Shown: positions 1 to 64,000 of the stretch, in pieces | Numbering within the stretch: position 1 is the stretch's first letter | Layout of the letters: each line of letters opens with the position of its first letter | DNA from: Streptomyces caatingaensis | GTDB taxonomy: Bacteria; Actinomycetota; Actinomycetes; Streptomycetales; Streptomycetaceae | NCBI RefSeq assembly: GCF_001187435.1 | Contig: NZ_LFXA01000011.1 | Coordinates: 186,001 to 250,000, forward strand | Length of the DNA: 64,000 bases | Direction: 5' to 3' | Notes under the pieces: generated by a model | What the model saw: only the letters and a program-made list of their open reading frames with translations | Database searches by the model: none | What the model was told of the DNA's origin: nothing | Position numbers and translations under genes: made by a program

Positions 1-262
1 ACATGATGAAGAGGAAGCCGCGCTCCATCTCCACCACGGTCTGGTTCACGGCGCCGCCCTCGAAGATCCGGCTGGCGCCGGAGGTCAGCGAGGTCAGGCC
101 GGAGGCCACCGCCGCCAGCTGGTCCGCGCGGTCCCGGGGGAACCCTTCGGACATGGCGAGCAGAAGTCCGTCGGCGGACACCACCACCGTGTGGGACACC
201 CCCGGGGTGCTCTCCACGAAGTTGGTGATCAACCAGTTCAGATTCTGCGCCGCCTGGCTCAT
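1..262 (-). CDS. Roadblock/LC7 domain protein (CvnB-like), C-terminus cut by window edge
   Basis: The frame starts at an ATG 9 nt after the stop of the kinase gene and begins MSQAAQNLNWLINNFVES, then VSHTVVVSADGLLLAMSEG. This is the typical opening of the roadblock/LC7 proteins found second in Streptomyces conservons. About 87 residues are present and the rest lies outside the window. In known conservons the order is sensor kinase-like CvnA, roadblock CvnB, DUF742 CvnC and small GTPase CvnD. The family is thought to act with the GTPase in a membrane-associated signalling complex. The close spacing implies co-transcription with the upstream kinase. Family assignment is firm; the specific signalling role is inference. 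Confidence 0.88.
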   Translation of the reverse strand, partial: MSQAAQNLNWLITNFVESTPGVSHTVVVSADGLLLAMSEGFPRDRADQLAAVASGLTSLTSGASRIFEGGAVNQTVVEMERGFLFIM

Positions 263-271
263 CGGACTCAA

Positions 272-3200
272 CTAACGCTCCTGCTGGTAGGTGGGGCCAA
301 CGTTGTTGTTGCTACCGGTGGCCGGCCCGGTGCCGGCCTGGCGTCCCTGCTGGATGCCGCGGCGGAGGTTGGTCAGGCGGCCGCGCACGTCGTCGGGCGC
401 GCGCGAGACCTGCGGGCCTCCGGGCAGGGACTGCTGCTGGGCCGTGCCCTCCACGAGGTTGGCACGGGGGACACGGCGCGGCAGACCGGACGTGGTGGTG
501 CCGCCGGCGAGGGGCTCGCGCAGCTGCTCGGCCCGGCGCCAGCGCGCGTCGTTGGGGGACTCGTTCCAGCCCTGCGGCGCGGTGCCGTCGCCCGCCGGCG
601 CACCGCCGGTGAGCGGGTCGCGGCGCGGCTCGCGCCGGGGCAGCCGCTGCTGCCCGTCGGCCGGCCGGTTCTCCTCGCCGGGGAACCAGTGCGACTCCAG
701 CTCCTGGAAGAGCGGGGTGCCCGCCGGCGGCGTCCCGGCGCCCGGCTCGGGCACGGGGGCGAGCTGCGGGAACTGCGCGGTGTCCGTGGGCTGTCCGGTG
801 CCCGGCAGGGGGGTCTGCCCGGTGGTGCGGCTCTCCGGCTCGGGCACCGGCGCGAGGCGCGGGTACGAGCCGGTGGCGGCCGGGTCCTCGGGCAGCGGGC
901 CCTGTCCGGTGGTGCTGTTGTCCGGCACCGGCGCGAGCTGTGGGAACTGCGCCGTGTCGGAAGGCCGTGCGCCCTCGTCGCCGGGCAGCGCGAACTGGCC
1001 GGTGGTCTGCGGCTCGTCGGCCCGGGGGCGGGCGAACTGGCCGGTGGTCTGCGCCTGGTCGGCCTGCGGCCGGGCGAACTGGCCGGTGGTCTGCGGGTCT
1101 TCGTGGCCCGTGGCCGGCGCCTCGTCGGCCTGGGGCCGCGCGAACCGGCCGGTGTCACCGGGGCCGGCGAAGGCGTCCGGGGCGGCGCCCTGCTCGTGGC
1201 CGCGCGGGGTCTCCCGCGCGGCGCGGCCGGAGTCGGAGGCGAGCGGCCAGTCGTCCGCCGGGGCCGCCGGGGCGGCGGGCTTGTCGCTGCCCCAGCTCGG
1301 TGCCGGACGGGTGGGCAGGCCGGAGCCGGCGCCCTCGCCGTTCCCGCCGCGGGGCGCGTCGGCCGCGCCGCGCTTGGGCAGCTTGCCCACCGGGGCGATG
1401 ACGGCCGGGCGCTTGCCGCCCCGGGCCGGGAGCGGCGGGCGGCCGTCGTCGGCCTTGCGGTCCGACGCGGAGGGCGGGTTGGGCGACTCGAAGAGGCTCG
1501 GACCGCCGGTCGGCGCGCCGGCGCCCGGGGCCGACCCCTTGACGCGGGTGGGCAGACCGCTCTTGGTCTTGCCGCCGGTCCGCGAGGGGATCGGCGGGCG
1601 CGGGCCGGCGGCCGCGTCCGCGGCGCCGCCCTGCTGCGGGGCGCCGCCGCCGGGCAGCGACGGGGCCGGCTTGGACATGGACGGGCCCGCCGGGCCGCCG
1701 GGGGCACCCGGGGCACCGGGCGCACCGGGCGCGCCGCCGCCGGGCAGGCCCGGCATCCCGCCGCCGGGCGCGCCGGGGACGCCGGGCATGCCGGGGGCAC
1801 CGCCCGGGGCGCCGGGGCCGGGCCGCTTGTTGCCCTGGGCCACGTCGACGGGGAGCATGACGAGCGCCGTGGTGCCGCCGGAGTCGGACGGCCGGAGCTG
1901 GATGCGGATGCCGTGCCGCAGGGACAGGCGGCCGACCACGAACAGACCCATGCGCCGCGAGACGGAGACGTCCACGGTGGGCGGGCTGGCGAGCCGCTCG
2001 TTGATCGCGGCCAGGTCCTCGGCGGACAGGCCGATGCCGGTGTCGTGGATCTCGACCAGGACGCGGCCGTCGGGCAGCGCGTGACCGGTGACCTTGACCT
2101 TGGTCTGAGGGGAGGAGAACGACGTCGCGTTCTCCAGCAGCTCGGCGAGGAGGTGCACGAGGTCGTTGACCACGCGGCCCGCGACCTCGGTCGCCGGCAC
2201 GCCGGTCAGCTCGATGCGCTCGTACTGCTCCACCTCGGACGCGGCGGCGCGGAGGACGTCGACCAGCGGGACCGGGCGGGTCCACCGGCGGCCCGGCTCC
2301 TCACCGGCGAGAACGAGGAGGTTCTCACCGTTACGGCGCATACGGGTCGCGAGGTGGTCGAGCTTGAAGAGCGAGGAGAGCTGGTCCGGGTCGGCCTCGC
2401 GGGACTCCAGTTCGGAGATGAGCGACAGCTGACGCTGGATGAGGCCCTGGGAACGCCGCGAGAGGTTGGTGAACATCGCGTTGACGTTGCCCCGGAGGAG
2501 GGCCTGCTCGGCGGCGAGGCGGACCGCCTCGCGGTGCACGTCGTCGAAGGCCGCGGCCACCTTGCCGATCTCGTCGCGGCTGTGGACGCCGACGGACTCG
2601 ACGGAGGTGTCGACGTCCTGCGGGTCGGCCTCGGAGAGCTGCTTGACGAGCTCGGGCAGCCGGTCGTGGGCGACCTTCTGGGCGGTGTCCTGGAGGCGGC
2701 GCAGCGAGCGCACCATGGACCGGGACACGACGAAGGCGCCGACCAGCGAGATGCCGAGGACGAGGACGATCAGGGCGGCGTTGAAGATGGCGTCCTGCTG
2801 GGCGTCGTCGCGCAGCTCGGCGGCCTTCTGCTCCATCTGGCTGAGGAGCGTGGCCTCGATGCGCCGCATCTCGTCCAGCTTGGTGGTGTCCTGGTCGAAC
2901 CAGTCGCGGTAGCTCTTGGGGTCGGTCTTGAGCAGCTCGGGGTTGGTCAGTGCCCGGTCCGCATAGGTCTGCGCGGCGGCGATCTCGGTCTGGCTGCCGT
3001 TCAGCGCCTGCATCAGCTCACGGTCCCGGTCGCCGTGGATGGCGGTGAAGCGGGAGAGGGCCTCGCCCTCCTCGTAGGTGGCCGAGTGACCGTACTGGCG
3101 GTCGTTCTCCGTGAGGCGGGGGCCGCCCGGGGCGGCGAGCGCGGCGCTGATGACGGCGCGCTGGATGGAGGCGTACTCCTTGGCGGAGGAGAAGGTCGCC

Positions 3201-3883
3201 AGCGCACGGGTCGCGGAGATCATGTCGGCGTTGCTGGACGCCTGGGCCATGTCCTGGGAGAGCCCGTGCAGCGAGGTGACCAGACGGTTATAGGCGCTGA
3301 CCGTCTGGGAGATGTAGCTGTCCTTGTGGTACGCGGTCTTCCGGATTTCGCCGATCTTCTTCAGCTGCCGGCTGATGTCGACGAGGGTGGCCGACACCCC
3401 GACCATCTGGTCGTCGTCGGCCTTCACCTTCGCGGTGACGTCCACGAAGTCCTTGATGGCCCGGTCGGTCTTCTGCCGGGAGGCGACGACGTCGTCGTTC
3501 TTCTTGTCGCCGCTGGTGAGCGGACCGGCGGAGCGGTCGCGCTCGTCCTGGAGCGCGCCGGCCAGCTCGGTGGCCGCCCCGGTCATGTCCGTCAGCAGCT
3601 TCATGTGGTCGAGCTGGTCGACGTTCTTGAGCGAGTCCTCGATGCGCAGACCACCCAGGGCCGTCGCGGCCACGACGGGGAGGGTGAGCAGCGAGACGAG
3701 GCGGGTCGAAATGCGCCAGTTGCGCAGGGCTATTCGTGAGCCCGGCCCGCTGGGGCCCTTCGCCTTCGGCCGTTCGGCGGGTTCGCCACCGTTCGGCGCG
3801 TCGACGGACGTGCCGCGGTCGGTAGCACCGCGCGGCTCCTTCTCCGCCGCAGCGTTGCTGTCCCTCTTGAAACGTCCCTGCAC
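272..3883 (-). CDS. CvnA-like sensor histidine kinase with nitrate-sensing-type domain and long Pro/Gly-rich tail
   Basis: The protein has about 1203 residues from a GTG start (MQGRFKRDSN...) with an AGAGG element upstream. Longer in-frame extensions to 4153 look non-coding. Predicted order: basic N-terminus; membrane segment near 62-80; extracytoplasmic NIT-type helical sensor to about 360; second membrane segment 367-387; HAMP; helical region with RLLFKLDH-like context around His510; HATPase domain 570-680 with an N-box (LLENATSF) and G-box (DTGIGLS). Residues 690-1203 are low complexity: a collagen-like Gly-Xaa-Yaa stretch, then repeats of TGQFARP and AQFPQLAPVPE. The enzyme would autophosphorylate or signal through the roadblock and GTPase partners encoded next. 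Stimulus and partners are inferred, not shown. Confidence 0.9.
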   Translation of the reverse strand: MQGRFKRDSNAAAEKEPRGATDRGTSVDAPNGGEPAERPKAKGPSGPGSRIALRNWRISTRLVSLLTLPVVAATALGGLRIEDSLKNVDQLDHMKLLTDMTGAATELAGALQDERDRSAGPLTSGDKKNDDVVASRQKTDRAIKDFVDVTAKVKADDDQMVGVSATLVDISRQLKKIGEIRKTAYHKDSYISQTVSAYNRLVTSLHGLSQDMAQASSNADMISATRALATFSSAKEYASIQRAVISAALAAPGGPRLTENDRQYGHSATYEEGEALSRFTAIHGDRDRELMQALNGSQTEIAAAQTYADRALTNPELLKTDPKSYRDWFDQDTTKLDEMRRIEATLLSQMEQKAAELRDDAQQDAIFNAALIVLVLGISLVGAFVVSRSMVRSLRRLQDTAQKVAHDRLPELVKQLSEADPQDVDTSVESVGVHSRDEIGKVAAAFDDVHREAVRLAAEQALLRGNVNAMFTNLSRRSQGLIQRQLSLISELESREADPDQLSSLFKLDHLATRMRRNGENLLVLAGEEPGRRWTRPVPLVDVLRAAASEVEQYERIELTGVPATEVAGRVVNDLVHLLAELLENATSFSSPQTKVKVTGHALPDGRVLVEIHDTGIGLSAEDLAAINERLASPPTVDVSVSRRMGLFVVGRLSLRHGIRIQLRPSDSGGTTALVMLPVDVAQGNKRPGPGAPGGAPGMPGVPGAPGGGMPGLPGGGAPGAPGAPGAPGGPAGPSMSKPAPSLPGGGAPQQGGAADAAAGPRPPIPSRTGGKTKSGLPTRVKGSAPGAGAPTGGPSLFESPNPPSASDRKADDGRPPLPARGGKRPAVIAPVGKLPKRGAADAPRGGNGEGAGSGLPTRPAPSWGSDKPAAPAAPADDWPLASDSGRAARETPRGHEQGAAPDAFAGPGDTGRFARPQADEAPATGHEDPQTTGQFARPQADQAQTTGQFARPRADEPQTTGQFALPGDEGARPSDTAQFPQLAPVPDNSTTGQGPLPEDPAATGSYPRLAPVPEPESRTTGQTPLPGTGQPTDTAQFPQLAPVPEPGAGTPPAGTPLFQELESHWFPGEENRPADGQQRLPRREPRRDPLTGGAPAGDGTAPQGWNESPNDARWRRAEQLREPLAGGTTTSGLPRRVPRANLVEGTAQQQSLPGGPQVSRAPDDVRGRLTNLRRGIQQGRQAGTGPATGSNNNVGPTYQQER

Positions 3884-4084
3884 TAGCGTCGCAACCTCTG
3901 GACCAGGCGCCCCACCGGGTGAGCGGAGGGACGATGTCGAGTCGTGGGGGGACCGCGGTGCCCCCCTGGCGGTCCGTGGAATTCCAGCACAGTGCCGGAT
4001 CTCCCAACAAGGCCGGTGCACCGCGCCCGGCGCCCGGTCACGGAGTGTTCCCGGCATGGTGACGCAGCGTGGATGACGGGGGTC

Positions 4085-4113
4085 TTTATATCGGGCGTAG
4101 GTGGATGAGTCAC
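4085..4113 (-). promoter_or_regulatory. Putative sigma70-type promoter of the cvnA-like operon
   Basis: On the minus strand a -35-like GTGACT (4108-4113) is separated by exactly 17 nt from a -10-like TATAAA (4085-4090). This is unusually AT-rich for this sequence. Transcription would start near 4078. Confidence 0.6.
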
Positions 4114-4245
4114 CCTCGCCGCCTCGAAGGACGCCGACTGTCCCAGTCGCCATGATCAGGAGCGGAACGTCAGGTTCAGTCCTGCGATGTCCCGTTTCGT
4201 TCGGCCTGTTCGCGCGCCGGTTTTGCGGCTTTTGCCGCGAGATTC

Positions 4246-4259
4246 GTGAGCAAACTCAC
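4246..4259. promoter_or_regulatory. Short palindrome GTGAG-N4-CTCAC
   Basis: This perfect 5-bp inverted repeat with a 4-nt spacer lies 100 nt upstream of the small peptide gene, in a locally AT-richer stretch. It is a possible operator; no regulator can be named. Confidence 0.3.
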
Positions 4260-4282
4260 AGGTGACTCCCGGCTTTCTCTCC

Positions 4283-4309
4283 GCTAGGCCGGGGAAAGGC
4301 GCGCCTAGC
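4283..4309. promoter_or_regulatory. Inverted repeat GCTAGGC-N13-GCCTAGC
   Basis: A perfect 7-bp inverted repeat lies 50 nt before the peptide start. A TANNNT-like hexamer (TAGCCT, 4306-4311) overlaps its right arm, so binding there could block transcription of the peptide gene. Confidence 0.35.
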
Positions 4310-4358
4310 CTGGTCCTTTGCGCATCTGCCCGTCACCCCGACCACACGAGGCACTCCA

Positions 4359-4568
4359 GTGACCACCACCTCCAAGCCCAACCGCCCCACCCGCCCCGCC
4401 CCGCGGAAGACGGCCAACCCGCGCCGCACCACGCTCGCGCACCGGGCGGACAGCACCGGCCTGTTCGACGCCGAGCGCCCGGAGCACCCGGTGGAGCTGC
4501 CGTCCGTCACCGCCAACCCGCGCCGCACCACCCTCATGGTGGCGCCGGCCGCGCCGGACCAGGACTGA
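4359..4568 (+). CDS. Small basic peptide with two exact TANPRRTTL repeats
   Basis: This is a 69-residue protein from a GTG start, with GAGG at 4348-4351 as a plausible ribosome binding site. The sequence is rich in Thr, Pro, Arg and Asn. It contains the nonapeptide TANPRRTTL twice, at residues 18-26 and 51-59, separated by a more acidic linker (DAERPEHPVEL). I see no signal peptide, membrane segment, cysteines or known domain. It lies between the conservon and the FAH-gltX group, and a small hypothetical gene occurs at this place in related genomes as I recall. The function is unknown. The exact repeat and the good start context argue it is a real gene. Confidence 0.6.
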   Translation: MTTTSKPNRPTRPAPRKTANPRRTTLAHRADSTGLFDAERPEHPVELPSVTANPRRTTLMVAPAAPDQD

Positions 4569-4655
4569 GCCCGCGGCGCACGGGACGCCCACGGCTCCCG
4601 GGATAGCCTGGAGCGTCAGACTCCGGCCGGATTCAGATAAGGGGCCCAGCAACCC

Positions 4656-5438
4656 GTGCGCATCGCCAGATTCTCCATCGACGGCAACGTCGGATACGGC
4701 GTCGTGGAGGGGGACGCCTCCGTAGAGGGCGGCCCCGTCCTCGACATCATCAAGGGCATCCCCTACGGCGACTTCGAGCTCAGCGGCACCAAGGTCCCGC
4801 TGGACAAGGTGCGCCTGCTGCCCCCCGTCCTGCCCAGCAAGGTCGTCGCCATCGGCCGCAACTACGCCGAGCACGCCGCGGAGCTGGGCAACGAGGTGCC
4901 CGAGGTGCCCGTCGCCTTCTTCAAGCCGTCCACCTCGGTCGTCGGCCCCGCCGACCCGGTCGTGTACCCCTCCTTCTCCCAGGAGCTGCACCACGAGGCC
5001 GAACTGGCCGTGGTCATCGGCCGCATGTGCCGCGAGGTCCCGCGCGAGCGCGTCAAGGACGTCATCCTCGGCTACACCTGCGCCAACGACGTCACCGCGC
5101 GCGACGTCCAGCAGCGCGAGAAGCAGTGGGCCCGTGCCAAGGGCTTCGACTCCGCCTGCCCGCTCGGCCCCTGGATCGAGACCGAGCTGGACCCGGCCGA
5201 CCTCGCCATCACCTGCACGGTCAACGGCGAGACCCGGCAGAGCGGCCGCACCTCGCAGATGCTGCGCCCGGTCGAGGACCTCATCGTCCACATCACCGAG
5301 GCGATGACGCTGCTCCCCGGCGACGTCGTCCTGACCGGCACCCCGGCCGGGGTCGGACCCCTGCACGACGGCGACGAGGTCGCCGTCACCATCGAAGGCA
5401 TCGGCACTCTCACCAACAAGGTGATCAAGCGTGGCTAA
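4656..5438 (+). CDS. Fumarylacetoacetate hydrolase (FAH) family protein
   Basis: The protein has 260 residues from a GTG start ([15 protein letters not shown]), with AGGGG upstream. The catalytic FAH fold occupies about residues 60-257. Visible family features are the [11 protein letters not shown] segment, the metal-site region [18 protein letters not shown], and the C-terminal TGTPAGVGP. Members use a divalent metal to cleave or decarboxylate beta-keto acids such as acylpyruvates or oxaloacetate; the substrate here cannot be read from sequence. The length matches short FAHD1-type proteins rather than true fumarylacetoacetases. Its last 8 nt overlap the gltX start, so the two are probably translationally coupled. 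Confidence 0.92.
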
Positions 5439-6912
5439 CGCGACCGCGAACGTCCGTGTTCGTTTCTGTCCCTCCCCGACCGGCAACCCCCACGTGGGCC
5501 TGGTCCGCACCGCCCTCTTCAACTGGGCGTTCGCCCGCCACCACGGCGGCACCCTGGTCTTCCGCATCGAGGACACCGACGCGGCGCGCGACTCGGAGGA
5601 GTCGTACGAGCAGCTGCTCGACGCCATGCGCTGGCTGGGCTTCGAGTGGGACGAGGGCCCCGAGGTGGGCGGCCCCCACGCGCCGTACCGCCAGTCGCAG
5701 CGCATGGACATCTACCGGGACGTCGCGCAGAAGCTGCTCGACGCCGGCTACGCCTACCGGTGCTACTGCACCGCCGAGGAGCTGGACGCCCGCCGCGAGG
5801 CCGCCCGCGCCGCCGGGAAGCCGTCCGGCTACGACGGCAAGTGCCGCGTCGTGACGCCCGAGCAGAAGGCCGCCTACGAGGCCGAGGGCCGCCAGTCGAT
5901 CGTCCGCTTCCGCATGCCCGACGAGACGATCACCTTCACCGACCTCGTCCGCGGCGAGCTGACCTTCACCCCGGAGAACGTCCCGGACTTCGGCATCGTC
6001 CGGGCCAACGGCGCCCCGCTCTACACGCTCGTCAACCCCGTCGACGACGCCCTGATGGAGATCACCCACGTCCTGCGCGGCGAGGACCTGCTCTCCTCCA
6101 CCCCGCGCCAGATCGCCCTCTACAAGGCGCTGATCGAGCTCGGCGTCGCCAAGGCCGTCCCCGAGTTCGGCCACCTGCCCTACGTCATGGGCGAGGGCAA
6201 CAAGAAGCTCTCCAAGCGCGACCCGCAGTCGTCGCTCAACCTCTACCGCGAGCGCGGCTTCCTGCCCGCCGGGCTGCTCAACTACCTCTCCCTGCTGGGC
6301 TGGTCGCTCTCCGCCGACCAGGACATCTTCTCGATGGACGAGATGGTCGCCGCCTTCGACATCTCGGCCGTCAACGCCAACCCGGCCCGCTTCGACCTGA
6401 AGAAGGCCGAGGCGATCAACGCCGACCACATCCGGCGGCTGGAGGTGAAGGACTTCGTCGAGGCGTGCCGGCCGTGGCTGCGCGCCCCGCACGCGCCGTG
6501 GGCGCCGGAGTCCTTCGACGCGGCCGCCTTCGAGGCGCTGGCCCCGCTGGCCCAGACCCGCCTCACCGTCCTCTCGGACATCACGGCCAACGTCGACTTC
6601 CTCTTCCTGCCCGAGCCCGTCGAGGACGAGGCGTCCTGGGCCAAGGCCATGAAGGAGGGCTCGGACGCGCTGCTGCGCACGGCCCGCGAGAAGCTGGCCG
6701 CCGCGGAGTGGAACGCCGAGGCGATCAAGGCCGCCGTCGTCGCCGCGGGCGAGGAGCACGGCCTCAAGCTCGGCAAGGCCCAGGCCCCGGTCCGCGTCGC
6801 CGTCACCGGCCGCACCGTCGGCCTGCCGCTCTTCGAGTCCCTGGAGATCCTCGGCCGCGAGCGCACGCTGGCGCGCGTGGACGCGGCGCTGGCGAAGCTG
6901 GCCGCCGCGTAA
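5431..6912 (+). CDS. gltX: Glutamyl-tRNA synthetase
   Basis: This 493-residue class I aminoacyl-tRNA synthetase charges tRNA-Glu with glutamate in the cytoplasm. The ATP-binding HIGH-type motif appears as [10 protein letters not shown] near residue 12 and the KMSKS-type loop as KKLSKRD near residue 258. The length is normal for the bacterial discriminating or non-discriminating enzyme. It starts at GTG inside the end of the FAH gene. A strong hairpin follows the stop. Three tRNA-Glu and two tRNA-Gln genes lie about 1.2 kb downstream; many actinobacteria charge tRNA-Gln through this enzyme plus GatCAB, but that cannot be decided here. Confidence 0.98.
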
Positions 6913-6927
6913 CGGTTCTGTCCGAAA

Positions 6928-6963
6928 CGGTGCCCGGGAGCCGGCCGAGGCTCCCGGGCACCG
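6928..6963 (+). terminator. Intrinsic-type terminator after gltX
   Basis: A perfect 15-bp stem with a 6-nt loop (GGCCGA) begins 15 nt after the gltX stop. It lacks a long U tract, as is usual in Streptomyces. Confidence 0.8.
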
Positions 6964-6987
6964 TCGTGTTCTCCCTAGGGTGAACGC

Positions 6988-7182
6988 ATGTGCGACGAGA
7001 AGCGTGAACGCGACGAGAGGCGACGGGCCGGCGACGAGGCGGACCTCCACCGGGGCGCGGCCGCCGACCTGGCCGTCGAGGCGGCCGCGTCGGGCGGCCT
7101 GTCCGCCGTGGCGCACGCCGTGACGGCCGTGGGCCGCGCGGTGGCCCACGGCGCGAGGGCGGCCGTGGAGGCGCTGACGTAG
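6988..7182 (+). CDS. Small alanine-rich hypothetical protein
   Basis: This frame encodes 64 residues from ATG with AGGG about 8 nt upstream. The first third is strongly charged (CDEKRERDERRR), and the rest is Ala/Val-rich and could form an amphipathic helix. There is no recognised domain. It sits right after the gltX terminator and ahead of the HAD gene. The charge pattern and ribosome binding site support a gene, but the shortness and absence of a known family leave doubt. Confidence 0.4.
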   Translation: MCDEKRERDERRRAGDEADLHRGAAADLAVEAAASGGLSAVAHAVTAVGRAVAHGARAAVEALT

Positions 7183-7228
7183 GCCGGCCGGCGGGGCGGA
7201 AGGCCCCGCGGACGCCCGTCGCGGCCGG

Positions 7229-7234
7229 TACCGT
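7229..7234 (+). promoter_or_regulatory. -10-like TACCGT for a leaderless HAD gene
   Basis: A TANNNT hexamer ends 8 nt before the GTG start and no Shine-Dalgarno is evident, so the transcript may begin at or next to the start codon. Confidence 0.45.
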
Positions 7235-7241
7235 CGGTCGT

Positions 7242-7973
7242 GTGACCGTACGAGCCGTCCTCTGGGACGTCGACGACACCCTCTTCGACTACGCCGGCTC
7301 CGACCGGACCGGCCTGGCCCGGCACCTCGCGGCCGAGGGCCTGCTCACCCGGTACGGCACCGCGGAGCGGGCCCTCTCGCTGTGGCGGGAGATCATGGAG
7401 GCGCAGTTCGCCCGCTTCCTCGCCGGCGAGATCGACTTCAGGGAGCAGCGCCGCGAGCGCGTCCGCGCCTTCCTCGGCGTCCCGCTCGGCGACGCCGAGG
7501 CCGACACCTGGTTCGCCGGCTACGTACGGCACTACGAGGCCGCCTGGGCCCTCTTCCCCGACGCCCGCCCCGCCCTGGAGGCCCTGGGCCGCCACTGCCG
7601 CCAGGCGGTGCTCTCCAACGCCGCCACGGCGCAGCAGCGGCGCAAACTGGCCGCCCTCGGGGTCCGCGGCCACTTCGAGGAGATCCTCTGCGCCGACCTG
7701 CTCGGCCGCGCCAAACCCGACCCCCGTGCCTTCCTGGACGCCTGCGCCGCGCTCGGCCTGCGCCCCGGGGAGGTCGTCTACGTGGGGGACCAGCTGGAGA
7801 CGGACGCGGTCGCGGCGCGGGCCGCGGGGCTGCACGGGGTGTGGCTGGACCGTACGGGAGGGGCGGACGGGGCCGTCCTGCCGGACGGCGTCCGGCGCGT
7901 CCGGGGGCTCGGCGAGCTGCCCGCGCTGCTGCGCCCGGTTATCGATTTTGGTGCCCCGTCCACCTTCGGGTAA
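7242..7973 (+). CDS. HAD-family hydrolase
   Basis: The protein has 243 residues from a GTG start. HAD motif I is DVDDT near the N-terminus, with Asp nucleophile and acid/base Asp. Motif II is the Ser in VLSNA, and motif IV is the VGDQLETD segment near residue 185. A helical cap (about 20-100) marks subfamily I, like YjjG-type nucleotidases and phosphoglycolate-type phosphatases. It probably dephosphorylates a small metabolite; the substrate is unknown. Its stop codon coincides with the -10 hexamer of the promoter I propose for the tRNA array. The start is probably leaderless. Confidence 0.92.
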   Translation: MTVRAVLWDVDDTLFDYAGSDRTGLARHLAAEGLLTRYGTAERALSLWREIMEAQFARFLAGEIDFREQRRERVRAFLGVPLGDAEADTWFAGYVRHYEAAWALFPDARPALEALGRHCRQAVLSNAATAQQRRKLAALGVRGHFEEILCADLLGRAKPDPRAFLDACAALGLRPGEVVYVGDQLETDAVAARAAGLHGVWLDRTGGADGAVLPDGVRRVRGLGELPALLRPVIDFGAPSTFG

Positions 7974-7976
7974 TGT
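7948..7976 (+). promoter_or_regulatory. Putative promoter of the tRNA array
   Basis: TTGGTG (7948-7953), a 17-nt spacer and TAATGT (7971-7976) form the best sigma70-like promoter in this stretch. It overlaps the 3' end of the HAD gene and lies about 85 nt before the first tRNA. Confidence 0.6.
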
Positions 7977-8062
7977 TCTTCCTGCGCCGCCCGGGAGGGC
8001 CGAGAGGCCGGAGCGGGGGGCGCGAGCCCGAGCAAGACCCCTTCACGGGGGTCGAGTTCTGG

Positions 8063-8134
8063 TGGGGTATGGTGTAATTGGCAGCACGAGTGATTCTGGT
8101 TCACTTAGTCTAGGTTCGAGTCCTGGTACCCCAG
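8063..8134 (+). tRNA. tRNA-Gln (anticodon CTG)
   Basis: The 72-nt cloverleaf folds with acceptor TGGGGTA/TACCCCA, anticodon stem AGTGA/TCACT and loop TTCTGGT, giving anticodon CTG. The 3' CCA is not encoded. Confidence 0.96.
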
Positions 8135-8196
8135 CAAGAGAATTTCGGAATTCCTTCGAATTACTGATAACGTTCTCTTCGAAAATGCAGTGACTA

Positions 8197-8269
8197 GCCC
8201 CCGTTGTGTAGCGGCCTAGCACGCCGCCCTCTCAAGGCGGTAGCGCCGGTTCGAATCCGGTCGGGGGTA
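8197..8269 (+). tRNA. tRNA-Glu (anticodon CTC), copy 1
   Basis: The 73-nt cloverleaf has acceptor GCCCCCG pairing with CGGGGGT and anticodon loop CCTCTCA, giving CTC. CCA is not encoded. Confidence 0.96.
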
Positions 8270-8309
8270 CTGGTTCCTGACAGGTTGGCTCCTGACAGGA
8301 ATCGCTGGG

Positions 8310-8382
8310 GCCCCCGTTGTGTAGCGGCCTAGCACGCCGCCCTCTCAAGGCGGTAGCGCCGGTTCGAATCCGGTCGGGGGTA
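8310..8382 (+). tRNA. tRNA-Glu (anticodon CTC), copy 2
   Basis: Identical in sequence to the copy at 8197-8269. The spacer between them carries two near-identical CTCCTGACAGG-type words. Confidence 0.96.
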
Positions 8383-8395
8383 CTGGTTCACACCA

Positions 8396-8467
8396 TGGGC
8401 TATGGTGTAATTGGCAGCACGAGTGATTCTGGTTCATTTAGTCTAGGTTCGAGTCCTGGTAGCCCAG
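8396..8467 (+). tRNA. tRNA-Gln (anticodon CTG), variant copy
   Basis: It differs from the first tRNA-Gln at paired acceptor positions (TGGGCTA/TAGCCCA, a compensated change) and has one G-U pair in the anticodon stem. The anticodon is again CTG. Confidence 0.95.
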
Positions 8468-8497
8468 CGCAAGACCTCACGGTCGAGCAAATGACTT

Positions 8498-8570
8498 GCC
8501 CCCGTTGTGTAGCGGCCTAGCACGCCGCCCTCTCAAGGCGGTAGCGCCGGTTCGAATCCGGTCGGGGGTA
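8498..8570 (+). tRNA. tRNA-Glu (anticodon CTC), copy 3
   Basis: Third identical tRNA-Glu copy. It is the last member of the Gln-Glu-Glu-Gln-Glu array and is followed within 6 nt by a strong terminator. Confidence 0.96.
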
Positions 8571-8575
8571 CGAGG

Positions 8576-8615
8576 GGAAATGCCTCCCGCTTCGGCGGGG
8601 GGCATTTCCTTTTTC
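8576..8615 (+). terminator. Rho-independent terminator of the tRNA array
   Basis: A 15-bp stem closed by a TTCG tetraloop is followed by TTTTTCT. It is one of the few terminators here with a real U tract. Confidence 0.92.
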
Positions 8616-8646
8616 TCGCGCCCTTTCCGGGGCCGGGGCCCGCCAC

Positions 8647-8652
8647 CATAAT
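8647..8652 (+). promoter_or_regulatory. -10-like CATAAT for a leaderless MEDS-domain gene
   Basis: The hexamer ends 8 nt before the ATG and no Shine-Dalgarno is visible, consistent with leaderless transcription. Confidence 0.45.
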
Positions 8653-8659
8653 TCCCGGC

Positions 8660-9607
8660 ATGGTCCCTCCCGGTGGCGCGCTCCGCCCGGTCCACGCCGG
8701 TGACCTCCGGCCCGGCGACCACGTCTGTCTGCCCTTCGCGTCGGACGAGGAGCGGACCACGGTCCTCCAGGACGTCGTACGCGGCGGCCTGGACGCCCGG
8801 GACAAGATCCTCCACCTGGCGGGGCCCGGTGAGCCGCCCGCCCCCGTGGGCGAATCCCTGGCACTCGAAGGAGAGTTGGAGCCCGCCGCGCTGCTCGGCC
8901 GGCTGCGCCGGGCCGCGGACCGCTCGCGGGCGGAGGGCTTCCGCGCCCTGCGGATCACCGGCGGCCCCGGGGCGGCCGGCCCGCGCGACGTCCACGGGCT
9001 GCTGCGCTACGAGGCGCTGCTGGAGGCGGAGTTGGGGCCGGGGCGGGCGCTGGCCGTCTGCCTCTACGACGTCCGCCGGGCCCCGGGCGCGCTGGAGGTG
9101 TGCGGGGCGGCCCACGCGCGCCGCGTCGAGGCCGACCCCCTGGTGCGGACGCCCGGGCTCCTCGTCGTCCGCACCCACCGCCCGCCCGGGCTGCGCCTGG
9201 AGGGCGTCGTGGACGCCGCCGCGCGCCGACCGCTGCGGGACGCCCTGCGGTCCGTGGCGGACGTCCGGGAGGACGTCCGGCTGGACGTCTCCCGGGCCGA
9301 GTTCCCGGACCTCGGCGGGCTGCGGCTGCTGATGGGCTTCGCGCGGGCCCGCGCCGCCCGCCACCGCGTCGTCGAGCTCTCGGGCCTCGCGCCGCAGCAG
9401 GCCCGGATCATCACCCTCATCGGCTGGGACCGGACGCCGGGGCTCGCGCTGTCCGGGCCGGGCCGGCCGCCCCAGCCGCCGCCCCTGCGGGGCCGGGGCG
9501 CCGCTCACCGCGGAGGCGAGGTCAGCCGCTCCTCCGGAGCGTTTCCGTCAGGCGCACCGCCGCGTCCAGGACGGCCTGGGCGTGCATGCGGCCAGGGTGG
9601 CGCGTGA
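8660..9607 (+). CDS. MEDS and STAS domain regulatory protein
   Basis: The protein has 315 residues. The N-terminal part (HAGDLRPGDHVCLPFASDEE) has the hallmark opening of MEDS sensory domains, which extend to about residue 165. Residues 180-275 resemble a STAS domain, with the core LDVSRAEFPDLGGLRLLM. Such MEDS-STAS proteins occur next to anti-sigma or anti-anti-sigma modules in actinobacteria and probably work by protein-protein binding; no partner is encoded here. The last 40 residues are low complexity. The gene runs 86 nt into the 3' end of the convergent ndgR, so both mRNAs would be complementary there. A start at ATG is supported by a -10-like hexamer 8 nt upstream. Confidence 0.82.
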   Translation: MVPPGGALRPVHAGDLRPGDHVCLPFASDEERTTVLQDVVRGGLDARDKILHLAGPGEPPAPVGESLALEGELEPAALLGRLRRAADRSRAEGFRALRITGGPGAAGPRDVHGLLRYEALLEAELGPGRALAVCLYDVRRAPGALEVCGAAHARRVEADPLVRTPGLLVVRTHRPPGLRLEGVVDAAARRPLRDALRSVADVREDVRLDVSRAEFPDLGGLRLLMGFARARAARHRVVELSGLAPQQARIITLIGWDRTPGLALSGPGRPPQPPPLRGRGAAHRGGEVSRSSGAFPSGAPPRPGRPGRACGQGGA

Positions 9608-10250
9608 GGCGCTCGATGGGGCCGGAGACCGAGACGGCGGCGACGACGCGGTTGGAGGGGCCGCGGACGGGCGCGGAGACGGACGCGACGCCCGGCTCGC
9701 GCTCGCCGATCGACTGCGCCCAGCCCCGCCGCCGGACGCCGGACAGCGCCGTCGCCGTGAAGCGGGCCCCCTGCAGCCCGCGGTGCAGCCGCTCCGGCTC
9801 CTCCCAGGCCATGAGCACCTGGGCCGCCGAGCCCGCCTTCATGGGCAGCGTGGACCCCACGGGCACCGTGTCCCGCAGTCCGGACAGCCGTTCCGCGGCG
9901 GCCACGCAGATCCGCATGTCGCCCTGGCGGCGGTAGAGCTGGGCGCTCTCGCCCGTCACGTCGCGCAGATGCGTGAGCACCGGCCCGGCCGAGGCCAGCA
10001 GCCGGTCCTCGCCGGCCGCGGCGGCCAGCTCGCTCAGCCGCGGGCCGAGGATGAACCGGCCCTGCATGTCGCGCGCCACCATCCGGTGGTGCTCCAGGGC
10101 AACCGCCAGCCGGTGCGCCGTCGGGCGCGCCAGCCCGGTGGCCGTGACCAGCCCGGCGAGCGTGGCCGGGCCGGACTCCAGAGCGCTCAGCACCAGAGCC
10201 GCCTTGTCGAGAACGCCCACTCCGCTCGAGGCGCCGCCAGAATTGTCCAT
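9522..10250 (-). CDS. ndgR: IclR-family regulator NdgR
   Basis: The protein has 242 residues from ATG (MDNSGGASSGVGVLDKAALV). Residues 14-75 form the winged helix-turn-helix (LVTATGLARPTAHRLAVALEHH) and the rest is the IclR effector domain. NdgR in streptomycetes binds upstream of leuCD and its own gene and affects leucine and other amino-acid metabolism and antibiotic production. The divergent placement next to leuC and the high similarity of the N-terminal half support that name. A short N-terminal insertion (GGAS) may make it slightly longer than the usual form. Its 3' end overlaps the end of the MEDS gene. Confidence 0.95.
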   Translation of the reverse strand: MDNSGGASSGVGVLDKAALVLSALESGPATLAGLVTATGLARPTAHRLAVALEHHRMVARDMQGRFILGPRLSELAAAAGEDRLLASAGPVLTHLRDVTGESAQLYRRQGDMRICVAAAERLSGLRDTVPVGSTLPMKAGSAAQVLMAWEEPERLHRGLQGARFTATALSGVRRRGWAQSIGEREPGVASVSAPVRGPSNRVVAAVSVSGPIERLTRHPGRMHAQAVLDAAVRLTETLRRSG

Positions 10251-10267
10251 GCAACGATACTCGCGTC

Positions 10268-10278
10268 TCACTCTGTGA
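10268..10278. promoter_or_regulatory. Candidate NdgR operator in the ndgR-leuC intergenic region
   Basis: The palindrome TCAC-N3-GTGA lies midway between the divergent starts, within the stretch TCTCACTCTGTGAAAC. NdgR is known to bind this intergenic region in other streptomycetes; assigning this exact site is inference. Confidence 0.55.
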
Positions 10279-10347
10279 AACGCAAGTTCATTATCCGGCG
10301 GAAGCCGCCAACCTGGACCCACAGCACCCAACCCCGGAGGGACAGCG

Positions 10348-11769
10348 ATGGGACGGACACTGGCGGAGAAGGTCTGGGACGACCACGTCGTCACGCGCGC
10401 CGAGGGCGAGCCCGACCTGCTCTTCATCGATCTGCACCTGCTGCACGAAGTCACCAGCCCGCAGGCGTTCGACGGGCTGCGCAAGGCCGGGCGCACGGTC
10501 CGCCGCCGCGACCTGACCATCGCCACCGAGGACCACAACACCCCCACGCTCGACATCGACAAGCCCATCGCGGACCCCGTCTCCCGCACCCAGCTGGAGA
10601 CCCTGCGCCGCAACTGCGCCGAGTTCGGCGTACGGCTGCACCCGCTGGGCGACGTGGAGCAGGGCGTCGTCCACGTGGTGGGACCGCAGCTGGGACTGAC
10701 CCAGCCCGGCACCACGGTCGTCTGCGGCGACAGCCACACCTCCACCCACGGGGCGTTCGGCGCGCTCGCCTTCGGCATCGGCACCAGCCAGGTCGAGCAC
10801 GTGCTGGCCACCCAGACGCTGCCGTTGGCGCCGTTCAGGACGATGGCCGTCACCGTCGAGGGCGAACTCCCCGCCGGCGTCACGGCGAAGGACCTGATCC
10901 TGGCCGTCATCGCCAGGATCGGCACCGGCGGCGGCCAGGGCCACGTCATCGAGTACCGAGGCCCCGCCATCGAGAAGCTCTCGATGGAGGCCCGGATGAC
11001 CGTGTGCAACATGTCCATCGAGGCGGGCGCCCGGGCCGGGATGATCGCCCCCGACGAGACGACGTTCGCGTACCTCAAGGACCGCCCGCACGCCCCGAAG
11101 GGCGCCGACTGGGACGCGGCGGTCGCCTACTGGCGCACCCTGCGCACCGACGACGACGCGGTGTTCGACCGCGAGGTGGTCATCGACGCGTCCGAGCTCT
11201 CGCCGTTCGTCACCTGGGGCACCAATCCGGGGCAGGGCGCGCCGCTCGCGGCCGCCGTCCCCGACCCGGCCTCCTTCGCGGACCCCTCCGAGCGCTTCGC
11301 CGCCGAAAAGGCCCTGGAGTACATGGACTTGACGCCGGGTCAGCGGCTGCGGGACGTCCGGGTGGACACCGTCTTCGTCGGCTCCTGCACCAACGGGCGG
11401 ATCGAGGACCTGAGGGCCGCGGCGGCCGTCCTGCGCGGCCGCTCCGTGGCCGAGGGTGTCCGCATGCTGGTCGTCCCCGGCTCGGTGCGGGTGGCGCTCC
11501 AGGCCGTCGAGGAGGGCCTGGACAAGGTGTTCACCGCCGCCGGCGCCGAGTGGCGGCACGCGGGCTGCTCGATGTGCCTGGGCATGAACCCCGACCAACT
11601 GGCGCCCGGCGAGCGGTCGGCGTCCACCTCGAACCGCAACTTCGAGGGCAGGCAGGGCAAGGGCGGCCGCACCCACCTCGTCTCGCCCCAGGTCGCCGCC
11701 GCCACCGCGGTCCTGGGGCACCTCGCCTCGCCGGCCGACCTGACGGCCGAACCCGCCCTGGTGGCCTGA
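10348..11769 (+). CDS. leuC: 3-isopropylmalate dehydratase large subunit
   Basis: LeuC (473 residues) forms with LeuD the [4Fe-4S] enzyme that isomerises 2-isopropylmalate to 3-isopropylmalate in leucine synthesis. The three cluster cysteines are visible: Cys347 in VGSCTNGR, and Cys407 and Cys410 in [22 protein letters not shown] and the aconitase-type fold are complete. A GGAGGG ribosome binding site precedes the ATG. The gene is divergent from its regulator ndgR and 61 nt upstream of leuD, so leuCD form an operon. Confidence 0.98.
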
Positions 11770-11830
11770 GGCGCACGGCACCGCACCCCCGCACGCCGAC
11801 CGCAGCACACCGCACGAGCAACAGGAGAGC

Positions 11831-12427
11831 ATGGTGGAAGCCTTCACCGCACACACCGGCCGGGCCGTCCCGCTGCGCCGCAGCAACGTCGACACCGACC
11901 AGATCATCCCCGCGCACTGGCTCAAGAAGGTCACCCGCGACGGTTTCGAGGACGGGCTCTTCGAGGCGTGGCGCAAGGACCCGGAGTTCGTCCTCAACCG
12001 CCCCGAGCGCGCCGGCGCCTCGGTCCTGGTGGCGGGCCCCGACTTCGGCACCGGCTCGTCGCGCGAACACGCCGTCTGGGCGCTGCAGAACTACGGGTTC
12101 AGGGCCGTCGTCTCGTCCCGCTTCGCGGACATCTTCCGCGGCAACTCGCTGAAGAACGGGCTCCTGACGGTCGTCCTGCCGCAGGGGACCGTGGAACGGC
12201 TCTGGGAGCTGACCGAGGCCGACCCCGCCGCGGAGGTGACCGTCGACCTCGTGGCCCGCGAGGTGCGGGCCGAGGGCATCACGGCCGGTTTCGACCTTGA
12301 CGAGAACGCCCGGTGGCGGTTGCTGGAGGGGCTCGACGACATCGGGCTGACCCTCCGGCACGAGGCCGACATCGCCGCCTTCGAGGCCCGCCGGCCCGGC
12401 TTCAAGCCCTCCACGGCCCTGGTCTGA
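11831..12427 (+). CDS. leuD: 3-isopropylmalate dehydratase small subunit
   Basis: This 198-residue swivel-domain subunit pairs with LeuC. Landmarks are the N-terminal [13 protein letters not shown] segment and [14 protein letters not shown] around residue 75, which binds the substrate carboxylates. The length is standard. GGAGAGC precedes the ATG. A 12-bp hairpin terminator lies 85 nt after the stop. Confidence 0.97.
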
Positions 12428-12512
12428 GGCCGGATTTCACGCCCGTTCGGCGGAGCGCCAGGACCTCCGGGGGACCCCGGATTTCCGCTGCTCACCCCAG
12501 GTTTGGCATGAT

Positions 12513-12540
12513 GCGCCCCCTGTCTTCGGACAGGGGGCGC
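12513..12540 (+). terminator. Terminator after leuCD
   Basis: A perfect 12-bp GC-rich stem closed by TTCG follows the leuD stop by about 85 nt. Confidence 0.8.
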
Positions 12541-12560
12541 ACCGCTTTGTTGAGGCCCTG

Positions 12561-12580
12561 TGAGGCGACAACTCGCCTCA
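12561..12580. promoter_or_regulatory. Inverted repeat TGAGGCGA-N4-TCGCCTCA
   Basis: A perfect 8-bp inverted repeat ends 18 nt before the next gene and immediately precedes its -10-like hexamer (CACAAT, 12586-12591). Its position is that of an operator; as RNA it would lie upstream of the start. Confidence 0.45.
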
Positions 12581-12597
12581 GATGGCACAATCGGTGC

Positions 12598-12843
12598 ATG
12601 GAACGCGACAGCCAACTCGAGCTCTACCGGCTCGTCGCGGACCGGCTCAAGGAAGCGCACTCCCGGGTGCGCACACTGCAAGTCCCGGAGGGCGTACGGA
12701 TGGCGCTGTCCCGGAAGCTGCTGGCCATCACGGCCGCGGCGAAGCACGATCTCTCAGGCGCGGCACTGCGTCTGGACCGGCTGATGAAGGACCTCGACGA
12801 GGGCCGTTTCCCTTCAGAGCGCGGCACCGACGGAACTCCGTGA
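12598..12843 (+). CDS. Conserved small helical protein of unknown function
   Basis: The protein has 81 residues, MERDSQLELYRLVADRLKEA and onward, rich in Leu, Arg, Lys and Asp, and predicted almost wholly helical. A protein of this size and sequence sits between leuD and hupS in other streptomycetes as I recall, which supports a real gene. It has no signal peptide, membrane segment or cysteines. No ribosome binding site is evident and a CACAAT hexamer ends 7 nt before the ATG, so it is probably leaderless. The function is unknown; its size and charge would fit a nucleic-acid- or protein-binding accessory. Confidence 0.8.
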   Translation: MERDSQLELYRLVADRLKEAHSRVRTLQVPEGVRMALSRKLLAITAAAKHDLSGAALRLDRLMKDLDEGRFPSERGTDGTP

Positions 12844-12889
12844 TGGGTCGGGTTCGTTGCGGCACAAGGGTGATTAGACCGTTTCGTGT

Positions 12890-12918
12890 TTGATTTGCGG
12901 TATATATCTGCCTAACGT
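12890..12918 (+). promoter_or_regulatory. hupS: Putative hupS promoter
   Basis: TTGATT (12890-12895), 17 nt and TAACGT (12913-12918) form a good vegetative promoter within an unusually AT-rich patch. Transcription would begin near 12925. Confidence 0.65.
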
Positions 12919-12926
12919 GCGAAAAC

Positions 12927-12943
12927 GCTGGAACAATTCCAGC
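12927..12943 (+). promoter_or_regulatory. Inverted repeat at the hupS 5' end
   Basis: GCTGGAA-CAA-TTCCAGC is a perfect 7-bp hairpin or palindrome at about +1 to +19 of the predicted hupS transcript. It could be an operator or a stabilising 5' hairpin. Confidence 0.4.
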
Positions 12944-12964
12944 AAAGTCTCCGAAGGGGAAGAC

Positions 12965-13621
12965 GTGAACAAGGCGCAGCTCGTTGAAGCGATTGCCGAC
13001 AAGATGGGCGGCCGGCAGCAGGCCGCCGACGCCGTCGACGCCGTACTCGACGCCATTGTGCGGGCCGTTGTGGCCGGCGACCGGGTCTCGGTCACCGGCT
13101 TCGGTTCGTTCGAGAAGGTCGAGCGCCCGGCCCGTTACGCCCGCAACCCGCAGACGGGCGAGCGGGTTCGGGTCAAGAAGACGGCGGTGCCGCGCTTCCG
13201 CGCCGGCCAGGGCTTCAAGGACCTGGTGAGCGGCTCGAAGAAGCTGCCGAAGGGCGGCGAGGTCGCGGTGAAGAAGGCGCCCAAGGGCAGCCTCACCGGC
13301 GGCAAGGCCACCACCAAGGCCGCCGCCAAGAAGGCCACCGCGAAGAAGGCGACCGCCAAGAAGACCACCGCCAAGAAGGCGGCTCCGGCGAAGAAGACGA
13401 CCGCCGCGAAGACCACGGCGAAGAAGACCACGGCGAAGAAGGCGGCCCCGGCCAAGGCCACCGCCAAGAAGACCACGGCGAAGAAGACCACCGCCGCGGC
13501 GAAGAAGACCACGGCCAAGAAGACCGCCCCGGCGAAGAAGGCGGCCGCGGTCAAGGCTCCGGCGCGCAAGACCACCGCGCGCAAGACCACGGCCAAGAAG
13601 ACCGCGGCCAAGAAGAAGTAA
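12965..13621 (+). CDS. hupS: HU-type nucleoid protein with histone-H1-like tail
   Basis: The protein has 218 residues from a GTG start preceded by GAAGGGGA. Residues 1-95 are a canonical HU/IHF fold ([36 protein letters not shown]). Residues 100-218 are a lysine/alanine-rich tail of repeats such as KKTTAKKA, typical of the actinobacterial two-domain HupS that compacts the spore nucleoid. The length equals that of the known S. coelicolor protein as I recall. It binds DNA without strict sequence specificity. The tail repeats are nearly identical at DNA level and prone to copy-number change. A strong bidirectional hairpin follows. Confidence 0.97.
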
Positions 13622-13644
13622 AGGCTGCGGTCGGCGTCACGCGC

Positions 13645-13676
13645 CGGGCCGGGCTCCCTCCGGGGAGCCCGGCCCG
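13645..13676. terminator. Bidirectional terminator between hupS and the convergent gene
   Basis: A perfect 14-bp stem with loop TCCG lies 23 nt after hupS and 55 nt beyond the stop of the minus-strand gene, so it can serve both. Confidence 0.8.
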
Positions 13677-13730
13677 CGGTGCGTGCGGCCCCGGCGCGGC
13701 CCCGCGGGGCCGTGAACGCCCTTGCGGGCC

Positions 13731-13949
13731 TCAGAAGGTCTGGAGGGTCACCAACGTCACACGGAGGCCCTCCGGGGCGTCCTCGGAGCCCTCGCACTCG
13801 ATCCGCACCCGCTGCCCCGGCCGCAACAGCCGCAGGCCGCCCGCGTCGAACGCGGCGGCGTCGAAGGGCACCGGGGTGCCGTCGTCCAGGAGGACGCTGC
13901 CGCAGCGGGTTTCGGGATCGTAGGTGTACGCGGTGGCCTGCATGCCCAC
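13731..13949 (-). CDS. Small cold-shock-like OB-fold protein
   Basis: The protein is 72 residues from GTG (MGMQATAYTYDPETRCGSVL) or 70 from the ATG two codons later. The pattern of short strands with GSVLLDDGTPVPFDAAAF and LRPGQRVRIECEG resembles the S1/cold-shock OB fold, but the aromatic RNP motifs of true CspA proteins are not complete. It lies 4 nt upstream of cofC on the minus strand in the sense that cofC is transcribed first, so the two probably form an operon. The function is unknown; nucleic-acid binding is inference. Confidence 0.78.
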   Translation of the reverse strand: MGMQATAYTYDPETRCGSVLLDDGTPVPFDAAAFDAGGLRLLRPGQRVRIECEGSEDAPEGLRVTLVTLQTF

Positions 13950-13953
13950 GAGC

Positions 13954-14625
13954 CTAGTCCGTCACCGCGCCCCCGGCCGCCCGCGGAACCCCCGCCTCCG
14001 GCCGGCCCCCGGCCACCGCGGCCGTCCACGGGCCCACGCCCAGCGCCAGCGCGGCCCGCAAATCCGCGCCGGTGTCCACGTCCCGGCGCACGGAATCCAC
14101 GTCCGGCAGCAGGATTTCGCGGGCGCCCGACGCCCGGTGCCGGGCGCGCGAGCGGCCCTCGAACGCCGGCGCCAAAGGTATTCCGGGAGCCGCCGCCAGC
14201 AGCGTCGTCCCGATTCCCGCCGCGTCGGCGAGAAATGCGCGGGGGAATTCCGCGGCCGAATCGAGCACCCGCCCGAGTTCGGGCGTGCGCAGCGCGGGGA
14301 GATCGGCGTTCAGGGTCGCCACCGCGGCCCCCGGGCGGTGCGCGCGCACGGTGTGCGCCCCGTGCGCCAGCGCCGCGTTCAGCCCCCGCCCGCCGGGCGG
14401 TTCGGGCACCGTGCGCGCGCCCAGCGCGGCCAGCTCCGCGGCCGCGCGCCGATCGCCGGTGACGACCACCACATCGTCCACCGCCGCACAGGCCAGCGCC
14501 GCGGCCACGGTGTCCAGCGCGAAGGCCAGCGCCAGCGCGGAGCGGGGCACGGCCCCCACGGCGTCCGCCAGGCGGCTCTTGGCCCGGTCCAGCGGCTTCA
14601 GCGGCACCACCAGGGTCCAGGCCAC
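13954..14625 (-). CDS. cofC: 2-phospho-L-lactate guanylyltransferase (CofC/FbiD)
   Basis: The protein has 223 residues from a GTG start with a strong AAGGAAGGA ribosome binding site; upstream in-frame extension is not needed. It opens VAWTLVVPLKPLDRAKSRLA, the nucleotide-binding loop of the CofC family. NADLPALRTPEL fits the metal-binding segment. The enzyme makes the GDP- or GTP-activated lactate/enolpyruvate precursor of coenzyme F420, a deazaflavin cofactor used widely in actinomycetes. The other fbi genes are not in this window, which is usual. It is divergent from plsC. Confidence 0.93.
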   Translation of the reverse strand: MAWTLVVPLKPLDRAKSRLADAVGAVPRSALALAFALDTVAAALACAAVDDVVVVTGDRRAAAELAALGARTVPEPPGGRGLNAALAHGAHTVRAHRPGAAVATLNADLPALRTPELGRVLDSAAEFPRAFLADAAGIGTTLLAAAPGIPLAPAFEGRSRARHRASGAREILLPDVDSVRRDVDTGADLRAALALGVGPWTAAVAGGRPEAGVPRAAGGAVTD

Positions 14626-14824
14626 GGGCGGTCCTTCCTTCCTCGTCCGGCGCTCGTCTCGCGCACGGCGTTCATTGTTGCCCGCCCCCGGCTGCCGAGG
14701 CCGACGGAGGGGCACGGGGTTACGGTGTTCTCGACAGACCGGGTACCCGGGGCGACACTTGTCCGGCCGCAGGGTGCGCAGCGGACCCGCGGAAGGTTCC
14801 AGGTCCCAAGAGAAGGGTGTACGG

Positions 14825-15583
14825 GTGTCCCGCCACAGAATCGGCTTCTGGTACCGCTTTACGGCGGTGTTGGCGAAACCGCCGCTCGTGGTTCTGTTCA
14901 AGCGGGAGTGGCGCGGAATGGAGCACATTCCGGCCGACGGCGGCTTTATCACCGCCGTCAACCACAACTCCTATCTGGACCCGCTCTCCTACGCCCACTT
15001 CCAGTACAACACCGGGCGCGTGCCGCGCTTCCTGGCCAAGGCGGGCCTGTTCCGCAACGGCTTCGTCGGCACCCTGCTGCGCGGCACCGGCCAGATCCCC
15101 GTCTACCGCGAGAGCACCGACGCCGCCAACGCCTTCCGCGCCGCCGTCGACGCCATCAACAGGGGCGAGTGCGTGGCCTTCTACCCCGAGGGCACCCTCA
15201 CCCGCGACCCCGACATGTGGCCCATGGAGGGCAAGACCGGCGCCGCCCGCGTCGCGCTGCTCACCCGCGCGCCGGTGATCCCGGTCGCCCAGTGGGGCGC
15301 GCACGAGGCCATGCCGCCGTACGCCAAGGAGAAGAAGCTGCGGCTCTTCCCGCGCAAGACCCTCAAGGTGCTGGCCGGCCCCCCGGTGGACCTCTCGGCG
15401 TACTACGGCAAGGAACCGACCGCGGAGGTGCTGCGCGAGGCCACCGAGAAGATCATGGCCGCGATCACCGAACTCCTCGCCGAACTCCGGGGCGAGCCCG
15501 CCCCCGCCGAGCCCTACACCCTCAAGAAGGCCCGCGCCGCGGCCCGTCGCGGGAACGCGCCGGCGCGGAAGGAGACCACGTGA
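14825..15583 (+). CDS. plsC: 1-acyl-sn-glycerol-3-phosphate acyltransferase
   Basis: The 252-residue protein starts at GTG (MSRHRIGFWYRFTAVLAKPP) with AGAAGG 8 nt upstream. The acyltransferase motifs are the NHNSYLD block (HX4D, about residue 42), GQIPVYRE, FYPEGTLT and APVIPVAQWG. It transfers an acyl chain to lysophosphatidic acid at the membrane during phospholipid synthesis; related actinobacterial proteins may have other lipid acceptors. The stop overlaps the gpsA start as GTGA, so plsC and gpsA are co-translated, linking two steps of glycerolipid synthesis. Confidence 0.92.
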   Translation: MSRHRIGFWYRFTAVLAKPPLVVLFKREWRGMEHIPADGGFITAVNHNSYLDPLSYAHFQYNTGRVPRFLAKAGLFRNGFVGTLLRGTGQIPVYRESTDAANAFRAAVDAINRGECVAFYPEGTLTRDPDMWPMEGKTGAARVALLTRAPVIPVAQWGAHEAMPPYAKEKKLRLFPRKTLKVLAGPPVDLSAYYGKEPTAEVLREATEKIMAAITELLAELRGEPAPAEPYTLKKARAAARRGNAPARKETT

Positions 15584-16581
15584 CGCGCTGTGCCGTCTTC
15601 GGAACCGGTTCCTGGGGCACCGCGTTCGCGATGATCCTCGCCGACGCCGGGTGCGAGGTGACCCTGTGGGGCCGCCGCGCCTCGGTCGTCGAGGCCGTCA
15701 ACACCGGCCGGACGAACCCCGACTACCTCCCCGGCGTCGAACTCCCCGCCGCCGTACGGGCCACGACCGACCCCGCCGAGGCGGCGGCCGGCGCCGACTT
15801 CACCGTCCTCGCGATCCCCTCGCAGACGCTGCGCGCCAACCTCGCCGAGTGGACGCCGCTGCTGGCCGGCGACACCGTGCTCGTCTCCCTGATGAAGGGC
15901 GTCGAACTCGGCACGGCCAAGCGGATGAGCGAGGTGGTCGAGGAGGTCGCCAAGGTCTCCGCGGACCGCGTCGCCGTCCTCACCGGTCCCAACCTCGCCA
16001 AGGAGATCGCGGCCCGGCAGCCCGCCGCCGCCGTCGTCGCCTGCCGCGACGAGGAGGTGGCCCGGCGGCTCCAGCGGGCCTGCCACACCGCGTACTTCCG
16101 CCCGTACACCAACACCGACGTCGTCGGCTGCGAACTCGGCGGCGCCGTCAAGAACGTCATCGCCCTCGCCGTCGGCATCGCCGCCGGCATGGGGCTCGGC
16201 GACAACGCCAAGGCGTCCCTCATCACCCGCGGACTGGCCGAGACCACCCGGCTGGGACTGGCGATGGGCGCCGACGCGCACACCTTCGCCGGACTCGCGG
16301 GCATGGGCGACCTCGTCGCCACCTGCTCCTCGCCGCTCTCGCGCAACAACACCTTCGGCCGCAACCTCGGCCGCGGCATGAGCCTGGAGGAGACCATCGC
16401 GGTCACCCGGCAGACCGCCGAGGGCGTCAAGTCCTGCCAGTCCGTGCTGGATCTGGCGCGAAGGCACCATGTCGACATGCCGATCACGGAGACCGTCGTG
16501 GACATCGTCCACGAGGGCAAGCCCCCCATGGTCGCCCTCCGGGAGCTGATGTCGCGCAGCGCCAAGCCCGAACGGCACTGA
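15580..16581 (+). CDS. gpsA: Glycerol-3-phosphate dehydrogenase [NAD(P)+]
   Basis: This 333-residue enzyme reduces dihydroxyacetone phosphate to sn-glycerol 3-phosphate for phospholipid synthesis. The N-terminal Rossmann motif is VFGTGSWGTAFA. The catalytic lysine region is GGAVKNVIALAVGIAAGMGLG, followed by TRGLAETTRLG and AGMGDLVATC, all typical of GpsA. The length is standard. It starts at a GTG that overlaps the plsC stop by 4 nt. Confidence 0.97.
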   Translation: MTRCAVFGTGSWGTAFAMILADAGCEVTLWGRRASVVEAVNTGRTNPDYLPGVELPAAVRATTDPAEAAAGADFTVLAIPSQTLRANLAEWTPLLAGDTVLVSLMKGVELGTAKRMSEVVEEVAKVSADRVAVLTGPNLAKEIAARQPAAAVVACRDEEVARRLQRACHTAYFRPYTNTDVVGCELGGAVKNVIALAVGIAAGMGLGDNAKASLITRGLAETTRLGLAMGADAHTFAGLAGMGDLVATCSSPLSRNNTFGRNLGRGMSLEETIAVTRQTAEGVKSCQSVLDLARRHHVDMPITETVVDIVHEGKPPMVALRELMSRSAKPERH

Positions 16582-16614
16582 CCCGAGCGGCGCGGGGACA
16601 CGGGTGCCACAAGG

Positions 16615-16620
16615 TACTCT
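16615..16620 (+). promoter_or_regulatory. -10-like TACTCT for ddlA
   Basis: The hexamer ends 10 nt before the ddlA ATG and no Shine-Dalgarno is visible. The mRNA may be leaderless or have a leader of 1-3 nt. Confidence 0.4.
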
Positions 16621-16629
16621 CGACGCGAT

Positions 16630-17778
16630 ATGAGCAGCGAGAACCCCACCCAGAACCCCGACCGCAAGCCCCGCGTCGCGGTGGTCTTCGGCGGCCGCAG
16701 TTCCGAGCACGCGATCTCGGTGGTCACCGCGGGCGCCGTCCTGCGCGCGATCGACCGCACGAAGTACGACGTGCTGCCGATCGGCATTACCACCGACGGC
16801 CGTTGGGCGCTCACCGCCGACGATCCGGAGCGGATGGCCATCGCCGACCGCGCGCTGCCGAGCGTCGAGCAGCTCGCCGAGTCGGCCGAGGGCGAGGTCC
16901 TGCTGCCCGTCGCCCCCGACCGCCGCGAGGTCGTCTACTCCGAGCCGGGCGCCGTGCCCAAGGCCCTGGGCGAGGTCGACGTCGTCTTCCCCGTGCTGCA
17001 CGGCCCGTACGGCGAGGACGGCACCCTCCAGGGCATGCTCGACCTCGCGGGCATCCCCTACGTCGGCGCGGGCGTCCTGGCCTCCGCCGTCGGCCAGGAC
17101 AAGGAGTACATGAAGCGGATCTTCATCTCCTACGGGCTGCCCGTCGGCCCGTACGAGGTGATCCGCCCGCGCGAGTGGCAGGCCGACCCGGTGGCCGCCC
17201 GCCGCAAGATCGTGGACTTCGCGGACGAGCACGGCTGGCCGCTCTTCGTGAAGCCCGCCCGCGCCGGCTCGTCCATGGGCATCACCAAGGTCGACGACGC
17301 CGACGGGCTCGACGCGGCGATCGAGGAGGCGCGGCGCCACGACCCCAAGGTCGTCGTGGAGGCGCTGGTGCGCGGCCGCGAGATCGAGTGCGGGGTGCTG
17401 GAGTTCGAGGACGGGCCGCGCGCCAGCGTGCCCGCCGAGATCCCGCCGGTGGAGGCGCACAGCTTCTACGACTTCGAGGCCAAGTACATCGACTCCGCCT
17501 CCGGGATCGTGCCCGCGCCGCTCACCGACGAGGAGACCCGCCGCGTCCAGGAGCTGGCCGTGCGCGCCTTCGACGCCACCTCCTGCGAGGGCCTGGTCCG
17601 CGCCGACTTCTTCCTCGGCGAGGACGGCGAGTTCGTCATCAACGAGATCAACACCATGCCCGGCTTCACGCCGATCTCCATGTACCCGCGCATGTGGCAG
17701 GAGAGCGGCGTCGGTTACCCGGAGCTGGTGGACCGGCTGATCCAGGCGGCGCTGCGGCGGCCGACCGGGCTGCGCTAG
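16630..17778 (+). CDS. ddlA: D-alanine--D-alanine ligase
   Basis: The protein has 382 residues with the ATP-grasp fold. RVAVVFGGRSSEHAISVVTA is the N-terminal signature, VFPVLHGPYGEDGTLQG follows, and KPARAGSSMGITKV with the C-terminal NEINTMPGFTPISMYP complete the ATP and D-Ala sites. It makes the D-Ala-D-Ala dipeptide for peptidoglycan in the cytoplasm. No D-lactate-specific change is obvious, so there is no sign of a vancomycin-resistance ligase. The TAG stop shares the sequence CTAG with the stop of the opposing lipoprotein gene. Confidence 0.96.
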   Translation: MSSENPTQNPDRKPRVAVVFGGRSSEHAISVVTAGAVLRAIDRTKYDVLPIGITTDGRWALTADDPERMAIADRALPSVEQLAESAEGEVLLPVAPDRREVVYSEPGAVPKALGEVDVVFPVLHGPYGEDGTLQGMLDLAGIPYVGAGVLASAVGQDKEYMKRIFISYGLPVGPYEVIRPREWQADPVAARRKIVDFADEHGWPLFVKPARAGSSMGITKVDDADGLDAAIEEARRHDPKVVVEALVRGREIECGVLEFEDGPRASVPAEIPPVEAHSFYDFEAKYIDSASGIVPAPLTDEETRRVQELAVRAFDATSCEGLVRADFFLGEDGEFVINEINTMPGFTPISMYPRMWQESGVGYPELVDRLIQAALRRPTGLR

Positions 17779-18308
17779 GAGCGCGTGTCCTCCGGGTCCA
17801 GGGAGGGCACCGTCTTCTTGACGGCGGCGGCGAGATCGACGAGCGCGCTCATGTCGCCGCCGTCGCCCGCGACCTTCCCCGGCAGCGTCACCTCGATGTA
17901 CACGGGACGCAGCGGGGTGGTGCAGCGGACGCCGCCGCCCCGGAGCCTCTCGGGGGCCCAGCTCACCCCGTCGACGACCGCCGAGCCGGTCGCCGGGTCG
18001 TCGAAGATCCTCGGCCGTGGCACCCCGCAGCGCAGGGTGATCGTGTTCTCGGCGGACCCGTCGCCCCAGGCGGCGGTGAAGTCCGAGGCCGGGTCGGTGG
18101 AGCGGCGCTCCAGACCGCCGACGGAGCCGGGGAGTTCCCGGTGCAGGTCCCGGCAGAGCGCGGCCTGCCGGCCCGTCGGCGGGGGCGAGGGCACCGCCGG
18201 CCCGGCCGCCCGGTCCGCCGCGGAGCAGGCGACGGCCGTGCACAGCAGGGCGGCGGCGGGCAGGCCGGCCAGGCGGCGGCCGGTCCGCCGGAGGAACAAA
18301 AAGGTCAC
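17775..18308 (-). CDS. DUF3515 lipoprotein
   Basis: The protein has 177 residues from GTG. The N-terminus is a lipoprotein signal: RRTGRR, a hydrophobic stretch and the lipobox LCTAVAC with Cys near residue 28. The rest matches the DUF3515 family: LCRDLHRELP, an ITLRCGVPRP segment and GVRCTTPLRPVYIEVTLP, with conserved cysteines probably disulfide-bonded outside the cell. The family is conserved next to ddlA in actinomycetes, so a cell-envelope role is a reasonable guess, but no activity is known to me. It overlaps ddlA tail to tail by 4 nt. Confidence 0.9.
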   Translation of the reverse strand: MTFLFLRRTGRRLAGLPAAALLCTAVACSAADRAAGPAVPSPPPTGRQAALCRDLHRELPGSVGGLERRSTDPASDFTAAWGDGSAENTITLRCGVPRPRIFDDPATGSAVVDGVSWAPERLRGGGVRCTTPLRPVYIEVTLPGKVAGDGGDMSALVDLAAAVKKTVPSLDPEDTRS

Positions 18309-18327
18309 CGGCCGAGCATACGAGGGG

Positions 18328-18561
18328 CTAGAGATGGACCACCGGGCAGGTCAGCGTGCGGGTGATGCCCTCGACCTGCTGGACCCTGGCCACGACCATC
18401 CGGCCCAGCTCGTCCACGGTGTCGGCCTGCGCGCGCACGATCACGTCGTACGGGCCCGTCACGTCCTCGGCCCGGATCACACCGTCGATCTTCGAGATGA
18501 CTTCGGCCACGGTCGACGCCTTGCCGACCTCGGTCTGGATCAGGATGTACGCCTGTACCAC
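18328..18561 (-). CDS. Stand-alone Lrp/AsnC ligand-binding domain protein
   Basis: The protein has 77 residues from GTG (MVQAYILIQTEVGKASTVAE) with GGAGG correctly spaced. It consists only of the RAM effector domain of Lrp/AsnC regulators, without the DNA-binding helix-turn-helix. SKIDGVIRAEDVTGPYDVIV is typical. Such single-domain proteins form oligomers that bind amino acids; a regulatory target is not known. It is transcribed away from thiL and lies 19 nt upstream of the DUF3515 gene, so the two may share an mRNA. Confidence 0.9.
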   Translation of the reverse strand: MVQAYILIQTEVGKASTVAEVISKIDGVIRAEDVTGPYDVIVRAQADTVDELGRMVVARVQQVEGITRTLTCPVVHL

Positions 18562-18746
18562 GGAACCTCCAGGGCGGCTTCGAGGATCATGTGGGGAGAA
18601 GGGACGCCACCGTACCGCGCCGCCGCACGGCAGGGGGAGACCCGCGCTGCCTGCGCGGCGCGGCACCGCAGCGGTTCCGCGTCCGGCTTCGCGTCCCGTT
18701 CTGCAACTGACGAACACGGCAACGGAAAACTCCGAGGAGGAGCGCG

Positions 18747-19763
18747 GTGAAAGGCACTGTCGGCGAGTTGGGGGAGTTCGGGCTCATCAGGGAGCTGACG
18801 TCCCGGCTCACCACCACCCCGGCCGTCCGGCTCGGGCCGGGCGACGACGCCGCGGTGGTCGCCGCGCCCGACCGGAGGGTCGTGGCCAGTACGGACGTGC
18901 TCCTGGAGGGGCGGCACTTCCGCCGCGACTGGTCCACCGCCTACGACGTGGGACGCAAGGCCGCCGCCCAGAACCTGGCCGACATCGCCGCGATGGGCGC
19001 CGTGCCCACCGCGGTGCTCCTCGCCCTCGTCGTCCCCGCCGAACTCCCCGCCACCTGGCCGGTGGAGCTGATGGACGGCATCCGCGACGAGTGCCAGGTG
19101 GCCGGCGCGGCGGTGGTCGGCGGGGACGTGGTGCGGGGCGAGACGATCACCGTCTCCATCACCGCCCTCGGCGACCTGCGCAACCACGAGCCGGTCACCC
19201 GCTCCGGCGCCCAGCCCGGCGACGTCGTCGCCGTCACGGGCTGGCTCGGCTGGTCCGCGGCCGGACTCGCCGTCCTGGCACGGGGGTTCCGCTCCCCGCG
19301 CGCCTTCGTCGAGGCGCACCGCCGGCCCGAACCGCCCTACCACGCCGGGCCCGCCGCCGCCTCGCTCGGCGCCACGGCCATGACGGACGTCAGCGACGGG
19401 CTGATCGCGGACCTCGGGCACATCGCCGAGGCCAGCAAGGTCCGCATCGACCTGCACACCACCGCGATCGACGTCCCCACGCAGATGTCCGACATCGGGC
19501 AGGCGGTCGGGGTGGACCCCCTGCAGTGGGTGCTCACCGGGGGAGAGGACCACGCGATCGTCGCGACCTTCCCGCCGGACGTGAAGCTGCCCGCCCGCTG
19601 GCGGGTCATCGGCGAGGTGGTCAGCCCCTCCGCACTGCCGCAGGTGACGGTCGACGGCGCGCCGTGGGACCGGGCGAGCGGCTGGGACCACTTCGGGGAC
19701 GGCTACGAGTACGGCGGCTTCGGGGACGAGGGCGCGGACGGGCCGGGGGAGGACGGGGCCTAG
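18747..19763 (+). CDS. thiL: Thiamine-monophosphate kinase
   Basis: This 338-residue protein phosphorylates thiamine phosphate to thiamine pyrophosphate. It starts at GTG after GGAGGAGCGCG. Family motifs are GPGDDAAVVAAP at the N-terminus, STDVLLEGRHFRRDW, the AAAQNLADIAAMGAVP helix and MTDVSDGLIADLGHIA. The length is slightly above the family norm because of an acidic Gly-rich tail. No TPP riboswitch is evident in the 185 nt upstream. thiD follows after 9 nt. Confidence 0.96.
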   Translation: MKGTVGELGEFGLIRELTSRLTTTPAVRLGPGDDAAVVAAPDRRVVASTDVLLEGRHFRRDWSTAYDVGRKAAAQNLADIAAMGAVPTAVLLALVVPAELPATWPVELMDGIRDECQVAGAAVVGGDVVRGETITVSITALGDLRNHEPVTRSGAQPGDVVAVTGWLGWSAAGLAVLARGFRSPRAFVEAHRRPEPPYHAGPAAASLGATAMTDVSDGLIADLGHIAEASKVRIDLHTTAIDVPTQMSDIGQAVGVDPLQWVLTGGEDHAIVATFPPDVKLPARWRVIGEVVSPSALPQVTVDGAPWDRASGWDHFGDGYEYGGFGDEGADGPGEDGA

Positions 19764-19766
19764 ATT
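19761..19766 (+). promoter_or_regulatory. -10-like TAGATT for leaderless thiD
   Basis: It begins at the thiL stop codon, ends 7 nt before the thiD ATG and no ribosome binding site is seen. thiD could be transcribed on its own as well as from thiL. Confidence 0.45.
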
Positions 19767-19772
19767 GGGCCC

Positions 19773-20588
19773 ATGCCGACAGCCGCCGCCGTGCCCACGC
19801 CCGCGCCTCCCCGTGTCCTGACCGTCGCCGGCTCCGACTCCGGCGGCGGGGCGGGCGTCCAGGCCGACCTGAAGACCATGCTCGCCCTCGGGGCGCACGG
19901 CATGAGCGTCCTCACCGCCGTCACCGCGCAGAACTCCCTGGGCGTGCAAGGGGCTTGGCCGCTGCCGGCGGAGGCGGTGCGGGCGCAGTTCCGCAGCGTC
20001 GTGGACGACATCGGCGTCCAGGCCGTGAAGACCGGCATGCTCGCCTCGGCCGAACTCGTCGCGACCGTGGCCGAACTGCTCGCCGGGGTGGACGCGCCCG
20101 TCGTCTGCGACCCCGTCGGCATCTCCAAGCACGGTGACCCGCTGCTCGCCGCGTCCGCGCGGGACGCCGTGCGGCTGAAGCTCCTGCCGCTCGCGACCGT
20201 CGCCACGCCCAACCTCGACGAGGTGGCGTGGCTGACGGGCGTCCGCGTGCGGGGCGAGTCCGGCCTGCGGAGGGCGGCGGGGGCGGTGCTGGAGCTGGGG
20301 CCGCGGTGGGTGCTGGTGAAGGGCGGGCACCTCGCCGGGGACGCGGTGGACCTGCTCACGGACGGGACGACCGAGCGGTGGCTGCGGGCGGAGCGGCACG
20401 ACAACCGGCACACGCACGGGACGGGGTGCACGCTGGCGAGCGCGATCGCCTGCGGGCTGGCGCGGGGCGCCTCCGTGCCGGACGCCGTCGCCTCCGCGAA
20501 GGAGTACGTGACCGGGGCGATCGCGGCCGGCTTCGCGCTGGGGGCGGGGATCGGGCCGGTGGACCACGGGTGGCGGTGGCGGGGCTAG
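19773..20588 (+). CDS. thiD: Hydroxymethylpyrimidine/phosphomethylpyrimidine kinase
   Basis: The 271-residue ribokinase-fold enzyme phosphorylates HMP and HMP-phosphate in thiamine synthesis. The signature [20 protein letters not shown] opens the protein, AVKTGMLAS binds substrate, [14 protein letters not shown] follows, and [18 protein letters not shown] carries the anion hole and catalytic Cys. It probably forms an operon with thiL but also has its own -10-like hexamer at the thiL stop. Confidence 0.96.
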
Positions 20589-20604
20589 CCCGCCGCCGTG
20601 GGGC

Positions 20605-22782
20605 TCACCCCTTCTCCAGGAACTCCTCCCGCTCCGCGTCCAGCAGGGCGTCCAGCGCCGTCCGCAGGGCGGGCAGGCCGTCGAGGGCCGGGTCGGCGGC
20701 CACGACGGCCGTCGCCTCCTCGCGGGCCGCCGCGATGACCTCCTCGTCGTCGATGACGGTGAGCATCCGCAGGGAGGAGCGCGCCCCCGACTGGGCCTGG
20801 CCGAGGACGTCGCCCTCGCGGCGCTGCTCCAGGTCGATGCGGGACAGCTCGAAGCCGTCGAGCGTGGCGGCGACGGCGCCCAGCCGGGCGCGGGCCGGGC
20901 TCGCCGCGCCCGCGTCGGTGACGAGGAGGCAGAGGCCCGGCGCGGAGCCCCGCCCGACCCGCCCGCGGAGCTGGTGCAGCTGCGAGACGCCGAACCGGTC
21001 GGCGTCCATGATCACCATGACCGTGGAGTTGGGGACGTTCACACCGACCTCGATCACGGTGGTCGCCACCAGCACGTCCACCTCGCCGGCGGCGAAGCGC
21101 CGCATGACGTCGTCCTTCGCCTCCGGCTGCATCCGCCCGTGCAGCACCTCGACGCGGAGCCCGGCCAGCGGCCCCTTCGCCAGCCGCTCGGCGACGTCGA
21201 GGACGGCCAGCGGGGGCCGCTTGTCGTCCACCTCGCCGGCGGCGGACGGCTTCTCCTCCTCGTCGCCGATGCGCGGGCACACGACGTACGCCTGGTGGCC
21301 GCCCTGGACCTCCTCGCGCACGCGCTCCCAGGCCCGGGTCAGGAAGTGCGGCTTGTCCTTGGCGGGCACCACGTGGGTGGCGATGGGGGAGCGGCCGGCG
21401 GGGAGCTGGTCCAGGACGGACGTCTCCAGGTCGCCGAAGACGGTCATGGCGACCGTGCGCGGGATGGGCGTCGCGGTCATGACCAGCAGGTGGGGCGGTT
21501 GTCCGCCCTTCGAGCGGAGCGCGTCGCGCTGCTCGACGCCGAAGCGGTGCTGCTCGTCCACCACGACCAGGCCGAGGTCGTGGAAGCGCACCTTGTCCTC
21601 GATCAGGGCGTGGGTGCCCACCACGATGCCCGCCTCGCCGGTGACCAGGTCGAGGAGGGCCTGGCGGCGGGCCGCCGCGCCCATGGAGCCGGTGAGCAGG
21701 ACGACCTTGGTGCCCCGCTCCGCGCCGCCCAGCAGGCCGCCCTCGGCGAGGTCGCCCATCATCCCGGTGATCGACCGGTGGTGCTGCTGGGCGAGGACCT
21801 CGGTGGGCGCGAGCAGCGCCGCCTGCCCCCCGGTGTCGACCACGCCGAGCATGGCCCGCAGGGCGACCAGCGTCTTGCCGCTGCCGACCTCGCCCTGGAG
21901 CAGCCGGTGCATGGGGTGCTCGGTGGCCAGGTCGTCGAAGATCTCGGCGGAGACCTTGCGCTGGCCCTCGGTGAGGGTGAAGGGGAGCCGGGCGTCGAAG
22001 GCGGTCAGGAGGCCGTCCGCGACGGGCTTGCGGGCCACGGCGGGGAGCTGGCCGTCGGCGTGCCGGCGGCGGGCCAGGGCGACCTGGAGGACGAACGCCT
22101 CGTCCCACTTCAGCCGGTCGCGGGCGGCCTGGATGTCGGCCTTGGTGCGCGGGCGGTGGACCTTGCGCAGCGCGTCCGGCAGCGCGGCCAGGCCGCGGCC
22201 CTCGCGGAGCGCGTCCGGCAGCGGGTCGACCAGGCCGCGCCAGCCGTCGGCCTCGAAGTGGGCCAGCAGCACGTCCACCGCCTTGGCGATCTTCCAGGAC
22301 TGGACCTGCTTGCACGCCGGGTAGAGCGGCAGCAGCCGGTTCGCGAACTCCTCGGCGGCGTCCGCCCCGCTGTCGCCGTCCAGCAGCTCGTAGTCGGGGT
22401 GGAGGAGCTGGCGGGTGCGGTGGAAGAGCGAGACCTTGCCGGCGAACATGCCGCGCCGGCCGGGCACCAGCTCCTTCTCCCGCGCGTAGGCGCCGCGCCC
22501 GAAGAAGACCAGCGTCAGGGAGCCGCTGCCGTCGGTGACGACGACCTCCAGGCGCACGCCCCGGCCCTGGTTGAAGGTCTTCATGGCCGCCTTGGCGACC
22601 TGGGCGACGACCGTGACGTGCTCGTCGAGCGGCAGGTCGGACAGGCGCGTCAGCTCGCCGCGCTCGGCGTAGCGGCGCGGGTAGTGGTGCAGCAGGTCGC
22701 CGGCGGTGCGCAGGCCGAGGTGCTCGGCCATCACCTTCGCGGTGGTGCCGCCGAGGAGGTTCCTGAGGGGTTCGTCGAGCAC
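20605..22782 (-). CDS. recG: ATP-dependent DNA helicase RecG
   Basis: The protein has 725 residues from a GTG with AGGAG upstream; an extension to 22848 is not required. An OB-fold wedge domain (about 50-130) precedes superfamily 2 helicase motifs: Walker A GEVGSGKT at 297-304, DEQH box in VVVDEQHRFG near 405, and motif VI in QLRGRVGRGSAPG. RecG remodels stalled forks and branches Holliday junctions. An acidic insert between helicase motifs (EEEKPSAAGEVDDK) is longer than in E. coli RecG. It is downstream of the DAK-domain gene on the same strand. The recG-DAK-rpmB block seems inverted relative to my memory of related genomes. Confidence 0.96.
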   Translation of the reverse strand: MLDEPLRNLLGGTTAKVMAEHLGLRTAGDLLHHYPRRYAERGELTRLSDLPLDEHVTVVAQVAKAAMKTFNQGRGVRLEVVVTDGSGSLTLVFFGRGAYAREKELVPGRRGMFAGKVSLFHRTRQLLHPDYELLDGDSGADAAEEFANRLLPLYPACKQVQSWKIAKAVDVLLAHFEADGWRGLVDPLPDALREGRGLAALPDALRKVHRPRTKADIQAARDRLKWDEAFVLQVALARRRHADGQLPAVARKPVADGLLTAFDARLPFTLTEGQRKVSAEIFDDLATEHPMHRLLQGEVGSGKTLVALRAMLGVVDTGGQAALLAPTEVLAQQHHRSITGMMGDLAEGGLLGGAERGTKVVLLTGSMGAAARRQALLDLVTGEAGIVVGTHALIEDKVRFHDLGLVVVDEQHRFGVEQRDALRSKGGQPPHLLVMTATPIPRTVAMTVFGDLETSVLDQLPAGRSPIATHVVPAKDKPHFLTRAWERVREEVQGGHQAYVVCPRIGDEEEKPSAAGEVDDKRPPLAVLDVAERLAKGPLAGLRVEVLHGRMQPEAKDDVMRRFAAGEVDVLVATTVIEVGVNVPNSTVMVIMDADRFGVSQLHQLRGRVGRGSAPGLCLLVTDAGAASPARARLGAVAATLDGFELSRIDLEQRREGDVLGQAQSGARSSLRMLTVIDDEEVIAAAREEATAVVAADPALDGLPALRTALDALLDAEREEFLEKG

Positions 22783-22878
22783 GTCTTCTCCTGGGCCCGC
22801 TGGTCCGGGGCCCGGACGTCGGGATCCGGGCACGTACCCATTCCACACCAGGGCACCGACAACCCCCGACAGCGCCGG

Positions 22879-24531
22879 CTACTCGATGCCGATCAGCAGC
22901 GCCGCCGACTGCTGTCCGCCCCGGTAGACCACGGTGTCCACGGCGAGGTGGCCGGCGCGGACGTGCCGCTCCAGCCGCTCGGCGAGGGCGTCGGGGACGC
23001 CGGCCCCCAGCACGAGGGTGACCATCTCACCGCCCGCCGCGAGCATCCGGTCGAGGACGGTCGCGGCCGTGGCGGCCAGGTCCTCGCCGATGACGGCCAC
23101 GTCCCCGTCGATCAGGCCGAGGACGTCCCCGGCCTGGCAGACGCCGGCCATGGTCCAGGACTGGCGCTCGGCGACGGCCAGTTCGGCGTAGCGGGTGGCG
23201 CCGGCGGCGGCCGTCATCGCGACGACGTCCTCGTCGAAGCGCCGGCCGGGCTCGTGGACGGCGAGGGCGGCGATGCCCTGGACCGGGGAGCGGGTGGGGA
23301 TGAGGGCCACCCGCACGCCCTCCGTGCGCGCCTGTTCGGCCGCGGCGGCGGCCGTGTGCCGCAGGTCGGCGTCGTTCGGCAGCAGCACCACCTCGTGCGC
23401 GTGCGCGCGCCGCACGGCCTCGACGAGCTCGCCGCTGGCGGGCGGCTCGCCCGGCCGGACGGCGACCACGGTCGCCCCGGCCCCGGCGCACAGCCCGGCC
23501 AGCCCCTCGCCCGGGACGACGGCCACCACGGCCCGCTGCACGCGCTCGGGGACGCGGGAGCGCTCCGCGGCGCCGAAGTGCGTGATGCGGACGCGGTGCG
23601 GGCGGCCGGCCTCGATGCCGGCCTCGACCGCGGCCCCCGCGTCGTCCACGTGGACGTGGACGTTCCACAGCCCGTCGCCGCCGACGACCACCAGGGACTC
23701 GCCCAGGACGTCCAGCCGGGCGCGCAGCCGGGCGACGGCGGCCTCGTCCGCGTCCAGGAGATAGATCACCTCGAAGGCCGGCCCGTCGCCCGGCCCCGGG
23801 CCCCCGCCGGTGTCCGCCGGGCAGCCGCCGGCCCGCCACGGCCGCGCGGCGGGCGCCTTGGGCGGCACCGGCACGCCGCTGCCGCCGAGCGCGCCCGAGA
23901 GGGCGGCCAGCACCTCGACCAGACCCCGGCCCCCCGCGTCGACCACCCCGGCCCGGCCGAGCACGTCGAGCTGGCCGGGGGTGGCCTCCAGGGCCGTACG
24001 GGCCTCGGCGTGCGCGGCGCGCGCCACGGCGGTGGCGTCGCCGCCGGACCGCTCCGCGGCGGCCGCGGCCGCCGCCGCGACGGTGAGGATCGTCCCCTCG
24101 ACGGGCCGGGCCACGCCCTCGTACGCGGACTCGACCGCCCGCCGCAGCGCCCGCCGCAGCAGCCCGCCCGCCGCCGCGCCGTCGTGATCTCCGTCACCGG
24201 CCGCCGCCAGGACCTCGGCCATGCCGCGCAGCAGCTGCGCCAGGATCGTGCCGGAGTTGCCGCGCGCGCCTATGAGGGCGCCGTGCGCCATCGCCCGGAC
24301 CGCCTCCGGCAGCCCCGGGCGGGAGGCCGGGCCCGCGGTGGCGTGGGCGTCGAAGACGGCGTCCACGGCGCGGACGGCGGACTCGACGGTCAGGTAGAGG
24401 TTGGTCCCGGTGTCGCCGTCGGCCACGGGGTAGACGTTGATCGCGTCGATCTCCTCGCGCGCGCGGCCGAGCGCGTCGAGCGCCAGGGCGCACCAGGCAC
24501 GTACCGCGCCGGCGTCCAGCGATCGCCCCAC
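22879..24531 (-). CDS. DAK2-domain kinase-like protein (FakA/YloV type)
   Basis: The protein has 550 residues from GTG. The N-terminal DegV-partner kinase domain (DAK2/DhaL fold, residues 1-200) contains INVYPVADGDTGTNLYLT with the ADP/Mg-binding aspartates and GARGNSGTILAQLL. The C-terminal half matches the YloV/FakA regulatory region. Family members phosphorylate fatty acids bound by DegV-like FakB proteins; no degV is in the window, so fatty acid kinase is only the closest precedent. It is divergent from rpmB and probably co-transcribed with recG 96 nt downstream, a pairing also seen in other actinobacteria. Confidence 0.92.
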   Translation of the reverse strand: MGRSLDAGAVRAWCALALDALGRAREEIDAINVYPVADGDTGTNLYLTVESAVRAVDAVFDAHATAGPASRPGLPEAVRAMAHGALIGARGNSGTILAQLLRGMAEVLAAAGDGDHDGAAAGGLLRRALRRAVESAYEGVARPVEGTILTVAAAAAAAAERSGGDATAVARAAHAEARTALEATPGQLDVLGRAGVVDAGGRGLVEVLAALSGALGGSGVPVPPKAPAARPWRAGGCPADTGGGPGPGDGPAFEVIYLLDADEAAVARLRARLDVLGESLVVVGGDGLWNVHVHVDDAGAAVEAGIEAGRPHRVRITHFGAAERSRVPERVQRAVVAVVPGEGLAGLCAGAGATVVAVRPGEPPASGELVEAVRRAHAHEVVLLPNDADLRHTAAAAAEQARTEGVRVALIPTRSPVQGIAALAVHEPGRRFDEDVVAMTAAAGATRYAELAVAERQSWTMAGVCQAGDVLGLIDGDVAVIGEDLAATAATVLDRMLAAGGEMVTLVLGAGVPDALAERLERHVRAGHLAVDTVVYRGGQQSAALLIGIE

Positions 24532-24752
24532 CTGCGCTCCTCCCGTCGGCTGTGAACAACGCTGGGCACCCTAGCCGTGCCGGGGCCCCTGGGGGCCCGG
24601 ACGGGCGGGATCCGGGCCGGTCATGGTAGTTTCGTTGTCCTGGAGCGGTCGTTGTATGCTGCTCCGGTTGCCTGATGAGAGTCAGGCCATCCCCCTGACA
24701 CTGCCGGTCACTCACTGAGATCTCGGCACGCAGGGATTCACCGTACGTGCCT

Positions 24753-24778
24753 GTCGTGCCCGCGAGAGCGGGGACGAC
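24753..24778 (+). promoter_or_regulatory. Leader hairpin upstream of rpmB
   Basis: GTCGT and CCCGC pair with GCGGG and ACGAC around a GAGA tetraloop, with one opposed G-G. It ends 18 nt before the start codon, just ahead of the GGAG element. A smaller hairpin (CCTGA/TCAGG) lies at 24671-24686. A structured leader could mediate autoregulation; this is inference. Confidence 0.45.
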
Positions 24779-24796
24779 CCGTCTTTGGAGTAACCC

Positions 24797-24982
24797 GTGG
24801 CTGCCAACTGCGACGTCTGCGGCAAGGGGCCGGGCTTCGGCAACAACATCTCGCACTCGCACCGCCGTACCTCCCGCCGTTGGAACCCCAACATCCAGCG
24901 GGTGCGTGCGAAGGTCGGTGCGACGCCGAAGCGGCTCAACGTCTGCACCTCGTGCATCAAGGCCGGCAAGGTCTCGCGCTAG
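24797..24982 (+). CDS. rpmB: 50S ribosomal protein L28, zinc-binding form
   Basis: The protein has 61 residues from GTG with TTTGGAG upstream. The L28 core [15 protein letters not shown] is intact. Cysteines 5, 8, 50 and 53 form two CxxC pairs, the zinc-ribbon (C+) version. Streptomycetes also encode zinc-free paralogues under Zur control; this one lacks those features. It is divergent from the DAK-recG pair, with a 265-nt spacer that holds the promoter and leader hairpins. A GC-rich terminator with U tract follows. Confidence 0.97.
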
Positions 24983-25018
24983 CGGCTTCTCGCCAGTGGC
25001 GCAGCCTTTCGGTTGCAC

Positions 25019-25047
25019 AGCCGGTCCCGGCTACGGGGCCGGCTTTT
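25019..25047 (+). terminator. Terminator after rpmB
   Basis: A 10-bp stem (AGCCGGTCCC/GGGGCCGGCT, one G-U) with a 6-nt loop is followed by TTTTCGTTT. Confidence 0.85.
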
Positions 25048-25141
25048 CGTTTGCCCGGACGCTGCGCGTCCGGCGCAGCGCCTACGCTGAGGGCACAGCA
25101 ACCGCATCCGTCCCACCCGCCCCGCAAAGGACCCAGCCCCC

Positions 25142-25747
25142 ATGACCCGCGTGATCGCCGGAACCGCCGGCGGACGCCGCCTCGCCGTGCCGCCGGGCAC
25201 CGGCACCCGCCCCACCTCCGACCGGGCGCGCGAGGGCCTGTTCTCGACCTGGTCGGCGCTGCTCGGCTCGCTGGAGGGGGCCCGGGTGCTCGACCTGTAC
25301 GGCGGCTCGGGCGCCGTCGGGCTGGAGGCGCTCTCGCGCGGCGCGGCGCACGCCCTGCTCGTGGAGGCCGACGCCCGCGCGGTCCGGGTGATCCGGGAGA
25401 ACGTCCGCGTCGTCGGCCTGCCCGGCGCCGAGGTCCGGGCCGGGAAGGCGGAGCAGGTCGCGGCCGGACCCGTGGCGCCCGGCGGCCCGTACGACGTGGT
25501 CTTCCTCGACCCCCCGTACGCCGTCACCGATGACGAGGTCCGCGAGATCCTCCTCACACTCCGCGCCGGCGGCTGGCTGGCCGACGAGGCGCTGCTCACC
25601 GTGGAGCGCGGCACCAGGGGCGGCGAATTCCGCTGGCCGGAGGGGTTCGAGGGGCTGAGGGCCCGTCGCTACGGCGAGGGCACGCTTTGGTACGGTCGCG
25701 CCGCCTCGGCGTACGAGGGCGGCACCGCCGGCCCGGACACGCCATGA
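25142..25747 (+). CDS. rsmD: 16S rRNA (guanine(966)-N2)-methyltransferase RsmD
   Basis: The protein has 201 residues from [23 protein letters not shown] and [15 protein letters not shown] are family hallmarks. The SAM site is [19 protein letters not shown] and the catalytic motif is the DPPY in [10 protein letters not shown] near residue 123. It methylates G966 of 16S rRNA during 30S assembly. The stop overlaps the upstream edge of the coaD frame; the rsmD-coaD pair is conserved in most bacteria. Confidence 0.95.
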
Positions 25748-25776
25748 ATGGACCGGAGAGCGAGGAACCACCGTTG

Positions 25777-26256
25777 TTGCGCCGCGCCGTCTGTCCGGGG
25801 TCGTTCGACCCCGTCACCAATGGACACCTCGACATCATCGCCCGTGCCTCCAGGCTGTACGACGTCGTGCACGTGGCCGTGATGATCAACAAATCGAAAC
25901 AGGGCCTGTTCACGGTCGAGGAGCGGATAGACCTGCTCCGCGAGGTGACCGCCGAGTACGGCAACGTGGAGGTGGAGTCCTTCCACGGCCTCCTCGTCGA
26001 CTTCTGCAAGCAGCGCGAGATCCCCGCCATCGTCAAGGGGCTGCGGGCCGTCAGCGACTTCGACTACGAGCTGCAGATGGCCCAGATGAACAACGGGCTC
26101 TCGGGCGTCGAGACCCTGTTCGTCCCCACCAACCCCACCTACAGCTTCCTCTCCTCCAGCCTGGTCAAGGAGGTCGCGGCCTGGGGCGGCGACGTCTCCC
26201 ACCTGGTGCCGGAGCCCGTGCTGGAGGCCCTCACCGAGCGGCTCGCCCGCCGCTGA
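25777..26256 (+). CDS. coaD: Phosphopantetheine adenylyltransferase
   Basis: CoaD joins ATP and 4'-phosphopantetheine to give dephospho-CoA. The family opening [20 protein letters not shown], with the nucleotidyltransferase TNGH motif, is present, as is [16 protein letters not shown] at the end. I prefer the TTG at 25777, which gives 159 residues, the usual Streptomyces length, with GAGGA about 10 nt upstream. A TTG at 25774 and an ATG at 25744 overlapping the rsmD stop (170 residues) are possible alternatives; the ATG lacks a ribosome binding site. Confidence 0.95.
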
Positions 26257-26383
26257 CCGGGCCCGCCGCCGTCCGCGCATCTGACGGTCCGTCAGTGCCT
26301 GCCGGGCGGGCGGCGCGGGCCGTACAGTCGTGCCGTTCACGGCTTCACAGCCATCACAGCCGGAAGAGAGTGGCGATCGTCAG

Positions 26384-27475
26384 GTGGACGTACAGAAGAA
26401 GCTCGACGAGATCGTCGCGACCGTCGCCGGCGCCCGCTCGATGCCGATGTCGGCCTCCTGCGTCATCAACCGGGCCGAGCTGCTCGCCCTCCTGGAGGAG
26501 CTGCGCGCCGCCCTGCCCGGCTCGCTCGCGCAGGCGCGGGAGCTCATCGGCGACCGGGAGCAGCTGGTCGCCGAGGCCCGCGAGGAGGCCGAGCGGATCC
26601 TCGAGTCGGCCCGGGCCCACCGCGGTTCGCTGATCTCCGACACGGAGGTGGCCCGGGAGTCCCGCGAGGAGGCCGAGCGCATCCTCGCCGAGGCCCGCCG
26701 GGAGGCCGCCGCGATCCGCGCCGAGGCGGACGACTACGTGGACAGCAAGCTGGCCAACTTCGAGGTCGTCCTCACCAAGACCCGCGGCTCGGTCGAGCGC
26801 GGCCGCGAGAAGCTGCTCGGCCTGGGCGACGGCTCCCGCCCCGACGGCACCGACGACCCGGACGCGGCGGCCCTGCCCGGGCCCGGCGACGGCCCGGACG
26901 CGCGGCGGCGGGGCGCCGACGCGTACGTGGACGCCAAGCTCGGGGCGGTCTCCGCCGTCCTGGCCAAGACCCTGGAGGCGGTGGGCCGCGGCCGGGAGAA
27001 CCTGCTGGGCGCCCGCCCCACCGACGCGCTGGGCGCCCTGGCCGGCCAGGAGGCCCCCGCCGTGGGGCACCCCACCAGCGACGCCGACTTCCTGGCCGGA
27101 CTGGCCGAGTCGCCCGCCCAGGACGGGCCCCCCGCGCCGGAGTACGCCGGCTACCGGCCGCCCGCGCCCGCCTACCCGCCCCAGGAGCCGCAGGGCCCGC
27201 AGGGGGCCCACGAGCCGCAGCAGCAGGGCGCCTACGCCTGGCAGCAGTTCCCGCAGCAGGCGGACCCGTACGCCGCGGGCGGCTACGGGCAGCAGGCCGA
27301 CCCGTACGCCTGGCAGGGCGGCGCCCAGGGCTACGGCGCGTACCCCCAGCAGCAGGGGCGGGAACCGGAGGGGCAGCAGGCGCCGCGCGCCGGGGGCGCG
27401 CTCGACGAGACCAGCTTCTTCGACACCGGCATGATCGACCTCGAACAGCTCCGCCGGTACGAACAGGGGCGCTGA
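26384..27475 (+). CDS. DivIVA-like coiled-coil cell division protein
   Basis: The protein has 363 residues from GTG (MDVQKKLDEIVATVAGARSM); the ribosome binding site is weak. Residues 1-45 carry the conserved ARSMPMSASCVINRAELLALLEE segment. Residues 50-160 are a coiled coil rich in Glu, Ala and Arg with repeated REEAERIL units. A second YVDAKL segment near 180 echoes the YVDSKL at about 115, suggesting internal duplication. The C-terminus (220-340) is disordered, with many Pro, Gln, Gly and Tyr. It resembles actinobacterial DivIVA/ATP-synthase-B-like proteins found between coaD and the YceD gene. A role in polar growth or division is inferred. Confidence 0.82.
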   Translation: MDVQKKLDEIVATVAGARSMPMSASCVINRAELLALLEELRAALPGSLAQARELIGDREQLVAEAREEAERILESARAHRGSLISDTEVARESREEAERILAEARREAAAIRAEADDYVDSKLANFEVVLTKTRGSVERGREKLLGLGDGSRPDGTDDPDAAALPGPGDGPDARRRGADAYVDAKLGAVSAVLAKTLEAVGRGRENLLGARPTDALGALAGQEAPAVGHPTSDADFLAGLAESPAQDGPPAPEYAGYRPPAPAYPPQEPQGPQGAHEPQQQGAYAWQQFPQQADPYAAGGYGQQADPYAWQGGAQGYGAYPQQQGREPEGQQAPRAGGALDETSFFDTGMIDLEQLRRYEQGR

Positions 27476-27518
27476 GCCCCGCCCCGCGCCCCTGACCGGG
27501 GCGGACCGGGGGCGCGGA

Positions 27519-27548
27519 TTGGGCCGATCGCGGACCGTCCAGTATCCT
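27519..27548 (+). promoter_or_regulatory. Putative promoter of the YceD-rpmF-rnc group
   Basis: TTGGGC (27519-27524), 18 nt, then TATCCT (27543-27548). The region between the preceding stop and the next start holds no gene. Confidence 0.45.
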
Positions 27549-27606
27549 GGCTCTTCGGTCGCGCGTACGTCCCGCGATCCGGGCTGCCCTCGGTACACCG
27601 CACGGT

Positions 27607-28281
27607 GTGCCCGTGTGCGGCCGCCGCCCGCAGCGTAGAAAGCAGGAAGCCCTGAACGCCCGCCTCGATCACCGTTCCCCTCTTGTGTTCGACACACACG
27701 AGCTGGGGCGGCGTCCCGGTGCGCTGAAGCGGCTCTCCCGCTCCATCCCGGCCCCCGCGGACCTCGGTATCGAGGTCATCGGAGTCGCCGAGGGCGCGAC
27801 CGTGGAGCTCGACCTCCGTCTGGAGTCGGTCATGGAAGGGGTGCTCGTCACAGGCACCGCCCGTGCGCCGCTCACCGGGGAGTGCGTAAGGTGTCTGGAG
27901 CCGATCGAGCGCGAGCTCGAAGCGGACTTCCAGGAGATGTACTCCTACCCCGACGCCGACGCCCGGGGCCGCATCGCGGCCGCGGACGACGACGCCGAGG
28001 ACGACGAGGAGGACATGCTCTTCCTCGAGGACGACCTGTTCGACCTCGAACCCGTGCTGCGCGACGCGGTGGTGCTCGCACTGCCGCTGCAGCCGGTGTG
28101 CCGGGAGGACTGCCCCGGTCTGTGCTCCGAGTGCGGGGCGCGGCTGGCGGACGAGCCGGACCACCATCACGAGACCGTCGACATTCGTTGGGCGGCACTG
28201 CAGGGACTCGCCGGTTCCGACCAGGACGGCGAGAAGGACAACGCACCCCGGTCCGCCGGGGATGACTCACAGGAGAAGTAG
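27607..28281 (+). CDS. YceD family protein (DUF177)
   Basis: The protein is up to 224 residues. Conserved sequence begins at [19 protein letters not shown], about 16 codons after the GTG chosen here. The true start is uncertain: GTG at 27607 or 27613, a CTG at 27652 sitting directly behind AGGAAG, or an internal GTG. The family core includes [12 protein letters not shown] and the C-terminal [16 protein letters not shown], with zinc-ligand-like cysteines. YceD/DUF177 is almost always encoded just before rpmF and is linked to 23S rRNA maturation in other organisms. An acidic loop ([10 protein letters not shown]) lies in the middle. It is 2 nt upstream of rpmF. Confidence 0.9.
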
Positions 28282-28283
28282 CC

Positions 28284-28457
28284 GTGGCTGTTCCGAAGCG
28301 GAAGATGTCGCGCAGCAACACGCGCCACCGCCGGTCGCAGTGGAAGGCTGCGGTCCCCACTCTCGTGGCGTGCGAGCGCTGCCACGAGCCGAAGCAGCAG
28401 CACATCGCGTGCCCGAGCTGCGGCACCTACAACAAGCGCCAGGTCCTCGAGGTCTGA
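28284..28457 (+). CDS. rpmF: 50S ribosomal protein L32
   Basis: The protein has 57 residues from GTG, two nt after the YceD stop, with AGGAG upstream. It reads [20 protein letters not shown] and ends in the zinc ribbon: Cys30-Cys33 (CERC) and Cys43-Cys46 (CPSC). It is the zinc-binding form of L32. It is short but unmistakable, and sits in the classic yceD-rpmF-rnc order. Confidence 0.97.
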
Positions 28458-28476
28458 TCGGCGGGTGACAGGCTTC

Positions 28477-29280
28477 ATGTCAGACGCCACCACGCCGTCC
28501 CGCACCCGCGGGAATGCACAGGCGCCACAGGACGCAGCCTCGTCTCTCACGCTTCTGGAAGGGCGGCTCGGGTACCGACTCGAGACCGCCCTTCTGGTGC
28601 GTGCGCTGACCCACCGCTCCTACGCCTACGAGAACGGCGGTCTGCCCACCAACGAGCGGCTGGAGTTCCTCGGTGACTCCGTCCTCGGCCTGGTGGTCAC
28701 GGACACGCTGTACCGCAAGCACCCCGACCTGCCCGAGGGCCAGCTGGCCAAGCTGCGGGCCGCGGTGGTCAACTCGCGGGCGCTGGCCGAGGTGGGCCGG
28801 GGTCTCGACCTCGGATCCTTCATCCGGCTCGGCCGCGGCGAGGAGGGCACGGGGGGACGCGACAAGGCGTCCATCCTGGCGGACACCCTCGAGGCCGTGA
28901 TCGGCGCCGTCTACCTCGACCAGGGGCTGGACGCCGCCGCGGAGCTGGTGCACCGGCTCTTCGACCCGCTGATCGAGAAGTCCTCGAACCTCGGCGCCGG
29001 CCTGGACTGGAAGACCAGCCTCCAGGAGCTCACGGCGACGGAGGGACTGGGGGTTCCCGAGTACCTGGTCACCGAGACCGGGCCCGACCACGAGAAGACC
29101 TTCACGGCTGCTGCCCGCGTCGGTGGTGTCGAGTACGGCACCGGCACCGGCCGCAGCAAGAAGGAAGCCGAGCAGCAGGCGGCCGAGTCCGCCTGGCGCG
29201 CGATCCACGGCGCGGCCGAGGCCCGCGCCAAGGCGGCGCAGGAGGCCGCGTCGAAGGACGTGGCGGACTCCTCCCGCTGA
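28477..29280 (+). CDS. rnc: Ribonuclease III
   Basis: The protein has 267 residues from ATG; a GTG at 28465 would add four. The nuclease domain (about 25-155) has the signature [14 protein letters not shown] and the metal-site helix [15 protein letters not shown]. The double-stranded RNA-binding domain (180-245) contains [20 protein letters not shown]. RNase III cleaves double-stranded RNA in rRNA processing and mRNA decay; its Streptomyces orthologue (AbsB) globally controls antibiotic production. The last 20 residues are Ala/Lys-rich. A strong U-tract terminator follows directly. Confidence 0.97.
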
Positions 29281-29285
29281 ACCAC

Positions 29286-29329
29286 CGGCCGGCCCGGGGC
29301 GCACCACGCGTCCCGGGCCGGCCGTTTTT
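29286..29329 (+). terminator. Terminator after rnc
   Basis: A perfect 13-bp GC stem (CGGCCGGCCCGGG and its complement) with a 13-nt loop is followed by TTTTT. It separates rnc from mutM, which must be read by read-through or its own promoter. Confidence 0.88.
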
Positions 29330-29356
29330 CCTGTCGACACCCCACGGAGGAAGAGC

Positions 29357-30253
29357 GTGCCCGAACTGCCCGAGGTCGAGGTCGTCCGGCGCGGTCTGGA
29401 GACCTGGGTGTGCGGCCGCACCGTCGCCGGCGTCGAGGTGCTCCACCCCCGGGCCGTCCGGCGCCACCCCGCCGGAGCCGCCGACTTCGCCGCCCGGCTC
29501 ACCGGGCAGCGGCTCGGTCCCGCGCGCCGCCGGGGCAAGTACCTCTGGCTGCCGCTGGAGACCGAGGGGCTGTCGGTCCTGGCCCACCTCGGCATGAGCG
29601 GCCAGCTCCTCGTCCAGCCCGAGGACGCGCCCGGCGAGAAGCACCTGCGCGTCCGCGTCCGCTTCACCGACGACCTCGGCACCGAGCTGCGCTTCGTCGA
29701 CCAGCGCACCTTCGGCGGGCTCTCGCTCCACGGGACCGTGCCGGGCAGCGCCGAGGCGCTCCCCGACGTGATCGCGCACATCGCCCGGGACCCGCTGGAC
29801 CCCGCCTTCGACGAGGCCGCCTTCCACCTGGCGCTGCGCCGCCGGCGCACCACGATCAAGCGCGCCCTGCTCGACCAGTCGCTGATCAGCGGCGTCGGCA
29901 ACATCTACGCCGACGAGGCGCTGTGGCGCTCCCGGCTGCACTACGACCGGCCGACCGCGACCCTCACCCGGCCGCGCACCGCCGAGCTGCTGACCCACAT
30001 CCGCGAGGTCATGAACGAGGCCCTGGCCGTCGGCGGCACCAGCTTCGACAGCCTCTACGTCAACGTCAACGGCGAATCCGGCTACTTCGACCGGTCGTTG
30101 GACGCCTACGGACGCGAGGACGAGCCCTGCCGCCGCTGCGGCACACCGATGCGCCGCAGCCCCTGGATGAACCGGTCCAGCTACTTCTGCCCGCGCTGCC
30201 AGCGGCCGCCGCGCCCGCGGCCCGGCGGCGCGCCGCTCGTACGGGGTCAGTAG
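29357..30253 (+). CDS. mutM: Formamidopyrimidine-DNA glycosylase
   Basis: The protein has 298 residues from GTG with GGAGG upstream. The N-terminal PELPEVEVV puts the catalytic Pro at position 2 after Met removal. [11 protein letters not shown], the helix-two-turn-helix region with [12 protein letters not shown], and the C-terminal zinc finger ([10 protein letters not shown] and FCPRCQ) are complete. It excises 8-oxoguanine and formamidopyrimidine lesions and nicks the DNA. The 3' end overlaps the convergent CAP-protein gene by 7 nt. Confidence 0.96.
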
Positions 30254-31653
30254 CCGAAGTCCTGCGTCCACCAGGGGCCGCCCGGGCCGTGGTGGACGCC
30301 GACGCCGAGCGACCGGTACTCGTGGTTGAGGATGTTCTGCCGGTGGCCGGCACTGCGCATCCACGCCTCCACCACCGTGTGCGGATCGGGGTGGCCCCGG
30401 GCGATGTTCTCCCCGCCGAGGTTTCTGATGCCCCGGCGGGTGGCCCGGTCCCAGGGGGAGTGGCCGTCCGGGTCGGTGTGGTCGAAGAAGCCCCGCCGCG
30501 CCATGTCCTCGCTGAACGACTGGGCCAGCGCGGACAGCCGCACGTCGGTGCGCAGCGGCCGGCAGCCGGCCTTCGCCCGCTCGGCGTTGACGAGGGCGAC
30601 CACCGTGCGGGCGGCGGAACCGCGCAGGCCGTCCGCCACCCGCGCCGCGGGTTCGTCACCGGCCGCGGCGGGCGGCGCCGGCACCGCCGCCGAGACGGAG
30701 GCCGACGCGGCGGCCGCGGCGGCCTGGTGCGGTGCCTCGCGGCCGGAGGGCGGGCCGGCCGGCCCGGCCCGGTGGGGGAGGCCCGCGCCGGGCGTCCCGG
30801 CCCGGACCGTGGCGGGCGGCGCGGGAGAGGACGAGGACGGGGACGGGGTCGGGGAGGACGGGGGAGGGGTGGGGCGCGCGACGGCCGGGGTGACGCGTGC
30901 GGCGGGGGCGGCCGGGCCGGCCTGCCGCTCGTAGGACCGGCCGCCCACGGCCTCCGGCCGCGAGGCCGGGACGGTGGGGCCGAAGTGGCGGGGGGCCGGC
31001 GGTTTCTCCTGCCGCGCGGCGGTCGGGACGTCGAGGGGCGCGTCGGCGCGGACCTGGCCGCTGGCGCCGCCGTGGCCGCCGCCGCTGCTGTCGCCGACGG
31101 ACAGCGGATTGCCGGGGAGCAGGCCCGAGACCATCGCCACGGCGCCCATCGCCATGGCGGCGGAGGCCCCGAGCAGCCCGGTCCGCACGGGCGCCTTCGC
31201 CCTGGAGGGCCTGGCCGCCTTGGGCGACGCCTTGGAGGGGGGTGCGGCCGATGCCTTGGCCGATGCCCGGGGTGAGGTCTTGGGGGGTGAGGTCTTGGCC
31301 GGTGCCGGTGCCGGTGCCGGTGCCGGTGCCGCGGCCGGTGCGGTGGCGGGGGGCCCGGCCGGGGGGCCGGAGGGCGCCTCGGGCGACGGCGGGGCCGCGG
31401 CCGGTGCGGCGGGCTTCCGCTGCTCGACGGTGTCTTCCGGGGTGAGGTCCCCCCGCACGGCCCGGTGCGGGCTGCGGTGGCGCCCGGGGCCGCGGGGGCG
31501 GCGCTCCGGTCCCACGACGGGGAGGGGGACGGTGGGTGCTTCGGCGGGGTCGAGGTGTGCGGTCGTCTCGCTCGTCAGGGGTTCCCTGGCCGCCCGGGGG
31601 CCGGCTGCCGCTTCATCGGAGGTCACGGGGGCAGAGCGTCGATGGCGACCCAT
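30247..31653 (-). CDS. CAP (SCP-like) domain protein with long disordered N-terminal region
   Basis: The protein has 468 residues from ATG ([15 protein letters not shown]) with AGGAAGG 6 nt upstream. A basic Pro/Ala-rich region with a (PA)n run precedes a hydrophobic segment ([20 protein letters not shown]), probably a membrane anchor or internal signal. A Pro/Ser-rich linker leads to the C-terminal CAP domain (last 130 residues): [37 protein letters not shown] and HRQNILN. CAP proteins are extracytoplasmic, with proposed sterol-binding, protease-inhibitor or cell-wall roles; the role here is unknown. It is convergent with mutM. Confidence 0.88.
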
Positions 31654-31763
31654 CCGCTGCCTTCCTACGCGTTCGGCGTCTCGGTGCATCACTCGTACGG
31701 GGGAGTCTTTTCGAGCCGCGACTGTACGGCATGGAGGGTGGGGCCGAAGTGCTGCTTATCCAA

Positions 31764-31778
31764 TTGGCCGGTTAGCGT
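31764..31778 (+). promoter_or_regulatory. Putative core promoter of leaderless acyP
   Basis: TAGCGT (31773-31778) ends 7 nt before the ATG and no Shine-Dalgarno is present. The word TTGGCCGGTTAG covering it recurs at 40857-40868 in the permease-ftsY spacer. Confidence 0.5.
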
Positions 31779-31784
31779 GCAGAC

Positions 31785-32066
31785 ATGAACGACTGTGTCC
31801 GACTTACTGCCTGGGTTCGTGGTCATGTGCAGGGTGTGGGGTTCCGCTGGTTCACCCGGGAGAACGCCCTGGGCATCGGCGGCCTGACCGGTTTCGCGTC
31901 CAACCTCGCGGACGGCCGGGTGCAGGTGGTGGCGGAGGGCCCGAGACCGGAGTGCGAACGTCTGCTCGCCTGGCTGCGGGACGGCGACACGCCCGGCCGG
32001 GTCGACGGGGTGACGGAGATCTGGGGCGACCCGCGCGGCGGATACGACGGTTTCGAGATCCGGTGA
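31785..32066 (+). CDS. acyP: Acylphosphatase
   Basis: This 93-residue enzyme hydrolyses carboxyl-phosphate bonds such as acetyl phosphate and carbamoyl phosphate. The active-site signature is [12 protein letters not shown], with the catalytic Arg in GFR, and Asn in [18 protein letters not shown] positions the water. The length is normal. It starts at an ATG that lies 7 nt from a TANNNT hexamer, with no ribosome binding site. It lies 131 nt from the divergent CAP-protein gene. Confidence 0.96.
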
Positions 32067-32461
32067 CGGGGACGAGGGGGAATGGCGGGGGGAATGCGGA
32101 GAACGGCGGAACCCGCCCTGCCGTTCATATGTCGATGACATATGCGCGGCCCGGGTCATACCTGATGGTTGCCAAGAGGGCCCGGCCATGGAAGGCTGCC
32201 TCTCAACGGATGATCTCCACGCCCCCTCCGGGCCCGGTCGAGGAAAGCGCCGCCGTTCGGCCGCCGCGCACCCCGGGACGCCCGCCGATACGGGGCGTGA
32301 TCGTGTTGACCGTCAAACCTTTTGGTGAGACTCTGGAAGCCCCGCGCACCTTAGCTGTTTGGCATTGAAACATGGCAGTAGCGATGGCAAGCACCGCGGG
32401 TGCGAATCCCTCACGACCCACACCGCTTCGGTCGGTCACTCAGTGTGGAGGACCATCCATC
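32067..32461 (+). other. Intergenic region upstream of the small coiled-coil gene
   Basis: These 395 nt hold no gene I can support. They contain the CATATGTC palindrome and locally AT-rich sequence (CAAACCTTTTGG, 32315-32325) that probably houses the promoter of the next gene. TTGACC at 32306-32311 is a candidate -35, but no well-spaced -10 follows. Confidence 0.5.
32126..32144. promoter_or_regulatory. Palindrome CATATGTC-N3-GACATATG
   Basis: A perfect 8-bp inverted repeat with spacer GAT, strikingly AT-rich for this sequence, lies 60 nt after acyP and 318 nt before the next start. It looks like a dimeric regulator site; no factor can be named. Confidence 0.5.
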
Positions 32462-32668
32462 ATGGCAAAGGCGCTTCTCGGTTACGTCGGCGGCTCCGAC
32501 CCCCGAGTCCTCTCCGAGATGCGACGGCTTCAGCAGCGAGTGCAGGACCTGGAATCCGAGCTCATCCGGATGCAGGCCGAGAACGACGCGCTGTCTGCCG
32601 CCGCTCACCGTGGTGACTCGCTGCTCGACAGCATCGACGTATCCAAGGCGGAGCCTGCGCTCGCCTGA
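32462..32668 (+). CDS. Small conserved coiled-coil protein
   Basis: The protein has 68 residues from ATG with GGAGG-like GTGTGGAGGACC upstream. It reads MAKALLGYVGGSDPRVLSEM followed by a heptad-rich helix (RRLQQRVQDLESELIRMQAE) and an acidic tail. A protein of this type sits between acyP and smc in other streptomycetes as I recall. The GGSDPR stretch and the helix are its only landmarks. No function is known to me; its place before smc makes a chromosome or division role conceivable but unproven. Confidence 0.85.
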   Translation: MAKALLGYVGGSDPRVLSEMRRLQQRVQDLESELIRMQAENDALSAAAHRGDSLLDSIDVSKAEPALA

Positions 32669-32924
32669 CCTACGCCCTGCCCCGGGGGCCCGGTCGGGCT
32701 GCAACGTCAGCCGCTCGAGAATCTGCAAGGGACGCTCCGGCGTCCCTTCGTCGTCTCGCGGTGCCGGCCCTCGGCGTTGCCCTGGTCGTCCATCGGTGTT
32801 CTCCCCCCGTCCCACATCGCAACATGTGCCCTGCACCTTCCGGGGTGAAACCATGCCACCGGCCGTGTCCGGCGGCGGCTCGCCGGAAGGTCCCACGGGC
32901 CGGGGACGCGGCAGGGCCGGACGG

Positions 32925-32930
32925 TAGAGT
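32925..32930 (+). promoter_or_regulatory. -10-like TAGAGT for leaderless smc
   Basis: The hexamer ends 9 nt before the GTG start and there is no Shine-Dalgarno. Confidence 0.45.
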
Positions 32931-32938
32931 CCTTCCGC

Positions 32939-35900
32939 GTGCACCTCAAGAGCCTGACCCTGCGCGGGTTCAAATCCTTCGCGTCCGCCACGACCCTGCG
33001 CTTCGAGCCCGGCATCACCTGCGTCGTGGGCCCCAACGGCTCGGGCAAGTCCAACGTCGTGGACGCCCTCTCCTGGGTCATGGGCGAGCAGGGCGCCAAG
33101 TCGCTGCGCGGCGGCAAGATGGAGGACGTCATCTTCGCCGGGACGACCGGCCGCCCGCCGCTGGGCCGCGCCGAGGTCTCCCTCACCATCGACAACTCCG
33201 ACGGCGCGCTGCCCATCGAGTACGCCGAGGTCACCATCACGCGGACGATGTTCCGCAACGGCGGCAGCGAGTACCAGATCAACGGGGACACCTGCCGCCT
33301 CCTGGACATCCAGGAGCTCCTGTCGGACTCCGGCATCGGCCGGGAGATGCACGTCATCGTCGGCCAGGGCCAGCTCGACTCCGTCCTGCACGCCGACCCG
33401 GCCGGCCGACGCGCCTTCATCGAGGAGGCCGCCGGCGTCCTCAAGCACCGCAAGCGCAAGGAGAAGGCGCTCCGCAAGCTCGACGCGATGCGCGCCAACC
33501 TCGCCCGCGTCCAGGACCTCAGCGACGAGCTGCGCCGCCAGCTCAAACCGCTGGGCCGGCAGGCCGCGGTGGCCCGCCGGGCCGCCGTCATCCAGGCCGA
33601 CCTGCGCGACGCCCGGCTGCGCCTGCTCGCCGACGACCTGGTCACCCTGCGCGAGGCGCTGCGCGCCGAGCTCGCCGACGAGGCCGCGCTCAAGAGCCGC
33701 CGCGACGCCGCCGAGGCCGAACTCCGTGCCGCCGCCGAGCGCGAGGCGGCCCTCGAACGGCAGGTCGAGGAGCTGACCCCGCGGCTGGCCGCCGCCCGGC
33801 AGACCTGGCACGAGCTCTCCCGGCTCGCCGAGCGGGTGCGGGGCACCATCGGCCTCGCCGACGCCCGTGTCACCAGCGCCACCACCGCCCCCGACGAGGA
33901 GCGGCGCGGCCGCGACCCCGAGGACCTCGAACGCGAGGCGCGGCGCGTCCGCGAGCAGGAGGCCGAGCTGGAGGCCGCCGTGGAGGCGGCCGGGCGGGCC
34001 CTGGAGGACACCTCGGCCCACCGCGCCGAGCTCGAACGCCGACTGGCCGACGAGGAGCGCCGGCTGCGCGACGCCGCCCGCGCCCTCGCCGACCGGCGCG
34101 AACAGCTCGCCCGGCTGCACGGCCGGGTCACCGCCGCCCGCGGCCGGGTGGCCTCCGCCGAGGCGGAGTCCGGCCGGTTGGCCCTCGCCCGCGACGAGGC
34201 ACGCGAGCGCGCGGCGGCCGCGCAGGCCGCGTACGAGCTCCAGCGCGCCGAGGCGGACGGAGCCGAGGAGGGCGACGCCGAACTGGCCGCCCGCCTGGAG
34301 CGCGCCAAGGAGGAACTGGCCGCCGCCGACGCCGCGCTCACCGCCGCCCGCGAGGCCGCCACGGCCGCCGACCGGCGGCGGGCCGCCGTCACCGCCCGTC
34401 ACGACGCCCTGGCCCTCGGACTGCGCCGCAAGGACGGCACGGGCGCGCTGCTGTCGGCGAAGGAACGATTGGGCGGCCTCCTCGGGCCCGCCGCCGAACT
34501 CCTCACCGTCGCCCCCGGATACGAACTCCCCGTGGCCGCCGCCCTCGGCGCGGCCGCCGACGGCGTCGCCGTCACCGGCCCGGGCGCCGCCGCCGAGGCG
34601 CTGCGCCTGCTGAAGAAGGAGGACGCGGGCCGGGCCGTCCTCCTGCTCGGCGGTGCGCCGGAGCCGCCGCCCGCCGACCGCCCCGCCGGGCTCCGTCCCG
34701 TCGGCGGCCTCGTCTCCGGTCCCCCCGAACTCCTGCCCGCCGTACGGCGGTTGCTGCGCGACGTCGTCGTCGTGGACACCCTGGAGGACGCCGAGGCCAC
34801 CGTCGCCGCCCACCCGGGGCTGACGGTCGTCACCGCCGAGGGCGACGTGCTCGCGGCCCACCTGGCCCAGGGCGGCTCCGGCGGCGCCCCCAGCCTGCTG
34901 GAGATCCAGGCGGCCGTGGACGAGGCGGCGGCCGAGCTGGCCGAACTGGACGTGCACTGCGCGGAGTTGACCGCTGCCCAGCAGGCCGCGGCCGAGGAGC
35001 GCGCGCGGTGCGCGGCGCTCGTCGAGGAGCTGTCCGCGCTGCGCAGCACGGCCGACCGGGAGAAGTCCCGGCTCGCCCAGGACCTCGGCCGGCTCGCCGG
35101 CCAGGCGCGGGCCGCGGCCGGCGAGGCCGAGCGGGCGGCGGCCGCGGCGGCCCGCGCCGAGGAGGACCTCGCCCGCGCCGGCGAGGAGGCCGAGGAACTG
35201 GCCGCCCGGCTGGCCGCCGCCGAGGAACTCGGCGACGAGGACGAGCCGGCCGAGCCCGACACCTCCGTCCGCGACCGGCTCGCCGCCGACGGCGCCAACG
35301 CCCGGCAGACCGAGATGGAGGCACGCCTCCAGCTGCGGACCCACGAGGAGCGGGTCAAGGCCCTTGCCGGACGGGCGGATTCGCTCGACCGCGCGGCGCG
35401 CGCCGAACGCGAGGCACGGGCGCGCGCGGAGCAGCGGCGCGCCCGGCTGCGCCACGAGGCGCGCGTCGCGGGCGCCGTCGCGGCGGCCGCGCGGCAGTTG
35501 CTGGCCCGTGTGGAGGTCTCCCTGGTGCGGGCCGACGAGGAGCGGCAGGCCGTCGAGGTCGCGCGCACCGAGCGGGAGGCCGAGCTGGCCGCCGGGCGCA
35601 ACCGGGCCCGCGAGCTCAAGTCCGAGCTGGACAAACTCACGGACTCGGTGCACCGCGGCGAGGTCCTCGGTGCCGAGAAGCGGCTGCGCATCGAGCAGTT
35701 GGAGGCGCGGGCGCTGGAGGAGTTCGGGATCGAACCGGGCGCGCTGGCCGCCGAGTACGGGCCCGACCAGCCCGTCCCGCCGTCGCCGCCCGCGGAGGGG
35801 GAGGAGCCGCGCGGCCTCGCCCCGGTACCGTACGTCCGGGCCGAGCAGGAGAAGCGGCTGCGCGCGGCCGAGCGGGCGTACCAGCAGCTGGGCAAGGTCA

Positions 35901-36481
35901 ACCCGCTGGCGCTGGAGGAGTTCGCGGCGCTGGAGGAGCGGCACAAGTTCCTCTCCGAGCAGCTGGAGGACCTGAAGAAGACGCGCGCCGACCTGCTCCA
36001 GGTCGTGAAGGACGTGGACCGGCGGGTCGAGGAGGTCTTCACGGCGGCCTACCACGACACGGCCCGGGAGTTCGAGGGCGTCTTCTCGCGGCTCTTCCCC
36101 GGTGGCGAGGGCCGGCTCGTCCTCACCGACCCGGACGACATGCTGGCCACCGGCGTGGACGTGGAGGCCCGGCCGCCGGGCAAGAAGGTCAAGCGGCTGT
36201 CCCTGCTCTCGGGCGGGGAGCGGTCGCTGACGGCCGTCGCGCTGCTGGTGGCGATCTTCAAGGCGCGGCCGAGCCCGTTCTACGTGATGGACGAGGTGGA
36301 GGCGGCGCTGGACGACACCAACCTCCAGCGGCTGATCCGGATCATGCGGGAGCTCCAGGAGAGTTCGCAGCTGATCGTGATCACGCACCAGAAGCGGACG
36401 ATGGAGGTGGCGGACGCGCTGTACGGGGTGTCCATGCAGGGCGACGGCGTCTCCAAGGTGGTCAGCCAGCGGCTGAAGTGA
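32939..36481 (+). CDS. smc: Chromosome segregation protein SMC
   Basis: The protein has 1180 residues. The Walker A GPNGSGKSN (residues 31-39) begins the split ATPase head. Two long coiled coils rich in Ala, Glu and Arg (about 165-490 and 680-1000) flank the hinge (about 500-670). The C-terminal head has the ABC signature LLSGGERSLTAV near 1089 and Walker B YVMDEVEAALDD near 1115. With ScpA and ScpB, encoded elsewhere, SMC extrudes DNA loops and organises chromosomes, in Streptomyces especially during sporulation. The GTG start has a -10-like hexamer just upstream and no ribosome binding site. Confidence 0.97.
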   Translation: MHLKSLTLRGFKSFASATTLRFEPGITCVVGPNGSGKSNVVDALSWVMGEQGAKSLRGGKMEDVIFAGTTGRPPLGRAEVSLTIDNSDGALPIEYAEVTITRTMFRNGGSEYQINGDTCRLLDIQELLSDSGIGREMHVIVGQGQLDSVLHADPAGRRAFIEEAAGVLKHRKRKEKALRKLDAMRANLARVQDLSDELRRQLKPLGRQAAVARRAAVIQADLRDARLRLLADDLVTLREALRAELADEAALKSRRDAAEAELRAAAEREAALERQVEELTPRLAAARQTWHELSRLAERVRGTIGLADARVTSATTAPDEERRGRDPEDLEREARRVREQEAELEAAVEAAGRALEDTSAHRAELERRLADEERRLRDAARALADRREQLARLHGRVTAARGRVASAEAESGRLALARDEARERAAAAQAAYELQRAEADGAEEGDAELAARLERAKEELAAADAALTAAREAATAADRRRAAVTARHDALALGLRRKDGTGALLSAKERLGGLLGPAAELLTVAPGYELPVAAALGAAADGVAVTGPGAAAEALRLLKKEDAGRAVLLLGGAPEPPPADRPAGLRPVGGLVSGPPELLPAVRRLLRDVVVVDTLEDAEATVAAHPGLTVVTAEGDVLAAHLAQGGSGGAPSLLEIQAAVDEAAAELAELDVHCAELTAAQQAAAEERARCAALVEELSALRSTADREKSRLAQDLGRLAGQARAAAGEAERAAAAAARAEEDLARAGEEAEELAARLAAAEELGDEDEPAEPDTSVRDRLAADGANARQTEMEARLQLRTHEERVKALAGRADSLDRAARAEREARARAEQRRARLRHEARVAGAVAAAARQLLARVEVSLVRADEERQAVEVARTEREAELAAGRNRARELKSELDKLTDSVHRGEVLGAEKRLRIEQLEARALEEFGIEPGALAAEYGPDQPVPPSPPAEGEEPRGLAPVPYVRAEQEKRLRAAERAYQQLGKVNPLALEEFAALEERHKFLSEQLEDLKKTRADLLQVVKDVDRRVEEVFTAAYHDTAREFEGVFSRLFPGGEGRLVLTDPDDMLATGVDVEARPPGKKVKRLSLLSGGERSLTAVALLVAIFKARPSPFYVMDEVEAALDDTNLQRLIRIMRELQESSQLIVITHQKRTMEVADALYGVSMQGDGVSKVVSQRLK

Positions 36482-36576
36482 TCGGAGGGCCGGTCGGATC
36501 GGGCCCTCAAAGATCAACTTCAAGTGTTGAACTCAAACTGTCCCATTCGCTGGAATCGGTTCTTCGTCACAAAGTA

Positions 36577-36627
36577 TTGACTTCGCTAAATGAAGGCATA
36601 GGGTCTGCTGCGTCGCTTATGCCTTCA
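36577..36627 (+). promoter_or_regulatory. Putative glcP promoter with overlapping operator
   Basis: TTGACT (36577-36582), 16 nt, TAGGGT (36599-36604). A perfect 10-bp inverted repeat, TGAAGGCATA (36591-36600) and TATGCCTTCA (36618-36627), brackets the -10 and start site, as a repressor operator would. Upstream, TTCAA-GTG-TTGAA (36519-36531) is another palindrome. Confidence 0.65.
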
Positions 36628-36717
36628 ACGGGTGGGCACTTGGATCTTGTGCCCCACGGGAAGGCCACCCCCACACCTTTCCGGCAACGTCGCCGGGAGG
36701 GACCCCAGGAGTACACG

Positions 36718-38136
36718 TTGACCAGCACTGCGATGGCGCAGGGGGCCGAGGGCCGCAAGGCCCAGCCGGACCACCTCGGCCACGTCATCTTCATCACCGC
36801 GGCCGCGGCCATGGGTGGCTTCCTCTTCGGCTACGACAGCTCCGTGATCAACGGCGCGGTCGAGGGCATCCGCGGGAAGTACGGCATCGGCTCCGCCGCC
36901 CTGGCCCAGGTCATCGCCATCGCGCTGATCGGCTGCGCCATCGGCGCGGCCACCGCGGGCCGGCTCGCCGACCGGATCGGCCGCATCCGCGTGATGCAGA
37001 TCTCGGCGACCCTCTTCACGCTGAGCGCCGTCGGCTCGGCCCTGCCGTTCGCCCTGTGGGACCTCGCCCTCTGGCGCGTCCTCGGCGGCATCGCCATCGG
37101 CATGGCCTCCGTCATCGGCCCCGCCTACATCGCCGAGGTGTCCCCGCCGGCCTACCGCGGCCGCCTCGGCTCCTTCCAGCAGGCCGCGATCGTCGTCGGC
37201 ATCGCGATCTCGCAGCTCGTCAACTGGGGCATCCTCAACCTCGCCGACGGCGACCAGCGCGGCAAGCTCATGGGCATCGAGGCCTGGCAGCTGATGCTCG
37301 GCGTCATGGTCGTCCCGGCCGTCCTCTACGGCCTGCTCTCCTTCGTGATCCCCGAGTCCCCGCGCTTCCTGATCTCCGTCGGCCGCGTCGAGAAGGCCAA
37401 GTCCGTCCTGGCGGACGTCGAGGGCAAGGGCATCGACCTCGACGCGCGCGTCGCCGAGATCGAGGACGCGATGCGCAGCGAGCACAAGTCCACGTTCAAG
37501 GACCTGATCGGCGGCAAGGCCGGCCTGCTGCCCATCGTCTGGATCGGCATCGGCCTCTCGGTCTTCCAGCAGCTCGTCGGCATCAACGTCGCCTTCTACT
37601 ACTCGGCGACCCTGTGGCAGTCCGTGGGCATCGACCCGAGCGACTCGTTCCTCTACTCGTTCACCACGTCGATCATCAACATCGTCGGCACCGTGATCGC
37701 GATGATCTTCGTCGACCGGATCGGCCGCAAGCCGCTCGCGATCGTCGGTTCCGCGGGTATGGCCGTCTCCCTGGCCCTGGAGGCCTGGGCCTTCTCCTCG
37801 CAGGCCGCGGACGGCTCCCTGCCGACCGCCCAGGGCACGGTGGCCCTCATCGCCGCCCACGCGTTCGTGCTCTTCTTCGCCCTGTCCTGGGGTGTCGTCG
37901 TCTGGGTCTTCCTCGGCGAGATGTTCCCCAACCGGATCCGCGCGGCGGCCCTCGGCGTCGCGGCGTCCGCGCAGTGGATCGCCAACTGGGCCATCACGGC
38001 GAGCTTCCCGAGCCTGTCCGAGTGGAACCTGTCGGGTACGTACATCATCTACACGGTCTTCGCCGTGCTCTCGATCCCCTTCGTGCTCAAGTACGTCAAG
38101 GAGACCAAGGGCAAGGCGTTGGAGGAGATGGGCTGA
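36718..38136 (+). CDS. glcP: Glucose permease, MFS sugar porter family
   Basis: The protein has 472 residues from a TTG start with AGGAG 6 nt upstream; the length matches known Streptomyces GlcP. Twelve membrane helices are predicted. Sugar-porter signatures are GFLFGYDSSVINGA in helix 1, GRLADRIGRIRV after helix 2, PESPRFL after helix 6, QQLVGINVAFYY in helix 7 and the GRKPL loop. It imports glucose by proton symport and supplies carbon-catabolite signalling through glucose kinase. The AT-rich upstream region has a promoter overlapped by an inverted repeat. A 19-bp hairpin ends the transcript. Confidence 0.93.
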   Translation: MTSTAMAQGAEGRKAQPDHLGHVIFITAAAAMGGFLFGYDSSVINGAVEGIRGKYGIGSAALAQVIAIALIGCAIGAATAGRLADRIGRIRVMQISATLFTLSAVGSALPFALWDLALWRVLGGIAIGMASVIGPAYIAEVSPPAYRGRLGSFQQAAIVVGIAISQLVNWGILNLADGDQRGKLMGIEAWQLMLGVMVVPAVLYGLLSFVIPESPRFLISVGRVEKAKSVLADVEGKGIDLDARVAEIEDAMRSEHKSTFKDLIGGKAGLLPIVWIGIGLSVFQQLVGINVAFYYSATLWQSVGIDPSDSFLYSFTTSIINIVGTVIAMIFVDRIGRKPLAIVGSAGMAVSLALEAWAFSSQAADGSLPTAQGTVALIAAHAFVLFFALSWGVVVWVFLGEMFPNRIRAAALGVAASAQWIANWAITASFPSLSEWNLSGTYIIYTVFAVLSIPFVLKYVKETKGKALEEMG

Positions 38137-38163
38137 CACCCCCCCCGCCGCCCACTCCTCGCC

Positions 38164-38204
38164 AAGGGCGTTGCCCCGGCTCACCGAGCCGGGGCAACGC
38201 CCTT
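38164..38204 (+). terminator. Terminator after glcP
   Basis: A perfect 19-bp stem with a 3-nt loop lies 28 nt after the stop. It is one of the strongest hairpins in the window. Confidence 0.9.
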
Positions 38205-39182
38205 GTGGTTTTCGGGTGCGCGTACGGGGGACGCCGTCCGCACGGCGTCCGCACGGCGGGCGGCTGCCGGGCTGCGGCCCGGCCCGGCCTCGCCGGGCGG
38301 CGGGGTACGGGCTGCGGGCCCGGCGCGGGCCGGGGGGCGCCGCCCTTGGTGGCGTCAGGCTGGTGCGGGCCGCGTGGTGGCCGCCGGCCGGTGCCTTGGC
38401 GGGCCTTGACCCGCCCGTACGGGGCAGCTGATGGAGACCCTGGTCCGCGCCTGGTCGGCGGCCGCCCCCGGGCGTACGGCCGCATGTCCCGAGCCAGGGC
38501 GGGGCCAGAGGCCGCCCGTACACAGGCACGGCCGGCGTGGGCCGGTCGCCTCGTCGGGTCCGGGCAGACCCGCACGGCCGGCAGGCACGCGCCCGTACGG
38601 GCCGCAAGCGGCAAGCCGGGCAGGCGGGCCAGCCACGCCGGGCCGGATGCGCCCGAGTCGGGGCACGCCCGGCAGGTTCGGGCCCATGGTCCCCTGCCCG
38701 CACGGGCCGGAGCGCTGGACGAGCGAGCCCGCACCCGGACTCGGCCTGCGGGCCCGCGCTCGTACGAGCCGGATGCGCCGCGAAGCCCGGCTGCGCAGGC
38801 CCAGGCGGAGGTACGGCCCGCGGGCGCGTGCCCACCGGCTGGACGCGCCGGGCCGGGCAAGTCCGTGCGCAGCTACGCCCCGCGGGCCCGTGCCCGCACG
38901 AGCCGGACGTGCCCAGCCAGTCCACGCCTCGCGGCCGAGCCGAGCCGTGCCGGGCACACTGGGGCCGACACGCCACGCGCCCCGGGCCGGACAGCCCGGC
39001 CCCAGGCGCGACGTCCCATGCACGCCGCTCCGTGCATGCCGAACCATGCGCGCCGTCCACGCACGTCGCCCCGGGCGCGCCAAGCCACGCGTACCGAGTC
39101 ATGCACTCTGCCCCGCGCCCCCGCCCCGGGCACCTCGCCCCGGGCACCCGGCCCCCACGCGACCACGGCCCCCGTGAAGCAG
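38205..39182. other. Unexplained 1-kb GC-rich tract between two strong terminators
   Basis: No gene can be supported in these 978 nt. All long frames on both strands are open, but the products are almost only Arg, Pro, Gly and Ala with hardly any Asp, Glu or Lys, unlike the neighbouring proteins. The sequence consists of degenerate repeating words: CCCGTACGG-like elements (for example near 38222, 38410, 38474, 38592), GCCGGATGCGCC at 38642 and 38768, and a series of CATGCAC/CATGCGC words near 39010-39110. Inverted copies are common, so RNA from either strand would be highly structured. It is framed by the glcP terminator and the permease terminator. Origin and role are unknown. Confidence 0.6.
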
Positions 39183-39226
39183 ACACCCCGAAGGGCCCGC
39201 CTCACAAGGCGGGCCCTTCGGGGTGT
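39183..39226 (-). terminator. Terminator after the NCS1 permease gene
   Basis: A perfect 20-bp stem with loop CACA begins 16 nt beyond the permease stop on the minus strand. Confidence 0.88.
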
Positions 39227-39241
39227 GGGCCGGGTGGCGTG

Positions 39242-40750
39242 TTACGCCGAGACCTTCTCCGGCTCGCGACGGGCGCTCGTCGCGTCCGGGGCGGGGGCGT
39301 CGTCGCCCTCGCGGGGGGTCGGGAGGAGGGCCATCACGAGGGCCGAGATGACGATCGTCGCGGCCCAGCCCAGGCCGTACTTGCCGATGAAGGTGGAGGC
39401 CAGGGGGCCGGAGAACCAGGCGCAGTCGGTGAAGCACAGGCCCGCGGCCAGGGCGATCGTCCAGGCGGTCATGGCCTGCCAGCAGAAGCCGCCCGCGTAC
39501 CAGTAGCGGCTGGTGCGGCCGGTGTCCATCAGGGCTTCCGGGTCGTAGCGCACGGCGCGGGTCCGGCGGCGGAACATGTCCACCGCGTAGACGCCGATCC
39601 AGGCGGAGAAGGAGACCGCCAGCAGGATCAGGAAGGTGATGAAGGAGCTGAGGAAGCTCGTCGCCACCAGCATCAGCAGCAGACCGCCGACCAGCGAGAT
39701 CATCGCGTTGATGCTGACCGCCGCGGCGCGCGGCAGCTTGACGCCCATGGTCTGGGCGGTGAAGCCGGCCGAGTACATCGAGAGGCTGTTGATCAGCAGC
39801 ATGCCGACGATCGCGGTGATCAGGTACGGCACGGCCAGCCAGGTCGGCAGCAGGTCGCCGAGGAAGGAGACCGGGTCCTGCGCCTTGGCGAGGTCGGGGG
39901 TGGAGACGGCCATGACCGCGCCCATGAGGACCATCGGGACCATGACGATGCCCGCGCCCGAGACCGTCGTCCCGACGATCTTCTTGCCGGAGGCGGCGTG
40001 CGGCAGGTAGCGCGCGAAGTCGGGGCCGGTGGGCACCCAGCTGATGCCGCCCGCCGCGATGGTGCCGATGCCGGCGATCAGCATCGCCGTGGAGCCCGCG
40101 GGCTTGGAGAAGACGTCGTGCCAGTCGACGTGGACGATCAGATAGCCGAGCACCAGGACGCTGAAGACGCCGAAGAGGTACGTGGACCACTTGTTGCAGA
40201 CGTTCAGCGCCTTGCGGCCCATGCCGCTCACCAGGAACGTCGAGGCGACGAAGGCGAACAGCGTGACCACGATGAGAGGCGTGTTGCTGCTGATGCCGAA
40301 GAGCAGGTCGAGCACGGTGAGCACGGCGTACGCACCGGTGACCGCGTTGATCGTCTCCCAGCCGAAGCGGGCGACCCACAGGATCGAGCCCGGGAAGAGG
40401 TTGCCGCGGACGCCGAACGTGGCGCGGGAGAGCATCGCGCCCGGCGCCCCGCCCCACTTGCCGGAGACCGACAGCACGCCGACCAGGCCGAAGGAGACCA
40501 CCGCGGCGGCGATGGCGACGATCAACACCTGCCAGAAGTTCAGGGAGTTGAAGACGATCAGCGCGGCGCCCATGGTGAGCAGCAGCACACTGATGTTGGC
40601 GGCGACCCAGGTCGGGAAGAGCTCCCGGACCCGGCCGTGCCGTTCGTGATCCGGCACGGGTTCGATGCCGCGGGTCTCGATGGCGCCTTCGGCGGCATCG
40701 ACGCTGGACACGTTGGCGCCTTCGGCAGCGTGGTCCATGGTGGGGGCCAT
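39242..40750 (-). CDS. NCS1-family nucleobase/cytosine permease
   Basis: The protein has 502 residues from ATG, with another Met (MDHAAEG) four codons later. Twelve membrane helices are predicted. NCS1 features are LFPTWVAANISVLLLTMGAA in helix 1, SRATFGVRGNLFPG, and WETINAVTGAYAV in helix 3. FARYLPHAASGKK is also typical. The family imports cytosine, purines, allantoin, hydantoin or thiamine precursors by cation symport; the substrate cannot be fixed. No cytosine deaminase or nucleobase pathway gene adjoins it. It lies between glcP and ftsY, where I recall no such gene in S. coelicolor, so it may be an insertion. Confidence 0.88.
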   Translation of the reverse strand: MAPTMDHAAEGANVSSVDAAEGAIETRGIEPVPDHERHGRVRELFPTWVAANISVLLLTMGAALIVFNSLNFWQVLIVAIAAAVVSFGLVGVLSVSGKWGGAPGAMLSRATFGVRGNLFPGSILWVARFGWETINAVTGAYAVLTVLDLLFGISSNTPLIVVTLFAFVASTFLVSGMGRKALNVCNKWSTYLFGVFSVLVLGYLIVHVDWHDVFSKPAGSTAMLIAGIGTIAAGGISWVPTGPDFARYLPHAASGKKIVGTTVSGAGIVMVPMVLMGAVMAVSTPDLAKAQDPVSFLGDLLPTWLAVPYLITAIVGMLLINSLSMYSAGFTAQTMGVKLPRAAAVSINAMISLVGGLLLMLVATSFLSSFITFLILLAVSFSAWIGVYAVDMFRRRTRAVRYDPEALMDTGRTSRYWYAGGFCWQAMTAWTIALAAGLCFTDCAWFSGPLASTFIGKYGLGWAATIVISALVMALLPTPREGDDAPAPDATSARREPEKVSA

Positions 40751-40850
40751 ATCGGGGGCTCCGAGCGGGGTGTTGCAGGGCGGGGCCTGGACAGAAGGGA
40801 ACGTTGGGACTCTACGCGCGTGGCGCGAGCCTCGGCCATCGTACTTTGAT

Positions 40851-40868
40851 CTAACTTTGGCCGGTTAG
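40851..40868. promoter_or_regulatory. Inverted repeat CTAAC-N8-GTTAG in the permease-ftsY spacer
   Basis: It lies in the AT-richest part of the 218-nt divergent spacer, about 100 nt from each start, and includes the TTGGCCGGTTAG word also found before acyP. It could be an operator for the permease. Confidence 0.4.
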
Positions 40869-40953
40869 TGCCATTGGTCCTTGTGGCAACGCACAAATAC
40901 GGCCCACTTCGGCCGACCCCGGCGCACCGCCGCCCCCGGCCGCCGGGGTGTCC

Positions 40954-40959
40954 GATACT
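40954..40959 (+). promoter_or_regulatory. -10-like GATACT for ftsY
   Basis: The hexamer ends 10 nt before the ATG and there is no ribosome binding site. It favours ATG at 40969 over a GTG at 40948. Confidence 0.4.
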
Positions 40960-40968
40960 GGGGGCGTT

Positions 40969-42204
40969 ATGGAAATCGTCATCCTTGCCGTAGTCATCGC
41001 TGTGGTCGCGCTCGGCGCGATCAGCGGGCTCGTGGTGAGCAGCCGCAAGAAGAAGCAGCTGCCCCCGGCGCCGCCGAGCAGCCCGTCCGTCACCGCGCCG
41101 CCCGCCGAGCCCCACGTCGGCGAGGAGGCCGAGGCCCCGAGCGAAGAGAAGCGCCGCACCGTCGAGGAGGTGGAGCTCCCGCCGGCCGAGGCGCCGGCCG
41201 TGGAGGAGCCCGCCGTGGAGCCGGCGGCCCCCGAGGCCCCGGCCGCACCCGAGGTCGAGGTGCCCGAGCCCACCGCCGGCCGGCTCGTCCGGCTCCGGGC
41301 CCGGCTGTCGCGGTCGCAGAACTCGCTGGGCAAGGGGCTGCTGACCCTGCTCTCCCGCGAGCATCTCGACGAGGACACCTGGGAGGAGATCGAGGACACC
41401 CTGCTGACGGCCGACGTGGGCGTCGCGCCCACGCAGGAGCTGGTCGAGCGGCTGCGCGAGCGCGTGAAGGTGCTCGGCACCCGCACCCCCGAGGAGCTGC
41501 GCGGCCTGCTGCGCGAGGAGCTGCTCGCGCTGATCGGCACGGACACCGACCGCAGCGTGCACACCGAGCCCGGCGTCGGCCCCGACGGCGGGGAGAAGCC
41601 CGGCGTCGTCATGGTCGTCGGCGTCAACGGCACCGGCAAGACCACCACCACCGGCAAGCTCGCCCGCGTCCTCGTCGCCGACGGCAAGTCCGTCGTCCTC
41701 GGCGCGGCCGACACCTTCCGCGCGGCCGCCGCCGATCAGCTGCAGACCTGGGGCGAGCGCGTCGGCGCCCGCACGGTCCGCGGCCCCGAGGGCGGCGACC
41801 CCGCCTCGGTCGCGTTCGACGCGGTCAAGGAGGGCATCGCCGAGGCCGCCGACGTCGTCCTCATCGACACCGCCGGCCGGCTGCACACGAAGACCGGGCT
41901 CATGGACGAGCTGGGCAAGGTCAAGCGCGTCGTCGAGAAGCACGGCTCGGTGGACGAGGTGCTGCTGGTGCTGGACGCCACCACCGGGCAGAACGGGCTT
42001 GTGCAGGCCCGCGTCTTCGCCGAGGTCGTCAACATCACCGGTGTCGTGCTGACCAAGCTCGACGGCACCGCCAAGGGCGGCATCATCGTCGCCGTCCAGC
42101 GCGAACTCGGCGTGCCCGTCAAGCTGGTGGGCCTGGGCGAGGGGGCGGACGACCTCGCGCCGTTCGAGCCGGAGGCGTTCGTCGACGCGCTCATCGGGGA
42201 CTGA
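40969..42204 (+). CDS. ftsY: Signal recognition particle receptor FtsY
   Basis: The protein has 411 residues. It opens with a true membrane helix (MEIVILAVVIAVVALGAISG), an actinobacterial feature, then an acidic Glu/Pro/Ala-rich A domain to about 105. The NG GTPase follows: four-helix N domain, P loop GVNGTGKTTTTGKLA near 217, DTAGRLHTK near 300 and TKLDGTAKGG near 362. FtsY receives ribosome-nascent chain complexes from Ffh, encoded 8.5 kb downstream, at the membrane. Upstream GTG at 40948 would add seven residues; I chose the ATG because the helix begins there and a -10-like hexamer precedes it. Confidence 0.97.
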   Translation: MEIVILAVVIAVVALGAISGLVVSSRKKKQLPPAPPSSPSVTAPPAEPHVGEEAEAPSEEKRRTVEEVELPPAEAPAVEEPAVEPAAPEAPAAPEVEVPEPTAGRLVRLRARLSRSQNSLGKGLLTLLSREHLDEDTWEEIEDTLLTADVGVAPTQELVERLRERVKVLGTRTPEELRGLLREELLALIGTDTDRSVHTEPGVGPDGGEKPGVVMVVGVNGTGKTTTTGKLARVLVADGKSVVLGAADTFRAAAADQLQTWGERVGARTVRGPEGGDPASVAFDAVKEGIAEAADVVLIDTAGRLHTKTGLMDELGKVKRVVEKHGSVDEVLLVLDATTGQNGLVQARVFAEVVNITGVVLTKLDGTAKGGIIVAVQRELGVPVKLVGLGEGADDLAPFEPEAFVDALIGD

Positions 42205-42324
42205 GCGTCCGGTCCTCCCGGACCAACGGGTCCTGTCGCACGCGGGGTTGCGGCAGGGCCCGTTCGCGTACGGCGGGACGGGAAGGGAACGGTCGGACGG
42301 GAGGGGGACGGCGGGACGGACGGG

Positions 42325-42996
42325 TCAGCCGGTGCCCGAGCGGTGGCAGACGTAGGCGAGGGTGCCGAGCAGGAGCCGTGCCTCCGGCGGGCGGTACGCC
42401 GTGTCGAGGGCCGGCGCGCGCAGCCAGCGCACCGGGCCGAGGCCGGCGAAGTCCGAGGGCGGGGCGGTGATGTGGTCGCCGGGGCCCAGGCCGTGCAGGT
42501 CGAGCCGGGCGTCGTCCCAGCCCATCCGGTAGAGCAGGCGCGGCAGTTCGGCGGCGGCGCCCGGGGCGACGAAGAACTGCGCGCGGCCGTGCGGGGTGAG
42601 GGCCACCGGGCCGAGCGGGAGCCCCATGCGCTCCAGCCGGGCCAGCGCGTGCCGCCCGGCCGCCTCGGCGACCTCCAGGACGTCGAACGAGCGCCCCACG
42701 GGCAGCAGTACGGCCGCGCCCGGGACCCGGGACCAGGCCGCGGCGGCCTCGTCGAGCGTGGCGCCCGCGGGGACGGCGGGGGCGAGAGGGAGCGGATGGG
42801 CCCCGGGGGAGGGGCAGTCGGCGGCGCCGCACGAGCAGACCGCCCGCTGGCCCGTGCGCACGGCGTGGGCACCGGGCGTCACGTCCCAGCCCCACAACCC
42901 GGTGTATTCCGCGACGGTGGTCGCGGATCCGGACGCGCGGCCCCGGCGCCGAGAGCCCGAACGCAGATCCCGGATGCCGCCGATTGTGAAGCCCAT
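42325..42996 (-). CDS. Bifunctional primase/polymerase-type N-terminal domain protein
   Basis: The protein has 223 residues from ATG (MGFTIGGIRDLRSGSRRRGR) with GGAGGGGG upstream. The sequence resembles stand-alone prim-pol N-terminal domain proteins conserved beside nsdA: WGWDVTPGAHAV, CSCGAADCPSPGAHPLPL with clustered cysteines, and GRSFDVLEVAE. The catalytic acidic triad of active AEP primases is not clearly complete, so it may not be a polymerase. The function is unknown. It is divergent from nsdA, with a 437-nt spacer, and converges on ftsY. Confidence 0.85.
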   Translation of the reverse strand: MGFTIGGIRDLRSGSRRRGRASGSATTVAEYTGLWGWDVTPGAHAVRTGQRAVCSCGAADCPSPGAHPLPLAPAVPAGATLDEAAAAWSRVPGAAVLLPVGRSFDVLEVAEAAGRHALARLERMGLPLGPVALTPHGRAQFFVAPGAAAELPRLLYRMGWDDARLDLHGLGPGDHITAPPSDFAGLGPVRWLRAPALDTAYRPPEARLLLGTLAYVCHRSGTG

Positions 42997-43433
42997 GCCC
43001 CCTCCAACGGGTCCTGTTCGCGGTTGGTTACGGGTCGGAGTTTCGCGGACACTCACGGTCGTGGACGACCTGCTTCGCTACGGCGCGACGGTGTGCGGCG
43101 GGTGGCGGGAGCCGCCGCACGCGCCGTGCCGCGCACCCGGCCGCCGCTGCTCCGCCCCCCTTTCCGCCCTTGTCGGGCGCCTGCGTCAAGTCAAGCGTGC
43201 CGGGAGGGCCGGGAGTTCATTCCTTGGGGTGGCGAATGGTGGCGATTGCTGGACTGCACTCGCCTCGACCGTGATCGTAGGATTACTTTCGGTGTGTGAA
43301 CCGCGAGCGGCGGCCCCATCCGGCGGGCCCGTGCCGCGGTCCGACGTGACCGGCGCGGGGCGCCGGCGGTTCGCAACACAGGCTGCTCCGCGCACGGGAA
43401 GCGGGAGCGAAGGGTCGGGATGGGGGCGTTCCA
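42997..43433. other. Divergent spacer upstream of nsdA, with unexplained hairpin
   Basis: No gene is supported in these 437 nt. A perfect 9-bp inverted repeat, GTGCGGCGG at 43093-43101 and CCGCCGCAC at 43112-43120, extends with ACGG/CCGT flanks. Since both neighbours are transcribed away from here, it is not an ordinary terminator. The AT-rich TAGGATTAC near 43278 probably belongs to the nsdA promoter. Confidence 0.5.
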
Positions 43434-44951
43434 GTGGACGGCAGCGTCAGTGGCACCGGTGGTGCCGGCGGTTCGGCGGGGGCCGCCCGGCCGGGCGGCG
43501 ACAAACCGGAGAAGCGCCCCAACGAGCAGCTCAACTCCTGGTTCCTGCGCAGCGGATGGTCCAAGGGCGAGCTCGCGCGCCAGGTGAACCGCCGCGCCCG
43601 GCAGCTCGGCGCCCACCACATCAGCACCGACACCTCCCGGGTGCGCCGCTGGCTCGACGGCGAGCAGCCCCGCGAGCCCATCCCCAAGATCCTCTCCGAG
43701 CTGTTCTCCGAGCGCTTCGGCTGCGTCGTCGGCGTGGAGGACATCGGCCTGCGCGTCGCCCACCAGTCGCCGTCCGTCTCGGGCGTCGACATGCCCTGGG
43801 CCGCCCCCCAGACCGTCGAGCTGATCAGCGAGTTCTCCCGCAGCGATCTGATGCTGGCCCGCCGGGGCTTCCTCGGCACCTCGCTCGTGCTCTCCGCCGG
43901 CCCCGCCCTCATCGAGCCCATGCAGCGCTGGCTGGTGCCCACCCCGTCCGTCACCGGCGAGCGCCCGGCCGACGCCGGCGGCTCCCGCCGTGCCCGGCTG
44001 TCCGGGCCCGAGCTCGACCTCCTGGAGTCCACCACCCGGATGTTCCGCGCCTGGGACGCCCAGTGCGGCGGCGGCCTGCGCCGCAAGGCCGTCGTCGGGC
44101 AGCTCCACGAGGTCACCGACCTGCTCCAGGAGCCCCAGTCCGGTGAGACCTCCAGGCGCCTCTTCAAGGTCGCCGCCGAACTGGCCCAGCTCGCGGGCTG
44201 GATGAGCTACGACGTGGGCCTGCACGCCACCGCCCAGAAGTACTTCGTGCTGGCGCTGCACGCCGCGAAGGAGGCGGGCGACCGTTCCCTCGGCGCCTAC
44301 GTCCTCTCCAGCATGAGCCGCCAGATGATCCATCTCGGCCGCCCCGAGGACGCGTTGGAGCTGATCCACCTCGGCCAGTACGGTTCGCGGGAGACGGCCA
44401 CGCCGCGCACCCAGGCCATGTTGTATGCGATGGAGGGCCGCGCCTACGCGACCATGGGCCAGCCCGCCAAGTGCAAACGGGCCGTGGGCATGGCCGAGGA
44501 CTGCTTCTCCGACTGCACCCCCCGCGACGGCGACCCCGACTGGATCGGCTTCTTCTCCGAGGCCGAGCTCAACGCGGAGAACGCCCACTCCTTCCGCGAC
44601 CTCGCCTATGTCGCGGGCCGCAGCCCCACGTACGCCACGCTCGCCCGCCCCAAGATGGAGCGTGCCGTCGCCCTCTTCGAGGAGGACGGCGAGCACCAGC
44701 GCTCCTACGCGCTCAATCTCATCGGCCTGGCCACCGTGGATCTGATGGAGCGCGAGCCCGAGGAGTCCACGGCGCACCTGGGCAAGGCGCTCCGCATCGC
44801 CAAGCAGGTCCGCTCCGAGCGGGTCAACAACCGCCTCCGCAAGACCGCCGGCACCGCCCTGCGCGACTTCGGCGGCGTCGCCGAGGTGCGCGACCTCGGC
44901 GAGCAGCTCGCCACCCACCTGCCGGAATCCGAGGCGGCCCAGGCGATGTGA
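43434..44951 (+). CDS. nsdA: NsdA, negative regulator of sporulation and antibiotic production
   Basis: The protein has 505 residues from GTG. After a Gly/Ala-rich start, LNSWFLRSGWSKGELARQVN to RVRRWLDGEQPREPIPK is an XRE-like helix-turn-helix region (about 30-80). The central and C-terminal part (170-500) is helical and repeats TPR-like units, for example RSLGAYVLSSMSRQMIHLGR and QRSYALNLIGLATVDLME. This architecture and its site between the prim-pol-like gene and amtB match NsdA of S. coelicolor, a repressor of development and actinorhodin production. The direct targets are not evident. A 15-bp inverted repeat with a 47-nt loop lies shortly after the stop. Confidence 0.93.
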   Translation: MDGSVSGTGGAGGSAGAARPGGDKPEKRPNEQLNSWFLRSGWSKGELARQVNRRARQLGAHHISTDTSRVRRWLDGEQPREPIPKILSELFSERFGCVVGVEDIGLRVAHQSPSVSGVDMPWAAPQTVELISEFSRSDLMLARRGFLGTSLVLSAGPALIEPMQRWLVPTPSVTGERPADAGGSRRARLSGPELDLLESTTRMFRAWDAQCGGGLRRKAVVGQLHEVTDLLQEPQSGETSRRLFKVAAELAQLAGWMSYDVGLHATAQKYFVLALHAAKEAGDRSLGAYVLSSMSRQMIHLGRPEDALELIHLGQYGSRETATPRTQAMLYAMEGRAYATMGQPAKCKRAVGMAEDCFSDCTPRDGDPDWIGFFSEAELNAENAHSFRDLAYVAGRSPTYATLARPKMERAVALFEEDGEHQRSYALNLIGLATVDLMEREPEESTAHLGKALRIAKQVRSERVNNRLRKTAGTALRDFGGVAEVRDLGEQLATHLPESEAAQAM

Positions 44952-44982
44952 GCCGCCGGGCCCCCTCCCGGCCCCCCCGACC

Positions 44983-45059
44983 CCGGCCGCGGCGACCCTC
45001 CCGAACAAGCCCGACTCGGCTCCCCCACGCCGGTCACACCGGGCGGTCGCCGCGGCCGG
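44983..45059 (+). terminator. Large stem-loop after nsdA
   Basis: A perfect 15-bp inverted repeat (44983-44997 with 45045-45059) encloses 47 nt. It starts 31 nt after the nsdA stop and may act as terminator; the loop is unusually large for one. Confidence 0.55.
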
Positions 45060-45139
45060 ACCCGTACCCGGCGGCGGCCGGCCGGGCACCGAGGGCAGGG
45101 CGCCGGGGGCGGGACGCGAGGGACGCGGGGCGAGCGCCG

Positions 45140-46908
<1,769 letters not shown>

Positions 46909-46930
46909 ACCGCCCCAGGAGGGAGCCGAC

Positions 46931-49333
46931 TTGACCCCCACCGGCCTGCGACCCACCGACGCCGTGACGGACACCGGCGGCTACGCCGCGGCCCGGCTCC
47001 GCCTCCTCGCCGGGGAGGCGCCGGCCGGGGAGACACCCGCCGGGCCCGCGCTGCGCACCGCCCTCGCCCGCCTCACCGACGACTGGCTCACCGCCCTCCT
47101 CGGCCGCGCCCCCGACGTCGCCCTCGTCGCCGTCGGCGGCTACGGACGCGGCGAACTCTCCCCGCGCAGCGACCTCGACCTCCTCCTGCTGCACCACCCC
47201 GGCGCAGACCCCGGCCGCGTCGCCGCCCTCGCCGACCGCGTCTGGTACCCCGTGTGGGACATGGGCCTCGCCCTCGACCACGCCGTCCGCACCCCGGCCG
47301 GGGCCCGCGCCACCGCCGCCGACGACCTCAAGGTCCACCTCGGCCTCCTCGACGCCCGCCACCTCGCCGGCGACCCCGCCCTCACCACCGCCGTGCGCAC
47401 CGCCGCGTACGCCGACTGGCGCGCCCAGGCCCCCCGCCGGCTCCCCGAACTCCGCGCGCTGTGCGACGAACGCGCCGAACGCCAGGGCGAGTTGCGCTTC
47501 CTCCTCGAACCCGACCTCAAGGAGGCCCGCGGCGGTCTCCGGGACGCCACCGCCCTGCGCGCCGTCGCCGCCTCCTGGCTCGCCGACGCCCCCCGCCGGG
47601 GACTGGAGGAGGCCCGCACCCTGCTCCTCGACACCCGTGACGCCCTCCACCGGGCCACCGGACGCGCCACCGACCGCCTCACCCTGCACGACCAGGACCA
47701 GGTCGCCGCCGCCCTCGGCCTCCCCGACGCCGACGCCCTGCTGCGCCGCGTCTACCGGGCCGCCGCCACCGTCTCGTACGCGGGCGACGTGACCTGGCGC
47801 GAGGTCGGCCGGGTGCTGCGCTCCCGCTCCGCGCGGCCGCGGCTGCGACGGGTCCTCGGCGGGCGCGGGGGGCGCGGCGGGTTCGTCGAGCCGGAGCGGC
47901 TGCCGCTCGCCGAGGGCGTCGTCGAGCAGGACGGCGAGGCGGTCCTCGCCCGGACGGCGCGGCCCGACCGCGACCCCGTCCTGCCGCTGCGGGCCGCGGC
48001 CGCGGCGGCGCGGGCCGGGCTACCGCTGGCCCCCCACACCGTGCGGCGGCTCGCGGCCGCCGGACCGCTGCCCGTGCCCTGGCCCGCCGAGGCCCGCGAG
48101 CAACTCGTCACCCTGCTCGGGGCCGGCGAGCCCACGGTCGCCGCCTGGGAGGCGCTGGAGACGGAGGGGCTCGTCTCGCGGCTCCTGCCCGAGTGGGAGC
48201 GGGTGCGCCACCGGCCGCAGCGCAACGCCGTCCACCGCTGGACCGTCGACCGGCACCTGGTCGAGACCTGCGTCCGGGCCGCCGCCCTGGCCCGCCGCGT
48301 CGCCCGGCCCGACCTGCTGCTCGTCGCCGCGCTGCTGCACGACATCGGCAAGGGGGGCGACGGCGATCACTCCGTCGAGGGCGCGGCCGTCGCCCGGGAC
48401 GTGGCCCTGCGGACCGGCTTCGACGCCGGCGACGCCGCGGTCGTCGCCACCCTCGTCCGCCACCATCTGCTCCTCGTCGAGACCGCGACCAGGCGCGACC
48501 TCGACGACCCGGCCACGGTCCGCGCGGTCACCGAGGCCGTCGCGGACGCCGGGACGCTGGAGCTGCTCCACGCCCTCACCGAGGCCGACGCGCTGGCCAC
48601 CGGGCCGGCGGCGTGGAGCGCCTGGCGGGCGTCGCTCGTCACGGACCTCGTACGGCGCGCGGCGGCGGTGCTCGCGGGCGAGCCGGCCGGGGAGCGGGCG
48701 GACCCCGCCCCGCCGACGGACGGCCAGCTGCGGCTGGCGGAGCGGGCGAGGACGTCCGGCGGCCCGCTGGTGCGGCTGTCCTCCCACGGGGACGGCGCCG
48801 AGCTGCTGCTCGCCGTGCCGGACCAGCCGGGGGTGCTCCCGGCCGCGGCCGGGGTCCTCGCGCTGCACCGGCTGACGGTGCGCGCGGCCGACGTACGGGC
48901 CGTGGCCGGCGTCCTGCTGCTGCGGTGGCGGGTCGCGACGGAGTACGGCGAGCTGCCGGAGGCGGCGCGGCTGCGCAACGACCTGGTGCGGGCGCTGGAC
49001 GGATCGCTGGACGTGGCCGGGCGGCTGGCGGAGCGGGAGGCCGCGTACGCGCCCCGGCGCCGGGGCCTGCTCCCGCCGCCCTCGGTCACCGTCGCGGAGG
49101 GCGGCTCGCGGTCCGCGACGGTCCTGGAGGTCCGGGCGGCGGACGCCCCCGGGCTGCTGCACCGGATCGGGCGGGCGCTGGAGGGGGCGGGGGTGTGGGT
49201 GCGGAGTGCGCATGTGTCGACGTTGGGGGGCAGTGCGGTCGATGCGTTCTATGTGACGGGGGTGGATGGCTGTCCGCTGGCGGGGCGGGAGGCGGTGGCC
49301 GTGGCGGAGGCGGTGCAGCGGGCGCTGGGGTGA
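46931..49333 (+). CDS. glnD: PII nucleotidyltransferase/deadenylylase GlnD
   Basis: The protein has 800 residues from a TTG start preceded by AGGAGGGAG. The nucleotidyltransferase site is GGYGRGELSPRSDLDLLLL near 68. The HD domain has VAALLHDIGKGGDGDHSVEG near 470. Two ACT domains, beginning near LSSHGDGAELLLAVPDQPGV and ATVLEVRAADAPGLLHRIGR, sense glutamine. It adenylylates GlnK when nitrogen is scarce and reverses it when rich. The codon use of the last 100 bases is less biased to C in the third position than before, with more GGG and GTG. Confidence 0.97.
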   Translation: MTPTGLRPTDAVTDTGGYAAARLRLLAGEAPAGETPAGPALRTALARLTDDWLTALLGRAPDVALVAVGGYGRGELSPRSDLDLLLLHHPGADPGRVAALADRVWYPVWDMGLALDHAVRTPAGARATAADDLKVHLGLLDARHLAGDPALTTAVRTAAYADWRAQAPRRLPELRALCDERAERQGELRFLLEPDLKEARGGLRDATALRAVAASWLADAPRRGLEEARTLLLDTRDALHRATGRATDRLTLHDQDQVAAALGLPDADALLRRVYRAAATVSYAGDVTWREVGRVLRSRSARPRLRRVLGGRGGRGGFVEPERLPLAEGVVEQDGEAVLARTARPDRDPVLPLRAAAAAARAGLPLAPHTVRRLAAAGPLPVPWPAEAREQLVTLLGAGEPTVAAWEALETEGLVSRLLPEWERVRHRPQRNAVHRWTVDRHLVETCVRAAALARRVARPDLLLVAALLHDIGKGGDGDHSVEGAAVARDVALRTGFDAGDAAVVATLVRHHLLLVETATRRDLDDPATVRAVTEAVADAGTLELLHALTEADALATGPAAWSAWRASLVTDLVRRAAAVLAGEPAGERADPAPPTDGQLRLAERARTSGGPLVRLSSHGDGAELLLAVPDQPGVLPAAAGVLALHRLTVRAADVRAVAGVLLLRWRVATEYGELPEAARLRNDLVRALDGSLDVAGRLAEREAAYAPRRRGLLPPPSVTVAEGGSRSATVLEVRAADAPGLLHRIGRALEGAGVWVRSAHVSTLGGSAVDAFYVTGVDGCPLAGREAVAVAEAVQRALG

Positions 49334-49462
49334 GGGGTTGTGCCCGGGCCCCGCCCCCCGGAGAAACGGTGAAAGGGCGGGACCGGGGCTCCCTCCACCC
49401 CGGGTGCGGATACCCTGGAGGGCGATTTCCACCGCCCCCGACCCCGAGGACCGACGAGCGCC

Positions 49463-51007
49463 GTGTTCGATACCCTTTCCGACCGCTTGGCGAACACTTT
49501 TAAGACCCTCCGGGGCAAGGGACGCCTGAGTGAGGCGGACATCGACGCCACCGCGCGCGAGATCCGCATCGCCCTGCTGGAGGCGGACGTCGCCCTTCCG
49601 GTGGTCCGGGCCTTCATCAAGCAGGTGAAGGAGCGGGCACTCGGCTCCGAGGTCTCCCAGGCGCTGAATCCGGCGCAAATGGTGATCAAGATCGTGAACG
49701 ACGAGCTCGTCACGATCCTCGGCGGCGAGACCCGCCGCCTGCGCTTCGCCAAGACCGCCCCCACCGTCATCATGCTCGCCGGCCTCCAGGGCGCCGGTAA
49801 GACGACCCTCGCGGGCAAGCTCGGCCTCTGGCTGAAGAAGCAGGGGCACAGTCCGCTGCTGGTCGCCTGTGACCTCCAGCGCCCGAACGCCGTCAACCAG
49901 CTGAGCGTCGTCGCCGAGCGCGCCGGCGTCGCGGTCTACGCGCCGCAGCCGGGCAACGGCGTCGGCGACCCGGTCCAGGTCGCCAAGGACTCGATCGAGT
50001 ACGCGAAGTCCAAGGTCCACGACATCGTGATCGTGGACACCGCCGGCCGCCTCGGCATCGACGCCGAGATGATGCAGCAGGCCGCGGACATCAAGGCGGT
50101 CGTCAGCCCGGACGAGACGCTGTTCGTGGTCGACGCGATGATCGGTCAGGACGCGGTCAACACCGCCGAGGCGTTCCGCGACGGCGTCGGCTTCGACGGC
50201 GTCGTGCTCTCCAAGCTCGACGGCGACGCCCGCGGCGGTGCCGCGCTGTCGATCGCGCACGTCACCGGCAAGCAGATCATGTTCGCCTCCAACGGCGAGA
50301 AGCTGGACGACTTCGACGCGTTCCACCCGGACCGCATGGCGTCCCGCATCCTCGACATGGGCGACATGCTCACCCTGATCGAGAAGGCCGAGCAGACCTT
50401 CAGCCAGGCCGAGGCCGAGAAGATGGCGGCCAAGCTGGCGAAGGGCCCCAAGGAGTTCACGCTCGACGACTTCCTGGCGCAGATGGAGCAGGTCCGCAAG
50501 ATGGGCTCGATCTCCAAGCTGCTCGGGATGCTGCCGGGCATGGGCCAGATCAAGGACCAGATCAACAACCTCGACGAGCGCGACGTCGACCGCACCGCCG
50601 CGATCATCAAGTCGATGACCCCGGCCGAGCGTCAGGACCCGACGATCATCAACGGCTCGCGCCGGGCCCGTATCGCCAAGGGCTCGGGCGTGGACGTCAG
50701 CGCCGTCAAGCAGTTGGTGGAGCGGTTCTTCGACGCCCGCAAGATGATGTCGCGCATGGCCCAGGGCGGCGGCATGCCGGGAATGCCGGGCCTGCCCGGC
50801 ATGGGCGGCGGCGCGTCCCGCAAGAAGAAGCAGCAGAAGCAGGCCAAGGGCAAGCGGCAGAGCGGCAACCCGATGAAGCGCAAGGCGGAGGAGGCGGCCG
50901 CCGCCGCGCGCCGGGAAGAGGCCGCGGCCAACCCGCTGGGCCTGCCCTCCGGCAATGGCGACAAGAAGTTCGAACTCCCCGACGAATTCAAGAAGTTCAT
51001 GGGCTGA
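49463..51007 (+). CDS. ffh: Signal recognition particle protein Ffh
   Basis: The protein has 514 residues from GTG (MFDTLSDRLANTFKTLRGKG). N domain to about 95, G domain with GLQGAGKTTLAGKLG near 106, DTAGRLGID near 191 and SKLDGDARGG near 251. The methionine-rich M domain from about 300 contains the RNA-binding SGSRRARIAKGSG-type helix and ends in GGGMPGMPGLPGMGGG plus a basic tail. It binds 4.5S RNA and signal sequences and docks on FtsY. The 4.5S RNA gene is not in this window. A terminator follows. Confidence 0.98.
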   Translation: MFDTLSDRLANTFKTLRGKGRLSEADIDATAREIRIALLEADVALPVVRAFIKQVKERALGSEVSQALNPAQMVIKIVNDELVTILGGETRRLRFAKTAPTVIMLAGLQGAGKTTLAGKLGLWLKKQGHSPLLVACDLQRPNAVNQLSVVAERAGVAVYAPQPGNGVGDPVQVAKDSIEYAKSKVHDIVIVDTAGRLGIDAEMMQQAADIKAVVSPDETLFVVDAMIGQDAVNTAEAFRDGVGFDGVVLSKLDGDARGGAALSIAHVTGKQIMFASNGEKLDDFDAFHPDRMASRILDMGDMLTLIEKAEQTFSQAEAEKMAAKLAKGPKEFTLDDFLAQMEQVRKMGSISKLLGMLPGMGQIKDQINNLDERDVDRTAAIIKSMTPAERQDPTIINGSRRARIAKGSGVDVSAVKQLVERFFDARKMMSRMAQGGGMPGMPGLPGMGGGASRKKKQQKQAKGKRQSGNPMKRKAEEAAAAARREEAAANPLGLPSGNGDKKFELPDEFKKFMG

Positions 51008-51022
51008 GTCCCATGGAAAGGA

Positions 51023-51051
51023 AGCCCTCGGCCCGCCGCCGGGGGCTTTTT
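51023..51051 (+). terminator. Terminator after ffh
   Basis: A 10-bp stem (AGCCCTCGGC with GCCGGGGGCT, one T-G) and loop CCGCC are followed by TTTTT. Confidence 0.85.
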
Positions 51052-51076
51052 CCTCACACTCGGCGCCCCAACTCCC

Positions 51077-51901
51077 TCAGCCCACACGGGCGATGAGATA
51101 GCGGAACACATTCGGCATCCACACCGTCCCGTCCCCGCGGAGATAGGGGTGGACGGCCTCGGTGAGCTCCTTGGACACCTGCTCCTGGTCGGTCGTGCGC
51201 GCCGCCGCGTCGAAGGCCCCGGTGGACAGCAGTCCGCGGACCGCGCTGGCCAGGTCCGCGTAGCCGTACGGGCAGGCCACCCGCCCCGAGCCGTCCGGCC
51301 GCAGCCCGGCCAGCCGCGCCAGGTCCTCCAGGTCGTCCCGGCCGTTGGGACGCCAGTGGCCCGCGGTGGACATGGGGTCGGCCAGCCGTGCCGCGACCCG
51401 CAGGGCGCCGGAGGCGGCACAGCGCTCCGGCGGCCCCCAGCCGGCCAGGACGACGGGGGCTCCGCGGCGGGCGAGGGCGGCGGCCCGGGCCAGGGCGGCG
51501 GCCATGTCGTGCGTCGTGCCGTCCGCGCAGTAGAGCGGGTCGAAGGCGGTGACCAGGGTGAACGGCGGGCCGTCGGTGTCCGCGACGTCCTCCGGCGCGG
51601 TGCCGAGGCGGACGGTCGCGGCGGCCGGGTGCGCCGCGAGCCGCTCACGGGCGAGGTCGAGCCGGCGCTCGTCGGTGTCGACGCCACCGACCCGGGCGCC
51701 GCGGGCCGCCGCCATCAGCAGGGCGAGCCCCGAGCCGCAGCCCAGGCTCAGCAGCCGGGTGGCCGCGTCGATTTCCAGCCGCTCGTAGACCGCTTCGTAC
51801 AGCGGAACGAGCATGCGTTCCTGGATTTCCGCCCAGTCGCGGGCCCGCGACCGGGGCGACGACGGGGACGGCCGGTGCCGTCGCACGAGCGTAGGTGTCA
51901 T
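51077..51901 (-). CDS. SAM-dependent methyltransferase
   Basis: The protein has 274 residues from ATG (MTPTLVRRHRPSPSSPRSRA). A class I methyltransferase fold is shown by LLSLGCGSGLALLMAAARGA near residue 58, GGVDTDERRLDLARERLA, and FDPLYCADGTTHDMAAAL. The ending VWMPNVFRYLIARVG resembles small-molecule or natural-product methyltransferases rather than rRNA enzymes. The substrate is unknown. It is convergent with ffh and divergent from the proline-tRNA ligase gene. I do not recall it at this locus in all streptomycetes, so it may belong to an accessory block. Confidence 0.85.
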   Translation of the reverse strand: MTPTLVRRHRPSPSSPRSRARDWAEIQERMLVPLYEAVYERLEIDAATRLLSLGCGSGLALLMAAARGARVGGVDTDERRLDLARERLAAHPAAATVRLGTAPEDVADTDGPPFTLVTAFDPLYCADGTTHDMAAALARAAALARRGAPVVLAGWGPPERCAASGALRVAARLADPMSTAGHWRPNGRDDLEDLARLAGLRPDGSGRVACPYGYADLASAVRGLLSTGAFDAAARTTDQEQVSKELTEAVHPYLRGDGTVWMPNVFRYLIARVG

Positions 51902-52170
51902 CGCATGCGCCCCAATCCGCCGAATTCGGTGTCCTGGCCGAAGTGCCGCCCCCCATGTGCTGTCGTGCGCGCTGTCGAACATCCCCCGGAGCCAGGGAAC
52001 CCCGCATCCGCCCGGGAGTCCAGGGGGCAGGCGCCAGAACGTTCCCGTCCGCCCGCGATGGCATGTGCCGCCGCGCACCGCATGAGTTGAATACCCAGCC
52101 GCAAACCCTGAACGGGCCGGGAACGCGGGGTTGCGGGCGAGCGGATTCACACTCGGCCGGGCCGGGCCCG

Positions 52171-52176
52171 TACCAT
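52171..52176 (+). promoter_or_regulatory. -10-like TACCAT for leaderless proS
   Basis: The hexamer ends 8 nt before the ATG and no Shine-Dalgarno is seen. Confidence 0.45.
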
Positions 52177-52183
52177 TCGCACC

Positions 52184-53599
52184 ATGGCAAAGGCTCCCAT
52201 TCTCACTCCGCAGGCGGAAGACTTCCCGCGCTGGTACCAGGACCTGATCAACAAGGCCGAGCTGGCCGACAACGGCCCGGTGCGCGGCACCATGGTCATC
52301 CGCCCGTACGGCTACGGGCTGTGGGAGCGCATGCAGCAGGAGATGGACGCCCGGATCAAGGACGCGGGCGCCTCCAACGCGTACTTCCCGCTGTTCATCC
52401 CGCAGTCGTACCTGACGCGCGAGGCGGAGCACGTCGAGGGCTTCGCGCCGGAGCTCGCGGTCGTCACGCACGGCGGCGGCAAGGAGCTGGAGGAGCCGGT
52501 CGTCGTCCGCCCGACCTCCGAGACGATCATCAACGAGTACTTCTCGAAGTGGGTGCAGAGCTACCGCGACCTGCCCCTGCTGATCAACCAGTGGGCGAAC
52601 GTGGTGCGTTGGGAGATGCGTCCGCGCGTCTTCCTGCGGACCAGCGAGTTCCTCTGGCAGGAGGGCCACACCGCGCACGCCACCTACGAGGACGCGCGCG
52701 ACTACGCGGCGCGCATCCACCGCGAGGTCTACTACGACTTCATGGTCAACGTCCTGGGCATCGACGTGGTGCTCGGCCGCAAGACGCCCAAGGAGCGCTT
52801 CGCGGGCGCGATCAACACCCTCACGCTCGAAGGCATGATGGGCGACGGCAAGGCGCTGCAGCTGGGTACCAGCCACGAGCTGGGCCAGAACTTCGCCAAG
52901 GCGTTCAACACCTCGTACCTGTCGAAGGACGGGCAGCAGGAGCTGGTCTGGCAGACCTCCTGGGGCGTCTCGACCCGCATGGTCGGCGGTCTGATCATGT
53001 CGCACGGCGACGACAACGGCCTGCGCGTCCCGCCGCGCCTCGCGCCCGTCCAGGCCGTCGTCCTGGCGATCAAGGGCGACGAGGCCGTGCTGGCCAAGGT
53101 CCGGGAGATCGGCGACGTCCTCAAGGCCGCGGGTGTGCGGGTGCAGGTCGACGACCGCACCGACACCCCCTTCGGCCGCCGCGCCGTCGACTGGGAGCTC
53201 AAGGGCGTCCCGGTGCGCATCGAGATCGGCCCGCGCGACCTGGAGAACGGGGCCGCGATGCTGGCCCGCCGCATCCCCGGCGGCAAGGAGCCGGTGCGCA
53301 TCGACGAGCTGGCCGCGCTGCTGCCGAAGGTCCTGGAGGAGGACCAGGAGCTGCTGCTGCGCCAGTCCCGCGAGCGCCGCGAGTCCCGCACCTCGGACGT
53401 GTCGACGGTGGAGCAGGCCGCCGAGGCCGCGCTCGCCGGCGGCTGGGCGCGGATCCCGTGGGCGACGCTGGGCGCCGAGGGCGAGGCGAAGCTGGCCGAG
53501 CAGGCGGTGACGGTGCGCTGCCTGGTCACCGAGGACGGCGGGGTGCCGGACGCGGACGACGCGCCGGGTGCGATCGCGATCGTCGGCCGCGCGTACTGA
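52184..53599 (+). CDS. proS: Proline--tRNA ligase, archaeal/eukaryotic (type 3) form
   Basis: The protein has 471 residues, about 100 shorter than the bacterial-type ProRS and lacking its editing INS domain. Class II motifs are present: VVRPTSETIINEYF, the RWEMRPRVFLRTSEFLWQEG block for motif 2, and GGLIMSHGDDNGLRVPPRLA for motif 3. The anticodon-binding domain follows, and the protein ends in a C-terminal domain finishing GRAY; the terminal tyrosine is typical of the archaeal/eukaryotic group. It charges tRNA-Pro. Streptomycetes normally carry a longer bacterial-type ProRS elsewhere, so this may be a second enzyme, perhaps inhibitor-resistant. The start is probably leaderless. Confidence 0.95.
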   Translation: MAKAPILTPQAEDFPRWYQDLINKAELADNGPVRGTMVIRPYGYGLWERMQQEMDARIKDAGASNAYFPLFIPQSYLTREAEHVEGFAPELAVVTHGGGKELEEPVVVRPTSETIINEYFSKWVQSYRDLPLLINQWANVVRWEMRPRVFLRTSEFLWQEGHTAHATYEDARDYAARIHREVYYDFMVNVLGIDVVLGRKTPKERFAGAINTLTLEGMMGDGKALQLGTSHELGQNFAKAFNTSYLSKDGQQELVWQTSWGVSTRMVGGLIMSHGDDNGLRVPPRLAPVQAVVLAIKGDEAVLAKVREIGDVLKAAGVRVQVDDRTDTPFGRRAVDWELKGVPVRIEIGPRDLENGAAMLARRIPGGKEPVRIDELAALLPKVLEEDQELLLRQSRERRESRTSDVSTVEQAAEAALAGGWARIPWATLGAEGEAKLAEQAVTVRCLVTEDGGVPDADDAPGAIAIVGRAY

Positions 53600-53607
53600 G
53601 CCGGGCC

Positions 53608-53630
53608 GGGCCCGGGGTGCCCCCGGGCCC
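53608..53630 (+). terminator. Terminator after proS
   Basis: A 10-bp stem, GGGCCCGGGG with CCCCGGGCCC and a 3-nt loop, lies 8 nt after the stop. Confidence 0.75.
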
Positions 53631-53726
53631 GTCGCTGACCCATGAGTCAGGTTCGCCCCGGGTTGGCGGGAGCGTACGGGTGGGTCTGCATACAGCTGGA
53701 TACTGACTGGTACGTGCAAAATATTT

Positions 53727-53760
53727 GGGATGGCCCGGTATCGGAACACCGGGCCGTCCC
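53727..53760 (+). promoter_or_regulatory. Hairpin in the leader of the SprT-like gene
   Basis: A 13-bp stem (GGGATGGCCCGGT with ACCGGGCCGTCCC, one T-G) and an 8-nt loop lie 16 nt before the GTG. It directly follows an AT-rich stretch (AAAATATTTGGG, 53718-53729) and may sequester the start region or serve as an attenuator. Confidence 0.5.
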
Positions 53761-53776
53761 CACTCGTTGTCACGAC

Positions 53777-54367
53777 GTGAGCACGACACCACCTGTTCTC
53801 GCCGCAGAGCTGGCGCAGGCGTGGGCCGACATTCAGCGGTTCCACCCCGAGCTGCCGGATCTCGCCGCGCCCGAATCGTTGATCGGGGAGTCGTCGTCCG
53901 CTTGCGGCGCCGAGCTCTCCTTCGAAAGGCTGCTGCACGAGGCAGTGCACGGCATCGCGGCCGCCCGCGGTGTCCGGGACACCTCACGCGCCGGCCGCTA
54001 CCACAATCGCCGGTTCCTGGCGATCGCCGAGGAACTGGGGCTCGACCACAGTGACGAGCCGCACCCCAGCAGCGGCTTCTCCCTGGTCGTGCTCACCCCG
54101 GAGGCGCGCAAGCGCTACCGCCCCACCATCGACAGACTCCAGCGCGCGCTCAAGGCACACACGGTCGCGACGGCGGCGGACACCTCGCGCTCCTTCCGCG
54201 GCCCGGCCGCGCGGCACGGGTCCTCGGGCGGCGGGGTGCGGGTGAAGGCCGTGTGCGAGTGCGGGCGCAACGTCCGCGTCGTGCCGTCCGTGCTCGCCCA
54301 GGCGCCGATCATGTGCGGCGGCTGCGGCCAGCCGTTCCGCATCCCCGAGGCCATGTCGGTGGGCTGA
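53777..54367 (+). CDS. SprT-like zinc metalloprotein with C-terminal zinc ribbon
   Basis: The protein has 196 residues from GTG (MSTTPPVLAAELAQAWADIQ); no strong ribosome binding site is seen. The metallopeptidase motif is HEAVH (His54, Glu55, His58), and RYHN (His76) supplies the third ligand, as in SprT-like proteins. DTSRAGRYHNRRFLAIAEEL is characteristic. A disordered Ser/Gly linker leads to a zinc ribbon with Cys160, Cys162, Cys180 and Cys183. Close relatives in actinomycetes are, as I recall, often on plasmids and integrative elements, with unknown function; SprT/Spartan relatives cleave DNA-protein crosslinks. It lies between proS and rpsP. Confidence 0.85.
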   Translation: MSTTPPVLAAELAQAWADIQRFHPELPDLAAPESLIGESSSACGAELSFERLLHEAVHGIAAARGVRDTSRAGRYHNRRFLAIAEELGLDHSDEPHPSSGFSLVVLTPEARKRYRPTIDRLQRALKAHTVATAADTSRSFRGPAARHGSSGGGVRVKAVCECGRNVRVVPSVLAQAPIMCGGCGQPFRIPEAMSVG

Positions 54368-54510
54368 GGGCCGGCGGCGGGGGCGGGGCCGGCCCCGGGT
54401 CGGCCCCCTCCGGCGGGTGTGGCACAATAGGGGGCTGTACTCGACAGTCGTAAAGGACCCCTCTCTCCTCCGGCTGACGCGTCCATCGGGCACGCGAGTA
54501 CCGCAACCCC

Positions 54511-54539
54511 ACGTGGCATCCCGTTGTGCCCCACCACGT
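54511..54539 (+). promoter_or_regulatory. Leader hairpin upstream of rpsP
   Basis: ACGTGG (54511-54516) pairs with CCACGT (54534-54539) just before the ribosome binding site, inside a leader of up to 190 nt. Ribosomal protein operons are often controlled by such leaders; none is established for this one to my knowledge. Confidence 0.35.
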
Positions 54540-54562
54540 CAAGACCAGGAGACACCACTCCA

Positions 54563-55003
54563 GTGGCAGTCAAGATCAAGCTGAAGCGTCTGGGCAAGAT
54601 CCGTTCGCCTCACTACCGCATCGTCGTCGCCGACTCCCGCACCCGCCGTGACGGCCGGGCCATCGAGGAGATCGGTCTGTACCACCCGGTGCAGAACCCC
54701 TCGCGCATCGAGGTCAACTCCGAGCGTGCCCAGTACTGGCTGAGCGTCGGCGCCCAGCCGACCGAGCCCGTCCTGGCCATCCTCAAGGTCACCGGCGACT
54801 GGCAGAAGTTCAAGGGCCTGCCCGCCCCGGCCCCGATGCTCGTGGCCGAGCCGAAGGACAAGCGCGCCGCGTTCGAGGAGTTCACCAAGGCTCTCGAGGC
54901 CAACGAGGCGAAGGGTGAGGCCATCACCCCGAAGGCCAAGAAGTCGGAGAAGAAGGACGAGGCCGCCGACGCCGCCGAGTCCGCCGAGTCGACCGAGGCC
55001 TGA
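54563..55003 (+). CDS. rpsP: 30S ribosomal protein S16
   Basis: The protein has 146 residues from GTG with CAGGAGA upstream. The N-terminal 80 residues are canonical S16: [38 protein letters not shown]. The C-terminal extension after residue 85, rich in Lys, Glu and Ala ([20 protein letters not shown]), is typical of actinobacterial S16. It heads the rpsP-khpA-rimM-trmD-rplS group. Confidence 0.98.
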
Positions 55004-55005
55004 GC

Positions 55006-55245
55006 ATGCTTGAGGAGGCCCTTGAGCACTTGGTCAAGGGCATCGTCGACAACCCCGACGAGGTGCAGGTGGCCTCGCGCAACCTGCGCCGCGGGCGCGT
55101 GCTGGAGGTCCGGGTCCACCCGGACGACCTCGGCAAGGTGATCGGCCGCAACGGCCGCACCGCCCGCGCGCTGCGCACCGTCGTGGGCGCCATCGGCGGC
55201 CGTGGCATCCGCGTCGACCTCGTCGACGTGGACCAGGTCCGCTGA
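55006..55245 (+). CDS. khpA: KH-domain RNA-binding protein KhpA
   Basis: The protein has 79 residues from ATG, two nt after rpsP. It is a single KH domain: MLEEALEHLVKGIVDNPDEV followed by the GxxG loop in GKVIGRNGRTARALRT near 45-60. KhpA, often with KhpB/Jag, binds RNA and influences cell division and translation in Gram-positive bacteria. The position in the rpsP operon is universal in this group. Confidence 0.96.
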   Translation: MLEEALEHLVKGIVDNPDEVQVASRNLRRGRVLEVRVHPDDLGKVIGRNGRTARALRTVVGAIGGRGIRVDLVDVDQVR

Positions 55246-55265
55246 CGAGCGGCAGGGCATCCGGC

Positions 55266-55298
55266 ACGGGCCGGGAAGGGTTCACCTTCCCGGCCCGT
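55266..55298 (+). terminator. Hairpin between khpA and rimM
   Basis: A perfect 14-bp stem, ACGGGCCGGGAAGG with its complement, loop GTTCA, 20 nt after khpA. It could partially terminate transcription and set different levels of rpsP-khpA and rimM-trmD. Confidence 0.75.
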
Positions 55299-55336
55299 TG
55301 TCGTCTTCGTAGAACCAGTGAGAAGGAACGGACATC

Positions 55337-55891
55337 GTGCAGCTCGTAGTGGGCAGGATCGGCCGCGCCCATGGCATCAGGGGCGAGGTCACCGTTGAGG
55401 TGCGGACGGACGAGCCCGAGCTGAGGCTGGGGCCCGGGGCCGTGCTGCTGACCGACCCCGCCGGCCGGGGGCCGCTCACCGTCGAGGCCGGCCGTGTGCA
55501 CAGCGGCCGGCTGCTGCTGCGCTTCACCGGCGTCGCCGACCGCAACGCGGCGGAGGCCCTGCGCAACACCCTCCTGATCGCCGAGGTGGACCCGGACGAG
55601 ACGCCCGAGGACCCCGAGGAGTTCTACGACCACCAGCTCGTCGACCTCGACGTCGTCACCGCCGACGGCACGCCCGTCGGGCGCATCACCGAGATCGCCC
55701 ACCTGCCGTCCCAGGACCTGTTCATCGTGGAGCGGCCGGACGGCACCGAGGTCATGATCCCCTTCGTCGAGGAGATCGTCACCGGGATCGACCTGGACGC
55801 CCAGCGCGCGGTCGTCGACCCGCCGCCGGGGCTGCTCGACGCGGAGCGCGCCGAGATCGCCGGGACGCGCGACACCGAGGGCGGCGAGTGA
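55337..55891 (+). CDS. rimM: Ribosome maturation factor RimM
   Basis: The protein has 184 residues from GTG ([20 protein letters not shown]), with GAAGGA upstream. The N-terminal RimM beta-barrel is followed by a PRC-barrel ([20 protein letters not shown] to [20 protein letters not shown]). It binds S19 in 30S head assembly. Its stop overlaps the trmD start by 1 nt. Confidence 0.96.
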
Positions 55892-56706
55892 TGCGCCTCG
55901 ACGTCGTCACCATCTTCCCCGAGTACCTCGAGCCGCTGAACGTCTCGCTGGTCGGCAAGGCCCGCGCCCGCGGACAGCTCGACGTCCGCGTCCACGACCT
56001 GCGGAACTGGACGCACGACAAGCACAACACCGTCGACGACACCCCCTACGGCGGCGGCCCGGGCATGGTCATGAAGCCCGAGCCCTGGGGCGAGGCGCTG
56101 GACGAGATCATCGCCTCCGGGCAGGGCGACGAGCGGCCCGTGCTGGTCGTCCCCACGCCCAGCGGCAGGCCGTTCACCCAGGAACTGGCCGTCGAGCTCT
56201 CCGGCAAGCCGTGGCTGGTCTTCACCCCCGCCCGCTACGAGGGCATCGACCGGCGGGTCATCGAGGAGTACGGCGAGCGGTTCGACGTCCGCGAGGTCTC
56301 CATCGGCGACTACGTGCTCGCCGGCGGCGAGGCCCCCGTCCTCGTCATGGTCGAGGCCATCGCCCGCCTGCTGCCCGGCGTCCTGGGCAACGCCGAGTCG
56401 CACCGCGACGACTCCTTCGCCCCCGGTGCCATGGCCGACCTGCTGGAGGGCCCGGTCTACACCAAGCCGCCGGAGTGGCGCGGCCGGGGCATCCCGGAGG
56501 TGCTGCTCAGCGGCCACCACGGCAGGATCGCGCGGTGGCGGCGGGACGAGGCGTTCAAGCGCACGGACCGCAACCGGCCCGATCTGATCGAGCGCGCCGA
56601 CCCCGCCTCCTTCGACAAGAAGGACCGCGAGATGCTCTCGATCCTGGGCTGGGCCCCCGGCCCGGACGGCCGATTTGGGCGTACCGCCCCCGCCGTGGAA
56701 GAATGA
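55891..56706 (+). CDS. trmD: tRNA (guanine(37)-N1)-methyltransferase TrmD
   Basis: The protein has 271 residues from ATG ([20 protein letters not shown]); a GTG one codon earlier is less likely. The SPOUT trefoil-knot motifs are [27 protein letters not shown] and [15 protein letters not shown]. The C-terminal [12 protein letters not shown] and [16 protein letters not shown] segments are complete. It makes m1G37 in tRNAs reading CNN codons, preventing frameshifts. Confidence 0.97.
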
Positions 56707-56735
56707 GCCGTTGCCCTGCGCCCGGCGCACGCCCC

Positions 56736-56816
56736 TGCCACAGGGGGAACGACGTCCGCCGGAGGTGCTGGGGCACCCTTCGTTTTCCGTACGAATTCCG
56801 TCGATGACCTGTGGCA
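56736..56816 (+). promoter_or_regulatory. Candidate L19 leader RNA
   Basis: TGCCACAGG (56736-56744) pairs perfectly with CCTGTGGCA (56808-56816), enclosing an inner hairpin GGTGC-TGGG-GCACC (56764-56777). The element ends 20 nt before the rplS start. Conserved leaders for L19 are known in other phyla; this one is my inference from the fold. Confidence 0.5.
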
Positions 56817-56836
56817 TCGGCGAGGAAGGGACTCCC

Positions 56837-57187
56837 ATGTCCTCCCTGCTCGACAGCGTCAACTCCGCGTCGCTGCGCACCGACGTCCCGGCCTTCCGCC
56901 CGGGTGACACCGTCAACGTCCACGTCCGCGTGATCGAGGGCAACCGCTCCCGTATCCAGCAGTTCAAGGGCGTCGTCATCCGCCGCCAGGGCGCGGGCGT
57001 CAGCGAGACCTTCACGGTCCGCAAGGTCTCGTTCTCCGTCGGCGTCGAGCGCACCTTCCCGGTGCACAGCCCGATCTTCGAGAAGATCGAGCTCGTGACC
57101 CGCGGTGACGTCCGTCGCGCCAAGCTGTACTACCTCCGTGAGCTGCGCGGCAAGGCCGCGAAGATCAAGGAGAAGCGCGACAACTGA
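56837..57187 (+). CDS. rplS: 50S ribosomal protein L19
   Basis: The protein has 116 residues from ATG with GAAGGGA upstream. It shows [40 protein letters not shown] and [20 protein letters not shown], all typical of L19 at the subunit interface. It has a 130-nt structured leader after trmD. Confidence 0.98.
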
Positions 57188-57217
57188 GGTTTCGTCCGGC
57201 GTCCCGGCCGGGCCGGA

Positions 57218-57223
57218 TAGGCT
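57218..57223 (+). promoter_or_regulatory. -10-like TAGGCT for leaderless sipW
   Basis: The hexamer ends 9 nt before the ATG; no ribosome binding site is visible. Confidence 0.45.
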
Positions 57224-57231
57224 CTCGGCCG

Positions 57232-58059
57232 ATGGACACCGACGTACAGCTTCCGGAGCGCGACCGCTCGCCCGACCCCGTACCGGGGGAGGGGCGGGGG
57301 TCGCGCTCCTCGCGTTTTCCGCGTCCGGCGCGCCTCCTGGCCCGTGCGGGGCGGTGGCTCGTCGGCGGGGGGCCGCTGCGGCGGGCGGGCGTGCTGCTGG
57401 CGTGCTGCCTGGTGTGTGTGCTGCTGGTGAGCAGCTATGTGGTGCAGCCCTTCGTCATCCCCTCCGGCTCGATGGAGAACACCCTGCGGGTCGGGGACCG
57501 GGTGCTGGTCAACAAGCTCGCCTACCGCTTCGGAGGGGAGCCGCGCCGGGGGGACGTGGTCGTCTTCGACGGCACGGGCTCCTTCGTCCAGGACCCGCCG
57601 GCCGAGAACGCGGTGACGGCGCTCGTGCGCAAGGCCGCCTCCTCCGTCGGCCTGATGCAGCCGGCGCCCACCGACTACGTCAAGCGCGTGGTGGGGGTGG
57701 GCGGGGACCGGGTGGTCTGCTGCGACCGCCGGGGGCGGCTGGCGGTCAACGGGCGGACCGTGACCGAGGACTACCTCTTCCCCGGGGACACGGCGTCGCG
57801 CGTGCCCTTCCACGTCGTGGTGCCCGAGGGGCACCTGTGGGTGATGGGCGACCACCGCAGCGCGTCCAGCGACTCCCGCGACCACCTCGGCGAGCCCGGC
57901 GGCGGCATGGTCCCGGTGGACCGGGTCGTCGGACGGGCGGACTGGATCGGCTGGCCGTTCGGCCGCTGGACCTCGCTCGGGCGGCCGGACGCCTTCGACG
58001 GCGTACCGGACCCGCGGCCGGGCGCCGCCCACGGCGGGGGGCCGCGTGGGGCACCATAG
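57232..58059 (+). CDS. sipW: Type I signal peptidase, first of four
   Basis: The protein has 275 residues. After a basic Pro-rich cytoplasmic start there is one membrane helix (51-70), then the catalytic box VIPSGSMENTL with Ser80. KRVVGVGGDR has the general base Lys151, and GDHRSASSDSRDH is box E. The active site faces outside and releases exported proteins from their signal peptides. No C-terminal membrane segment is evident. Four tandem signal peptidase genes are characteristic of Streptomyces. Its end overlaps sipX by 14 nt. Confidence 0.95.
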   Translation: MDTDVQLPERDRSPDPVPGEGRGSRSSRFPRPARLLARAGRWLVGGGPLRRAGVLLACCLVCVLLVSSYVVQPFVIPSGSMENTLRVGDRVLVNKLAYRFGGEPRRGDVVVFDGTGSFVQDPPAENAVTALVRKAASSVGLMQPAPTDYVKRVVGVGGDRVVCCDRRGRLAVNGRTVTEDYLFPGDTASRVPFHVVVPEGHLWVMGDHRSASSDSRDHLGEPGGGMVPVDRVVGRADWIGWPFGRWTSLGRPDAFDGVPDPRPGAAHGGGPRGAP

Positions 58060-58957
58060 CCGGGCCGGACGGTGGCCGTCGCGCCCGGCCCTGGGAGCGC
58101 CCGGCGGCCGTGCGGCGCGGCGGCGCGCGGCACGGCGCGTGCAGCGGCGCAGGCGCCGGTCGGTGCTCAAGGAGGCGCCGGTCCTGGTGGGCGTGGCGCT
58201 GCTGATCTCGCTGGTGCTCAAGACCTTCCTGGTGCAGGCGTTCGTCATCCCGTCCGGGTCGATGGAGCGGACGATCCGGGTGGGCGACCGGGTCCTGGTG
58301 GACAAGCTCACCCCCTGGTTCGGGGCCCGGCCGCACCGCGGTGACGTCGTGGTCTTCAGGGATCCGGGCAACTGGCTCGCGGACGGGGGGCCGGAGCGGG
58401 GGAGGGATCCGGCCGTACTCCGGGAGGGCCGGCGGGCGCTGGCCTTCATCGGCCTGCTGCCGTCGGCGGACGAACGCGATCTGATCAAGCGCGTCGTCGG
58501 GGTCGGCGGCGACCGGGTCGCGTGCTGCGACCGGGGCGGCAGGGTCACGGTCAACGGGCGGCCGCTCGACGAGCCGTACGTGCATCCCGGGAACCCGCCC
58601 TCGGAGCTGGCGTTCGACGTCCGGGTGCCCGCCGGGCGGCTCTTCGTCCTGGGCGACCACCGCTCCGACTCGGCGGACTCCCGCTACCACCTGACCGAGG
58701 CGGGCCACGGCACCGTTCCCGAGGGGCTGGTCGTCGGGCGGGCGGTGGTGATCGCCTGGCCGGTGGGGCACTGGCGGGGGCTGGCGGAGCCGGCCGGGGA
58801 CGCCGCGGCGGGGCCTCGCTCGGGGGCGAACCCTCACTTACAGGCAAACTGGTCCATTCATGGAGCAAGGGGAAGGATCCCGACCCCTGCGGAACTCCCG
58901 CTCGTTAACGGAGTGGCGGGCCTGCGCGGACGAGCGACAGGCGACAGCGCGGAGTGA
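58046..58957 (+). CDS. sipX: Type I signal peptidase, second of four
   Basis: The protein has 303 residues from GTG inside the end of sipW. A very basic N-terminus (RRRAARRVQRRRRR) precedes a membrane helix (44-62), VIPSGSMERTI with Ser72 and LIKRVVGVGGDR with Lys148. Box E is GDHRSDSADSRYH. The C-terminal 45 residues after the GHWRGLAEP region look unrelated to the family and are not hydrophobic, so a C-terminal anchor reported for some homologues seems absent. Confidence 0.93.
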   Translation: MGHHSRAGRWPSRPALGAPGGRAARRRAARRVQRRRRRSVLKEAPVLVGVALLISLVLKTFLVQAFVIPSGSMERTIRVGDRVLVDKLTPWFGARPHRGDVVVFRDPGNWLADGGPERGRDPAVLREGRRALAFIGLLPSADERDLIKRVVGVGGDRVACCDRGGRVTVNGRPLDEPYVHPGNPPSELAFDVRVPAGRLFVLGDHRSDSADSRYHLTEAGHGTVPEGLVVGRAVVIAWPVGHWRGLAEPAGDAAAGPRSGANPHLQANWSIHGARGRIPTPAELPLVNGVAGLRGRATGDSAE

Positions 58958-58960
58958 GGA

Positions 58961-60055
58961 GTGGATGTGGGGGATGTGGCGGTCGGCGCCCGGTCCGGCC
59001 ACGGAGAACCCGAGAAGCGTCCGGAAGGGGCCGGCGAGCCGGCCGCGGGCGGAGCGCCGGACGGATCGGTTCCTCCCGTGCCCCCCGCCTCCTCGGGGCC
59101 CGAGGGCGCTCCGGGACCGGCTGATGCCCGGGGCGGGACGCCGCCGGGCGCCGGATCCGGCCCGGTCCGCGCCGGTGCGGAGGGCCCGGGGGCCGGCCCG
59201 GAGGGAGGCCGGGAGCGGGAGCCGGAGCGGGGTCGCGAACGGGATTCGGAGGACGGGAAGGGCCGGGAGCCCAAGAAGCAACGATCCTTCTGGAAGGAAC
59301 TGCCGATCCTCGTCGGCGTGGCCCTCGTCCTCGCCCTGTTCATCAAGACCTTCCTCGTGCAGGCGTTCTCCATCCCCTCCGAGTCCATGCAGGACACCCT
59401 GCAGAAGGGCGACCGGGTGCTGGTGGACAAGCTCACCCCCTGGTTCGGCTCCGAGCCCGAGCGCGGGGAAGTGGTCGTCTTCCACGACCCGGGCGGCTGG
59501 CTGAGGGGCGCGGCGGCCGAGGAGTCGGGGCCGGTGGCGGGCGGCGTGCAGAAGGTGCTCAGCTTCGTCGGCCTGATGCCCTCCGCGGAGGAGAAGGACC
59601 TGATCAAGCGGGTCATCGCGGTCGGCGGTGACACCGTGGAGTGCAAGGGCGGCACCAGCCCCGTCGTCGTCAACGGCAAGGCGCTCGACGAGCCGTACAT
59701 CTTCCCCGGCGACACCCCCTGCGGCGACAAGCCCTTCGGCCCGGTCGAGGTCCCCGAGGGCCGGCTGTGGGTGATGGGCGACCACCGGCAGAACTCGCTG
59801 GACTCCCGCTGGCACCAGGACATCGACCGGGGCACGGTCTCCGTGGACGACGTCGTCGGCCGCGCGATCGTCGTCGCCTGGCCGCTCAACCGCTGGTCCA
59901 CCCTGCCGGTGCCCGGCACCTTCGACCAGCCCGGCATCAACGCCGCGGCCGCCGCGGCCCCGCCGGCCCTGGGCCTGGCGGGCGCGGTCCCGCTGGTGCT
60001 GTGGCGGCGGCGCCGGCTCCTGGCGGTATGGACGCCGACGCCCGAGCGGGGCTGA
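58961..60055 (+). CDS. sipY: Type I signal peptidase with C-terminal anchor, third of four
   Basis: The protein has 364 residues from GTG, 3 nt after sipX. A disordered Gly/Pro/Glu-rich cytoplasmic region (1-107) precedes the membrane helix 115-135, the box SIPSESMQDTL with Ser142 and LIKRVIAVGGDTV with Lys216. Glu replaces the usual Gly in PSGSM. A second hydrophobic segment (PPALGLAGAVPLVLW) near the end makes it the two-anchor type. Box E is GDHRQNSLDSRWH. It is followed by a 392-nt spacer with a tandem repeat. Confidence 0.94.
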   Translation: MDVGDVAVGARSGHGEPEKRPEGAGEPAAGGAPDGSVPPVPPASSGPEGAPGPADARGGTPPGAGSGPVRAGAEGPGAGPEGGREREPERGRERDSEDGKGREPKKQRSFWKELPILVGVALVLALFIKTFLVQAFSIPSESMQDTLQKGDRVLVDKLTPWFGSEPERGEVVVFHDPGGWLRGAAAEESGPVAGGVQKVLSFVGLMPSAEEKDLIKRVIAVGGDTVECKGGTSPVVVNGKALDEPYIFPGDTPCGDKPFGPVEVPEGRLWVMGDHRQNSLDSRWHQDIDRGTVSVDDVVGRAIVVAWPLNRWSTLPVPGTFDQPGINAAAAAAPPALGLAGAVPLVLWRRRRLLAVWTPTPERG

Positions 60056-60160
60056 CTCGGGCCTGCCGGGCGGGGGCTGACCTGGCGTGGCGTCCCGGCC
60101 GGGCTGGGCACCCGGGCTCGCCCGGCCTGCCGCTCGGCCTGGCCGGGCACCGGGGCTCGT

Positions 60161-60280
60161 CCGGTCTGCCGCCCGGACCGGCCTGCCGCCCGGACCGGTC
60201 TGCCGCCCGGACCGGTCTGCCGCCCGGACCGGTCTGCCGCCCGGACCGGCCTGCCGCCCGGACCGGCCTGCCGCCCGGGA
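60161..60280. repeat. Seven tandem copies of a 17-bp unit
   Basis: The unit is CCGGTCTGCCGCCCGGA, alternating T or C at position 5, repeated seven times; the last copy has one extra G. No other such array is present in the window. Confidence 0.95.
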
Positions 60281-60408
60281 CCGGGCCGTCGCCGGCACTG
60301 GCCGGACGGCCGGCCGGGCCGGGATGGCCGGCGCCGGGACAACCGCCGCCGGGACGGCCGGTGCCTCCAGAGCCCGGACGAGGGCGTGGAACAGGCCCTC
60401 GTACAGGG

Positions 60409-60438
60409 CTGACGCGAGTCCGTACCCCCGGGTAGTGT
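60409..60438 (+). promoter_or_regulatory. Putative sipZ promoter
   Basis: CTGACG (60409-60414), 18 nt, TAGTGT (60433-60438), ending 10 nt before the GTG start. The mRNA may be leaderless. Confidence 0.55.
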
Positions 60439-60447
60439 GCGGTCCGG

Positions 60448-61230
60448 GTGCTTCCGCGGCGCCCGGACCGATCGGCCACGCGGTGGGGGACGGGCATGGG
60501 CGCAGCACGGCGCGGGGACGGCGGTCGCACGGGCAGGGTGCTGTCCGGGGCGGCCGTGGCTCTCGGCTGTGTGCTGTTCCTCGGCGGTTTCCTGTGGGGA
60601 GCGCTCGCCTACCGGCCCTACACCGTGCCCACCGACTCCATGACGCCGACCATCGCCCGGGGCGGCCGCGTGCTCGCCGAGCGCGTCGACGGCGCCGAGG
60701 TGCACCGTGGTGACGTGGTCGTCTTCCAGGACGAGGTGTGGGGCGACGTCCCGATGATCAAGCGCGTGGTGGGCGTGGGCGGGGACACCGTCGCCTGCTG
60801 CGACCGGCGGGGCCGGATGACGGTCGGCGGCCGCCCGGTCGAGGAACCGTATCTCCAGGACGCCGGCCCGGCCTCGCCCACAGCCTTCAGCGCGACCGTC
60901 CCCGAGGGGCAGCTGTTCCTCCTCGGCGACCACCGCTCCGACTCCCTGGACTCCCGCTCCCACCTCGCCAGGAACCAGGGCACGGTGCCGCGCGACGCCG
61001 TGAGCGGCCGCGTCGAGGCCGTGGTCTGGCCCACGGACGGCTGGGGCATGCTCGCCCGGCCCGCCTCCTTCGACGCCCTGCCCGGTGGCACCTCGCGGCC
61101 CGGCCCGCTCGCGTGGCTGGTCAGGGGTGTCGTCGTGGGCGCGGTGCTCATCCTGGGCGGTGCGGCGTACGGACCGCTGGCCCGGGTGCTGACGCGGCGG
61201 CGGGGCGGGGCGGTGGTCCCCGATGGCTGA
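60448..61230 (+). CDS. sipZ: Type I signal peptidase, fourth of four
   Basis: The protein has 260 residues from GTG; an ATG at 60496 would give 244 and fits the family equally. After a basic start a membrane helix (33-53) leads to VPTDSMTPTI with Ser64; Asp replaces Gly in the PSGSM motif. IKRVVGVGGDTV has Lys105, and GDHRSDSLDSRSH follows. A C-terminal membrane helix (LAWLVRGVVVGAVLILGGAA) is predicted. It is separated from sipWXY by the repeat spacer and has its own promoter, and overlaps the NUDIX gene by 8 nt. Confidence 0.92.
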   Translation: MLPRRPDRSATRWGTGMGAARRGDGGRTGRVLSGAAVALGCVLFLGGFLWGALAYRPYTVPTDSMTPTIARGGRVLAERVDGAEVHRGDVVVFQDEVWGDVPMIKRVVGVGGDTVACCDRRGRMTVGGRPVEEPYLQDAGPASPTAFSATVPEGQLFLLGDHRSDSLDSRSHLARNQGTVPRDAVSGRVEAVVWPTDGWGMLARPASFDALPGGTSRPGPLAWLVRGVVVGAVLILGGAAYGPLARVLTRRRGGAVVPDG

Positions 61231-61726
61231 GGCGGCCGGGGGGACGCCGCTGCGCAGGGCGGCCCGCGTGGTCCTGCTGGACGAGCGCGACCGCGTCCTG
61301 CTCCTGCACGGCTACGAGCCCGAGGACCCGACCGAGACCTGGTGGTTCACCCCGGGCGGCGGGCTGGAGGGCGACGAGGACTGGGAGGAGGCGGCACGCC
61401 GGGAACTCGCCGAGGAGACCGGCATCACGGAGATCGAGCTGGGCCCGCCGCTGTGGCGGCGCACCTGCTCCTTCCCGTTCGACGGGCGCCGGTGGGACCA
61501 GGAGGAGTGCTACTTCCTGGCCCGCACCCGCGAGAAGGGCGTCTGGACGGGCGGGGGGACGGAGCTGGAGCGGCGCAGTGTGGACGGGCTGAGGTGGTGG
61601 AGCTGCGAGGAACTCCTGGCCACCCATGAGACGGTGTATCCGACCAGGCTCGCCGAGCTGCTGCGCACGCTGCTCGACGAGGGTCCCCCGCCGGTGCCGG
61701 TCCGCCTGGAGACGGAGCGCGCCTGA
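61223..61726 (+). CDS. NUDIX hydrolase
   Basis: The protein has 167 residues from ATG. The NUDIX box spans residues 41-63: GGGLEGDEDWEEAARRELAE followed by ETG, with the REXXEE metal ligands. Such enzymes hydrolyse nucleoside diphosphates linked to another moiety; the substrate is not predictable. The start overlaps the sipZ end by 8 nt, so translation is coupled. Confidence 0.93.
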   Translation: MAEAAGGTPLRRAARVVLLDERDRVLLLHGYEPEDPTETWWFTPGGGLEGDEDWEEAARRELAEETGITEIELGPPLWRRTCSFPFDGRRWDQEECYFLARTREKGVWTGGGTELERRSVDGLRWWSCEELLATHETVYPTRLAELLRTLLDEGPPPVPVRLETERA

Positions 61727-61766
61727 CGCACAATGGGGGGACCGCACGGCTGAAGGGGAACATGCC

Positions 61767-62075
61767 ATGAGCGCCGAGGACCTCGAGAAGTACGAGACCG
61801 AGATGGAGCTCAAGCTCTACCGGGAGTACCGCGACGTCGTCGGACTGTTCACATACGTGATCGAGACCGAGCGGCGGTTCTACCTCACCAACGACTACGA
61901 GATGCAGGTGCACTCGGTGCAGGGCGAGGTCTTCTTCGAGGTGTCGATGGCCGACGCCTGGGTCTGGGACATGTACCGGCCGGCGCGGTTCGTGAAGCAG
62001 GTCCGGGTGCTGACGTTCAAGGACGTCAACATCGAGGAGCTCAACAAGACCGATCTCGACCTTCCGAGTGGCTGA
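61767..62075 (+). CDS. DUF2469 family protein
   Basis: The protein has 102 residues from ATG with GAAGGGGA upstream. It reads MSAEDLEKYETEMELKLYRE and continues with RDVVGLFTYVIETERRFYL and FFEVSMADAWVWDMYRPARF. The family is confined to actinobacteria and always lies between the signal peptidase/RNase HII region and yraN. Its function is unknown. A two-codon frame (ATG CCA TGA) at 61762 lies between the ribosome binding site and the start and overlaps the start codon. Confidence 0.93.
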   Translation: MSAEDLEKYETEMELKLYREYRDVVGLFTYVIETERRFYLTNDYEMQVHSVQGEVFFEVSMADAWVWDMYRPARFVKQVRVLTFKDVNIEELNKTDLDLPSG

Positions 62076-62168
62076 GTTCTCCACAACCGGCGAGTAGTCC
62101 ACAGATCCGGACCATGATCCCCCACGCTTCCCGGGGCGCGTCAGAGTCGGTGCCGGAGGTGGTGCCGG

Positions 62169-62573
62169 ATGAACGCGCGACGGGCGCTCGGGCGTTATGG
62201 GGAGGACCTGGCGGTACGGCGGCTGGCCGAGGCCGGGATGACGGTGCTGGCCCGCAACTGGCGGTGCCGCGAGGGCGAGATCGACGTCGTGGCGCTGGAC
62301 GGCGACGCGCTGGTGGTCTGCGAGGTGAAGGCCCGCAGGCGCAGGGCCGGGCCGCGCGGCGCCGGAGCGGACGCCGGGCCGCCGGAGCGGCTGTACGAGC
62401 ATCCGATGGCCGCCGTCACGCCCGTCAAGGCCGAGCGGCTGCGGCGGCTCGCCGCCCGCTGGCTGGAGCGGCACGGCGGGCCGCCGCCGGGCGGGGTCCG
62501 CATCGACGTGGTGGGCGTCCTGCTGCCCGGGCGGGGCGCGCCCGAGGTCCAGCACGTCAAGGGGGTGGCGTGA
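62169..62573 (+). CDS. yraN: UPF0102 (YraN) nuclease-fold protein
   Basis: The protein has 134 residues from ATG. The endonuclease-like core is [41 protein letters not shown] with a D-ExK site, and the C-terminal [20 protein letters not shown] Gly/Ala-rich insertion (residues 58-75) is longer than in E. coli. A role in DNA repair or uptake is suspected for the family. The stop overlaps the start of the next gene by 1 nt (TGATG), as is usual for yraN-comM pairs. Confidence 0.95.
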
Positions 62574-64000
62574 TGGGCTTCGCCCGCACGTGCTCGGTGG
62601 CCCTGGTGGGGGTCGAGGGCGTGGTCGTCGAGGTCCAGGCCGACCTGGAGCCGGGCGTCGCCGCCTTTGCCCTGGTCGGCCTGCCGGACAAGTCCCTCTC
62701 GGAGAGCCGGGACAGGGTGCGCGCCGCGATCGTCAACTCCGGGGCGGAGTGGCCCCAGAAGAAGCTCACGGTGGGGCTGAGCCCGGCGTCCGTCCCCAAG
62801 GGAGGCAGCGGTTTCGACCTCGCCGTCGCCTGTGCGGTGCTCGGCGCCGCCGAGCGGGTCGATCCCCGGACGATCGCCGACCTGATGATGGTCGGGGAGC
62901 TGGGCCTCGACGGCCGGGTCCGCCCGGTCCGCGGCATCCTGCCCGCCGTGCTCGCGGCGGCCGACGCGGGCTACCGGCAGGTCGTGGTCCCCGAGTGCAG
63001 CGCGGCGGAGGCCAAGCTCGTCCCGGGCGTCTCGGTGCTCGGCGTGCGCAGCCTGCGCCAGCTGATCGCGGTCCTCACGGACGAGCCCGTGCCGGAGGAG
63101 GAGCCGGTGGAGGAGGGCCGGCCCGATCCGCTGCTGGCGGGGCTGACGGTGCCCGGTGCCGGGGCGGGTGCCGTCGGCGCAGGGCACGTGCCCGACCTCC
63201 GCGAGGTCGCCGGGCAGCACCGGGCCCGGCGGGCGCTGGAGGTCGCCGCGGCCGGCCGCCACCACGTCTTCCTGCTCGGTCCGCCGGGGGCCGGCAAGAC
63301 GCTGCTCGCCGAGCGGCTCCCCGGGCTGCTGCCGCCGCTCACCGCCGAGGAGTCCCTGGAGGTCACGGCGGTGCACTCGGTCGCCGGGACGCTGCCGGCC
63401 GGGCAGCCCCTGATCGACCGCCCGCCCTACTGCGCGCCCCACCACTCGGCCTCCATGGCCGCCCTCATCGGCGGCGGTTCGGGGCTGCCCCGGCCGGGCG
63501 CCGTCTCCCTGGCCCACCACGGAGTGCTCTTCCTCGACGAGGCGCCCGAGGCCGCGCCGCGGGTCCTGGACGCCCTGCGGCAGCCGCTGGAGTCGGGCCA
63601 GGTGGTCGTGGCCCGCACCGGCGGGGTGATGCGGCTGCCCGCCCGGTTCCTGCTCGCGCTCGCCGCGAACCCCTGCCCCTGCGGGGGGCACGGGGTCGGG
63701 GGCGAGGGCTGCGAGTGCCCGCCCAGCGTGGTCCGGCGCTACCAGGCGCGGCTCTCCGCCCCGTTGCTGGACCGGGTGGACCTCCGGGTGACCGTCGAGC
63801 CCGTGGCCCGTACGGAGCTGACCGCGGCCGCCGCGCCCGCCGAGTCCACCGCGGAGGTCGCCGCCCGCGTCCTGGCCGCCCGCGAACGGGCCGCGGCCCG
63901 CCTCGCGGACACCCCCTGGCGCACCAACAGCGACGTCCCCGGCCACGAACTGCGCACCCGCTGGCGCCCGGAGCCGGAGGCCCTCGCCGAGGCCGAGCGG
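62573..64000 (+). CDS. YifB/ComM family Mg-chelatase-like ATPase, 3' end outside the window
   Basis: The first 476 residues are present from an ATG overlapping the yraN stop. The N-terminal ribosomal S5-D2-type domain (1-170) shows GFARTCSVALVGVEGVVVEV and LVGLPDKSLSESRDRVRAA. The AAA+ domain follows with Walker A LLGPPGAGKTLLAERL near 237 and Walker B GVLFLDEAPE near 320. A cysteine cluster near 365 (ANPCPCGGHG, CECPP) is characteristic of the family. ComM in other bacteria is a hexameric helicase aiding branch migration in transformation and recombination; in Streptomyces its role is not established. Confidence 0.95.
   Translation, partial: MGFARTCSVALVGVEGVVVEVQADLEPGVAAFALVGLPDKSLSESRDRVRAAIVNSGAEWPQKKLTVGLSPASVPKGGSGFDLAVACAVLGAAERVDPRTIADLMMVGELGLDGRVRPVRGILPAVLAAADAGYRQVVVPECSAAEAKLVPGVSVLGVRSLRQLIAVLTDEPVPEEEPVEEGRPDPLLAGLTVPGAGAGAVGAGHVPDLREVAGQHRARRALEVAAAGRHHVFLLGPPGAGKTLLAERLPGLLPPLTAEESLEVTAVHSVAGTLPAGQPLIDRPPYCAPHHSASMAALIGGGSGLPRPGAVSLAHHGVLFLDEAPEAAPRVLDALRQPLESGQVVVARTGGVMRLPARFLLALAANPCPCGGHGVGGEGCECPPSVVRRYQARLSAPLLDRVDLRVTVEPVARTELTAAAAPAESTAEVAARVLAARERAAARLADTPWRTNSDVPGHELRTRWRPEPEALAEAER

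Follow-up and report, generated by a model that had tools for sequence, protein, structure and literature searches.

A GC-rich, locally repetitive non-coding tract between two convergent genes of Streptomyces caatingaensis

In Streptomyces caatingaensis, a glcP-like sugar transporter gene and a cytosine/purine-type permease gene converge on a gap in which two perfect hairpins enclose a GC-rich tract. The tract is non-coding by the tests that we ran, locally repetitive, and without relatives at the thresholds used, and it lies in a slot whose content varies among species. The best explanation, and in our view a probable one, is that the tract is a neutral, terminator-bounded spacer between convergent genes, in which local duplication and replacement drive growth and turnover. 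Going by the sequence comparisons described here, it would have grown as such a spacer by local duplication between the two terminators.

Boundaries and coding potential of the tract

Coordinates are those of the window, the whole 64,000-nt stretch of DNA analysed (Table 1). The gap spans 1105 nt from the glcP stop to the permease stop, and the tract within it has a GC content of 0.81. A first-pass annotation, made from the letters of the window, had described 978 unexplained nt from 38205 onwards between two strong terminators. The tract is real and does lie between two hairpins, but it measures 977 nt and starts at 38206, because base 38205 is part of the left hairpin. Both hairpins are perfect and fold far more stably than expected (z of -7.9 for 38163-38205 and -7.5 for 39183-39226), but the glcP hairpin has 20 bp instead of the 19 given, and a simple scan finds a T-rich tail at the left hairpin only, the right one having none.

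Table 1. Features in and around the gap between the convergent genes
Feature	Position in window	Strand	Remarks
Long upstream gene, presumably an SMC-like ATPase	32939-36481	+	
glcP-like sugar transporter gene, left neighbour	36733..38136	+	Own gene call; Pfam Sugar_tr, E 2.9e-99
Perfect 20-bp terminator-like hairpin of glcP	38163..38205	+	Loop 3, then TGGTTTT
Non-coding GC-rich tract	38206-39182	.	977 nt; flat codon-position GC, no periodicity, no Pfam match, no homologue at E ≤ 1e-9
Degenerate direct duplication	38624-38779 vs 38748-38913	+	69.8% over 169 columns, lag 124-134, E 3.6e-8
Two degenerate arrays of ~14-nt units	39016-39069, 39110-39155	+	Tandem Repeats Finder, low score threshold
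Perfect 20-bp hairpin downstream of permease	39183..39226	-	Loop 4
Cytosine/purine-type permease gene, convergent neighbour	39242..40750	-	Own gene call; Pfam Transp_cyt_pur, E 3.3e-87
Gene beyond permease, presumably FtsY-like	41002-42204	+	

The tract codes for nothing detectable. GC by codon position, a check that the first-pass annotation had proposed, is flat (0.804/0.822/0.800); in glcP, the permease gene and the smc-like gene it ranges from 0.46 to 0.99. The 3-base periodicity of the tract scores 0.48; shuffles average 0.66, 179 of 300 reaching the tract's value, and equal lengths of the two flanking genes give 37.7 and 34.5. A Pfam search with the three long ORFs of the tract returned no family at E ≤ 0.1. 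Codon-position GC, periodicity and Pfam together rule out a protein-coding gene, in line with the annotation, which saw no gene here.

Frames are indeed open on both strands: two of the six lack any stop. The longest stop-free run is equalled in 102 of 300 shuffles and is therefore what composition gives; the second longest is equalled in 20 of 300. The total over all six frames is unusual, with 6 stop triplets against 15.2 (sd 3.2) in shuffles and none of 300 shuffles as low, and this depletion counts against simple neutrality, which does not predict it. It is absent from the corresponding tracts of S. klenkii (L045; 16 vs 9.4), S. roseoverticillatus (L047; 10 vs 9.5) and a third relative (L051; 12 vs 14.4). 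Because of this, and because the tract has no periodicity, we read the depletion as an unproven by-product of the tract's copied words. The products of the open frames had been said to lack Asp, Glu and Lys; these residues are scarce but present, a frame of about 325 codons having 3-7 Asp, 2-7 Glu and 0-3 Lys.

Repeats within the tract and similar gaps in the genome

The tract resembles itself in direct orientation. Its direct self-similarity scores 77 bits; shuffles that keep 2-mers or 3-mers average 13 and 16, and none of 40 reaches the tract's score. Its summed inverted self-similarity is within chance (reached by 9 of 40 2-mer and 18 of 40 3-mer shuffles). Shorter direct matches at lag 62 lie inside the duplicated region 38624..38913, and repeat copies of at least 26 nt are ~60-83% alike and irregularly spaced. 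The recurring words pointed out in the first-pass annotation are all there: CCCGTACGG has two copies on each strand, GCCGGATGCGCC occurs at 38642 and, 126 nt further on, at 38768, and CATGCAC words stand at 39017 and 39100, with one reversed copy. CGTACG has 5 copies against 0.41 expected. The annotation's suggestion of a repeat element holds as far as local degenerate direct repeats go, but the tract's words are far rarer in the other gaps and genes of an 850-kb sample of this genome, at or near background, and nothing related turned up at E ≤ 1e-9 in the other genus genomes. Around the window there is no regional word family: the best 8-mer there scores 12, and the best in S. klenkii 295. 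The word CCGTACGG has a density of 0.331 per kb in the window's region and of 0.176 per kb elsewhere, a 1.9-fold excess. The tracts of relatives differ in repeat style: direct self-similarity exceeds all 40 shuffles in L045 and L051 and all but one or two in L047, and inverted self-similarity exceeds the shuffles in L045 and nearly does so in L047.

Searches for the tract elsewhere, a check that the annotation had proposed, returned its own genome alone among 392 genomes of the genus at E ≤ 1e-9, two first-look candidates being scored per genome, and no homologue in the 391 others; plasmids and phages gave no match at 1e-5. At E ≤ 1e-3, matches appear in 108 of the 121 genus genomes searched, the tract's own among them, those listed being ~27-150 nt long. 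We treat such weak matches as chance, because shuffled queries score likewise: 20 dinucleotide-shuffled queries run against the relatives' gaps gave 29 hits at E ≤ 1e-3, one of them at 52.7 bits. When the tract was compared with these gaps, every hit at E ≤ 1e-3 fell within the first 96 nt past the glcP stop (the glcP end and its hairpin), and a pairwise search also gave a single 29-nt match between the tract interior and L047, likewise taken as chance. Within the own genome the further hits measure 26-108 nt, with a best E of 5e-7 (40 of 525 first-look candidates scored); among seven inspected, five lie within called genes and two in gaps. A dispersed repeat family or REP/MITE-like element was rejected, there being no copies elsewhere among the candidates scored and no inverted-repeat excess. 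Among the papers that literature searches listed, to judge by titles and abstract openings, none deals with the tract or with the turnover of convergent Streptomyces gaps; in passages of PMC1590033, Streptomyces appears only in a reference.

Other long GC-rich gaps, some of them repetitive, exist in this genome, which makes the tract an especially long case of a common type. In the 850-kb sample, mean GC over gaps of at least 60 nt is 0.777 for convergent gaps (the tract's included), 0.712 for tandem and 0.695 for divergent ones, and the median convergent gap is 73 nt; these gap counts are approximate because our own gene caller is simple and misses genes. For example, a 3699-nt 'gap' at GC 0.68 probably consists of missed genes. 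The tract's gap is the longest convergent gap with flat, high GC in the sample, and other long ones measure 657 nt at 0.833 and 635 nt at 0.827. Direct self-similarity was scored in five other GC-rich gaps, four convergent and one called divergent. Three of them, two convergent and the one called divergent, exceed all shuffles; the other two are not repetitive above chance, which counts against the spacer reading.

A separate dispersed word, CCGCCCTTTCACCGTTTC, occurs at 107 places in this genome with at most one mismatch and at none in a reversed control. Among 101 genomes, G051 has 177 places and each of the other 99 has at most 10. Examples are C17:307533-308295, C2:428121-428755 and C11:264584-264694, and the window holds a copy at 49363 (-). 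By eye, 19 inward-facing pairs at most 1 kb apart can be picked out among 100 places listed, and all 12 copies in the 850-kb sample lie in gaps, 7 of them convergent. The word may thus delimit at both ends a small element of MITE or REP type whose interior consists of GC-rich hairpins.

The same slot in related species

From 104 permease relatives we kept 80 loci, titled Streptomyces or Kitasatospora apart from one Saccharothrix and one Streptosporangium. A convergent glcP is present in 49 of the 80 and the gap is measurable in 48; the 31 loci without a glcP match and L082, whose match overlaps, are left out of the slot counts. Across the 48, slot length ranges from 118 to 3308 nt. One or more genes are called in the slot of 32 relatives and none in 16 (including L043, with 299 N), and 12 of the 48 have non-coding alleles of 118-489 nt. 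Recurrent cargo, named by Pfam from one member per family, consists of a luciferase-like monooxygenase (26), an ankyrin protein (9) and an AraC/DJ-1-type regulator (4). Cargos seen once include an aminotransferase-like gene in Streptomyces sp. AV19, an ABC transporter in S. humicola, a flavoprotein with a protein matching nothing in S. mashuensis, and a FAD-binding protein with a TetR regulator in S. orinoci. In L038 the gene caller missed a second coding-like frame of 249 codons, which we take to be beta-lactamase-like.

Two side observations concern individual loci. The scaffold of L043 (S. lilacinus KL569506.1) contains recurring 8-mers, among them GTCTCTTA, CTCTTATA and TATACACA, which we take to be of sequencing-adaptor type. 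The palindrome CCTCGAGG is over-represented in the related loci L044 and L048, with 14 and 12 occurrences on both strands against ~0.75 expected.

Conserved flanks with an unconserved interior, the pattern of a fast-turnover spacer, are found both between the window and AV19 and among other species at this slot. One alignment of the window with AV19 covers 5265 columns at 92.2% identity and stops at 39241, where the permease gene ends; the alignment on the other side covers 3961 columns at 91.6% and stops at 38153, past glcP and before the hairpin. Between these two positions no alignment exceeds 60 columns. Although the flanks are 92% identical, the DNA in the AV19 gap is different and bears a gene. 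S. klenkii and S. roseoverticillatus (L045 and L047) have 98.6% identical glcP ends and flanks at ~95%; five other gaps of the 13-kb locus are fully covered, and 22% of the klenkii gap aligns. A more sensitive search aligns 35% of it, chiefly both ends (97-98%) together with short displaced words, and because short words align in shifted places, part of the change may be rearrangement. The four further pairs with glcP ends at least 96.6% identical, among gaps of 150-1000 nt only, align over 21% (L045-L051), 24% (L047-L051), 27% (L058-L059) and 94% (L044-L048, at 74.6% identity) of the gap.

The pair S. klenkii and S. roseoverticillatus suggests that turnover concentrates in convergent gaps. 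Over 67 kb with 40 gaps of at least 40 nt, alignment covers less than half of the gap in 3 of 7 convergent and 1 of 24 tandem cases and in none of the 9 divergent ones (one pair, small numbers). None of the 57 genes falls so low (mean 0.997), and four of the seven convergent gaps stay aligned. This scoring counts any base within an alignment as aligned and masks poorly matching stretches, as L044-L048 scores 1.00 by it but has the low pairwise identity given above.

In S. klenkii (G392) the word GCATGAGGC has a genome total of 181 places, on par with a reversed-pattern control (178). Among 100 listed of these 181, 84 fall in C2:595-745 kb (595000-745100, around L045) and the remaining 16 either in C1 or in C2 before 595 kb; sampled sequence has 76 copies in 145 kb of this district and none in the 115 kb taken as control. 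The shorter word CATGAGGC occurs in many gaps and 31 times within called genes, and it is equally dense in 67.8 kb of S. roseoverticillatus (G393 C30), with 49.

Explanations for the tract and its significance

Several other origins can be weighed against a neutral spacer. The gap may formerly have held a gene or small insertion, of which the tract would be the decayed remains, later scrambled by local duplication. This idea, also raised in the first-pass annotation, draws support from the gene-bearing slots of 32 of 48 relatives, the luciferase-like monooxygenase, ankyrin and AraC-type families among them, and from the aminotransferase-like gene that AV19 bears between such similar flanks. 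Yet the profiles of the three recurrent families are silent in all six tract frames (best window E 1.9), and the tract has a GC of 0.81 without periodicity. We regard decayed cargo as unlikely. We give still less credence to the view that the tract is kept as a bidirectional insulator absorbing two-sided read-through, for instance as a Rho-dependent stop zone. Two strong hairpins do border it, and its skewed halves (GC skew 0.085 in the G/T-rich left half and -0.133 in the C/A-rich right half) mean that transcripts running in from either flank would finish with C-rich RNA. But strand skew was rejected as a rule of convergent gaps, the left side exceeding the right in keto content in only 15 of 27 gaps after trimming and 20 of 40 without it; moreover, the tract sequence is not conserved, and 12 of the 48 relatives have non-coding alleles of just 118-489 nt.

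A structured non-coding RNA gene, another suggestion of the first-pass annotation, is highly improbable, for all that the tract is long, GC-rich and placed between terminators. It would fold heavily as RNA, as predicted there (-617 and -647 kcal/mol for the two strands), but through its composition: against 20 shuffles per strand the fold energies show no excess, with z of -0.49 on the plus strand (6 of 20 as stable) and -0.65 on the minus strand (5 of 20). Rfam yields two matches (E 0.08 and 0.1), both far under gathering scores and placed on or over the hairpins, a scan limited to sigma-70-type promoters found none in the tract, and the genome searches at E ≤ 1e-9 gave no homologues for a covariation analysis. 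It is just as hard to credit an assembly error or mis-joined sequence. Tracts of extreme GC are prone to such errors and the 7.06-Mb assembly is in 18 contigs, but this tract lies inside a 353-kb contig and the same genome has other GC-rich gaps.

We consider a neutral spacer the probable reading. Two converging genes end at the gap, each with its own strong hairpin, and the functional parts would be these hairpins, which would terminate both transcripts. Because no promoter or reading frame needs keeping between the terminators, the DNA there would be free both to expand through short duplications nearby and to undergo replacement, and may drift to high GC as in the other convergent gaps of this genome. 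The tract itself would yield no product, and its length and sequence would matter little to the cell. Against this reading stand the narrow basis of the orientation comparison, one species pair with seven convergent gaps, and the fact that no close relative bears a comparable allele.

Among known systems, the tract resembles ordinary convergent-gene spacers, with which it shares two 3' ends with hairpins, no need of a promoter and poor conservation, differing in that its gap is 1105 nt long where the median is 73 nt. REP/BIME/ERIC-type repeats are likewise intergenic and GC-rich with repeated words, but the tract's words are local and its inverted self-similarity is within chance. Degenerate minisatellite-like tandem arrays share its direct repeats, here at lags of ~62, 124-134 and 14 nt; unlike them, the tract has diverged copies at irregular spacing. 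It has the same flanks and position as the variable gene-cargo slot of relatives, but its allele is without a detectable gene.

The tract is ordinary overall, a single locus of minor importance that is best given no gene annotation. A broader and rather doubtful idea is that convergent Streptomyces gaps are terminator-closed rewriting zones, whose own short words might be amplified and reshuffled far faster than the flanks mutate, and that in some lineages one word family might spread via the gaps of a chromosomal district, as GCATGAGGC might have done over ~150 kb around the slot in S. klenkii. In that case the tract described here would be a long, lone example. Should further species pairs show the same orientation effect, the gaps between convergent genes would document naturally how unconstrained sequence grows in high-GC bacteria, and they would offer handy neutral insertion sites between two terminators.
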